44,905 nt of DNA from Candidatus Zapsychrus exili (lineage in GTDB: Bacteria; Omnitrophota; Gorgyraeia; Zapsychrales; Zapsychraceae), in contig JAVCCJ010000085.1 in NCBI GenBank assembly GCA_030765585.1, forward strand, positions 1-44,905, written 5' to 3'. This document shows positions 1-44,905 of the stretch, piece after piece. The stretch's first letter is position 1, and each line of letters starts with the position of its first letter. The notes beneath the pieces are model-generated. The model saw only the letters and a list, made by a program, of their open reading frames with translations, was not told where the DNA came from and searched no databases. The translations under genes were made by a program, and so were the position numbers.

Positions 1-2
1 AG

Positions 3-122
3 GATATTGTGCTTAACTTAGGTAATTATATTTTTGAATATAATCATCTTCGTAGACATGGGGGCTTGAACTATGAGACCCCTTTTGATAAACTAAAAAG
101 AGTTACCGAATTAGTGAGCTAG
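3..122 (+). mobile_element. C-terminal fragment of an IS transposase (integrase-core type, IS3/IS481-like), runs off the left edge
   Basis: Frame 3 reads DIVLNLGNYIFEYNHLRRHGGLNYETPFDKLKRVTELVS*, matching the typical YN..R.H..L.Y.TP...L end of rve-type transposases. Confidence 0.75.
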
Positions 123-1535
123 TACACCTGTCCCTGTTAATTTTATTTGAGTACGCTTAACATCTCCTACTCTCTTATATTCTTCATCACTTTCATAAAT
201 CATTCTAGAATTTTTTCCTACTACCTCACTTGACGAATAGCCTAACATTTTGCAAAATTTTTCATTAACCCAAACAAATTCTCTATTGCGAACAAGTCCT
301 ATCCCGCTTGGGGCAGACCTAAAAATACTCTGAAGCATGTTTTCGCTCTTACGTAATTTCTCTTCCGATTCCTTGCGTTTTTTTGTCATAAGAAGCTGTG
401 CTACTTGATCAGCTATTTCTCCTATAAAAGTAATTTCGTCATCTCTCCAATGCCTCTTTTCCTCTATATGCTCTATACACACAACACCTGCGACTTTACC
501 TTGCAATCTAACTCCAGCATCAAGCATAGAACTTATACCCAATAGTCTTAAATATTTATCTGAAAATTCTCTCGTCCTTTCATCTACATTGGCATCAAAA
601 GCATCAATAGCTCTACTTTCATCTATAGCATTAAAATAGTTTGGATAATCTGAATAACATAATTCAGAACCACTGGAGTGCTTGTCTAATGATCTCTCGA
701 ACAAATCAATACAGCAAAGTTTTTGATTATCTTCGCTTAACAGCCAAACACTCGCCCTTTCTGCTTCAATTACATTAGTCATTGTCTTAGATATTATTTT
801 TATTCGATCTATAAAAGACTCCTCTAAAAAATCGCTTTCGCCAGAAATCTTCAATATAGCATTTCTTTGTCTCTTCGTTCTAGCTTCTGCTATTAAAGCA
901 ATATCTTGTTGAAGCTTCTCCTCATCCAATATATTAGGAATGACTACAGAAAGATACTCTACATTACCCTCTTTTGACCTATGTACAATAATAGATTGAG
1001 AGACCTCTATGTCCTTTCCGCATGAATGGATAAGGGTTGTCCCAGATTTCCAAATTCCATCACGTATTGCAGAAGGTATACCTTCTCTTAAAATAATATT
1101 TAATGATTCTTTGGCATATATTCTCGATATTGATTTACCAATAATATCCCTATCGCTACTAAATCCTAATATCTTTTTACCAGAACTATTTATGTAATTA
1201 ATCTTTCCTCCTGGAGTAATCAATGCAGTAAAATCTCTCGATGCCTCAAATATCTTAATCAAATATTCTAATTCTGAATTTTCTTTACTATGAATCTTGA
1301 ACATTTTTATTCCTATAAAAAGGACAAAAGCGCAAAATGCTAAAGAATTTATTATGCCTTCAACAGATATCAAATCAAAAGATGGCATATTTTGTGCGCC
1401 TTTATTATTTAAATTATTTGTAAAAGATAATCTGAGAAACTCTACTTTGGCGGGAAAAAGCAAAAAACACAGAGAAACAGCCAAGATAATGAATACAAGA
1501 AATGAGTAAAGAACTTTACGCTTGTTATTCAACAT
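111..1535 (-). pseudogene. Membrane-anchored PAS-GAF-PAS sensor protein, probably truncated at its 3' end by the IS (last PAS incomplete, no kinase/output domain)
   Basis: N-terminal TM segments; PAS (TALITPGGKINYINSSGKKILGFSSDRDIIGKS), GAF (AERASVWLLSEDNQKLCCIDLF...GVVCIEHIEEKRHWRDDEITFIGEIADQVAQLL), second PAS (FRSAPSGIGLVRNREFVWVNEKFCKMLGYSSSEVVGK) stopping mid-domain; overlaps the transposase end. Confidence 0.7.
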
Positions 1536-1636
1536 ACAACCAAACCCCCTCTTTGTTTAATAGCTAGTAGACACAACAATGTTAAAAAGGAAAGTTTCTT
1601 ATAAAAATCCAGCAAAACACTACCGACTTACTAAAC

Positions 1637-1666
1637 ATTATATATAGATACTCGACATTTCGTCAA
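1637..1666 (-). promoter_or_regulatory. sigma70-like promoter for the PAS/GAF gene
   Basis: Minus strand TTGACG-N18-TATAAT, upstream of the 1535 start. Confidence 0.5.
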
Positions 1667-1720
1667 GGAGAATAAATATGCGCCTTTAAATATGAATATA
1701 TAGTATTTTAGATATATTAG

Positions 1721-2374
1721 TTAATTACAAGAACAATGCTTGTGAGTGCAAAGAATGGGGAAAACAATGTCGGAAAGACAGCAAGGCAAAACCACGGCAA
1801 AAACCGTAACAAAAAATACTGGAACAATTGCGTGCATCCAATCTATCATGCCAAAACTAATTAAATATAATAATGATGCCATACTGCTTAAGAAAATATG
1901 TACTGAATGTGAATATTGGGTTGATTTATCAATACTTTTAGCCACAAGTATTCCAGATAAGACTCCAACTACTGCAAAAGACAATATTAAAGACGGGTCT
2001 TCTAATATGCAAATATGCAAGTGCATATGTATTCCTAAAATCGAACCACCAATAAATGGAAAAAATATATCACTTATGCCACATATACCAATTGATCCAA
2101 TAAGCCCTATTGCAATGGCTTTAAATATATTTTTATTGTCATGCCTCCAAAACATAGATGTTGTGGCAACGGCACTAAAAAATACATGGGCTGGATGAAA
2201 TATATGAAATAATTCTTCAGATACGCTTGGCAAAGCATCGCTTGAGCCAACAGTCTTTGCTATAAATGTCAAAATGCCCATAACTATTATAGAGAAAAGA
2301 ACACCCATCACAGAATATGGAAAATGTTCTGCTAATTCTGCAATTACATGTTTTGTTCTACTGCCTTCTTTCAT
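1721..2374 (-). CDS. Uncharacterised polytopic membrane protein with conserved-looking His/Cys clusters (HPAH, HMHLH, CC, CTHKHCSCN)
   Basis: 217 aa ORF with several hydrophobic segments; no family recognised by eye. Confidence 0.65.
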   Translation of the reverse strand: MKEGSRTKHVIAELAEHFPYSVMGVLFSIIVMGILTFIAKTVGSSDALPSVSEELFHIFHPAHVFFSAVATTSMFWRHDNKNIFKAIAIGLIGSIGICGISDIFFPFIGGSILGIHMHLHICILEDPSLILSFAVVGVLSGILVAKSIDKSTQYSHSVHIFLSSMASLLYLISFGMIDWMHAIVPVFFVTVFAVVLPCCLSDIVFPILCTHKHCSCN

Positions 2375-2484
2375 TCCTCTTCCTTTAACAAAGAATTAAC
2401 CGCATCAACTAATTCACTAGGTATTGCATAAACTTGAATTTTATCTATTCCTGTTTTTTGCTGAAGCTTAAAATTTAAGCTAAT
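2371..2484 (-). pseudogene. Remnant C-terminal reading frame abutting the tmRNA 3' end; stop overlaps the ATG of the membrane protein (ATGA)
   Basis: Minus strand reads ...LQQKTGIDKIQVYAIPSELVDAVNSLLKEEE* with no start codon before the tmRNA. Confidence 0.45.
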
Positions 2485-2875
2485 TGGTGGAGGTGCCGGG
2501 AATTGAACCCGGGTCCTTGGAACACTTTATATAAGCCTCTACATGCATAGTACATTTTTTAATATCACTTAAGTATCTCCAATGCACAAGATATATTTAA
2601 GCTAGTTCTCTTTAATCTCACCATAACCTCAAGAACACGATTACAGCCAGCCTGCTAGTGCCTTCTATAGAGCCGCAGACACTCTCAATAAAAGGGCTTA
2701 GCTTAAATTTTTAAACTAAGACTGGTTGCGCTTCAGCTAGAATTGCTTCCGCTTCAGCAACAGCATTGTAATTTTCGCCGTTTGTTTTTTTGTCCAGATT
2801 TTTAACGAGGCCAACCAGACTTCCTCGGCATGCCACTCATACAACAATATAACAAGTCGAGACCAAATCACCCCC
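2485..2875 (-). ncRNA. ssrA: tmRNA (transfer-messenger RNA)
   Basis: 5' GGGGGTGATTTGGTCTCGAC..., 3' ...GGGTTCAATTCCCGGCACCTCCACCA with a complementary acceptor stem and encoded CCA; tag-like ORF ACA AAC GGC GAA AAT TAC ... TAA at 2785-2711. Confidence 0.95.
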
Positions 2876-2928
2876 GATATGTATAATTCAGTATATATTA
2901 AAGAACAAAATACAGCAACAAAAAGGAG

Positions 2929-3396
2929 TTACCGTGTACTTTTTTTCTGATCCTGCCTTAAAGTTCGTCTTATGTCTCTATCAATAGTACGTTTTTTTAT
3001 TGCTTCTCTCTTATCGTAAAATTTCTTTCCACAACCCAAAGCAAGCTCTACCTTAACAAAACCTCTTTTATTAAAATAAACCTTTGTAGGAATAAGAGCA
3101 AGATTCTTTTCAAGCGTCCTAGATATTATCTTCTTTATTTCTTTCTTATGAAGAAGCAGCTTTCTCCTTCTATCTTCCTGTATTGATTCATATCCAGAAT
3201 TTTGATAGCCCGTTATATGAAGACTATACAAATATATCTCTTCCTTCTCAATCTTAGCAAAAGAGTCCTTAAAACTTATACCACCTGCACGAATAGACTT
3301 AACTTCAGCTCCCTCTAGAGCTATCCCACACTCCCAAGTTTCACTGAAAAAATAATCCCTATATGCCTTCTTATTTGTTGCTATTGCACTTGCCAT
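2929..3396 (-). CDS. smpB: SsrA-binding protein SmpB
   Basis: NKKAYRDYFFSETWECGIALEGAEVKSIRAGGISFKDSFAKIEKEEIYLYSLHI...GCGKKFYDKRE; start moved to the internal ATG at 3396 because AGGAGAAAG precedes it. Confidence 0.95.
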   Translation of the reverse strand: MASAIATNKKAYRDYFFSETWECGIALEGAEVKSIRAGGISFKDSFAKIEKEEIYLYSLHITGYQNSGYESIQEDRRRKLLLHKKEIKKIISRTLEKNLALIPTKVYFNKRGFVKVELALGCGKKFYDKREAIKKRTIDRDIRRTLRQDQKKSTR

Positions 3397-3456
3397 TCTT
3401 TCTCCTAAATATTCAAGAAAGCTCACTAAACATTCAATTCGCTCGCAGCTTCTTGA

Positions 3457-3486
3457 CTATTTAAAAATTATATAATTTCTAAATAG
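3457..3486. promoter_or_regulatory. 30-nt near-perfect palindrome upstream of smpB with TATAAT on both strands at its centre
   Basis: CTATTTAAAAATTAT/ATAATTTCTAAATAG, one mismatch. Confidence 0.5.
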
Positions 3487-3615
3487 ATAGATATTCTAAC
3501 GTTGATACCAATTTAAGACAAGCAAAAAACATAAGGTATTTGAGATTTGACTTTTAACTATAAATACTCTAAAGTAAACAAAGTAAACAATTTAACTCTC
3601 ATAAATAACATACCT

Positions 3616-3652
3616 AGGGTCAGACCCCTTAAGATCAGAGGGTCAGACCCTC
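3616..3652. repeat. Two tandem GGGTCAGACCC palindromic units (REP-like)
   Basis: AGGGTCAGACCCCTT (3616-3630) and GAGGGTCAGACCCTC (3638-3652), ending about 10 nt before the lpdA ATG. Confidence 0.7.
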
Positions 3653-3661
3653 ACATTCATT

Positions 3662-5044
3662 ATGGACGAAAAAACTAAAATACTAGTCATTGGTGCTGGC
3701 CCGGGAGGATATACAGCTGCTTTTCACTTAGCTGACCTTGGGGCAGATGTAACACTTGTCGATAAAAGAGGTTCTCTTGGAGGAATTTGTCTTCATGAAG
3801 GATGTATTCCCTCGAAAACTCTGCTACATGCTGCAAAAATACTTACCAATGTAGAAGAAGCCAAAAACTTTGGCATAGAATTTGAAAATCCTAAAATAGA
3901 TATAGATAAATTAAGACAAAAAAAACAAGAAATCATATCAAAACTATCTAGCGGACTAGATCATCTATGCAAAAAACGCAAAATCAATTTCATAGAAGGC
4001 ACAGTCCAATTTGTAGATTCAAATAATGCTGAAATATCAGATAAAGACGGCGCGCAACAAACCCTATCTTTCGATAAAGCAATATTAGCAACTGGCTCAT
4101 CACCCAAAAAGTTGGACATACTACCAGAATCTGATTTAATAATGGATTCATCTTCTGCTTTAGAACTAAAAGACATACCTGAAACTATGTTAATCGTTGG
4201 TGGCGGATATATTGGGCTTGAACTAGGTACTGTCTATGCAAAACTAGGCAGCCAAGTGTCAGTTGTCGAATTAACAGATGGCTTATTGCCAGGTGTTGAT
4301 AGAGATTTAGTACGCACACTTGAAAGACAACTAAAACAAGATTTTAACTCAATAATGCTTAGCACAAAGATAACAAACTGTGAACTAATTGAAAATGGTG
4401 TATCTATCACGCTTGAAGATAGAGACGGAAAAACAATAACTGAAAATTACCAAAGAATATTGGTTGCAACTGGAAGAAAACCTAATTTAGATAACCTTGA
4501 AATAGAAAATACAAAGATTAAAATAAATGATGCTGGGTTTATTGAAGTCGACGATAAAAAGCTCACATCTGATACTTCAATTTATGCTATAGGAGATATT
4601 ACTAAAGGACCTATGCTTGCTCATAAAGCATCACATGAAGGATATATTGTTGCTAAAATAATAAATAAAGAAAATGTAGATGTTCAATTAGATGCAATCC
4701 CTGCTGCTATATTTACAGACCCTGAAATAGCAATATGTGGGCTGACTGAAAATGTTGCAAAAGAAAAAGGAATAGAAATCAAGGTAAGTAAATTTATGTG
4801 GGCAGCGTCTGGCAGAGCGTCAACTTTAGATCGCGCAGATGGAACAACTAAACTAATAATAGACCCTAAAACTGAACAAATATTAGGCGCATCTATTGTT
4901 GGAGTATATTCGTCAGAGCTTATTGCGGAATTAGCACTTGCGATAAAGGTGGGATTAAAAACATCAGATATAAGCAAAACTATCCACGTCCATCCTACTC
5001 TTTCTGAAACCATTATGGAATGTGCTCAGAAATTCTACGAATAA
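3662..5044 (+). CDS. lpdA: Dihydrolipoyl dehydrogenase (E3)
   Basis: GAGPGGYTAAFHLADLGADVTLVDKRGSLGGICLHEGCIPSKTLLH, FAD/NAD motifs and C-terminal HVHPTLSETIMECAQ. Confidence 0.95.
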   Translation: MDEKTKILVIGAGPGGYTAAFHLADLGADVTLVDKRGSLGGICLHEGCIPSKTLLHAAKILTNVEEAKNFGIEFENPKIDIDKLRQKKQEIISKLSSGLDHLCKKRKINFIEGTVQFVDSNNAEISDKDGAQQTLSFDKAILATGSSPKKLDILPESDLIMDSSSALELKDIPETMLIVGGGYIGLELGTVYAKLGSQVSVVELTDGLLPGVDRDLVRTLERQLKQDFNSIMLSTKITNCELIENGVSITLEDRDGKTITENYQRILVATGRKPNLDNLEIENTKIKINDAGFIEVDDKKLTSDTSIYAIGDITKGPMLAHKASHEGYIVAKIINKENVDVQLDAIPAAIFTDPEIAICGLTENVAKEKGIEIKVSKFMWAASGRASTLDRADGTTKLIIDPKTEQILGASIVGVYSSELIAELALAIKVGLKTSDISKTIHVHPTLSETIMECAQKFYE

Positions 5045-5069
5045 AGTATCCACATCATAAAAAACAAAA

Positions 5070-5516
5070 TTATAAATCTATGTTAATCTTTGTTTTATCC
5101 CCAATCGCAATCCCTAGCTTTTCACAAAGACCTGCATTAACTTCCAATACATAATTTGCTTGGCTTTCTGGCTGATATATTGCGCAATTGTCTGTCTTGC
5201 ATGGCGGAGCATTTTGTTCTATGTGAACAACGACTCCCTCATTGTCTAACCAGATCATATCTAGTGGCAATAATGTATTCTTCATCCAAAATGCGTGTTG
5301 CGCGGCTTGCTTAAATACAAAAAGCATACCAGCGTGTTCAAATAAAACTCCTCTGAACTGAAGTCCACGCTGAAGCTCTTCATCTGTTACTGCAAGTTCT
5401 ACATTAAAACAACTTTCCGCTGAATCTTTAAAACACACTTGATTTTCTAATGTAATACTAGATGCTTTGCACGAGGATACTAAAAGAATAATAATAATTA
5501 AAAATATCTTTTTCAT
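5070..5516 (-). CDS. DUF192 family secreted protein/lipoprotein
   Basis: Lipoprotein-like signal (MKKIFLIIIILLVSSC); RGLQFR...GMLFVF...FWMKNTLLPLDMIWLD...V.EVNAG. Confidence 0.85.
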   Translation of the reverse strand: MKKIFLIIIILLVSSCKASSITLENQVCFKDSAESCFNVELAVTDEELQRGLQFRGVLFEHAGMLFVFKQAAQHAFWMKNTLLPLDMIWLDNEGVVVHIEQNAPPCKTDNCAIYQPESQANYVLEVNAGLCEKLGIAIGDKTKINIDL

Positions 5517-5527
5517 AAGGCCACCAA

Positions 5528-6862
5528 TTAATTGTTGTCGATTTCTGTTAAGTTTAGATAATCCCTAAATACAAGCTCTCCTTCTATTTCTTTGTTAATA
5601 TTTGAAATACGCTTGGCTATAAACGGATGTGTTCTCCAATAGCTAAATTTACGTCTAGGAGCATTCTCTTGTTCTTTTTTTAATTTATCTAAAAACTGAA
5701 TTGCACCTTCTGGATTAAATCCTGCTTTCGTTAAATATTTAACAGCTAACCTGTCAGCCTCAAACTCATCAGCCAAAGAATGCTCAGCAAAAAGAGAGCC
5801 TATCGCAACACCTACACCTTTTGCTACTCTAGAATTCGATTGAGTCGCTGCCGCTACTTGCATTGCCATCGCACCATAAGATCCTTGCAATCGTTTAATG
5901 CCATGCTGTGCAGTTATATGACCTACTTCGTGGGCAATAACGCTTGCGAGCTGATCATCAGTTTCTGCAGCATCTACTGTACCTTTGAATATATAAATAT
6001 ATCCGCCTGGAAGACTAACAGCATTTTTAATATCTTTATCTAAAACTTTAATAAAATATACTACGTTTTTTCTGTCAGAAACCTCTACTATTCGCTTTAA
6101 TATACTTTCTATTCTTTCTCTTATATCAATATCATCAATTACATCGTAATGTTTTTCAATATTCTTAGAAGCAGATAAACCTATTTTTTCTTCTTTTTCT
6201 GTAGCGTACAAAAGTGATTCCTGTTGTTCTGTAGCTAAATTATAACTTGTAGTGCATCCAAATAAATTAAGAATGAAAAACAAACCCAACATCGACACGC
6301 CAAAATCTTTTAACATCTTTCCTAATTTCTGCATTGGAAGACCTATAACATTTGTATAACATCCTTCTATCCGTCGGATAAACACACTTCCAACACCTTC
6401 TATATCAAAACCGCCTGCCTTATCAAAGGGGGGCATCTTTTTGTGATACTTATCTATTTCGCTATCAGTTAAAGCAGACATAAATACTCTTGTCTTTTCG
6501 TAACCTATTGCTTGTTTTCCCGTCTTAGCATCAACTACCGCAACGCCTGTATATACCCATTGAGGGCTTTTGAAAAGAATCTTAAGAATTTTTTTAGCTT
6601 CTTTTAAACTCTTTGGCTTTCCTATTATTTTCTTATTTCCAATATATACAACAGAATCAGCTCCAATGACGACACCATCTTTTAGCTTAGATGCTATTTC
6701 GTTCGCCTTAATTAGAGCATTCTTTTTGACAAGAGCTTGAGGTGTAGTTGTAATTTTTTTTACCTCTTCTGCTTTACTTGACCTTACTTTAAACTTAAGT
6801 CCAAGTAGTTTCAGGAGTTTTTTTCTTTGCGCAGATTTAGAGGCAAGGATGATAGGCTTCAT
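5528..6862 (-). CDS. In-frame fusion: Maf-family nucleotide pyrophosphatase + lipobox/TM segment + M48-family metalloprotease
   Basis: Maf: IILASKSAQRKKLLKLLGLKFKVRSS...VIGADSVVYIGNKKIIGKPKSLKEAKKIL; linker MLGLFFILNLFGCTTSYN; M48: VIAHEVGHITAQHGIKR...LADEFEADRLAVKYLTKAGFNPEG. Confidence 0.85.
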   Translation of the reverse strand: MKPIILASKSAQRKKLLKLLGLKFKVRSSKAEEVKKITTTPQALVKKNALIKANEIASKLKDGVVIGADSVVYIGNKKIIGKPKSLKEAKKILKILFKSPQWVYTGVAVVDAKTGKQAIGYEKTRVFMSALTDSEIDKYHKKMPPFDKAGGFDIEGVGSVFIRRIEGCYTNVIGLPMQKLGKMLKDFGVSMLGLFFILNLFGCTTSYNLATEQQESLLYATEKEEKIGLSASKNIEKHYDVIDDIDIRERIESILKRIVEVSDRKNVVYFIKVLDKDIKNAVSLPGGYIYIFKGTVDAAETDDQLASVIAHEVGHITAQHGIKRLQGSYGAMAMQVAAATQSNSRVAKGVGVAIGSLFAEHSLADEFEADRLAVKYLTKAGFNPEGAIQFLDKLKKEQENAPRRKFSYWRTHPFIAKRISNINKEIEGELVFRDYLNLTEIDNN

Positions 6863-6865
6863 AAA

Positions 6866-7423
6866 TTATTTGTGAATTTCTGATATGTGAAATATTGATT
6901 CTAGCACAGAGCCTTTTTCTGCTACTGCCTCACGAGCTCCCTCGTCACGATCAACAATACATATACATTTCTTTACTTTAACATTCATTGCAGTTAGAAC
7001 ATCTAAAGATTGTAAAAAAGCTTTGCCTGTTGTTGCAACATCATCAACCACTATAACCTCATCGCCCTCTTTTAAAAGCGGACCTTCTACTTGTTGTTGC
7101 TTACCATGAGCCTTTGGAGCTTTTCGAATTATAAAAGTATTTATCGGATTATCTGCGTGATAGCTGACAACTCCTATCGCGCCTACCAAAGGATCAGCTC
7201 CTAACGTAGGGCCTCCAATAGCAGTTACATTATCATCTTTGACCATATCTAAAATTATCTCTGCACACAAATATGCGCCTTCTGGCTTTAAAGTTATCCG
7301 ACGAGCATCAATATAATAATCACTTTCTTTTCCGGATGAGAGTATTATCTTTTCCTTAAAATAAGCATCTTTAATTACAAGTTTCAATAACTGATCTTTT
7401 AATTGTTTTATTTCTTCTGACAT
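6866..7423 (-). CDS. pyrE: Orotate phosphoribosyltransferase
   Basis: SGKESDYYIDARRITLKPEG...GDEVIVVDDVATTGKAFLQSLDVL. Confidence 0.93.
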   Translation of the reverse strand: MSEEIKQLKDQLLKLVIKDAYFKEKIILSSGKESDYYIDARRITLKPEGAYLCAEIILDMVKDDNVTAIGGPTLGADPLVGAIGVVSYHADNPINTFIIRKAPKAHGKQQQVEGPLLKEGDEVIVVDDVATTGKAFLQSLDVLTAMNVKVKKCICIVDRDEGAREAVAEKGSVLESIFHISEIHK

Positions 7424-7469
7424 AATTCTCCCATCTATTAAGCTAAAATTAAAATTTAATGTTTATTTG

Positions 7470-7775
7470 CTATCGTAACCACTCATCAATCGGAGGAGCT
7501 TCTAGTTCTCTCTTGCTCATCTCTTGTCTTAAACGAACTATGAATCCGAGCAACTCTTTGAATTTTGTATATTCTTTTGGAGTAAATCCTGCTTTACCAT
7601 GAAAAGCCTCACTTGCTTTTCTTTCTATCATGACGTCGATATATATCTCAATTATCTCATCATCCTTTAATCTTTTTATTTCTTCTTGAGTCGGAATACT
7701 AATTTCATAAATAAAAGCTAAAGCTGGGCCGCAAAACAAAAGAAAAATCGTTAAAAATATAATTACCTTTTTCAT
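7470..7775 (-). CDS. Small secreted hypothetical protein
   Basis: 101 aa with signal peptide; strong RBS GAGGAGG upstream. Confidence 0.65.
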   Translation of the reverse strand: MKKVIIFLTIFLLFCGPALAFIYEISIPTQEEIKRLKDDEIIEIYIDVMIERKASEAFHGKAGFTPKEYTKFKELLGFIVRLRQEMSKRELEAPPIDEWLR

Positions 7776-7801
7776 AAATTGCCTCCTCTTAAGTTAAAAG
7801 T

Positions 7802-7830
7802 ATTATACAGTTATAGATTTTATCATTCAA
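7802..7830 (-). promoter_or_regulatory. sigma70-like promoter for the 7470-7775 gene (possibly also pyrE)
   Basis: Minus strand TTGAAT-N17-TATAAT. Confidence 0.5.
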
Positions 7831-7869
7831 CTCAAATTTTGTATCAAAACTCTTGTTCTTTGCTAGCAT

Positions 7870-7898
7870 TTGACATAAAGACATGCAACTGCTATAAT
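7870..7898 (+). promoter_or_regulatory. Consensus sigma70 promoter for comF-lptF-lptG
   Basis: TTGACA (7870-7875)-N17-TATAAT (7893-7898). Confidence 0.75.
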
Positions 7899-7904
7899 GA
7901 TGTC

Positions 7905-8639
7905 GTGATAAAAGACCTGCTTAAAGGACTAACTAGTCTGGTCTATCCCCCGAACTGTCTTATCTGCAAACAATACATTTCCACTCAATCCTTTGGAGGG
8001 ATGCTGTGCACCCACTGTAAAAACTCAGTTAAATTCAACATACCTACCTTTTGCCTAAAGTGCTCAAGATATCTAGGCAAAAAAATAAAATATCCGCTTT
8101 GTAAAGAATGTAGGCAAAAAAAGCCTTATTTTGACTTTGTCTGGGGATGCTGCCTTTATGAAGATCCAATAAAGAAACTTATACATAAATTTAAATACAA
8201 TCAAAGAACAGTTCTTCGCTATTTATTTTTTGAGCTTATTCTATCATTTATTAGCAAATACAACCTTGATATTGCACAATTTGATACTATAGTACCTGTT
8301 CCTTTGTTCTCAACACGCTTAAGGGAAAGAGGATATAATCAATCTTATTTATTAGCAAATGAAATATCTAAACATTTTAATATTAATATATCTAGAAATA
8401 GTCTTATTAAAATAAAGAACACCACACCTCAAGCTCTTTTAACAGAAAAAGAACGCTGGACAAATACGCAAGGTGCTTTTAGAATAAAAAGCCCTGATAA
8501 ATTTAAAGGGAAAGCAGTGCTAATTATTGATGATTTATTGACAACAGGCGCGACCGTATCTGAAATTGCTCTTACATTAAAAGAGTCTGGCGCACAAACA
8601 GTTGCGGCACTAACACTAGCAATAACACAAGAAAAATGA
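7905..8639 (+). CDS. comF: ComF family phosphoribosyltransferase-like protein (GTG start proposed; ORF track start is 7779)
   Basis: VIKDLLKGLTSLVYPPNCLICK..CTHC...CSRYLGKKIKYPLCKEC...FDTIVPVPLFSTRLRERGYNQSYLLA...VLIIDDLLTTGATVSE; the 7779 start lies upstream of the predicted promoter. Confidence 0.85.
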   Translation: MIKDLLKGLTSLVYPPNCLICKQYISTQSFGGMLCTHCKNSVKFNIPTFCLKCSRYLGKKIKYPLCKECRQKKPYFDFVWGCCLYEDPIKKLIHKFKYNQRTVLRYLFFELILSFISKYNLDIAQFDTIVPVPLFSTRLRERGYNQSYLLANEISKHFNINISRNSLIKIKNTTPQALLTEKERWTNTQGAFRIKSPDKFKGKAVLIIDDLLTTGATVSEIALTLKESGAQTVAALTLAITQEK

Positions 8640-9721
8640 AAATAATAAGAAACTACATATTAAAAGAATGCATTCCGCCCTTTATAATGGCGCTTTTTGT
8701 ATTAACCTGCGTATTCCTTTTGGGAAATCTACTACAGCTTGCCAACCTTGTTATAAACAAAGGTGTGGGCTTAAAATCTGTTGGCCAGATATTCTTTCTA
8801 ATGATACCTGTTCTATTAGGCTATACAATCCCAATTGCTTGTATGGTAGGCGTTATTATGACCTTCAGCAGGCTATCTGCCGATAATGAAATAATCGCAT
8901 TAAGAGCAAACGGAATACATCTTTGGAAAATTCTAGCACCTATATTGGCTGCGGGAATTATAATAAGCCTACTTTCTTTTATCTTAAATGATAGAATAAT
9001 TCCCTATGCTCATCACAAACAACGGAAAATGCTAAAAACTTTAGGAGTGGAAAACCCTACGGCGCTTCTTGAAGCTGGAGTATTTATACATTCGTTTGAT
9101 AATCAAATCATATTTATACACAAAATCGATGGTAATCATCTAAAGAATATAACCATTTATCAGCCACAAAAAGACGGACCCACCAGAACCATCATTGCAA
9201 GAAGTGGCGAATTTACCCAAGTACCTGGCAAGGAGCAAATAAAACTTAAGCTTATAGATGGAACATCTGATGAGCCTAATTTAGAAAATCCTAGTAATTT
9301 TTATAAATTAAATTTTAAGAATTATTTTATGAATCTCGATTTCTCTAAAGGCAATAAAAAAATAGAGAAAAAACCTAAAAGCATGACCTTAAACGAGCTA
9401 AAACAAGAAACCGACAGGCTTGAGCGACTTTTTGTTGATCCGGCAAGAATTCAAACAGAATATTTTAGAAAAATTACTCTATCGTTTGCACCTTTTGTTT
9501 TTATACTTCTTGGATTTCCTATTGCTGTTATAACAAATAGACGAGAAAAATCAGCAAATGTTGTTGTAGCTATGGGCTTTGCTGCATGTTATTATTTATT
9601 AAGCTTAGGCTGTGAAGCCCTAAGCATAAAAAGTGTTTTTCCCTCGATGTTTATTATGTGGTTTCCTAATATGATAGGAATCATGGGGGCTACCCTATTA
9701 AATTGCAAATGCGTATCTTAG
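8636..9721 (+). CDS. lptF: LptF/LptG (YjgP/YjgQ) family LPS export permease
   Basis: MKIIRNYILKECIPPFIMALFVLTCVFLL...FSRLSADNEIIALRANGI...PIAVITNRREKSANVVVAMGFA. Confidence 0.88.
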   Translation: MKIIRNYILKECIPPFIMALFVLTCVFLLGNLLQLANLVINKGVGLKSVGQIFFLMIPVLLGYTIPIACMVGVIMTFSRLSADNEIIALRANGIHLWKILAPILAAGIIISLLSFILNDRIIPYAHHKQRKMLKTLGVENPTALLEAGVFIHSFDNQIIFIHKIDGNHLKNITIYQPQKDGPTRTIIARSGEFTQVPGKEQIKLKLIDGTSDEPNLENPSNFYKLNFKNYFMNLDFSKGNKKIEKKPKSMTLNELKQETDRLERLFVDPARIQTEYFRKITLSFAPFVFILLGFPIAVITNRREKSANVVVAMGFAACYYLLSLGCEALSIKSVFPSMFIMWFPNMIGIMGATLLNCKCVS

Positions 9722-10815
9722 ACAATTACATAATTAAATCAATAAGCATAATTTTTATCTCAACTATAATAATCTTTTGTTTTCTTTATATCTTAATTGA
9801 TACCACAACAAATTTAGACGAGATAATTGATAGAAAAGTTCCGTTTGGAATATTAGTTCAATACTATATGTCTATGATACCTATTGTGCTTGTTCAAACA
9901 TCTTCCATTGCATGTCTCATTGCGACGCTATTTACATTTAGTCGACTAAATAATGAAAATGAGATTATCGCCATGAGAACAAATGGGCTTAGCTTCTGGC
10001 AAATAACAAAGCCAGCGCTTATATTTGGGCTAATAGTGGCGATATCTGTATTTTGGTTAAATGAGAAATTTATTCCAAAGGCAAATGCCAGGGCAGAGCA
10101 AATAAAAACTGATAATCTAATACTTGAAACAGATAGAATAGAAAAGAAACAATCTATTAAAAACCTAACATTCTATGGATTAAGAAACAGATTATATTTT
10201 ATAGACTCCCTTCACCCTCAAACACATGAACTTCGCGGAATTACAATTACTGAATATGACGACAATCAGAATATAAAACAAAAAACCGTGGCCCTAAAAG
10301 GATCTTGGACAGGAATCGCTTGGAAATTCTACCAATGTCAAATAACGAGTTTTGAAGAAAATGACTTAGGCGCACCTATTAAGATTAAAGTGTACAAAGA
10401 AAAGCTAATGGACATACAAGAAACTCCGGAAGATTTTCTGAGACAAAGATTAAAAGTCTCTCTTATGAATATAAAACAATTAAACGAATATATATCACGT
10501 TTTAAAAGTAGCGGCGCATCAAAAGCCTTAAACAATCTCAGAGTAGATATGCACCAAAAAATAGCATATCCAATAGGAAACTTTGTAGTAGTTTTAATAG
10601 GACTTCCCTTCGCTCTTATGATAAGAAGCAGAAAGGGTACCACATTCTCTGCTCTGGGGATAGCAATTGCCGTTGGATTTTTATATTATGTAGCAAATGC
10701 GGTCACACTCGCTTTTGGAAAAGGCGGATTTTTCCCTCCATTTTTAGCAGCGTGGGCTACACCAATTCTTTTTGGAATAGTTGCAATAACAGTAATTGAA
10801 ACAGATTTCTCTTAA
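9709..10815 (+). CDS. lptG: LptG/LptF (YjgP/YjgQ) family LPS export permease
   Basis: MRILDNYIIKSI...FSRLNNENEIIAMRTNGLSFWQI...GLPFALMIRSRKGTTFSALGIAIAVGFLYYV; ATG at 9709 preferred over TTG at 9703. Confidence 0.88.
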   Translation: MRILDNYIIKSISIIFISTIIIFCFLYILIDTTTNLDEIIDRKVPFGILVQYYMSMIPIVLVQTSSIACLIATLFTFSRLNNENEIIAMRTNGLSFWQITKPALIFGLIVAISVFWLNEKFIPKANARAEQIKTDNLILETDRIEKKQSIKNLTFYGLRNRLYFIDSLHPQTHELRGITITEYDDNQNIKQKTVALKGSWTGIAWKFYQCQITSFEENDLGAPIKIKVYKEKLMDIQETPEDFLRQRLKVSLMNIKQLNEYISRFKSSGASKALNNLRVDMHQKIAYPIGNFVVVLIGLPFALMIRSRKGTTFSALGIAIAVGFLYYVANAVTLAFGKGGFFPPFLAAWATPILFGIVAITVIETDFS

Positions 10816-11436
10816 ATGAAAATAAAAATACTTTTAATATCTTTATGTTTAATGCTTACTGCAAAAGTTTACGCTAAAGAGACTGTAACGCTAAAATCAG
10901 GCGTATCTTTTAGTGGAGAAATTACTGAAAGAACGGACTTGCATATCAAACTAGATACTGGCCGTAATGTAATTATGATTAAATTAAAAGATATCGAGAA
11001 TAGTATCAATGAAAGTACAACCGCGCCTTTATCTGTAGACAATGTTCAAGAAAATATTGAAAGCTCTAAAGACAGCATTGAACCTGTTGATATAGAGCCT
11101 CAGAAACAGACTTCCGCAGTAAAAGAAATAGAAAAAAGATTTATGGATGACACCTCTTGTAAGAATATCGCAGCTAGCCTTCTTGAATGTATTCCATACA
11201 ACTGCAGCAAAATAAATAAAAAGAGCAAAAAGACTATTGTCGAATACAAAGTTTTTGGCATAAGAGAAGACGCCTGTTATTTGAAACAGACATCAGTTAA
11301 TATCGGCGGAACATTAAGATGCAAATTAACTTCTGACACACAACAAAAACTCTCAGAAAATGTAGACAATAAAGCCTTCTACTCTTCTCTAATTGAAAAA
11401 ACCCTTAAAAATCAAGAATGTAAAGTTTCTTATTAA
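10816..11436 (+). CDS. Secreted hypothetical protein
   Basis: Signal peptide MKIKILLISLCLMLTAKVYA; ETVTLKSGVSFSGEITERTDLHIKLD; immediately follows lptG. Confidence 0.65.
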   Translation: MKIKILLISLCLMLTAKVYAKETVTLKSGVSFSGEITERTDLHIKLDTGRNVIMIKLKDIENSINESTTAPLSVDNVQENIESSKDSIEPVDIEPQKQTSAVKEIEKRFMDDTSCKNIAASLLECIPYNCSKINKKSKKTIVEYKVFGIREDACYLKQTSVNIGGTLRCKLTSDTQQKLSENVDNKAFYSSLIEKTLKNQECKVSY

Positions 11437-11482
11437 CCTTGTTGGGACATCTTAGGTCGTTTTGCAATAATCTCTGGTGGGG

Positions 11483-12748
11483 TTATTTTATATACGTCTT
11501 AGGTAAGCGATTGCCAAGCAGGCAAAGTATTTCGTAGTTTATTGTATTTGCATAAAGTGCGAGATTATCAGCTGAAACCTCTACACCCTTTTCTCTTCCT
11601 AAAATAGTTACTGTCATACCAAACTTAGGATTTTTAACTTTAGACACATCGACAATTATCTGATCCATAGTAACGTTTCCAATTACAGGACAAAGTATAC
11701 CTTTTACAATTATATTAGCTTTATTCGAAAATGCGCGCAAATATCCATCATTGTAACCTATTGGTATTGTTGCTATTTTCATAGTCTTTTTAGCAACAAA
11801 AGTTTGTCCGTAGCTGACTCCTCTTCCTTTTGGTATACTTTTTAAGAATATTATTTTAGATTTTACGCTTAATGCTGGCTTTAATTTAATACTGTTTTTT
11901 AGATTAGCGCTTGGATACAGACCATAAAGCATAATCCCAGGACGAGACAGATTAAGCACGTTTGTTTTATATCCGCTTAAACCCATACTATTTGAAGCGT
12001 GAACAAAAGGAATAATCATACCCTTTTTATCTAACTTTATGACTAAATCGCTAAGAATGTTTATCTGCTGTGTTGTGAATTTCTTATTCGTATCTGCCGA
12101 CGGAAAATGTGTATAAATTCCATAAATATCTAATTGCTTAAAATCATAAACCTTTTTAATGAAATCAAAAGCATCGCTGTGCCAAACTCCTAAACGACTC
12201 ATTCCAGTATCAACCTTAATATGAACTTTAATACGTTTCTTTAATTTTAAAGCGTAGTCATTTAACTCTTTAGCAAATTCAATGCTGCAAATTGTAGGAG
12301 TAAGTCTATATTTTATAATATCTTTTATAAACAAAGGCAACGTACTTTCAAAAAGTAAAATAGGCTTCTTTATTTTAGCTTCTCTTAACTGAATCCCTTC
12401 TTTTAAATCTGAGACTCCAAAATATTCAACACCTTGACTCTCTAAAAATTTAGCAATTTTTCCAGCTCCGTGTCCGTAGGCGTCAGCCTTAACTACTGTA
12501 AGCAGTTTCATTTTAGCTAAATCACTTTTAACCTTAGCGCGAGAAGCAATAACAAACTTATTCTTAGAGGCAAGTTTCTTAAGCTCACCTACATTGTGCT
12601 TAATTGCTTTTAAATCAATCTCTGTCCAAGCTAAATTATTGTCGCTATTATTTTTCTTTAATCCCAATATCATTTTATCTCTGTTCTTAGATTCCTGCCT
12701 TCGCAGGAATAAATTCGAACAAATAACTTGAGCGTCCTTTGACCACAC
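11483..12748 (-). CDS. alr: Alanine racemase; true start may be the ATG at 12673, downstream of a repeat
   Basis: WTEIDLKAIKHN...LLTVVKADAYGHGAGKIAKFLE...HIKVDTGMSRLGV...LSRPGIMLYGLYPS...GRGVSYGQTF...PIGYNDGYLRAFSN. Confidence 0.92.
   Translation of the reverse strand: MWSKDAQVICSNLFLRRQESKNRDKMILGLKKNNSDNNLAWTEIDLKAIKHNVGELKKLASKNKFVIASRAKVKSDLAKMKLLTVVKADAYGHGAGKIAKFLESQGVEYFGVSDLKEGIQLREAKIKKPILLFESTLPLFIKDIIKYRLTPTICSIEFAKELNDYALKLKKRIKVHIKVDTGMSRLGVWHSDAFDFIKKVYDFKQLDIYGIYTHFPSADTNKKFTTQQINILSDLVIKLDKKGMIIPFVHASNSMGLSGYKTNVLNLSRPGIMLYGLYPSANLKNSIKLKPALSVKSKIIFLKSIPKGRGVSYGQTFVAKKTMKIATIPIGYNDGYLRAFSNKANIIVKGILCPVIGNVTMDQIIVDVSKVKNPKFGMTVTILGREKGVEVSADNLALYANTINYEILCLLGNRLPKTYIK
12691..12710. 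repeat. REP-like hairpin inside the annotated alr 5' coding extension
   Basis: ATTCCTGC-CTTC-GCAGGAAT, perfect 8-bp stem. Confidence 0.7.
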
Positions 12749-12763
12749 AAATTATGCCCTCAT

Positions 12764-13468
12764 TTACCTTTTGCTCTTTGCCTTTTTGCTTATTTTTGTA
12801 ACTTGGCAATTTTCTGGATACAAATACAAAGGAACAATTTTATCAATATTGTTACAGCCCTTATTTTTAAATTTCTTAATAACAAGTGGCAACAAGTTCT
12901 TTGCCTTCGGGTACCAAAATTCTTCACTTTCTAAAATATAATTGCTTTTTAGTTTTGTCTGTTCTTTTAAAAGTTTAATTCCGTCTCCTACAATAGTTGT
13001 CTTGTGCTTGACCTCTTTTAAAATATCCTTTAAAGGAGCAAGCAAATAATTACCTCGAAGGTGAGTAACACCATTTTTTCTACTGTAAAAGGCTGCGTAA
13101 AACAGGTCTCTTTTAGCGTCCAACAAACAGAGGCTTGAATTTCTTGGGTCGTCTTCAGGAATTCCAGCTTCCAAAACATCTAAGCTGCTTACCCCAACAA
13201 CCGGTTTGTCTAAAGCAAGTGCTAACCCTTTAATTGTTGCAAGTCCCACTCTAAGACTTGTAAAAGAGCCAGGTCCAAGGCCTACTGCAAAACCGTCAAG
13301 ATCTTCTGGCGCAAGCTTAACCGACTTTAAAATCTTTTTAATCTCTAGAATTAAATTCGAAGAGAGCTTTCTACCTAGCTCAACATTTCTTGTCTTTAGT
13401 ATTTTATCTTTACTTGCAATAGCTAGACTTAAAAATTTTGACGAACTTTCAACTAAAAGAATTCTCAC
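12764..13468 (-). CDS. tsaB: tRNA threonylcarbamoyladenosine biosynthesis protein TsaB
   Basis: MRILLVESSSKFLSLAIA...LDGFAVGLGPGSFTSLRVGLATIKGLALALDKPVVGVSSLD. Confidence 0.92.
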   Translation of the reverse strand: MRILLVESSSKFLSLAIASKDKILKTRNVELGRKLSSNLILEIKKILKSVKLAPEDLDGFAVGLGPGSFTSLRVGLATIKGLALALDKPVVGVSSLDVLEAGIPEDDPRNSSLCLLDAKRDLFYAAFYSRKNGVTHLRGNYLLAPLKDILKEVKHKTTIVGDGIKLLKEQTKLKSNYILESEEFWYPKAKNLLPLVIKKFKNKGCNNIDKIVPLYLYPENCQVTKISKKAKSKR

Positions 13469-13932
13469 TTTACAAACCCTATTCTTTTCTTAAGAACTTC
13501 ACCTTTTGGTTTTAACTTAATTTCTCGAACGTCTTCTCCTGCGTGTTTAAAGTGCACTTCTAAGCGATATTTAGGAGCTAAAATTCCAAATCTCTCTGCC
13601 CACTCTACAACAGTAACACCGTCCCCTTCAAAATACTCTTCGTAATCTAAAGATATAATCTCTTCTATCTTTTCAATTCTGTAAAGATCAAAATGAAAAA
13701 GGTTGAGACCCCTTTTACTTTCGTAGACATTCATTAAAGTAAAAGTTGGACTGTGTACTTGAGCTTCTTTTATTTTAAGACCACGAGCAAGCCCCTTAGT
13801 AAAAGTCGTCTTGCCACTTCCTAAATTTCCAAAAAGACAAATCACGTCACCTGCCTTTAAATTCTTTGCCAGGCTCTCGCCAAATTTAGTTGTGTCTTTA
13901 GCGCTGTTTGAAATAAACGTCTTTAAAGTCAT
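13465..13932 (-). CDS. tsaE: tRNA threonylcarbamoyladenosine biosynthesis ATPase TsaE
   Basis: LFGNLGSGKTTFTKGLARGL...VHSPTFTLMNVYE....LFHFDLYRI...VTVVEWAERF. Confidence 0.95.
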   Translation of the reverse strand: MTLKTFISNSAKDTTKFGESLAKNLKAGDVICLFGNLGSGKTTFTKGLARGLKIKEAQVHSPTFTLMNVYESKRGLNLFHFDLYRIEKIEEIISLDYEEYFEGDGVTVVEWAERFGILAPKYRLEVHFKHAGEDVREIKLKPKGEVLKKRIGFVK

Positions 13933-13934
13933 AT

Positions 13935-14858
13935 TTAAAAATGAACGTAACCTTTATCAAGCACGCTTCTCTTCTTTCCTCTTTTGTCCAACATTAAACA
14001 TCTTCCCTTGGAAGCTGTAATTTCGCCTACCTGACTGAACTTAAAAGGTGACTTGGTTTTCTTTAATTCTTCAGCTTTTTCAGGTGAGAGAGTAAAAATA
14101 AGCTCAAAATCTTCTCCGTCGTGAAGAGCATTATTTATACCAGCTCCTTCAGCAAACGGAATACTGTTTTCATAAATTAAAGCACCAACCTTACTTTCTT
14201 TTAAAATATGACCTAAATCAGCAATAAGTCCATCGGAGATATCTGTCATTGAACTAGGTTTAAAATTCTTAACTAAATACTTCGACTCTTTAATACGAGG
14301 AACAAATCTTAAATGCTTCTCGTTTTTAAGCGAATTCCCCAAAGAACCTGTTACAAAAATTTTATCTTTTGGTTTTGCACCTGAACGAAAAATAATATCT
14401 TCTGATTTTGCCTCTCCTGTTAAAGCCACATTAATTATTATCTTATCAGCTTTTACAGTATCTCCGCCCACTATAGAAACTCCAAATTTAGCTGCTGTGG
14501 CTTCCATTGCTTGATAAACCTGATACATAAATTTCCACGACAAAAAAACCGGAATGCCTACGGAAACAAGTGCGTGCTTAGGCACACCTCCCATTGCTGC
14601 AATATCACTAATACTACAAGCAAGAGCTTTATGACCTATTCCCCAAAGTGGCATATCTTTTGTAAAATGAACTCCCTCAACTAACATATCTGTCGTAAGA
14701 AGAGTCTTCTTGCTCTTAGAGACTGAAACAACAGCGGTATCGTCTCCTATTCCCGTAATTACAGAAGAACCCAAAGAAACATTCTTTTTAATTAGGTCTA
14801 TAAAACCAAATTCACCTAAGACTGAAAATTTTGTATTTTTATTTTTTTTAACAGGCAT
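13935..14858 (-). CDS. thiL: Thiamine-monophosphate kinase
   Basis: GEFGFIDLIKK...GIGDDTAVV...LLTTDMLVEGVHF...GHKALACSISDIAAMGG...DISDGLIADLGHIL. Confidence 0.93.
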   Translation of the reverse strand: MPVKKNKNTKFSVLGEFGFIDLIKKNVSLGSSVITGIGDDTAVVSVSKSKKTLLTTDMLVEGVHFTKDMPLWGIGHKALACSISDIAAMGGVPKHALVSVGIPVFLSWKFMYQVYQAMEATAAKFGVSIVGGDTVKADKIIINVALTGEAKSEDIIFRSGAKPKDKIFVTGSLGNSLKNEKHLRFVPRIKESKYLVKNFKPSSMTDISDGLIADLGHILKESKVGALIYENSIPFAEGAGINNALHDGEDFELIFTLSPEKAEELKKTKSPFKFSQVGEITASKGRCLMLDKRGKKRSVLDKGYVHF

Positions 14859-15897
14859 ACTGTTTGAAGAGCTTTTTAATATTAGCTTTAAAAGGAGCCT
14901 TAATAATCCCAGCCTCTGTTATTATTGCTGTAATTAACTTATTATCTGTAACATCAAAAGCTGGATTATAAACTGCTACATTTGATGGAGCCGTTACTAC
15001 ACCACAAAATTCGGTTACTTCTTTTCTATCTCTTTGTTCTATCGGAATATCACGACCTGAGGTAATGCTCAAATCAAATGTCGAACGAGGTGCGGCAATA
15101 TAAAAAGGTATTTTATGATACTTAGCCAAAACAGCTAAGCTATAAGTTCCTATTTTATTTGCTGTATCTCCATTTGACGCTATTCTGTCTGCACCAGCAA
15201 CTACCATATCAATCTTACCTTGTTTCATTAAAGTAGCCGCCATATTATCACAAATGAGTGTCGTATCTATTTTAGCCCTTAAGAGTTCCCAAGTTGTAAG
15301 TCTTGCGCCCTGAAGAAGTGGACGTGTCTCGCAAGAATAAACCTTAAATTTCTTTTTTGCTTTTTTAGCAGAATAAAAAACGCCTAGAGCTGTTCCAAAA
15401 TCAACTGTTGCAAGCGCACCTGCATTACAAACAGTTAAAATATTTGACCCTGACTTAATAAGCTTTGCACCAAAACTTCCCATTGCACGACAATCCGATC
15501 TATCTTGCTCGTAAATTGAAAATGCTTCAATCCTAAGAAGTCTTTTCATCTCGCTAACATTAAGATTACTATTTTTTGCTAAAACATTCTTTATCTGATC
15601 TAAAGCGTTAAATAAGTTAACAGCCGTCGGTCTTGAGGTTGCTATATAGTCACAAATCTTATTTATATGTTTTATAAAACTTGCGGCTGTGTTTCCCTTA
15701 AAACTTTTAACCCCAAGCAATGCCCCAAAAGCTGCAGCAACTCCTAAAGCTGGTGCTCCACGAACGTTTAAGCGCTTTATTGCCCACCAAAGAGTTTTAA
15801 CATCCTTGCAATAAATGTATTCTAATTTATTTGGAAGCTTTGTCTGATCAATAATCTTAACAGCTCCATTTTTCCAACAAATAGTAAAAGTATCCAT
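14848..15897 (-). CDS. mtnA: S-methyl-5-thioribose-1-phosphate isomerase
   Basis: RGAPALGVAAAFG...RPTAVNLFNALD...NILTVCNAGALATVDFGTALGV...ETRPLLQGARLTTWEL...GADRIASNGDTANKIGTYSLAVLAKYHKIPFYIAAPRSTFD. Confidence 0.95.
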   Translation of the reverse strand: MDTFTICWKNGAVKIIDQTKLPNKLEYIYCKDVKTLWWAIKRLNVRGAPALGVAAAFGALLGVKSFKGNTAASFIKHINKICDYIATSRPTAVNLFNALDQIKNVLAKNSNLNVSEMKRLLRIEAFSIYEQDRSDCRAMGSFGAKLIKSGSNILTVCNAGALATVDFGTALGVFYSAKKAKKKFKVYSCETRPLLQGARLTTWELLRAKIDTTLICDNMAATLMKQGKIDMVVAGADRIASNGDTANKIGTYSLAVLAKYHKIPFYIAAPRSTFDLSITSGRDIPIEQRDRKEVTEFCGVVTAPSNVAVYNPAFDVTDNKLITAIITEAGIIKAPFKANIKKLFKQYAC

Positions 15898-15904
15898 TAT
15901 TATT

Positions 15905-17410
15905 TTATTCCTTATCTACTTCTAGTCTTGAAAAAAGTGCTTCATGAGACTTTAATTTTGTACCACTTTTAAGTTCGCCCCATCTAGAACCAGTGCCAAC
16001 CGCGCCTAAAACATCTAAAACGCTTTTTGTCTTAGATGGCATGACAGGCGCTAAATTAACAGCCGAAATTCTTAAAGCTTCAGTAGCGACATAAAGGATT
16101 GTTCCTGCGCGATTCAAATCCTCTTTAGCAACTTTCCATGGAGCCTGCACTTCTAAATATTTATTTACCCTACGAACAAGCTGTAAAACCTCCTCTATTG
16201 CATCATTTACACGAAAAGCCTCTACCTGAGACTTTACTTTTGAACTTAAACTTTGCGCCGCTTCTTTAACTTCAATATCAGCTTCTGTTAACTTTTCGCA
16301 TTCAGGAACACAATTTTTAAAATATTTTCCGATAAGACCACTAACACGATTTAAAAGATTTCCAAAATCATTTGCCAAATCACTATTGTATCGCTTAATA
16401 AATGATTCCATTGTAAAGTTTGCATCTTGACCTAAAACCATCTCTCTCATTAAATAATATCTAACAGAGTCAACTCCATATTCATCTACCAAATCAAGTG
16501 GACTTATAACATTACCCAAAGACTTGCTCATTTTACTTTTCTTTATCAACCACCAACCGTGAGCAAAAATAGTTTTAGGCAAAGGCAACCTTAAGGAAAG
16601 CAACATAGTAGACCAATAAACACAATGTGTCGTTAAAATATCTTTTCCTATTAAATGTACAGCGTTTGGCCACCACTTGTTAAAACTTTTCTCATCTGAC
16701 AAATATCCAATACCTGTTATATAGTTAATAAGCGCATCAAACCAAACATACGTAACGTAATCAGAATCAAATGGAATTTCAATTCCCCAGTCCATCCTTG
16801 TTTTGGGACGAGAAATACACAAATCGCCCAAAGGTTGCCTTAAAAATCCCAATATTTCATTTTTACGACTTTCAGGCTGAATATAATCAGGATTTTCTTC
16901 AATATGCTTAATTAAATCATCCTGATATTTACTCATTCTAAAAAACCAATTACGCTCTTTTAATTTCTTAACATCCCTAAAATCTCCAGAATCTTTTTCT
17001 GTCTCTGTTATAAAACGCTCTTCTGATACCGAATACCATCCCTCATACTCATCCATATATATATTTCCATTGTCATAAACTTTTTCCAGAATGGAGGTCA
17101 CAACATCTATATGTCTTTGTTGTGTTGTGCGTATAAAATCGTCATTCTGTATTTCAAGTTTATTCCAAAGCTCTGTAAAACGAGGGGCAAGATCGTTGCA
17201 ATGATCAAGCGGTGTCATATCTCTTTGCTCAGCTGCTTGTTTTACTTTTTGTCCATGCTCGTCTAAACCAGTTAAGAAGAAAGATTCATCGCCTACTTCT
17301 TTATGATATCTAGTTAAAACATCAGCTAAAATAGTAGTATAAGCATGGCCTATATGCGGCTTATCATTTACATAATAAATTGGGGTTGTAACGTAAAATT
17401 TATTGCTCAT
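15905..17410 (-). CDS. metG: Methionyl-tRNA synthetase
   Basis: FYVTTPIYYVNDKPHIGHAYTTILADVLTRYH...GLDEHGQK...KMSKSLGNVISPLDLV. Confidence 0.95.
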   Translation of the reverse strand: MSNKFYVTTPIYYVNDKPHIGHAYTTILADVLTRYHKEVGDESFFLTGLDEHGQKVKQAAEQRDMTPLDHCNDLAPRFTELWNKLEIQNDDFIRTTQQRHIDVVTSILEKVYDNGNIYMDEYEGWYSVSEERFITETEKDSGDFRDVKKLKERNWFFRMSKYQDDLIKHIEENPDYIQPESRKNEILGFLRQPLGDLCISRPKTRMDWGIEIPFDSDYVTYVWFDALINYITGIGYLSDEKSFNKWWPNAVHLIGKDILTTHCVYWSTMLLSLRLPLPKTIFAHGWWLIKKSKMSKSLGNVISPLDLVDEYGVDSVRYYLMREMVLGQDANFTMESFIKRYNSDLANDFGNLLNRVSGLIGKYFKNCVPECEKLTEADIEVKEAAQSLSSKVKSQVEAFRVNDAIEEVLQLVRRVNKYLEVQAPWKVAKEDLNRAGTILYVATEALRISAVNLAPVMPSKTKSVLDVLGAVGTGSRWGELKSGTKLKSHEALFSRLEVDKE

Positions 17411-18200
17411 TTTTTTTACCAAATGTCATTTTTATTGTTCTGCCTTCTCCTAAATCTACAATAACATATTTCTTAAACACATTAACTTCCACAACCTTGC
17501 CTTTGCCTTCATCTGTGTTAATTTTTTCTCCTAGCTTAGGAAGAGATTTTGAAAGCTCTTTATAAACATTAAACTCATAAGACATACAACATTTAATACG
17601 ACCACAAGCACCTGAAATCCTTGAAGGATTTAAAGGTAGGCCTTGTTCTTTTGCCATCTTAACCGATAAAGGATGAAAATCCTTCATATAAGAAGAACAG
17701 CAAAGACCCTTTCCGCAAATTCCACACCCACCTATTATCTTTGCCTTATCTCTTACGCCTATCTGCCTTAATTCAATTCGAACACGAAACACCTTTGCCA
17801 AATCTTTTACCAAATTTCTAAAATCCACTCTACCTTCAGCAGTAAAAAAGAAAATAATCTTGCTACTATCAAAAGTATACTCAGCTTTTACTATTTGCAT
17901 CTGAAGCTTTCTATCTGTAATCTTCCTAATGCAAACACTAAAAGCATCTTTTGCTTTCGTTCTATTGTTCTCTATTTGTTTTAAATCGCCCTCTGTTGCT
18001 TTACGTAATATCTTGCCATTTATCTTTTGTTGCTTTTGCTCGTCTAATACAACATCAACATTAGAAACAACCTTGCCAAATTCAGAACCTCGAGAAACCT
18101 CTAAAATAACATAGTCTCCCCTAGAATATTCAATACCATTTAAATCATATAAAAAAACTGGCCTATACTCGCCTAGTTGTACCTCTATTATTTTTTCCAC
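17400..18200 (-). CDS. ricT: PSP1/RicT (YaaT) family protein
   Basis: FDSSKIIFFFTAEGRVDFRNLVKDLAKVFRVRIELRQIGVRDKAKIIGGCGICGKGLCCSSYMKDF.PLS..MAKEQGLPLNPSRISGACGRIKCCMSYE. Confidence 0.93.
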   Translation of the reverse strand: MEKIIEVQLGEYRPVFLYDLNGIEYSRGDYVILEVSRGSEFGKVVSNVDVVLDEQKQQKINGKILRKATEGDLKQIENNRTKAKDAFSVCIRKITDRKLQMQIVKAEYTFDSSKIIFFFTAEGRVDFRNLVKDLAKVFRVRIELRQIGVRDKAKIIGGCGICGKGLCCSSYMKDFHPLSVKMAKEQGLPLNPSRISGACGRIKCCMSYEFNVYKELSKSLPKLGEKINTDEGKGKVVEVNVFKKYVIVDLGEGRTIKMTFGKKNEQ

Positions 18201-19159
18201 AATCTCTCCTTTAATACCATCAATGGAATCTTAATATTAAGATTTTCCATGAACATTTTGTACATATTAACAACTTCTCTTTCTAATTCAAGAAGCTCCT
18301 CAAACGAAAAACATACCTCAAACTTTTTTAATTCCCTTAACCTATCTAAATTTATAAGACATTCATCCTCAACATCTAGCTTAAGTAACATAGAATCTCT
18401 TACCCAGCCCAATAAAATATCTAAAAATATTTTAGTTTTCTGTTTATTCTCTAAAATTTTCTTTAAAAATGCATCATCACCTTGCGAAAGAATAAAATTA
18501 TCAACAACAGAATTCTTAAAAATAAAAATTTTATCTTCTTTAAACTTTTGTACCTTGCCTAAACATCCTTCAGAAAAATATGCCAAAAAATGAGAATCTT
18601 CATTTGCCTTATAATTCTCAACAAGCCTATTTTTAAGTTTTGCCTTAGAGAACAATGGAAAATATACTGCATGACAACGAGATTTAATAGTATCTAAGTT
18701 CTTATCTAGAGCAGCTGTTGTTAAAAGCAATAAACTATTATTAGAAGGCTCCTCTAATGTCTTTAAAAGAGCATTTGCTGCCTCTATAGTTAGCCCTTCA
18801 ATGTTTCTAATAATAAAAACTTTAATAGTACTTTCAAAGGGTCTTAATTTAACCTGGCTTAAGACTCCGCGCACCTGATCTATTTTAATAGCCTCCCCGT
18901 AGTCATTATCAAGCAAATGTACATCTGCGTGATTACCTGAGTTTATCTTAAGACAAGCAGGACATTCATCGCAGAATATATTATTGTCGTCGGATAAATT
19001 TGCACAATTAACCAACTTTGCTATCGCAATTGCTGTCTGAGTTTTACCGGATCCAACTGAGCCAGAAAATAGGTAGGCATGCGCCAATCTTTCTTTCTTA
19101 AATAAAGTACTAAATCTTTTTACAATATCTCTATTTACTTTGACATTTTTCTGTAACAT
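18188..19159 (-). CDS. holB: DNA polymerase III delta' subunit
   Basis: LAHAYLFSGSVGSGKTQTAIAIAKLVNC...CDECPACLKI..GNHADVHLL...VFIIRNIEGLTIEAANALLKTLEEPS. Confidence 0.92.
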   Translation of the reverse strand: MLQKNVKVNRDIVKRFSTLFKKERLAHAYLFSGSVGSGKTQTAIAIAKLVNCANLSDDNNIFCDECPACLKINSGNHADVHLLDNDYGEAIKIDQVRGVLSQVKLRPFESTIKVFIIRNIEGLTIEAANALLKTLEEPSNNSLLLLTTAALDKNLDTIKSRCHAVYFPLFSKAKLKNRLVENYKANEDSHFLAYFSEGCLGKVQKFKEDKIFIFKNSVVDNFILSQGDDAFLKKILENKQKTKIFLDILLGWVRDSMLLKLDVEDECLINLDRLRELKKFEVCFSFEELLELEREVVNMYKMFMENLNIKIPLMVLKERLWKK

Positions 19160-19162
19160 GAA

Positions 19163-19792
19163 TTACAAACCTAACAATTTCTCTATATATTTAACAATAA
19201 TTGTATGAATATCACCTTTAGCTTTATCCGAACAAATCACCTTAACCCGTTTAGATTCTTTATGCGCTATATCTAAAAATCCATTTCTTACTTTGTTATG
19301 ATAAGAAATTTCTCTTTTTTCTATTCTGTCTTTTTCCCCATTTATTCTTGCCAATCCCTTTTTAGCTTCTATATCAAAAACAAAAGTTAAGTCAGGCGTC
19401 ACTTCCTTTGTTGCAAATACACCTATTTTCTTAATCATAGAAATATCAACGCCATTACCATACCCTTGATAAGCTAAAGTAGAATCTAAGAAACGATCGC
19501 ATAAAACAATCTTTCCTTCTTTTAGTGCAGGCAATATCTTTTCATAAACAAGCTGAGCTCTTGCCGCCATATAAAGAAGAGTTTCACACTCATCAGACAT
19601 TTCTTTATTGTTTACATCTAAAAGTATCTTTCTTATTTTCTCGCTAATCTTAGCCCCACCTGGCTCGCGCAAAAATACAATACTTTTTTTATGGCTCTTT
19701 AAATATTTTTGTAATAACTTTATTTGCGTACTTTTCCCAGATCCCTCTGAACCTTCAAACGTAATAAATTTACCCTTTATAGCCTTCGCCAC
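19163..19792 (-). CDS. tmk: Thymidylate kinase
   Basis: KFITFEGSEGSGKSTQIKLLQKYL...REPGGAKISEKIRKILLD...LYMAARAQLV...VLCDRFLDSTLAYQGYG. Confidence 0.95.
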   Translation of the reverse strand: MAKAIKGKFITFEGSEGSGKSTQIKLLQKYLKSHKKSIVFLREPGGAKISEKIRKILLDVNNKEMSDECETLLYMAARAQLVYEKILPALKEGKIVLCDRFLDSTLAYQGYGNGVDISMIKKIGVFATKEVTPDLTFVFDIEAKKGLARINGEKDRIEKREISYHNKVRNGFLDIAHKESKRVKVICSDKAKGDIHTIIVKYIEKLLGL

Positions 19793-21159
19793 GTCTGTCC
19801 TCCTTTGCCATCTTCAACTATAATTCCTTGCTTCTTTAATTCATCTCGAATCTCATCAGAACGTTTGAAATCTTTATTCTTACGGGCCTCTATTCTGTCA
19901 TTAAGCAATTCCTCTAATTCCTTAGACACAACTTCTTCGTCTGACCTTTTAAAAGACTTAAGCCCAAAAACATCCAATATTGTTTCTATCAACTTTTTTA
20001 AACAGCATAAAGATTCTTCAGATTCTTTTTCTAATTCTTTATTACACTGGTGTATAACATCAAACAAAACAGACATTGCTTTTGGAGTATTAAAATCATC
20101 ATCCATGCTTTCTTCAAACTCCTCTAACCTTTGCTTTGCATATTCGCTAGTATCGCAAGAAGAGTATTTAACTGCCTTTAATTTATCGAGTAATATTGAT
20201 ATCTTTTCATAAACCTTTTTCATCTCTATCATTTTATCATCACTAAAATCAACGCTACTAGCATAATGCGACGATAAAAAAAGTAATTTTAAATAATCTG
20301 CCTTATATTTTATTAAGGCATCCTCTACTGTAATAAAATTACCTAAAGACTTTGCCATCTTCTGACCATCTATAGTCAGAAGTCCATGATGTATCCAATA
20401 ATTTGCAAAAGGTTTGCCAGTTAAAGCTTCAGATTGTGCTATTTCATTCTCATGATGCGGAAATATTAAGTCCCTACCACCAGCATGAATATCTAAAGTC
20501 TCACAACCAAGATATTTCATACTCATAACAGAACATTCAATGTGCCAACCTGGACGACCATCACCCCAAGGACTCTTCCAGGAAGGTTCGTCTTCTTTTG
20601 CCGCCTTCCAAAGAACAAAATCTAATGGATCTTTTTTCTTTAAATCTTTGTCAATTCTTACAGCTTCTTGCATTTTCTCAATACTTTGACCAGAAAGCTT
20701 ACCATAATCTTTAAATTGCCTTACGCTAAAATAAACATCACCATCTGACTCATATGCATATCCTTTTTCAATAAGTCCTTCTACATATTTAATCATTCCG
20801 TCTATATTTTCAGTTGCCCTTGGCTCTATATCAGCAAAATCTATGCCTAAGTTTTCAACATCTTTTCTATAAAGGCTTATATTTTCCTCTACGACCTCCT
20901 CAAATGTCTTATTTGACTCTTTTGCTTTATTTATAATCTTGTCATCAACATCTGTAATATTACGAATAAAATTAACCTTATATCCCCTATATTTAAGATA
21001 TTTCCGAATAACATCAAAGATATACAAGCTCCTAGCGTGACCTATATGGCATTTATCGTATACGGTTACTCCGCAAGAATACATATTTATAGTCTTATCA
21101 ACTATTGGCTTAAGCTCTTCTTTTGTCTTCGTTAACGAATTATTTATTTTAATTGTCAT
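19777..21159 (-). CDS. cysS: Cysteinyl-tRNA synthetase
   Basis: [52 protein letters not shown]...[15 protein letters not shown]...[24 protein letters not shown]...[16 protein letters not shown]. Confidence 0.97.
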
Positions 21160-21839
21160 TTTTGTTTTTCTTCCAGCTCCTTAAGTCTTTCTGTTATATC
21201 TTTTAAATCTTGCATTACAGGATCTAAAACATGAACATGATCCATATTAGAATCTATCTTTTTTCCGTCTTGTTTAGTCACATGCCCTGGAACACCAACA
21301 ACTGTTGTGTTGTCTGGCGCATCTTTTATTACAACAGCATTAGCTCCAATATAAGAATTAGAACCTATTTTTATGTTCCCTAAAATTTTAGCACCTGCAC
21401 CAACGACTATACTATCCCCTAAGGTTGGATGTCTTTTTCCTGTTTCTTTTCCTGTTCCACCTAATGTCACGCCTTGAAAAAGCGTTACATTGTTTCCAAT
21501 AATCGTTGTCTCTCCTATTACAACGCCCATGCCATGATCAATAAAAAGCCCTGATCCTATCGTAGCTCCTGGATGAATTTCAATGCCAGTAAAAAAACGT
21601 GTAATCTGAGACAAAATTCTTGCAAGAAATGTCAATTTCATATTCCAAAGCTTATTTGAAATACGATACATAATGAGCGCATGCAAGCCCGAATAAAGAA
21701 TTATTATTTGCAAATACCCTTTTGCTGCAGGATCCTTTTCTTGAGTTTCCTTAATTTCATTTGAAAAGAAAATAGCAACAATTAAAATCAAAGTAACAAT
21801 AATAGATAACATTACCATCAACATACTTAAAACTCCCAT
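21156..21839 (-). CDS. cysE: Serine O-acetyltransferase with an N-terminal membrane segment
   Basis: TGIEIHPGATIGSGLFIDHGMGVVIGETTIIGNNVTLFQGVTLGGTGKETGKRHPTLGDSIVVGAGAKILGNI; N-terminal hydrophobic MLMVMLSIIVTLILIVAIFF. Confidence 0.9.
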   Translation of the reverse strand: MGVLSMLMVMLSIIVTLILIVAIFFSNEIKETQEKDPAAKGYLQIIILYSGLHALIMYRISNKLWNMKLTFLARILSQITRFFTGIEIHPGATIGSGLFIDHGMGVVIGETTIIGNNVTLFQGVTLGGTGKETGKRHPTLGDSIVVGAGAKILGNIKIGSNSYIGANAVVIKDAPDNTTVVGVPGHVTKQDGKKIDSNMDHVHVLDPVMQDLKDITERLKELEEKQK

Positions 21840-21843
21840 AATA

Positions 21844-22329
21844 TCACCCCTCCTGCTTTGTTAATAAAACAGTTGCAAAAGCTGCAATTGCTTTTTTTTG
21901 TCCTATAGGTCCAAGACCTTCAAATGTAGTTGCTTTTATACCAACACAACTTTCAGCAATCCCGAGCTCAAATGCTATTTTTTCTTTTATTTGACCTTTA
22001 TATTGTGACAAATTCGGCTCCTCTGCCTGAACAACAGAATCAATATTTCCAATCAAATATCCATTTTCTTTCATAAAATTGTTTACGTAGCCCAAAAGTT
22101 TTATGCTTGATATATCTTTGTATTTCTCGTCAGTATCTGGAAAATGCTCACCAATATCGCCCTTACCTAATGCGCCTAAGATAGCATCACATATGGCATG
22201 CAAAAGAACATCAGCATCAGAATGGCCTTTAAGTCCTTTGTAATAAGGAATCTCAACGCCGCCTAAGAAAAGTTTTCTCTCATCTATAAGCTCATGTATA
22301 TCATATCCAATACCAGTTCTAAATTTCAT
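21844..22329 (-). CDS. ispF: 2-C-methyl-D-erythritol 2,4-cyclodiphosphate synthase
   Basis: RTGIGYDIHELIDERKLFLGGVEIPYYKGLKGHSDADVLLHAICDAILGALGKGDIGEHFPDTD. Confidence 0.97.
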   Translation of the reverse strand: MKFRTGIGYDIHELIDERKLFLGGVEIPYYKGLKGHSDADVLLHAICDAILGALGKGDIGEHFPDTDEKYKDISSIKLLGYVNNFMKENGYLIGNIDSVVQAEEPNLSQYKGQIKEKIAFELGIAESCVGIKATTFEGLGPIGQKKAIAAFATVLLTKQEG

Positions 22330-22372
22330 ATCAAAACCTCTTAATCTTTCCCATTTGTCATCCCAACCCCGC

Positions 22373-22444
22373 TTGTCATTCCCGCAAAAGCGGGAATCCA
22401 GAGGTTAATCAATACGTGGATCCCTGCTTTCGCAGGGATGACAA
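22373..22444. repeat. REPIN/MITE-like pair of inverted REP hairpins between ispD and ispF
   Basis: ATTCCCGC-AAAA-GCGGGAAT (22378-22397) and ATCCCTGC-TTTC-GCAGGGAT (22420-22439) within ~28-nt inverted copies (TTGTCATTCCCGC...AATCCA / TGGATCCCTGC...GGGATGACAA). Confidence 0.8.
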
Positions 22445-22468
22445 CAAGAGAAACAGGAATGACAGTGA

Positions 22469-23137
22469 CTATAAAAAAGATTCAGCTATTTCTATATCTT
22501 CTTTAGTCGTTATTTTAATGTTCTTATAACTACCCTCTACAACTTTGACTTTAACGCCTATTTGTTCAACTAAAAAAGCATCATCTGTTGGAGCAGCATC
22601 GTTTAAATTATCATGTGCTTTTAAAATTATATCTTTCTTAAAAGCCTGTGGCGTCTGGACCTCCCAAAGCTCATTTCTCTTGAGTGTTGCATAAACAAAC
22701 AAATCTTCATCAACTCTTTTTATAGTCGGCTTGACACGAACAGCCGCTATGGCTGCACCATGTATTTTGGAGGCATCAATTACTTGGTTTATCAATTCTT
22801 GATCAATGAAAGGCCTAACTCCATCATGAACCAAAACAATATCTACATCTTGATCTAGTGTTTTAAGTCCATTCTTAACAGATTCAGAACGTGTCAAACC
22901 GCCTTCGACAATTTCTATTGTCTTTGAAAATGAACTCTTATCAACAATGCTTTTAAATTCATCAATATTTTCTTTACTTACAACAAGCACAATATTATTT
23001 ATAAGCGAATTCTTTTCAAGCGCTTCTAAAGTATAAATAAAAATTGGCTTGTCTTTAATTTTAATAAACGGCTTCAGGAGATCTGCTTGCATCCTTGTTC
23101 CTGATCCTGCCGTCGGTATAATAGCTACAACTTTCAC
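22469..23137 (-). CDS. ispD: 2-C-methyl-D-erythritol 4-phosphate cytidylyltransferase
   Basis: VVAIIPTAGSGTRMQADLLKPFIKIKDKPIFIYTLEA...VLVHDGVRPFIDQELI...NELWEVQTPQAFKKDIILKAH..........TDDAFLVEQIG. Confidence 0.95.
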   Translation of the reverse strand: MKVVAIIPTAGSGTRMQADLLKPFIKIKDKPIFIYTLEALEKNSLINNIVLVVSKENIDEFKSIVDKSSFSKTIEIVEGGLTRSESVKNGLKTLDQDVDIVLVHDGVRPFIDQELINQVIDASKIHGAAIAAVRVKPTIKRVDEDLFVYATLKRNELWEVQTPQAFKKDIILKAHDNLNDAAPTDDAFLVEQIGVKVKVVEGSYKNIKITTKEDIEIAESFL

Positions 23138-23146
23138 GATCTACCT

Positions 23147-24127
23147 CTATATTAATTCTGCAAAAATCATTTTACCTGTCTGTGTTTGAAGCACAGATGT
23201 TATTCTAACCCTTGCAGACTTTCCAATTAATGCACTAGCGTCACTAACAACAATCATGGTTCCATCATCCATATAAGCTATTGCCTGATGAGGCTCTCTG
23301 CCTTCTCTTATCAATTGAACATCCATCTCTTCACCTATAAAAACAGCAGGTCTTACAGCATTTGTAAGTTCGTTAATATTTAATATTTCTATCTTTTGCA
23401 AAGAAGCAACTTGTCCTAAATTATAATCTGTTGTACATATACTAGCTCCCATTATTTTAGCCAAAGTGATTAATTTAGTATCAACTGCCTGATCTTCATG
23501 TAAAGAACTATCCTCATGAATTCTTATACTTATTTTTGGATCCTCTTGCATTTTTTTAAGGAGTTCAAGACCTCTTCTGCCCTTTTGTCGCTTTATCTCA
23601 TCTTTAGAATCAGCAAGTTGCTGTAATTCTAATAAAACAAATTGAGGCACTATGATTTGTCCTGCTAAAAAGTTTGTTTTATAAATTTTTATAATTCTGC
23701 CATCAATAATAGCGCTTGTATCTAAAAGGATTGCATCTTCTTTCATATATTGTCGCCTAAATCTTACATAAGGAATAATTAAATTAAACTCATCTTTACC
23801 GCGAAGTGCCATTACAGCCCCTAAGTATGAGAAGATTAAAGTAATAACAATCCTAGATGTCGAAAGAATAAAATCTCCAAGAGGCAATAGTGCTAAAATA
23901 TCAGACAGCAATTTTGCCATAAAAATACCTAATAAGAATCCAAAAACCATAGCAGAAAGACCTCGTACAGATATTTTATGCAATCTTTGTTCTATAAAAA
24001 TTAAAAACAATCCACTCAAAAAACCAAGCTCGGCGCCAATTACTGGTTTTTGTAATAAAAACCCAATATAATAACCTACAAGACCACTAAGTGCTAAGAA
24101 GAAAGAACGTATAAACGACAATGTCAT
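23147..24127 (-). CDS. PIN/TRAM domain membrane protein (YacL-like)
   Basis: N-terminal TM helices, PIN domain (LLDTSAIIDGRIIKIYKTNFLAGQIIVPQFVLLELQQLADSKDEIKRQKGRRGLELL), C-terminal TRAM (REPHQAIAYMDDGTMIVVSDASALIGKSARVRITSVLQT). Confidence 0.9.
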   Translation of the reverse strand: MTLSFIRSFFLALSGLVGYYIGFLLQKPVIGAELGFLSGLFLIFIEQRLHKISVRGLSAMVFGFLLGIFMAKLLSDILALLPLGDFILSTSRIVITLIFSYLGAVMALRGKDEFNLIIPYVRFRRQYMKEDAILLDTSAIIDGRIIKIYKTNFLAGQIIVPQFVLLELQQLADSKDEIKRQKGRRGLELLKKMQEDPKISIRIHEDSSLHEDQAVDTKLITLAKIMGASICTTDYNLGQVASLQKIEILNINELTNAVRPAVFIGEEMDVQLIREGREPHQAIAYMDDGTMIVVSDASALIGKSARVRITSVLQTQTGKMIFAELI

Positions 24128-24142
24128 AATTACCTCCGATAT

Positions 24143-25504
24143 CTATAAATGTTTTAATGCTTCTTTAACTGTTCCAACTGCTATTATTTCAATACCTTTT
24201 GTATCTATTTCTTTTTTAGATTTTAAGTTATTCTTAGGAATGATACATTTTTTAAAACCTAACTTCTGAGCTTCTGCTATACGCAAAGAAACCTGACTTA
24301 CACTGCGCACTTCCGAGGACAATCCAACTTCTCCAAAAACAGCAACTTCAGAATTCATTGGTTTGTCCAATAACGACGATGCAATTGAAACAGCTACTGC
24401 CAAATCAGCAGCTGGATCAATAATTTTAACTCCACCAACAACATTTAAAAAAACATCCTTATCCTGCAAATTAAGGTCTAATCTTTTTTCTAATACTGCA
24501 ATTAAAAGAGCTAGTCTGTTTGAATCGAATCCCTGAGCACGCTGCCTAACCATGCCAAAATTCGACCGAGTTACCAAACTTTGTATCTCAACTAAAAAAG
24601 GTCTAGTGCCTTCTATGATTGGAATGACAACAGAACCTGATGTGTTCTCTGGTCTTTCAGACAAAAATATTTCAGATGGATTCGAAACTTCAATCAACCC
24701 AGATGATGACATTTCAAAAACACCAATCTCATTCGTTGAACCAAAACGATTCTTTGTCGTCCTTAACACTCTATACGTGGAATAGCGCTCTCCTTCAAAA
24801 TAAAGCACAGTATCAACTATATGTTCTAAAACTCTTGGACCAGCTATCATACCTTCTTTAGTAACATGGCCAATAATAAACAAGGACATACCTTTTGATT
24901 TTGCCAGCTGGGTTAAAATCGAAGCACATTCTCTAACTTGGCTTACGCTTCCAGCTGATGAACTTAATTCAGGTTGATAAACAACTTGAATAGAATCAAT
25001 AATCACAACATCAGGCTTCATTTTATTTATGTATTCTAAAACAACATTAAGATCAACCTGATTTACCAGATAAAAAGACTTAGCCTGTTTCGCATTTAGT
25101 CTTTCGCCTCTCATCTTAGTTTGCTGAACAGATTCTTCGCCACTTACATATAATACTTTAAATTCTTTCTGACTTAGCGCATATGCTATCTGAAGAGATA
25201 GCGTTGATTTTCCAATCCCTGGATCTCCGCCAATCAATGTTACAGATCCTGGCACAACACCTCCGCCCATAACACTATCAAATTCTTTTATTCCAGTCGT
25301 ATATCTAGATTGTTCATCAAGCGATATATCTCCAAGAAGAACAGGTTCGTCCGTAAATACACTATCACTTCTTTTGTTTATTGCAAAACTAGTCGCCTCT
25401 TCAACAAATGAATTCCAGCTATTACAGCTTGTACATTTCCCAATCCATCTTGGAGACTGCGATCCACAATTCTGACAAACAAAAATAGTCTTAGTCTTTA
25501 CCAT
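24143..25504 (-). CDS. radA: DNA repair protein RadA
   Basis: CQNCGSQSPRWIGKCTSCNSWNSFVEE; GGGVVPGSVTLIGGDPGIGKSTLSLQIA; YVSGEESVQQTKMRGERL; TKNRFGSTNEIGVFEM. Confidence 0.97.
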   Translation of the reverse strand: MVKTKTIFVCQNCGSQSPRWIGKCTSCNSWNSFVEEATSFAINKRSDSVFTDEPVLLGDISLDEQSRYTTGIKEFDSVMGGGVVPGSVTLIGGDPGIGKSTLSLQIAYALSQKEFKVLYVSGEESVQQTKMRGERLNAKQAKSFYLVNQVDLNVVLEYINKMKPDVVIIDSIQVVYQPELSSSAGSVSQVRECASILTQLAKSKGMSLFIIGHVTKEGMIAGPRVLEHIVDTVLYFEGERYSTYRVLRTTKNRFGSTNEIGVFEMSSSGLIEVSNPSEIFLSERPENTSGSVVIPIIEGTRPFLVEIQSLVTRSNFGMVRQRAQGFDSNRLALLIAVLEKRLDLNLQDKDVFLNVVGGVKIIDPAADLAVAVSIASSLLDKPMNSEVAVFGEVGLSSEVRSVSQVSLRIAEAQKLGFKKCIIPKNNLKSKKEIDTKGIEIIAVGTVKEALKHL

Positions 25505-25517
25505 TTATCCTTTATCC

Positions 25518-26234
25518 TTAATTCTTACTTTCTTTTGGTCTATAAAGCAACTTCCACGGATTTTCTTTTAAATCAGAAGAAAGCTCTTGTAAATCATCAT
25601 AAATACTGTCATCTTGGAGAAACTTTCCAACAGTACCTTTTCCTTCTTCTAAACTCTTTGCAATGCTATCAAAATTACTTGTCATAGAGCTTACGTTGGC
25701 TAATATCTCGCTAATTGAAGCTGTATTCTTTTCGCTATTAATTATCTCATCTATCCCAGAAACAACGCTCTCTACCTTTTTAGATACTTGCATTATCCTA
25801 TCAGAGATAGCAGACTGAGAAATAGGCTCTTTTCCAACTATTATCTGGCCCTCTGAAATAAACTTTTCCGTTTCTATGCCAGGAGTTATCTCGACGTATT
25901 TCTCTCCCATAAGACCTAAATGATTTACCATAACAATGGAGTCGGCTGGCACTTGTGTTGCTTCTTTAACCCACAGTTTGACTTCTGCCTTGGTTCTTCC
26001 ATCTTGCCTGTCAAAAAACAGATTAATATCTTTGACTATACCTTCATCTACCCCAGCAATTCTTACTGGAGCACTTTTCTTTAGGCCATTTGCAAAACTA
26101 AATACAACTTTTAACGTTTTGCCTTTAGCAAACACTGAAGAATCAGTAACAGAAAAAACAAATGCTGCTAAACAAATAAAAGCTACTATTACAAATAAAC
26201 CAACTTTAAATTCAAGCTTAGATACTTTTTGCAT
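25518..26234 (-). CDS. mlaD: MlaD/MCE family lipid transport protein
   Basis: FKVGLFVIVAFICLAAFVFSVTDSS...LKVVFSFANGLKKSAPVRIAGVDEGIVKDI...ADSIVMVNHLGLMGEKYVEITPG. Confidence 0.9.
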   Translation of the reverse strand: MQKVSKLEFKVGLFVIVAFICLAAFVFSVTDSSVFAKGKTLKVVFSFANGLKKSAPVRIAGVDEGIVKDINLFFDRQDGRTKAEVKLWVKEATQVPADSIVMVNHLGLMGEKYVEITPGIETEKFISEGQIIVGKEPISQSAISDRIMQVSKKVESVVSGIDEIINSEKNTASISEILANVSSMTSNFDSIAKSLEEGKGTVGKFLQDDSIYDDLQELSSDLKENPWKLLYRPKESKN

Positions 26235-26266
26235 AAGTCTCTCCTATAATTTTTACTTTTAATATT

Positions 26267-27040
26267 TTATTCTGCGTGACCAAATACCAAATTCTCTCCA
26301 TCAGTAATAGGTCCACGCGCATCGCCACTAATAAATTGCCTTATAACAGGATGCTTTGTATGTCTAATTTCATCAACTGTTCCTTGCGCTATAATTTGCC
26401 CATGATAAAACATAGCAATAGAATTAGCCACCTTATAGGCTGAATTCATGTCGTGAGTAACAACAATTGATGTAACATTAAGTTTCTTAGACAGATCAAC
26501 AATCAAATTATTTATAGCATCAGCAGTAATCGGATCTACTCCTGTTGTGGGCTCATCATAAAAAATAATTTTTGGCTCCATACACAAAACCCTTGCTAAA
26601 CTAACACGCTTTTTCATTCCACCACTTAATTCTGCTGGCATCATTTTTTCTATATCCTGAAGGCCTACCAATAATAATGAATCTCTTACCTTGTCTCTTA
26701 CAATAGATGGGTCTAAATTCATAAACTCATTTAATACAAACGCTACGTTTTCTTCAACATTCATAGAGTCAAAAAGTGCTCCTCCTTGAAAAACCATGCC
26801 CATATCCATACGAATCTTATTATATTCTTTCTCTTCTAACGTCGTTACTTCCTCACCTCTTATTTTTATAGAGCCCGCATCTGGAGACATAAGCCCAACA
26901 ATGCACTTTAAAAGCACACTTTTTCCTGCACCAGAACGGCCTATAATTACCATTGTCTCGCCTTCTTTAACTGTTAAATCAAGATTGCTAAAGATAATGT
27001 TATTCTCAAACGATTTACATAAATTACTTATTTCTATCAT
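26267..27040 (-). CDS. mlaF: MlaF-type ABC transporter ATP-binding protein
   Basis: IIGRSGAGKSVLLKCIVGLMSPDAGSIKIRG...MGMVFQGGALFDSMNVEENVAF...LSGGMKKRVSLARVLCMEPKIIFYDEPTTGVDPI. Confidence 0.93.
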   Translation of the reverse strand: MIEISNLCKSFENNIIFSNLDLTVKEGETMVIIGRSGAGKSVLLKCIVGLMSPDAGSIKIRGEEVTTLEEKEYNKIRMDMGMVFQGGALFDSMNVEENVAFVLNEFMNLDPSIVRDKVRDSLLLVGLQDIEKMMPAELSGGMKKRVSLARVLCMEPKIIFYDEPTTGVDPITADAINNLIVDLSKKLNVTSIVVTHDMNSAYKVANSIAMFYHGQIIAQGTVDEIRHTKHPVIRQFISGDARGPITDGENLVFGHAE

Positions 27041-27067
27041 TACAAAATAAGCGCTTTGCGCATTATT

Positions 27068-27154
27068 GATTACAAAGATTAATAATAAGATTACAGCGAT
27101 TAAAAGCTTTGGTTAATCTAATCTCTGGAATCTTTTCTCAAAATCACTGTAATC
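27068..27154. repeat. GATTACA(A/G)(A/C)GATT repeats with inverted copy, mlaE-mlaF spacer
   Basis: GATTACAAAGATT (27068-27080), GATTACAGCGATT (27089-27101), inverted AATCACTGTAATC (27142-27154). Confidence 0.55.
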
Positions 27155-27161
27155 GATGTTG

Positions 27162-27947
27162 TTAGACATCAAACACAAAATAAAACATTGTTGTAAAAAT
27201 ACAATCTGCCATGATAATTAAAATAAACGAAATAACCACTGATGCAGTTGTAGCTTTGCCAACGCCTTCGGCACCTGCCTTGACGTTTAGCCCCTGATGA
27301 CACCCAACTAAAGCTATAATACCCCCAAAAAAGAAAGTTTTAATAAGACCTGTCACTATGTCTTTAACCGTAAGCGACTGAATTATCATTGTAAAATAAA
27401 GCGATGGACTTAAACCCAATTTGTTAACGCATATAACAAATCCACCAAGTATACCTATAATGTCTGCAAAAATTGCAAGAACTGGCAACATAACAATCAA
27501 AGCTAAAAAACGAGGAACAACCAAATATTTTATAGGATTAACAGCAAATGCTTTTAGCGCCTCTACTTGCTCTGTCACTGTCATTGTACCAAGCTCTGCA
27601 GTAATACCTGCTCCAACGCGTCCTGCAACGATAAGAGCAGTTAACACTGGGGCAAGCTCTCTAGTTAATGATACAGAGACTACGCTTGGTATATATATTT
27701 CAGCAGATAATTTTGTCATTTGACCTGCCATTTGAAGAGACATAATTACACCAATGAAAAATGCTATCAAGGCAGAAATCATAAAACTATCAGGACCAAC
27801 TTTTTTAGATTGAATTAAAATACGCTGCATCTTAAGAGGCGGCATAAAAACCCAATAAATAGTCTTACCAAGCAAGATTGACATATCGCCAACATTGCAA
27901 ACAAAATTAAATATAGCTGTACTGGAATAAATAAATAATCTCGACAT
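27162..27947 (-). CDS. mlaE: MlaE-family ABC transporter permease
   Basis: FIGVIMSLQMAGQMTKLSAEIYIPSVVSVSLTRELAPVLTALIVAGRVGAGITAELGTMTVTEQVEALKAFAVNPIKYLVVPRFLALI. Confidence 0.95.
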   Translation of the reverse strand: MSRLFIYSSTAIFNFVCNVGDMSILLGKTIYWVFMPPLKMQRILIQSKKVGPDSFMISALIAFFIGVIMSLQMAGQMTKLSAEIYIPSVVSVSLTRELAPVLTALIVAGRVGAGITAELGTMTVTEQVEALKAFAVNPIKYLVVPRFLALIVMLPVLAIFADIIGILGGFVICVNKLGLSPSLYFTMIIQSLTVKDIVTGLIKTFFFGGIIALVGCHQGLNVKAGAEGVGKATTASVVISFILIIMADCIFTTMFYFVFDV

Positions 27948-27993
27948 AAATTAAATAAACTCGCCTTTATTGTTTTAATGGCTCGTAACTATT

Positions 27994-28055
27994 CGATTAC
28001 ACAGATTCAAAAAACGATTACACAGATTTTCTATACTTTTAATCTGCGCAATCTG
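27994..28055. repeat. CGATTACACAGATT direct repeats plus inverted AATCTGCGCAATCTG, spacer upstream of mlaE
   Basis: Copies at 27994-28007 and 28015-28028; inverted copy 28041-28055. Confidence 0.6.
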
Positions 28056-28111
28056 TAGTTTAATCGGTGCAATCAGGTTCTTTTTATTCAGTTCAATCAG
28101 AAAAGAACCAG

Positions 28112-29080
28112 CTAAAACTCCATTATTCTTTCAATACCAAACATATCTGAATCTTCTTCACTGGAGCCATCTGTCCCCTCTCGAAAAAGATATTTCAATT
28201 CAGTCCTACCTGAGCTCTCATCCTCTGAGCGCTTAATAGTCCATTCGGAATCAGAATCAGAATGAGTAACAATAGGTAAAAGATTTAACTCTCTGATTTG
28301 TTTTCTATAATTCTCTTTGTCTTTTAAATTAAATGGCCCATCTATTGTAAAACTTGACCCATCCTCGCTAGATGCAGTTGAAGATGCTATTTGTAGATAA
28401 GGATAAATACCGCCAGCGTTAAGATATATACTGTTATATTTAAACTTGCCTATAGAACCATCATAACTTTGCAAACTTGCTCTTAAAAACAAATTGTTCA
28501 ATGTACCTGTTGCCTGTATTTCTCCTTCTACCTTGCCTTCTGCCTCAAACTTTCTTGAAGACATCCAAAAATCAAGAAATTTATCAAGACCAACTGATAA
28601 CAAGTCAACATTTAGATCAACTCCCAAATCAGATGCCAAATCTATATAGCCTTTACAATTAATTGCATCAAAGAAAAAGACATTTAAATCTAATCTTTTA
28701 TTTTTTAATGTAAACTTGCCTGAAAGCTCTTTTGCAGGTTTATAATCAATAAGAGAATAGCTACTTAACAACTTGCCTTCTATCCTATCAATCTCCCCAC
28801 TTTCATCCTTTAAAATTTCTAAAGAGCTTTTGATCTGACTAGACAGATCAAAAAACTTCGTTCTTAAGTGCTCAATGCTAAGAAATGCATCAAAATCTTT
28901 ATCAGAATTCTTTTTTGTCTTTAAAGAAAATGACGCTTTCTTCCCTGCATTAAACTCAACATCAAACTGTTTGTTTTGAAAATCTATATTACCCTTAAAA
29001 GGTATAATAGTTTTAGCAAAGCAAGGGCTAAAACAAACAAAGACAAAAGCTAATAAAAATATAGTGGTTTTTGCTTTCAT
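28112..29080 (-). CDS. Secreted AsmA/TamB-like hypothetical protein
   Basis: Signal peptide; repetitive beta-rich pattern; EGKVEGEIQATGTLNNLFLRASLQSYDGSIGKFKYNSIYLNAGG, typical of AsmA/TamB-like domains. Confidence 0.6.
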   Translation of the reverse strand: MKAKTTIFLLAFVFVCFSPCFAKTIIPFKGNIDFQNKQFDVEFNAGKKASFSLKTKKNSDKDFDAFLSIEHLRTKFFDLSSQIKSSLEILKDESGEIDRIEGKLLSSYSLIDYKPAKELSGKFTLKNKRLDLNVFFFDAINCKGYIDLASDLGVDLNVDLLSVGLDKFLDFWMSSRKFEAEGKVEGEIQATGTLNNLFLRASLQSYDGSIGKFKYNSIYLNAGGIYPYLQIASSTASSEDGSSFTIDGPFNLKDKENYRKQIRELNLLPIVTHSDSDSEWTIKRSEDESSGRTELKYLFREGTDGSSEEDSDMFGIERIMEF

Positions 29081-29081
29081 T

Positions 29082-31509
29082 TTAGTTAAATACTAAAACG
29101 TCTTCTTTGCGTTCTATTTTGACAGAACCGCCCCCTTTAAAACGACCTGAAATAATATCTTCAGCTAAAGGATCTTCTAATAATCTCTGAATTGTTCTTT
29201 TTAGAGGCCTTGCTCCGTAAACAGGATCAAAACCATTTTCAATTATCAAGCTATACGATTCTTCAGATATCTCAACATTGATATCCTTGTCTTTCAGACG
29301 TTGTAATACACCTTCTATTTCTAACTGTACAATGTCGTGAAGATTATCTTTTGTAAGAGACTTAAATACAATGGTCTCATCTATTCTGTTTAGAAATTCT
29401 GGCTTAAAGGTCTTTTTAATTTCTTCTAAAAGACGCCCCTTCATGTCTTCATATGTAACCTCTTCGCTAGATTGCATAAAACCTAGAGATCCTTGTTTCC
29501 TTAACATCTCGGCTCCAACATTTGATGTCATAAGAATTATTGTATTTCTAAAGTCTACTTTTCTACCTAAACTATCTGTTAGACGACCTTCTTCAAAAAC
29601 CTGTAAAAGAAGATTGAAAACATCTGGATGAGCTTTTTCTACTTCATCCAAAAGTATTACTGAATAAGGTTTACGCCTTACTTTCTCTGTAAGTTGACCA
29701 CCTTCTTCATATCCAACATATCCTGGAGGTGAGCCAATAAGACGAGACACATTAAACTTATCCATATATTCAGACATATCTATCTGAATTAAAGAATACT
29801 TGCTACCAAACATAAACTCTGCCAATTCTTGTGCTAGCAAAGTTTTTCCAACTCCAGTAGGTCCCAAAAATATAAATGATCCTATCGGACGTTTTGGATC
29901 TTTAATTCCTGCGCGCGAACGCCTGACAGCTCTTGCTATGGCGCTAATTGGCTCTTCTTGGCCAACAACTTTCTTTTGCAATTGTTCTTCCATCTTAAGA
30001 AGTTTCTCGCTCTCCTCCTGTTCTAATCTAACAAGTGGGATTTTAGTCCATTGAGAAACAACTTTAGCAATTTCCTCATAACCTATAGTTATAGTTATTT
30101 TGTCTCTTTCCTCAGTCCATTCTTTTTTTATTTGATCTAACTTATCACGCTTTTCTCTTTCAAGATCACGCATCTTTGCCGCTTTTTCAAAATCTTGACT
30201 TTTTATATGGGCTTCCTTTTCTTGCTTTAAATGCTCTATTTCTCCTTCAAGTTCCTTCATATCAGGAGGCACTATCATTGTTTGAAGCCTTGCACGTGAC
30301 CCTGCTTCGTCTAGAATATCAACTGCTTTATCAGGCAAAGCTCTTCCTGATATATATCTAGAAGATAATTCAACCGCAGCCTCTAAAGACTCATCAGAAA
30401 AAGTCACTCGATGATGCGCTTCATACTTATCTCTTATACCTCTTAAAATTTCAACAGCTTCTTCTTCTGATGGAGGGTCTACCATAATAGTTTGAAAACG
30501 TCTTTCTAAGGCCGCATCTTTTTCTATATATTTTCTGTACTCATCTAAAGTAGTCGCTCCAATACATTGGATTTCTCCTCGAGACAAAGCAGGTTTTAGA
30601 ATATTAGCTGCATCAATTGCGCCTTCAGCTGCGCCTGCTCCAACTAAGGTATGTAGCTCGTCAATAAAAAGAATAAGCTTACCTGAACGCTTTATTTCGT
30701 CCATAATTGCTTTAATTCTTTCCTCAAATTGTCCTCTGTATTTAGTTCCAGCTATCATTAATGCTAAATCTAAAACAACAATAGTTTTATCCCTTAATAT
30801 TTCAGGCACCTCACCATTTACTATCATTTGTGCTAGACCTTCGACTATAGCTGTTTTTCCTACACCAGCTTCTCCTAAAAGAACAGGATTATTTTTTGCT
30901 CTTCTACTTAAAATTTGCAGAATTCTTTCTATTTCTTCTGTTCTTCCTATAACAGGATCTAGCTTGTCTTCTATTGCAAGTTTATTTAAATTCCTACCAT
31001 AAGCATCAATAGCAGGAGTTTTATTTGGCTTATTAGGGGTTTCCTGATTTTGATTTTCATACCCTGGTATTCCAGAACCCAGTAGCTCCATTACCTCATT
31101 TCTTAATTTTGAAAGATCTAATCCAAGATTAAGTAAAACTCTGTATGCCATTCCTTCACCTTCTTTTACTAATCCCAAAAGAAGATGCTCTGTTCCAATA
31201 TAATTATGCCCCAAAGCACGGGCTTCTTCTGCTGAAAGCTCTAATGCCTTCTTAGAACGCGGAGTAAAAGGAATGTCTCCTAATACTTGTGTTTGAGGTC
31301 CAGGCTGAACAAGCTTTTCTACCTCAATCCTTATTGTTTCTAAATCTAGGCCTACTTTTTGTAATACTGCTGCAGCAACACCTTCGCCTTCACGAACTAA
31401 ACCTAAAAGCAAATGTTCTGTCCCAATATAATCATGATTAAATCTTCTAGCTTCTTCTTTTGCGTAAACGATAACTTTTCTTGCTCTTTACTGTGAATCT
31501 ATTAAACAT
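29082..31509 (-). CDS. clpC: ATP-dependent Clp protease ATPase subunit ClpC, with an apparent 1-nt frameshift near codon 11
   Basis: ORF 29082-31412 covers most of the Clp N domain, both AAA modules and the UVR motif. The upstream sequence AGGAGGGAAATAGAT-ATG (31509) encodes [11 protein letters not shown], then needs a shift past the A-run at 31476-31479 to continue [21 protein letters not shown]. Confidence 0.9.
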
Positions 31510-31511
31510 AT

Positions 31512-32582
31512 CTATTTCCCTCCTAATTTTTTACGAATTAAACTTGCTCTTCTTGAATCTCTATCTGCTGCAGATAATTTTTTCTTCTCTATCTTTTGCA
31601 AATGAGCTGGTTGAATCATAATAAATAATTGATTTATATCTTTTCTTCCCACATCATTAACTATATCTAAATCAACTCCCAAACGTATCATTGATAAGAG
31701 CTCAACTGTTTCTTGACTTGAAATTATCCTAGAGCTTCTTAAAGTACCTAAAGAACGAAATATTTTATCTTCTAACATTGCCTTATTTTGTAACAACAAA
31801 GCCTGCCTGGCCTGCTCTTCTTGTTCTATAATTTGACGTATCAAACCATTTATATTCTGCAATATATCTTCTTCTTTTTGCCCTAAAGATATTTGATTAG
31901 ATATCTGATAAAAGTTTCCACTTGCCTGCGTTCCTTCTCCATAAAAACCACGAGAAGCAAAATTTAATTTTGAAATAGCAGCTAAAACTTTATTAATTTG
32001 CTTTGTCATAACTAATGCTGGCAAATGAAGCATTACAGAACCCCTCATTGCTGTTCCCGTATTAGTTGGACAAGCTGTTAGATATCCCCATTTTGGAGAG
32101 TATGCAAAATCTAATTCTTCAGATAATGCGCTGTCTATTGAATCTATTATTTTCCAAGCTCCAGCAAGATCAAATCCTGAGTGCATAACCTGGATTCTTA
32201 AATGATCTTCTTCATTTATCATTACAGACAATACCTCCTCTTCAGACACAACAACAGAACGCCCTTCTACATTTGTAGAGTGATCGTGGCTCATAAGATG
32301 ACGCTCTACAAGAAACTGTTTACCAATATTATCTAACTCGCTTATCTTAAAAAATCCAGAACCCTTAAAGTAATCTATCTTGTGCATCGCATCTTCAATA
32401 ACAGACAATATTTCAACTATCTCTTTTTTGCTAGCTTTGCCAGGAAAAGGTTTATCTAACAAATTGCGAGCTAATCGAATGCGAGAAGACATAACAATAT
32501 CAGAATTAGGCCCTGTACCTTTTAGCCACTCTCCCATGTTATTAATAAAATCGTCTAGATTCATATTATTCTCCACCCTCAT
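31512..32582 (-). CDS. mcsB: Protein arginine kinase McsB
   Basis: DIVMSSRIRLARNL, VMINEEDHLRIQVM, RGSVMLHLPALV, GFYGEGTQASGNFYQISNQISLGQKEEDI. Confidence 0.95.
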   Translation of the reverse strand: MRVENNMNLDDFINNMGEWLKGTGPNSDIVMSSRIRLARNLLDKPFPGKASKKEIVEILSVIEDAMHKIDYFKGSGFFKISELDNIGKQFLVERHLMSHDHSTNVEGRSVVVSEEEVLSVMINEEDHLRIQVMHSGFDLAGAWKIIDSIDSALSEELDFAYSPKWGYLTACPTNTGTAMRGSVMLHLPALVMTKQINKVLAAISKLNFASRGFYGEGTQASGNFYQISNQISLGQKEEDILQNINGLIRQIIEQEEQARQALLLQNKAMLEDKIFRSLGTLRSSRIISSQETVELLSMIRLGVDLDIVNDVGRKDINQLFIMIQPAHLQKIEKKKLSAADRDSRRASLIRKKLGGK

Positions 32583-33072
32583 TTTCTAATTCACGGATTT
32601 TATCTCTTAACATCGCTGCATCCTCAAAATCTTCTCTTTCAATTGCATCTGACAAAAGTTGTTTTAAGCTATTTGCATTTACACACTCTTCTTCGTTTTG
32701 AGAAGTCACAACAACCTTTAAAGGCTTTTTACCCAAATGTTTATTTGAACCATGGATTTTCTTAAGCAAAGGAGCTAAATGCACTTCAAATGTTTGATAA
32801 CAATTGCTGCAGCCAAGTCGACCAAATTTTCTAAAGTCTTCATAACTAAGATTACAATTAGAACAAACAAGTGGAGTTTCTTCTGGTGTTGCCTGATGCT
32901 TTCCAAAATCTGCTAAACCAGCCAAAAGATCAGCCAATCCAAACTGTTGTTCCATTTGAACGCTTTTTTCTTTTGAACACCCTTCACATAAATGAAGCTC
33001 TGCCATTTGTCCGTCAACAATCTCTGTTAAATGAACAGATGCTTTTTTCTTGTTGCATATATCACATAACAT
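32566..33072 (-). CDS. mcsA: McsA, McsB activator (zinc-finger + UVR domain)
   Basis: MLCDICNKKKASVHLTEIVDGQMAELHLCEGC; CSNCNLSYEDFRKFGRLGCSNCYQTF; C-terminal UVR motif. Confidence 0.93.
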   Translation of the reverse strand: MLCDICNKKKASVHLTEIVDGQMAELHLCEGCSKEKSVQMEQQFGLADLLAGLADFGKHQATPEETPLVCSNCNLSYEDFRKFGRLGCSNCYQTFEVHLAPLLKKIHGSNKHLGKKPLKVVVTSQNEEECVNANSLKQLLSDAIEREDFEDAAMLRDKIRELENEGGE

Positions 33073-33084
33073 TTTTATTTCTCC

Positions 33085-33948
33085 TTAATACTTAACACCA
33101 TCTTTTTTAGTTCTAACTTTAAACATTTTTACAATCTTTGCAGTCATAGGACCTGGTTTACCTGAACCTATAACTCTACCATCGACCTTAACAATTGGAA
33201 TAATCTCTGCAGCTGTTCCAGTCAAAAAACATTCATCAGCTACATAAACTTCATGTCTTGTTATCCGGCATTCTTTTGTCTTTATTTTTATTTTATCTGC
33301 CAACTCTAAAACCAAGTCTCTTGTTATACCTTTTAAATTTCCTTGGCTTGGAGTAAGTAAAACTTTATTCTTAACAATAAAAATATTATCACCTGTACAC
33401 TCTGCAACAAATCCTTGAGGGTCTAACATAATAGCTTCTGAATATCCTGCGTTGCTAGCCTCTATCTTTGCCATGATATTATTTAAATAATTAAGCGATT
33501 TTAATCTTGGGTTTAATGCCTCAGGACAATTTCTTATAGTAGGAACTGTTATAATTTCCATACCTTCTTTGTACAATTTCTTTGGATATAAAGTAATTTT
33601 ATCTGCAATAATTATAATATTAGCAGCTCCATAACATTTTTTAGGGTCAAGTCCAAGATCTCCTTCTCCTCTTGTTACCACTAAACGAATATAAGCATCT
33701 TTCAGATTGTTCTTCTTTAAAGTTGCAACAACTTCATCTATCATCTTTTTACGTGTTAAAGGGATATCAAGCATCATGGTATGTGCTGTTTCATAAAGCC
33801 TATCTATATGCTCTTTTAACTTAAAAACAAGCCCGCTGTATGATCTGATTCCTTCAAACACGCCATCCCCATATAGAAGCCCATGATCAAATACAGAAAC
33901 TTTAGCGTTTTTCTTTGCAACAAATTTTCCATTAATGTAAACTTTCAT
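33085..33948 (-). CDS. ilvE: Branched-chain amino acid aminotransferase (class IV)
   Basis: VFDHGLLYGDGVFEGIRSYSG...YIRLVVTRGEGDLGLDP...LNYLNNIMAKIEASNAGYSEAIMLDPQGFVAECTGDNIFIV. Confidence 0.92.
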   Translation of the reverse strand: MKVYINGKFVAKKNAKVSVFDHGLLYGDGVFEGIRSYSGLVFKLKEHIDRLYETAHTMMLDIPLTRKKMIDEVVATLKKNNLKDAYIRLVVTRGEGDLGLDPKKCYGAANIIIIADKITLYPKKLYKEGMEIITVPTIRNCPEALNPRLKSLNYLNNIMAKIEASNAGYSEAIMLDPQGFVAECTGDNIFIVKNKVLLTPSQGNLKGITRDLVLELADKIKIKTKECRITRHEVYVADECFLTGTAAEIIPIVKVDGRVIGSGKPGPMTAKIVKMFKVRTKKDGVKY

Positions 33949-33973
33949 AAATTACCTCACACTTTTTTATAGT

Positions 33974-34648
33974 TTAAATTAATTTTCCATCACGCATATA
34001 AAGTCTCTTTTCTATAAAAGAAGCTATATTCTCATCATGCGTAACGATTACGAATGTCTGATTATTACGTTCGTTTAATTCCACAAGTAAATCTTTTATT
34101 TCTGCTGTGCTTTTAGAATCTAAATTACCTGTTGGCTCATCGCATAAAACTACATCAGGATTATTTATAAGAGCTCTTGCGATTGCAACACGTTGCTGCT
34201 CTCCACCTGATAGCTGACTAGGCCTGTGACTGATTCTTTTCTTTAAACCAACTCTTTCCAAAAGAGCCGCCCCTTCTTCTTCTATTTCCCTCATTGATTT
34301 CTTTTTTTGTTTTATCAATGCAGGCAAGATAACATTCTCTAAAGATGTAAACTCTGGCAGCAAATGATAAAACTGAAACACAAAACCTATGTTTTCATTT
34401 CTTACCTTTGCTCTCCCTGCATCATTTAAGCTATAGATATTTTCGCCATTTAAAAATACAGAACCTTTAATAGGCTTATCTAGTCCTCCTAGCATATGAA
34501 GCAATGTTGATTTTCCTGCACCAGATGGGCCAACAATGCAAAGCATCTGTCCATCTTCAACTTTTAAATCAATGCCCTTTAAAACATCTATAGTATTTTC
34601 TGCCTGAGAAAAAGACTTATGTACATCTATTGCCTGAAGTATTACCAA
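33974..34648 (-). CDS. lolD: LolD-type lipoprotein-releasing ABC ATPase
   Basis: IVGPSGAGKSTLLHMLGGLDKPIKGSVFLNG...NENIGFVFQFYHLLPEFTSLENVILPALI...LSGGEQQRVAIARALINNPDVVLCDEPTGNLD. Confidence 0.93.
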   Translation of the reverse strand: MVILQAIDVHKSFSQAENTIDVLKGIDLKVEDGQMLCIVGPSGAGKSTLLHMLGGLDKPIKGSVFLNGENIYSLNDAGRAKVRNENIGFVFQFYHLLPEFTSLENVILPALIKQKKKSMREIEEEGAALLERVGLKKRISHRPSQLSGGEQQRVAIARALINNPDVVLCDEPTGNLDSKSTAEIKDLLVELNERNNQTFVIVTHDENIASFIEKRLYMRDGKLI

Positions 34649-34663
34649 CTATTGATCTCCATT

Positions 34664-35857
34664 CTATTCATAACGCAATGCTTCAACTGGCTCTAAATTA
34701 GAAGCACGAGATGCTGGATAAATTGTTGCTAAATAACTTATTACCATAGCAGCAGTTATTGTTATTAAAATATCAAAAAATTGTAATTCAACGGGAACTC
34801 TATCAATAGAATAAATTTCCTTAGGAACCTTAACGTATGTTCCTAAAATATAGCTTAAACCAACTCCTCCAACTAGCCCTAATAGTGTTCCTAACGAACC
34901 GATAAAAACTCCCTGTCTTATAAAAATATTTCTAATCGATTTATTTGGAACCCCTATTGATTTTAAAATTCCAATATCTTGAACCTTGCTTGTAACAGTG
35001 ACTATAAGCGTGCTTATTATATTAAACGACGCTATTAAGACCATCAACGTAAGTATTATAAATAAGCCCCACTTTTCTAAAAACAATGCCTCGAAAAGAT
35101 TACGATTTATATCAATCCATGTTCTGACAATAAAGCCGAATCCTAATATCTCATAAATTTGATTTTTAACTTCTTTAGTATTATTAACATCTTTTAACCG
35201 AACACCAACACCCGTGACCGTATTATCAGCAAAATTAAAGATTTCCTGAGCTTTTTTAAGATCAACAACAACCAAGCTCATGTCATAATCAGCCATTCCA
35301 GTATTAAAGATGCCCGAAATATTTAAACTATATCTCCAACCACGGCCAGCCATTCCAGAGCCAGGAGAAATTAAAGTAACTTTATCTCCTATCTTATAGC
35401 CAAAATATCTTGCAAGTTCACTGCCTATAATAATATTATCATCTATCAGCTCTTTTATATTTCCTTCAACTAAATACTGATCAACCTTTGTAACTTTTCT
35501 TTCATCTTCCGCATTTACTCCTCGAACTGCTATTGCCACGGAATGCCCCTTGTTCTCAAGAAAGATATTGCCTTGAATATATGCCGCCGTACCTTCGATA
35601 GAATCAAGATTGTTAATTTTATCTATTATTTCTTCATAATTTTTTACACCCGTCTCTTTCTCAATCATAATATGAGGAGTTGTACCAATAATTTTCTCAC
35701 GCAAATTATTTCCAAAACCCGTCATAACAGCGGTCACAACAATCAAAGATGCAACACCAATTGCAACTCCAGCAATTGAGATAAAGTTCAAGAAAGACAA
35801 AAATCTTCCTTTATTTGCTGTCAAATAGCGATAACTTATCCAACTCTCGTAATTCAT
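34664..35857 (-). CDS. lolC: LolC/LolE-family lipoprotein-releasing permease
   Basis: ISYRYLTANKGRFLSFLNFISIAGVAIGVASLIVVTAVMTGFGNNLREKIIGTTPHI...DIGILKSIGVPNKSIRNIFIRQGVFIG...YPASRASNLEPVEALRYE. Confidence 0.93.
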   Translation of the reverse strand: MNYESWISYRYLTANKGRFLSFLNFISIAGVAIGVASLIVVTAVMTGFGNNLREKIIGTTPHIMIEKETGVKNYEEIIDKINNLDSIEGTAAYIQGNIFLENKGHSVAIAVRGVNAEDERKVTKVDQYLVEGNIKELIDDNIIIGSELARYFGYKIGDKVTLISPGSGMAGRGWRYSLNISGIFNTGMADYDMSLVVVDLKKAQEIFNFADNTVTGVGVRLKDVNNTKEVKNQIYEILGFGFIVRTWIDINRNLFEALFLEKWGLFIILTLMVLIASFNIISTLIVTVTSKVQDIGILKSIGVPNKSIRNIFIRQGVFIGSLGTLLGLVGGVGLSYILGTYVKVPKEIYSIDRVPVELQFFDILITITAAMVISYLATIYPASRASNLEPVEALRYE

Positions 35858-37314
35858 TCTTTAGGCTTATTACCTTGTGGTTTCATTAATGGAAACAAAA
35901 TAACATCTCTAATAGATGGAGCGTCTGTTAAAAGCATAACCAATCTATCTATTCCTATCCCTAAACCTCCTGCTGGAGGCATACCATATTCAAGGGCATT
36001 TAAAAAGTCTTCATCAATTGTCCTATTCTGAGTCTCCACATCATCATCTAAATCTTCTAACAATCTTTCTCTCTGTTCGCGAGGGTCGTTTAACTCTGAG
36101 TAAGCATTTCCTATTTCCATGCCAGCAACAAAAAACTCAAAACGCTGCGAAATATGTTTATTATCTGGCATTGTTTTAGCTAAAGGACAAAGAAAAGTAA
36201 AATAATTTGTAAAGAAAACAGGATTAATTATCTCTTCTTCCTCAAGCATATCCTCAACTATTTTCATAACAGCAGAACGAGTTAACTTATCAATTTTGAT
36301 CTTACCGCCTTTTTTTGTTTTTACTTTATCTAACATTACATCTGCAGTATCCTCAGGATTTATATCGAACTTTTCTTTTATAACTCCTGCGAATGAACGA
36401 CGCTCCCAAGGTGTAGTAAAATCAATTGCTTTACCTTGATAAGGAACTTTATACGAGCCAGTAATTTCTTTTGCTAGAAAACTTACCAAATCTTCTGTTA
36501 ACTTCATCATATCTTGGTAATCAGCATATGCTTGATAAACCTCAAGCATAGTAAATTCAGGATTGTGTCGTGTTGATACACCTTCATTCCTGAAATTCTT
36601 ATTCATTTCATACACTCGTTCTAGACCTCCTACCAAAAGCCTTTTTAAATAAAGCTCAGGAGCTATTCGCAAAAAAACATCTAAATCATATGCATTATGA
36701 AGGCTTTTAAAAGGTCTCCCACGAGCACCACCTGCCATTGGTTGAAGCATTGGAGTCTCTACTTCTAAAAAGTTCTTTTCATCTAAAAACGAACGAATAA
36801 GACTTATTATTTTACTTCTTTTAATAAAAACTTCCTTCACGTCTTTGTTCGCAATCAAATCAACATATCGCTGTCTATAACGAACCTCAACATCTTTAAG
36901 TCCATGCCATTTCTCTGGCAAAGGCAATAATGACTTTGATAGGACTTTAAGCTCTGAAACACGTACACTTTGTTGCTCAGTCTTTGTTACAAATAGCTCG
37001 CCACGAATACCAATAATATCGCCAATATCTAAAGCCTTCGTTATATCAAAATCATCAATTTTAACAGCATTAACTTTCACAAAAAGCTGCATCTTGCCAG
37101 TTCGATCTTCAAGATCTATAAACATAACTTTTCCATGACTACGATTTGCCATAATACGACCCGCCAAAACAACCTCATTACCTTCTTGAAAGTTATCTAG
37201 AACGTACTTAATATCACTCGTACATTCAAATTTTCCGCCGTATGCATAAATATTATTTTCATTTAAGCTAGAAAGCTTATCTAATCTAACTCGTTTTATT
37301 TCATCTAGTTCCAT
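35854..37314 (-). CDS. lysS: Lysyl-tRNA synthetase (class II)
   Basis: GRIMANRSHGKVMFIDLEDRTGKMQLF; RYRQRYVDLI; RIAPELYLKRLLVGGLERVYEMNKNFRNEGVSTRHNPEFTMLEVYQAYADY; PPAGGLGIGIDRLVMLLTDAPSIRDVILFPLMK. Confidence 0.98.
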   Translation of the reverse strand: MELDEIKRVRLDKLSSLNENNIYAYGGKFECTSDIKYVLDNFQEGNEVVLAGRIMANRSHGKVMFIDLEDRTGKMQLFVKVNAVKIDDFDITKALDIGDIIGIRGELFVTKTEQQSVRVSELKVLSKSLLPLPEKWHGLKDVEVRYRQRYVDLIANKDVKEVFIKRSKIISLIRSFLDEKNFLEVETPMLQPMAGGARGRPFKSLHNAYDLDVFLRIAPELYLKRLLVGGLERVYEMNKNFRNEGVSTRHNPEFTMLEVYQAYADYQDMMKLTEDLVSFLAKEITGSYKVPYQGKAIDFTTPWERRSFAGVIKEKFDINPEDTADVMLDKVKTKKGGKIKIDKLTRSAVMKIVEDMLEEEEIINPVFFTNYFTFLCPLAKTMPDNKHISQRFEFFVAGMEIGNAYSELNDPREQRERLLEDLDDDVETQNRTIDEDFLNALEYGMPPAGGLGIGIDRLVMLLTDAPSIRDVILFPLMKPQGNKPKE

Positions 37315-37370
37315 AAAATTACACCTCTAAACTATTATTTAGTATTAATATTAATTAATATAATATATAG

Positions 37371-37399
37371 ATTATATAGAAAAAGGTCTTTAGTGTCAA
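37371..37399 (-). promoter_or_regulatory. Consensus sigma70 promoter upstream of lysS
   Basis: Minus strand TTGACA-N17-TATAAT. Confidence 0.8.
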
Positions 37400-37463
37400 T
37401 CAAAACACAAGCCACTTTTTCGGCGAGGAACATACTTTAATTTTTTATAAAATTTAAAGGATT

Positions 37464-38276
37464 TTAAACAGATACTATACAAATATCTGCCTTATTGGCG
37501 AGTTTAATACATGTTTCTTGATTTATGAGGATTGTCTTTCCTGCTTCTATTGCAAGACATTTTGATTTTGTTTTAATCATATTCTTAATTGTGCGAGGGC
37601 CAACAACAGGGACATCAAAACGCAAATCTTGTTTTGGCTTGCTTACCTTGACTATTACAGCCCCTTCTCTTGCTATTTTGCCACCTCTTAATATTGATTG
37701 ATCTGTTCCTTCCATCGCCTCTATCGCAACAATCGCTTTATCTTTTATAACTACTGTTTGCCCTATATCTATATCTCCCATTTCTTTTGCTATTCCTACG
37801 CCAAATTCAATGTCATGCAATTCAGAAATACTTGGACCTCTTTTTGTTAAGGTGCCTTTTGGAGCAAGATACTCATCAATTAAAAATGTTGAATCAATTA
37901 AATCAATTCCATAATTCTTAAGCTTATCTGCTGCTGCTGCAAATATTGTGTCAGCTTTTCTATCCTTTATAGCCTCAAAGATTCCACTAAATTCCTCGTC
38001 GAAGTTTACCCTTTTATCAAACAAATTACTTTGACTAACTTGTCCAGCCATAATGGCTTTAGAAACATTTTTATTCTTTAAATATAAAAACATTTTTTTC
38101 ATATCTCCAACATTAAACCATTCTATTTCAGACACAAAAAACTTTAAGAAAAATGATGCATCACCTATAACCGCTGCAGCAACAACCTTGTATCCTTTGT
38201 CCCTTGCTTTCTTAGCAAAAACAAAAGGAAACTTTCCGCTGCCCGCTATAAGTCCTAATATTTTTTCTTGCTTCAT
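37464..38276 (-). CDS. lpxI: UDP-2,3-diacylglucosamine pyrophosphatase LpxI
   Basis: LGLIAGSGKFPFVFAKKARDKGYKVVAAAVIGDAS...KAIMAGQVSQSNLFD...RGPSISELHDIEFGVGIAKEMGDIDIGQTVVIKDKAIVAIEAMEGTD. Confidence 0.9.
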   Translation of the reverse strand: MKQEKILGLIAGSGKFPFVFAKKARDKGYKVVAAAVIGDASFFLKFFVSEIEWFNVGDMKKMFLYLKNKNVSKAIMAGQVSQSNLFDKRVNFDEEFSGIFEAIKDRKADTIFAAAADKLKNYGIDLIDSTFLIDEYLAPKGTLTKRGPSISELHDIEFGVGIAKEMGDIDIGQTVVIKDKAIVAIEAMEGTDQSILRGGKIAREGAVIVKVSKPKQDLRFDVPVVGPRTIKNMIKTKSKCLAIEAGKTILINQETCIKLANKADICIVSV

Positions 38277-38293
38277 AATTTATACCTTCAATA

Positions 38294-38330
38294 AAAATGT
38301 CACTTAAGCCTATGGCTTAGGTGACATTTT
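38294..38330. terminator. Strong hairpin (probable bidirectional terminator or attenuator) between lpxA and lpxI
   Basis: AAAATGTCACTTAAGCC-TAT-GGCTTAGGTGACATTTT: 17-nt arms with one mismatch, A/T tracts at both ends. Confidence 0.75.
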
Positions 38331-38357
38331 ATTTATGCCGTAAGGCAAATATCTTTA

Positions 38358-39143
38358 TTAACCGCAAAGACCTCTTTTTGAAGTCTTAACAAAAAATGTT
38401 AAGTGCTCTATTTCTGGACACATCTCTATTTCACTTTCAATTTTTTCTAAAGCATGAGTTTTAGAAAGTCCAGATTGAAATAATATTTTAAAAGCTCTTT
38501 TTAATAATAATACCGTCGAAGGCTCTATTTCTGCTCTTTTTAATCCAACAGAATTTGTACGAATCACTCTTGCAGGATGTCCGTCACACATAGAAAAAGG
38601 CGGTATGTCTTGTACTACCTTAGAGCATCCCCCAATAATAGCAAGCCTTCCAACACGAACAAATTGATGAATAGCGCAAAAACCACCTATTATTGTATTA
38701 TCTTCTAAAACAACATGTCCCCCTAAAGTAGCAGCATTTGCCATGACACAATTATTTCCTACTATACAATCATGAGCAACATGAGCATAAGCCATAAGAA
38801 GGTTATTATCCCCTATTACAGTTTTCCCACCACCTTCTACGGTTCCTGGATTGATAGTAACATATTCACGTATTGTATTATTTTCTCCAATATTTAAAAA
38901 TACATTGTCGTCGGAAGAATGCTTTTTGTCTTGTGGTGCGCTACCAATAACTGCGCCAGTATAAATTTTACAATTGCGACCTATTGTCGTTTGTCCTGTA
39001 ATTACGCAATGTGCGCCAATCCTTACATTATCCGAAATCTTAACTCCACCTTCAATTACGGAATAAGGACCTATAATAACCCCGGGAGATAATTGCACTC
39101 CAGGATTAATAATTGCTGTCTTATGTACATTGATATTTTCCAT
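38358..39143 (-). CDS. lpxA: UDP-N-acetylglucosamine acyltransferase LpxA
   Basis: NVHKTAIINPGVQLSPGVIIGPYSVIEGGVKI...IGSAPQDKKHSSDDNVFLNIGENNTIREYVTINPGT..GGGKTVIGDNNLLMAYAHVAHDCIVGNNCVMANAATLGGHV. Confidence 0.96.
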   Translation of the reverse strand: MENINVHKTAIINPGVQLSPGVIIGPYSVIEGGVKISDNVRIGAHCVITGQTTIGRNCKIYTGAVIGSAPQDKKHSSDDNVFLNIGENNTIREYVTINPGTVEGGGKTVIGDNNLLMAYAHVAHDCIVGNNCVMANAATLGGHVVLEDNTIIGGFCAIHQFVRVGRLAIIGGCSKVVQDIPPFSMCDGHPARVIRTNSVGLKRAEIEPSTVLLLKRAFKILFQSGLSKTHALEKIESEIEMCPEIEHLTFFVKTSKRGLCG

Positions 39144-39196
39144 ATATTTCCTTATATCTACTTATATTTATATAATAATTAAAATTTATATATTAC

Positions 39197-39225
39197 ATTC
39201 TATCCTTTAATCCATTTATAGTCAA
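39197..39225 (-). promoter_or_regulatory. Putative internal sigma70 promoter upstream of lpxA
   Basis: Minus strand TTGACT-N17-TAGAAT. Confidence 0.6.
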
Positions 39226-39241
39226 CAATCTTGCGTCGTCC

Positions 39242-40573
39242 TTAGTCAATCTGAGACGAATCAGCGAATGAAAGTGTAATATCAGCCTCTGCTACAACCG
39301 CATCTCCTACTTTTGCTATACCACGTGCAATTGCAACGCGCGATTTCTTTTTTATTATGACAACCTCCATAACCAACTGGTCACCTGGGACTACAACCTT
39401 CCTAAACTTAACATTATTAACTGCCATAAACAATGCCAACTTACCCTTACTTGTATCGTTAGTTAACAGCGCAATACCTGCTACTTGCGCCATAGCTTCT
39501 ACCATTAGAACACCTGGCATAACAGGTTTAGCTGGAAAATGTCCTCTAAAAAATCCATCATTTATAGTTACATTTTTTATACCAACCGCTCTTTTTCCTT
39601 CTTGAAGCTCTAAAATTCTATCTACCATCAAAAAAGGATAGCGATGTGGCAATATTTTCATTATGCCATTTATATCAATTTCTGAACCTTCCTCGTAATC
39701 ATATTCTTTTATAATGCTATTCTTATTATATCTATCCATTTGCTCTTTTATCTTTTTTGCCAATGCTATATTCAAAGAATGACCGCTTTTAACAGCAAAA
39801 AAATGGCCTTTAACAGGCGCTCCTAATAAGTATAAATCTCCAATAAAATCCAATACTTTGTGTCTTGCAAATTCATTATCAAAACGAACCTCATTGTCTA
39901 AGACACCTTTCTTTCCGACGACAAGAGTGTTTTTGTAATTTGCTCCTTTGCCCAGTCCTTCGTTCTTTAATGCAGCGGCTTCACTTTCTAAACAAAAAGT
40001 TCTACAAGGAGCTAGCTCTTTCTCAAAAGTTGAACTATCAACAGTGATATCAAAAAATTGTGAAGTCAAAAGAGGATTATCGTAGTCTAGCACATACGAA
40101 ATCTTAAACTCTTTTGATGGAACAGCGTAAATTGAACACCCACCAAAAGACACCCCTACAGGTTCTTTAATTTCAAAATATGCAACTTCACTATTTTGCT
40201 CTACTATGCCAACTTTTTTAAAGGCACTCAAAAAATCATTAGCGCTTCCATCTAAGCCAGGCACTTCTTCGCCATTAATTTCAATTTCTAAATTATCTAT
40301 CTCTAAACTAGACAATACGCTTGTCAAATGCTCAACAGTATTAATTACTGATCCATTTTTTCCTATAGAAGTACATCTTAAAACATTATTATCGTCGATA
40401 ACATTCGACAAATCAGCTTTTATTATCAGCTTATCATCTAAATCAACTCTAATAAAATTTATACCTGTATCTTCTTCTGCAGGCTTAAAAGTAATATCAA
40501 TTTTATCGCCAGTATGTAAGCCAATGCCTGACAGAGAAAACTCTTTTTTAATTGTTCTTTGCTTTCTATTCAT
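39242..40573 (-). CDS. lpxC/fabZ: Bifunctional LpxC-FabZ fusion
   Basis: LpxC: RTIKKEFSLSGIGLHTGDKIDITFKPA...VEHLTSVLSSLEIDNLEIEINGEEVPGLDGSA; FabZ: IMKILPHRYPFLMVDRILELQ...GHFPAKPVMPGVLMVEAMAQVAG. Confidence 0.95.
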   Translation of the reverse strand: MNRKQRTIKKEFSLSGIGLHTGDKIDITFKPAEEDTGINFIRVDLDDKLIIKADLSNVIDDNNVLRCTSIGKNGSVINTVEHLTSVLSSLEIDNLEIEINGEEVPGLDGSANDFLSAFKKVGIVEQNSEVAYFEIKEPVGVSFGGCSIYAVPSKEFKISYVLDYDNPLLTSQFFDITVDSSTFEKELAPCRTFCLESEAAALKNEGLGKGANYKNTLVVGKKGVLDNEVRFDNEFARHKVLDFIGDLYLLGAPVKGHFFAVKSGHSLNIALAKKIKEQMDRYNKNSIIKEYDYEEGSEIDINGIMKILPHRYPFLMVDRILELQEGKRAVGIKNVTINDGFFRGHFPAKPVMPGVLMVEAMAQVAGIALLTNDTSKGKLALFMAVNNVKFRKVVVPGDQLVMEVVIIKKKSRVAIARGIAKVGDAVVAEADITLSFADSSQID

Positions 40574-41600
40574 TTGTTAATTTTGCCTTAAGAGCTTCTA
40601 TTTCTTTCTTTAATTCTTTTATTGTTTTTGCATAACCAGGTAATTTTTGGATATGAACATTTATTTTCTTTTCTTCTGAATGAGATTTTGCAGGAAAACC
40701 AGACACCATCTGACCAGCAGGAACTGTCTTTGTGACTACTCCACGAGCAGCAATAATAGCTCCCCTACCAATAGTAAGATGTCCTATAGCTGCAGATTGA
40801 CCTGCAAATATAACATCATCTTCTATTACAGCACTTCCTGCAATACCTGTCTGAGAAACAAAAATACAATTCTCTCCAATAATAACATTGTGCGCTATTT
40901 GAACTAAATTATCAATTTTTGTTCCCTTGCCTATAATAGTCTTACCAAATCTTGCTCTATCAACACATGTATTTGCGCCTATCTCAACATCATCTTCAAC
41001 AACAACACTACCCGCTTGAGGTATTTTTTTATGCTTGCCGTCTATCTTTACAAAACCAAATCCATCAGAGCCAATAACCACGCCGCTATGCATTATAACC
41101 CTATCACCTATAACACTTTTTTCTCTAATAACTACATTAGGATATATAAGACAATTATTTCCTATGCTAGTTTCTTGCCCTACATAACATCCTGCATTTA
41201 TTATAGTATTATCACCTATTGTTGATCCCTTTTCTATAACGACATGCGGGCCAATGGCAACATTCTTCCCCACCTTAACATCCTCTTCTATGACAGCTGT
41301 CTTGTGTATTCCTTTAATCTCACAGGTATCTTTTGTAAAGAAGGAAAGGATTTTTGAAAATGCGAGTGATGGATTATCGGTGCGGAGTATTGATTTGCCT
41401 TCAACGTCTATATCTTCGGATGTTATTATAGCTGAAGCTTTCGTTTTCTTAATAAACGGGATATATTTTGAATTAGAAACAAAAGTTATATCGCCTTCTT
41501 TTGCTTCATTAATGCCATTTAATCCAGTTATAACTAACTTCTCGTCACCAACAACCTTGCCACCAACAATACTAGCTAATTCGGCTAAGGTCTTTTTCAT
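40566..41600 (-). CDS. lpxD: UDP-3-O-acylglucosamine N-acyltransferase LpxD
   Basis: Hexapeptide repeats; GSDGFGFVKIDGKHKKIPQAGSVVVEDDVEIGANTCVDRARFGKTIIGKGTKIDNLVQIAHNVIIGENC. Confidence 0.96.
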   Translation of the reverse strand: MKKTLAELASIVGGKVVGDEKLVITGLNGINEAKEGDITFVSNSKYIPFIKKTKASAIITSEDIDVEGKSILRTDNPSLAFSKILSFFTKDTCEIKGIHKTAVIEEDVKVGKNVAIGPHVVIEKGSTIGDNTIINAGCYVGQETSIGNNCLIYPNVVIREKSVIGDRVIMHSGVVIGSDGFGFVKIDGKHKKIPQAGSVVVEDDVEIGANTCVDRARFGKTIIGKGTKIDNLVQIAHNVIIGENCIFVSQTGIAGSAVIEDDVIFAGQSAAIGHLTIGRGAIIAARGVVTKTVPAGQMVSGFPAKSHSEEKKINVHIQKLPGYAKTIKELKKEIEALKAKLTNE

Positions 41601-41611
41601 TAAACAGGCTC

Positions 41612-42109
41612 TTATTTGTTAAGAATTTTAAGTATATTTTCTGTTAAATTAAAACTTTGATCGCCATAAATAAGAACTCTATCGTTTAAAATAACAGAGT
41701 ACTTATCTTTCTTGGCGAAATCACTAACAATTTTTTCAATTTCTAACAAAATCTCTCTAATCTTTTCATTTCTTTCTTGAGTTAAATTAGCTTTCTCCTG
41801 ACGATCATATTCAAGTAACTCTGCTTTCATCTTTTCAATATTCTCTTCAACTTTTGCCTTTTCACCTTCTTTTAACAAAGCTAATTTTCCTTGTGCTTCT
41901 CTTATTTTTTCTATCTTTACATTACGACTTTCCGTAAACTTATTGTGTTTTTCTTCCAACATTTTATCAAAATCTTTTGTTTTATGATATTCATCAAAAA
42001 GCCTACTTAAGTCTACATAACCTATTTTATTTCCCTTATCTGCAGCATAAGATGCGCTAGCAATTAAAACAAACAAAAGAACAATAACAATAATTTTAAC
42101 AAATTTCAT
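41612..42109 (-). CDS. ompH: OmpH/Skp family periplasmic chaperone
   Basis: Signal peptide; KIGYVDLSRLFDEYHKTKDFDKMLEEK; coiled coil; C-terminal YSVILNDRVLIYGDQSFNLTENILKILNK. Confidence 0.9.
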   Translation of the reverse strand: MKFVKIIVIVLLFVLIASASYAADKGNKIGYVDLSRLFDEYHKTKDFDKMLEEKHNKFTESRNVKIEKIREAQGKLALLKEGEKAKVEENIEKMKAELLEYDRQEKANLTQERNEKIREILLEIEKIVSDFAKKDKYSVILNDRVLIYGDQSFNLTENILKILNK

Positions 42110-42124
42110 AGTCTATATCTCCTT

Positions 42125-44449
42125 TTAGAACCCTCTGCTAATGCTAAAGTAAAACTTACCAGACTTTCCATCTTCTCCTGGCTCATCATTCAATGGATAA
42201 CCATAATCTAAATTAATAGGACCAACTGGTGTTTTTATTCTTGCACCAACGCCTACGCCTGTTTTAATATCTCCAGTTCCAATATCGTTTGCCTTTGGCC
42301 AAACATTACCAGCGTCAAAAAAGACAGCCAGCTTAATAAAGTCTATAACAGGAATGGTATATTCTACATTGGCGACAACCATGCTTCCACCACCTATAGG
42401 ATCGTTTGACGCTGAATCTATAGGACCTACTTTACGCTCATCATAACCTCTGATTGTTCTAGCGCCACCAGCAAAGAATCTTTCAAAAATTGGAACGCTA
42501 CCAGAATCTCCATAATCATCTACAATTCCTGCCTGAAGACGAAATTCCAATACAGATTTAGCCTTCAAAAGTACATAGTAACTTCCATTTCCTTGCAACC
42601 TATAGAAGTCCTTATCGCCACCTATAGGACCACCAGCGATATCGATACTTCCTCCAAGAGTATATCCTTTAGTTGGACTGAAATTACTATCAAGAGTATT
42701 TTTCTCTAAACTAAAACCTAATGAGCTTACTGTGTTTTCACCTGCTTCAGCTGTTAAGTCTGCAGAAACTCCAGTCTCTAAATTGCCAATTGTAATACGT
42801 TCATTTCTGTATATAACCCCACCTTCAACATACTCTGAGAATCTCTTGCCGAACCTAATATCTCCTCCAACTCTAAGTTCGTCATAAGCATAACCGACAT
42901 CTCTTTCTCTATCTCTATCTTTCCTATATAGATCAAACCCTCCTGAAACTGGATAATCAAATACCCATGGTTCAGTAAAGCTTAACAATAAATTATTTCT
43001 TGTAGAGCCTGTCTCTGCACGGACTTGTAGCTGTTGTCCGCCACCCGTAAAGTTTGGCCAATTAGTAAAATCAAAATTTCTTTGCTCTACTTCTATAAAA
43101 CCTATCATTTGATCTACAGTACTAAAGCCACCGCCGAAACTAAATTGTCCTGTTTTGGCTTCCTTAACCTGAACAACAAGATCTTTTCTATCATAATCGT
43201 CGGTGTCTTCTATATCAAAACTTACATCTTCAAAATATCCTAACTTAGAAAGACGTTCTTTACTCCTACGTAACTTGCCTCCGTCAGATCTATCTCCAGG
43301 AAACATTTTAAGCTCACGGCGAACAACAGTATCTCTTGTTCTAGTATTTCCTTGAATCTTTACTTTTTCTATATAAGCTAATCCACCTTCAGTTATGTCA
43401 ACCTTTAGTTCAACTTCGCCTGTGTTAGAATCAAGAGCTGTTGAATCTTCAACATTAGCAAAGATATAGCCTCTATCAAAATATAAAGTTCTTATATTAG
43501 ACACATCTACAGCTAATCTTTGACGACTGAATATGTTGCCTGGTTCCATTTCTTCTATTACTTTATAAATTTCTTTATCAGAAACTATACTGTTTCCTGC
43601 GACTGAAACGTCTCCAACATAATATCTTTGACCTTCGTCTAATTGAATATTGACCTCTACCCAACCTTTAAAAAGATACTCTGTTGAATAATTTGCGTTT
43701 GCATCAATAAAACCATTTTGCTCGTAGAATGAAACTATTCGCTCCATATCTTCTTCTAATAATTCTTCCTTAAGATATCCGGAGCTCAAAATCCATTTGT
43801 AACGACTTCTTATTATTTTCAAAACTCTTTTATCTGGATAAGAATCGTTTCCATAAACATTAATTCTTTTTATTCTTATTCTATGTCCTTCTCGAACTAT
43901 AAAGTGAAGGCTTGCCTTATTAGTTACTTCATCAACAAAAGACTCAACTTCAACTTCTGCGCGCATTAAACCCTTCTTGGCATACATATCTTTTATAACA
44001 TTAGTATCATCGCGCAATACCTTATTATCCAAAAACTTTCCAACCTGTGTCTTTAAATTTCTCTTTAATGTTTTATAGTTCATAAAACGTGTTTTAGAAA
44101 AAGTGACTTCTTCTATAATAGGCTTTTCATCTACATAAATAAAAAGCTTAAGTCCTTCTGCATAATCTTTCCTATCTACCCTAACATCAGAGAAATAACC
44201 TGTATTATATAGCCTTTTTAAATCATCACTTATAACATTTTGCAAATATTTCTGACCAACTCGTGTTTTGATTCTAGAAAGTATGGTCGCAACGCTTATT
44301 GTTTTATTTCCTACAACTTCTATTGCTTTAACAAGTTTTGCGTCTGTTGATACTTTAGAACTTACTTCCTGTGCTTGAGCACAAAAAGATACAGCAATAA
44401 ATATTAATATAAAGAAGAATACTGCTTTTGTTGGGTTTGTTTTTTTCAT
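42125..44449 (-). CDS. bamA: Outer membrane protein assembly factor BamA
   Basis: POTRA repeats plus C-terminal barrel: RFFAGGARTIRGYDERKVGP...KLAVFFDAGNVWPK...GVGVGARIKTPVGPINLDYGYPL. Confidence 0.96.
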   Translation of the reverse strand: MKKTNPTKAVFFFILIFIAVSFCAQAQEVSSKVSTDAKLVKAIEVVGNKTISVATILSRIKTRVGQKYLQNVISDDLKRLYNTGYFSDVRVDRKDYAEGLKLFIYVDEKPIIEEVTFSKTRFMNYKTLKRNLKTQVGKFLDNKVLRDDTNVIKDMYAKKGLMRAEVEVESFVDEVTNKASLHFIVREGHRIRIKRINVYGNDSYPDKRVLKIIRSRYKWILSSGYLKEELLEEDMERIVSFYEQNGFIDANANYSTEYLFKGWVEVNIQLDEGQRYYVGDVSVAGNSIVSDKEIYKVIEEMEPGNIFSRQRLAVDVSNIRTLYFDRGYIFANVEDSTALDSNTGEVELKVDITEGGLAYIEKVKIQGNTRTRDTVVRRELKMFPGDRSDGGKLRRSKERLSKLGYFEDVSFDIEDTDDYDRKDLVVQVKEAKTGQFSFGGGFSTVDQMIGFIEVEQRNFDFTNWPNFTGGGQQLQVRAETGSTRNNLLLSFTEPWVFDYPVSGGFDLYRKDRDRERDVGYAYDELRVGGDIRFGKRFSEYVEGGVIYRNERITIGNLETGVSADLTAEAGENTVSSLGFSLEKNTLDSNFSPTKGYTLGGSIDIAGGPIGGDKDFYRLQGNGSYYVLLKAKSVLEFRLQAGIVDDYGDSGSVPIFERFFAGGARTIRGYDERKVGPIDSASNDPIGGGSMVVANVEYTIPVIDFIKLAVFFDAGNVWPKANDIGTGDIKTGVGVGARIKTPVGPINLDYGYPLNDEPGEDGKSGKFYFSISRGF

Positions 44450-44549
44450 TTTGATTTAGCTCTTAGTTTGGTTATGCAGCTGGTTTAGTATTGAGTAGTT
44501 GGTTTGGGACAAGTTTTTATTATAAATTTAATTTGGTCTGAATCACAGC

Positions 44550-44577
44550 TTTTCTAAAATACTAATTCTTTAGAAAA
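44550..44577. promoter_or_regulatory. bamA leader hairpin
   Basis: TTTTCTAAA-N10-TTTAGAAAA, 9-bp stem; a second small stem TTCGC-TTAAC-GCGAA lies at about 44586-44600. Confidence 0.45.
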
Positions 44578-44611
44578 CTAACGACTTCGCTTAACGCGAA
44601 ATCTTGATTTA

Positions 44612-44640
44612 ATTATAATGTTAAAAAAAATCCGTGTCAA
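44612..44640 (-). promoter_or_regulatory. Consensus sigma70 promoter upstream of bamA, overlapping the dnaB stop codon
   Basis: Minus strand TTGACA (44640-44635)-N17-TATAAT (44617-44612). Confidence 0.8.
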
Positions 44641-44905
44641 TCACCATATGCAAGATTTTCAAATCGCATAAACTCTTTCGTAAATTGAAGTTTTATCGTT
44701 CCGGTTGGTCCATTTCTTTGCTTCGCAATAATTAAATCTGCCACACCTTCATTCTCGCTAGTTGGGTTATAATATTCTTCTCTCATTAAAAGCATAACCA
44801 AATCAGCATCCTGTTCAATCGCGCCTGATTCTCTAAGATCAGAAAGTTGAGGTCTATGGTCTTGTCTTGACTCAACCGCACGAGACAACTGGCTTAATGC
44901 AATTA
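44637..44905 (-). CDS. dnaB: Replicative DNA helicase DnaB, C-terminal part (runs off the right edge)
   Basis: [45 protein letters not shown]...[30 protein letters not shown]; upstream frame still open at 44905. Confidence 0.95.

Follow-up and report, generated by a model that had tools for sequence, protein, structure and literature searches.

The cytochrome b/c1 precursor FbcH of Bradyrhizobium comes from one gene, and signal peptidase I cuts it at an internal signal into two proteins, which are two subunits of one membrane complex. Human ASMTL has a predicted methyltransferase as the partner of its Maf domain, with no export signal between the two domains. In ASMTL, Maf is the N-terminal part of the two-domain protein (PMC3899018), and the same work defined the Maf signature S-R-E-K-D-K. 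Zinc ligands and an HPx4R plug of the M48 type have been described in BepA (PMC7950410). Here, we analyzed a window of 44,905 nucleotides (the whole stretch of contig JAVCCJ010000085.1 from Candidatus Zapsychrus exili), in which Maf is the N-terminal part of a two-domain protein, as it is in ASMTL. The partner, however, is an M48 peptidase, and a predicted lipoprotein signal takes the place between the domains where ASMTL has no export signal. This gene also differs from fbcH in that its signal is of the lipoprotein type and in that it encodes a soluble enzyme without a known tie to its partner. By analogy, we suggest that the closest match to how the Maf-M48 gene would work is a precursor that signal peptidase cleaves, as in FbcH. 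A sequence-only reading of this DNA had named no characterized precedent for a Maf-M48 fusion, and there was likewise none in the papers that we searched.

The features of the locus are as follows, with coordinates in the window.

5528..6862, minus strand: Maf-M48 fusion open reading frame (ORF), 444 amino acids, with an ATG start and a stop-free frame
6305..6856, minus strand: Maf domain, residues 3-186 (Pfam PF02545, E 8e-51, 172.8 bits against a cut-off of 27)
6314..6316, minus strand: internal ATG, Met183, proposed second start, with a weak Shine-Dalgarno sequence (-3.0 kcal/mol)
6287..6316, minus strand: Maf C-terminal tail MLKDFGVSML, residues 183-192, where the unfused Mafs of relatives naturally end; in the fusion it doubles as the n-region and opening part of the predicted signal peptide
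6257..6301, minus strand: hydrophobic stretch of the predicted signal peptide, about residues 188-202
6254..6256, minus strand: lipobox Cys203 (LFG-C), present in 68/68 aligned fusions
5588..6118, minus strand: M48 peptidase domain, residues 249-425 (PF01435, E 1.4e-26, 93.9 bits; PDB 3c37, E 2.9e-28)
5918..5932, minus strand: HEVGH zinc motif, residues 311-315, with His, Glu, and His unchanging in 68 fusions
5765..5767, minus strand: Glu366, invariant, third zinc ligand by comparison with BepA E201 (PMC7950410)
5609..5629, minus strand: HPFIAKR, the HPx4R active-site plug motif, residues 412-418, with H412, P413, and R418 invariant (motif from PMC7950410)
6866..7423, minus strand: pyrE, the upstream neighbor (TIGR00336), conserved upstream in the order
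5070..5516, minus strand: exported DUF192 (COG1430) lipoprotein-like gene, the downstream neighbor (PF02643; synteny)

The sequence-only reading had described an uninterrupted 444-residue frame with a complete-looking Maf and an M48 peptidase (HEVGH), a lipoprotein-like junction, and internal ATGs at 6316 and 6292. The ORF check and Pfam confirmed the frame and both domains, and both ATGs were found. The interdomain sequence is MLKDFGVSMLGLFFILNLFGC-TTSYN, its Cys codon occupies 6256-6254, and this junction is conserved in the fusions. The Maf part also matched TIGR00172 (NCBIfam) with 162 bits against a cut-off of 117. AlphaFold predicted both domains with confidence (mean pLDDT 86); the junction, which includes a 9-residue helix, was of low confidence. 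Foldseek matched the first domain to Maf structures (B. subtilis Maf, PDB 1ex2, target TM-score 0.92-0.94) and the second to the M48 structures 3c37 and BepA.

The Maf signature (S10, R13, E33, K52, D69, and K82) is complete in the window; E33 is present in 67/68 fusions and the other five residues in 68/68. On the M48 side, H311, E312, H315, E366, H412, P413, and R418 are all invariant in the 68 fusions. Judged by these residues, both enzymes, Maf and M48, look active. The YhdE-subfamily motif R12-T71-Q153 is absent, and the window has Q12, S70, and E155, where a local motif served to match the third position. Across the fusion family, position 12 is mostly Q or A and never R or aromatic, position 70 is mostly T, and the position taken as the equivalent of YhdE Gln153 is Q or E (Q in 38/68, E in the window). 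The fused Maf thus shares the full domain, fold, and signature of YhdE, YceF, and B. subtilis Maf (1ex2) but has mixed subfamily residues and a C terminus that leads straight into the predicted signal peptide. The M48 part has the HExxH motif, third-ligand Glu, and HPx4R plug of the single-domain M48 lipoproteins (E. coli LoiP and YcaL and Geobacter 3c37), and nearly all of its unfused relatives have, like those proteins, a lipobox ahead of the protease. In contrast to them, it has an in-frame Maf ahead and no starting Met of its own. It missed the cut-off for BepA, an M48 plus TPR protein (NF052400, 90 bits against 570), and the ORF stops after the M48 domain; it also missed the cut-off for LoiP (NF052399, 55.5 bits against 365) and is LoiP-like in layout only. 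By profile matches and signature residues, the fused ORF contains one member each of the Maf and M48 families.

Our survey covered 81 genomes of the order and a sample of 384 from the class, and fusions were counted from match tables. An unbroken Maf-M48 frame was present in 88 of the 384 class genomes and in 5 order genomes outside that sample, which makes at least 93. These genomes are uncultured, fall into 12 family groups, and all belong to the class of the source genome; one of them is a single-contig genome of 1.97 Mb (G134). A scan of genome contigs found Maf and M48 only as distant separate proteins. The phylum-wide sample gave no extra fusion outside the class, with the matches listed coming almost wholly from that class. 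Another 36 loci have maf next to, but separate from, the gene for the M48 lipoprotein; frequently the two overlap by ATGA and differ in frame.

Such a difference in frame at the same place in many relatives would be consistent with a missed stop, a frameshift, or a chimeric contig behind the fusion, and the sequence-only reading had held that close relatives with separate genes and a frame difference here would count against a fusion. Relatives of that kind do exist. However, the same continuous frame is found in at least 93 genomes, and the fusion therefore stands despite them. Its retention in 88 class genomes and 5 order genomes excludes chance or sequencing error; with 12 family groups and the single-contig genome included, the artifact explanation is refuted for the family, and we give it a negligible probability. 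The Maf-M48 fusion is a real and conserved arrangement that is not unique to the source genome.

One locus (L062, in G076) has an in-frame TAG between Maf and M48 with the frame unchanged, which looks like a recent separation. Another (L067, in G033) has a TAA right after Maf, followed by an in-frame M48 start, and the contig is cut at its end; a further M48-DUF192 piece (L106) lies on another contig of that genome.

Inspection of the junction showed where the two forms meet. Where the genes are unfused, the Mafs of relatives all stop at, or very close to, a single point (type ...MLKKFGVSIL-stop), and separate M48 genes have their own start and, in nearly all cases, their own lipoprotein signal. 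In two loci from one genus (L083 and L085, genus g9), the signal of the separate M48 ends in SAHA or SYA without a lipobox Cys, unlike other separate M48s. In the fusions, Maf retains its full length, its tail is contiguous with a hydrophobic stretch and then GC in all, and the basic tail occupies the place of a signal-peptide n-region. Ahead of this hydrophobic stretch, most fusions have a net charge between +2 and +4 (median, +3; 68 fusions), and the stretch itself has a median of 16 residues and a mean Kyte-Doolittle value of 2.1. Among the aligned fusions, Cys203 is unchanging (68/68), and Gly202 precedes it in 66/68. The features of a lipoprotein, a lipobox Cys behind a basic n-region and a hydrophobic h-region, are thus present, at residues 183-203 of the ORF and not at the N terminus of the translated protein. 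A strict PROSITE-like lipobox pattern matched 49/68 junctions; the window copy fails it with an Asn at position -4.

In E. coli, the residue after the lipobox Cys decides between inner- and outer-membrane sorting (the +2 rule). This residue is Thr in the window and Ser, Ala, or Thr in nearly all 68 fusions, and Asp was never seen among them. Since Asp is absent, outer-membrane sorting is predicted under the E. coli rule, and not the inner-membrane-tethered protease that the sequence-only reading had considered.

We propose that the fusion is probably a precursor with an internal lipoprotein signal, from which a cut by signal peptidase II before Cys203 would release the M48 lipoprotein. Maf would be translated first and fold in the cytosol. 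With translation still under way, its basic tail (MLKK type), the hydrophobic segment, and LFGC would together serve as a lipoprotein signal peptide inside the chain and direct the downstream M48 part to export via Sec. Lgt would lipidate Cys203, and signal peptidase II would then cleave ahead of it. Two products would result: a Maf that faces the cytosol and keeps a short tail in the membrane, and a separate lipoprotein, M48, of the envelope quality-control type (YcaL/LoiP/BepA-like), the latter probably located in the outer membrane. We infer export, lipidation, cleavage, and the final locations from conservation only.

The same junction could instead be a membrane anchor in an uncleaved bifunctional protein, with Maf covalently tied to a periplasmic M48. 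The single frame without a conserved internal start would suit such a protein, as would the positive charges before the hydrophobic segment, which fit a Maf-in, M48-out topology. However, the hydrophobic part is short (median, 16), and an uncleaved anchor has no need of an absolutely conserved lipobox Cys. The strictness of its conservation matches that of the catalytic residues in Maf and M48, which one would not expect of a simple linker and which favors the precursor. Likewise, the basic n-region (+3) and short h-region (16 residues) are as in cleavable signals and not as in stable anchors, and since nearly all separate M48s have their own lipoprotein signal, lipidation appears to be the usual fate of M48. 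The repeated conversion between fused and separate forms also implies that covalent linkage of Maf and M48 is dispensable. We therefore consider an uncleaved protein improbable.

Several further points argue for the precursor. Fused and separate genes replace one another at the point where Maf naturally ends, no internal start is conserved, and the predicted structure, with two confident domains and a low-confidence junction, is consistent with it. The sole Maf copy in the source genome is the fused one; the second M48 encoded elsewhere is distant (35% identity). Against the precursor, it would be unusual for a signal peptide to follow a folded domain of 180 residues, and the papers that we searched include none on such an arrangement in lipoproteins. 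The window copy also misses the strict lipobox pattern that 49/68 junctions meet and has an in-frame ATG with a weak AGGA at 6316. Two of the start-site comparisons given below count against it as well, namely the suitable ATGs of 55/69 fusions and the like energies once GTG and TTG are allowed.

The sequence-only reading had offered, as one possibility, that a second start at the Met183 ATG (6316) or at 6292 makes a separate M48 lipoprotein beside the full-length fusion; we also considered such a lipoprotein in place of the fusion. In the window copy, AGGA lies just 5' of the in-frame ATG at 6316, and the peptide from this ATG resembles a lipoprotein signal. The AGGA is, however, only 3 bases from the ATG, and the energy at 6316 (-3.0 kcal/mol) is equaled or beaten by 30% of the internal ATGs in the window. 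The exact 16S 3' end pattern was not found in the source genome, so a standard anti-Shine-Dalgarno sequence was assumed for these energies. Its use is supported by the mean energies in the window, -3.7 for first ATGs versus -1.7 for internal ATGs.

A second start in regular use would be expected to keep its start codon and ribosome site. The tail Met (Met183) was present in 56/73 fused Mafs, Maf-DUF192 fusions included, but in 37/40 unfused Mafs, which do not start there. The Shine-Dalgarno energy at this Met was -2.21 kcal/mol in fused and -1.90 kcal/mol in unfused forms (P = 0.98). Counting every ATG able to begin a signal peptide, we found some suitable ATG in 55/69 fusions and a good Shine-Dalgarno sequence with an ATG in 8/69; a suitable ATG was missing in 14/69, and any ATG, GTG, or TTG in range was missing in 2/69. 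With a stricter range, 14/68 were without a suitable ATG and 4/68 without any start codon. An ATG with an energy of -4.5 kcal/mol or lower was present in 12% of the fused genes versus 39% of the separate M48 genes (Fisher P = 0.002), although the best energies were alike between the two groups once GTG and TTG were allowed (P = 0.87). The frequency of Met183, its Shine-Dalgarno energies, and the value at 6316 thus leave internal initiation at 6316 or 6292 unsupported as a general mechanism, and we regard it as unlikely. It is not a conserved mechanism but could occur in some species, the source included.

We also compared the neighborhoods of the fused and separate forms. In the order of the source genome, the gene order pyrE-maf-M48-DUF192 is kept in both forms alike; most fusions elsewhere in the class had no pyrE- or DUF192-type neighbors in the flanking stretches examined. 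Also conserved upstream of pyrE throughout the order is a gene for a 101-amino-acid protein (7470-7775, minus strand) that likely has a signal peptide and that matched nothing in Pfam. In one genus of another family (genus g41, family f7), Maf is joined in frame to DUF192 in 4/7 genomes (L093, L094, L096, and L099). This junction lies at the same point as that of Maf-M48 and runs through a signal-peptide-like segment. A full-length M48 relative was not found in the genomes of this genus, several of which are 51-70% complete, and there were weak hits only.

On the gene tree, starred branches force at least 6 changes between the fused and the separate state of Maf-M48, and parsimony gives 13; either an ancestral fusion with fissions or repeated fusion would fit. 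This was a quick tree made from the Maf and M48 sequences, and the class-level sample is enriched for fusions. The Maf-DUF192 fusions and these 6 or more Maf-M48 changes suggest that Maf's end readily becomes the beginning of a signal peptide. We tentatively extend this to a more general idea, which we hold with less confidence than the precursor itself. In this class, the Maf C terminus may have been recruited repeatedly as an n-region, forming a self-removing signal-peptide linker to the next exported protein (M48 or DUF192), whose release from Maf would fall to signal peptidase. This would be a general route from one start codon to a cytosolic and an envelope protein.

With this fusion, it can be tested simply in E. 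coli whether a signal inside a protein chain is accepted by Sec, Lgt, and signal peptidase II. If our model is true, gene callers and signal-peptide predictors based on the N terminus would miss such signals, and exported proteins of this kind would be annotated as cytosolic fusions. It would also mean that a lipoprotein signal peptide can function after a folded cytosolic domain and that this arrangement has been kept across a large lineage.
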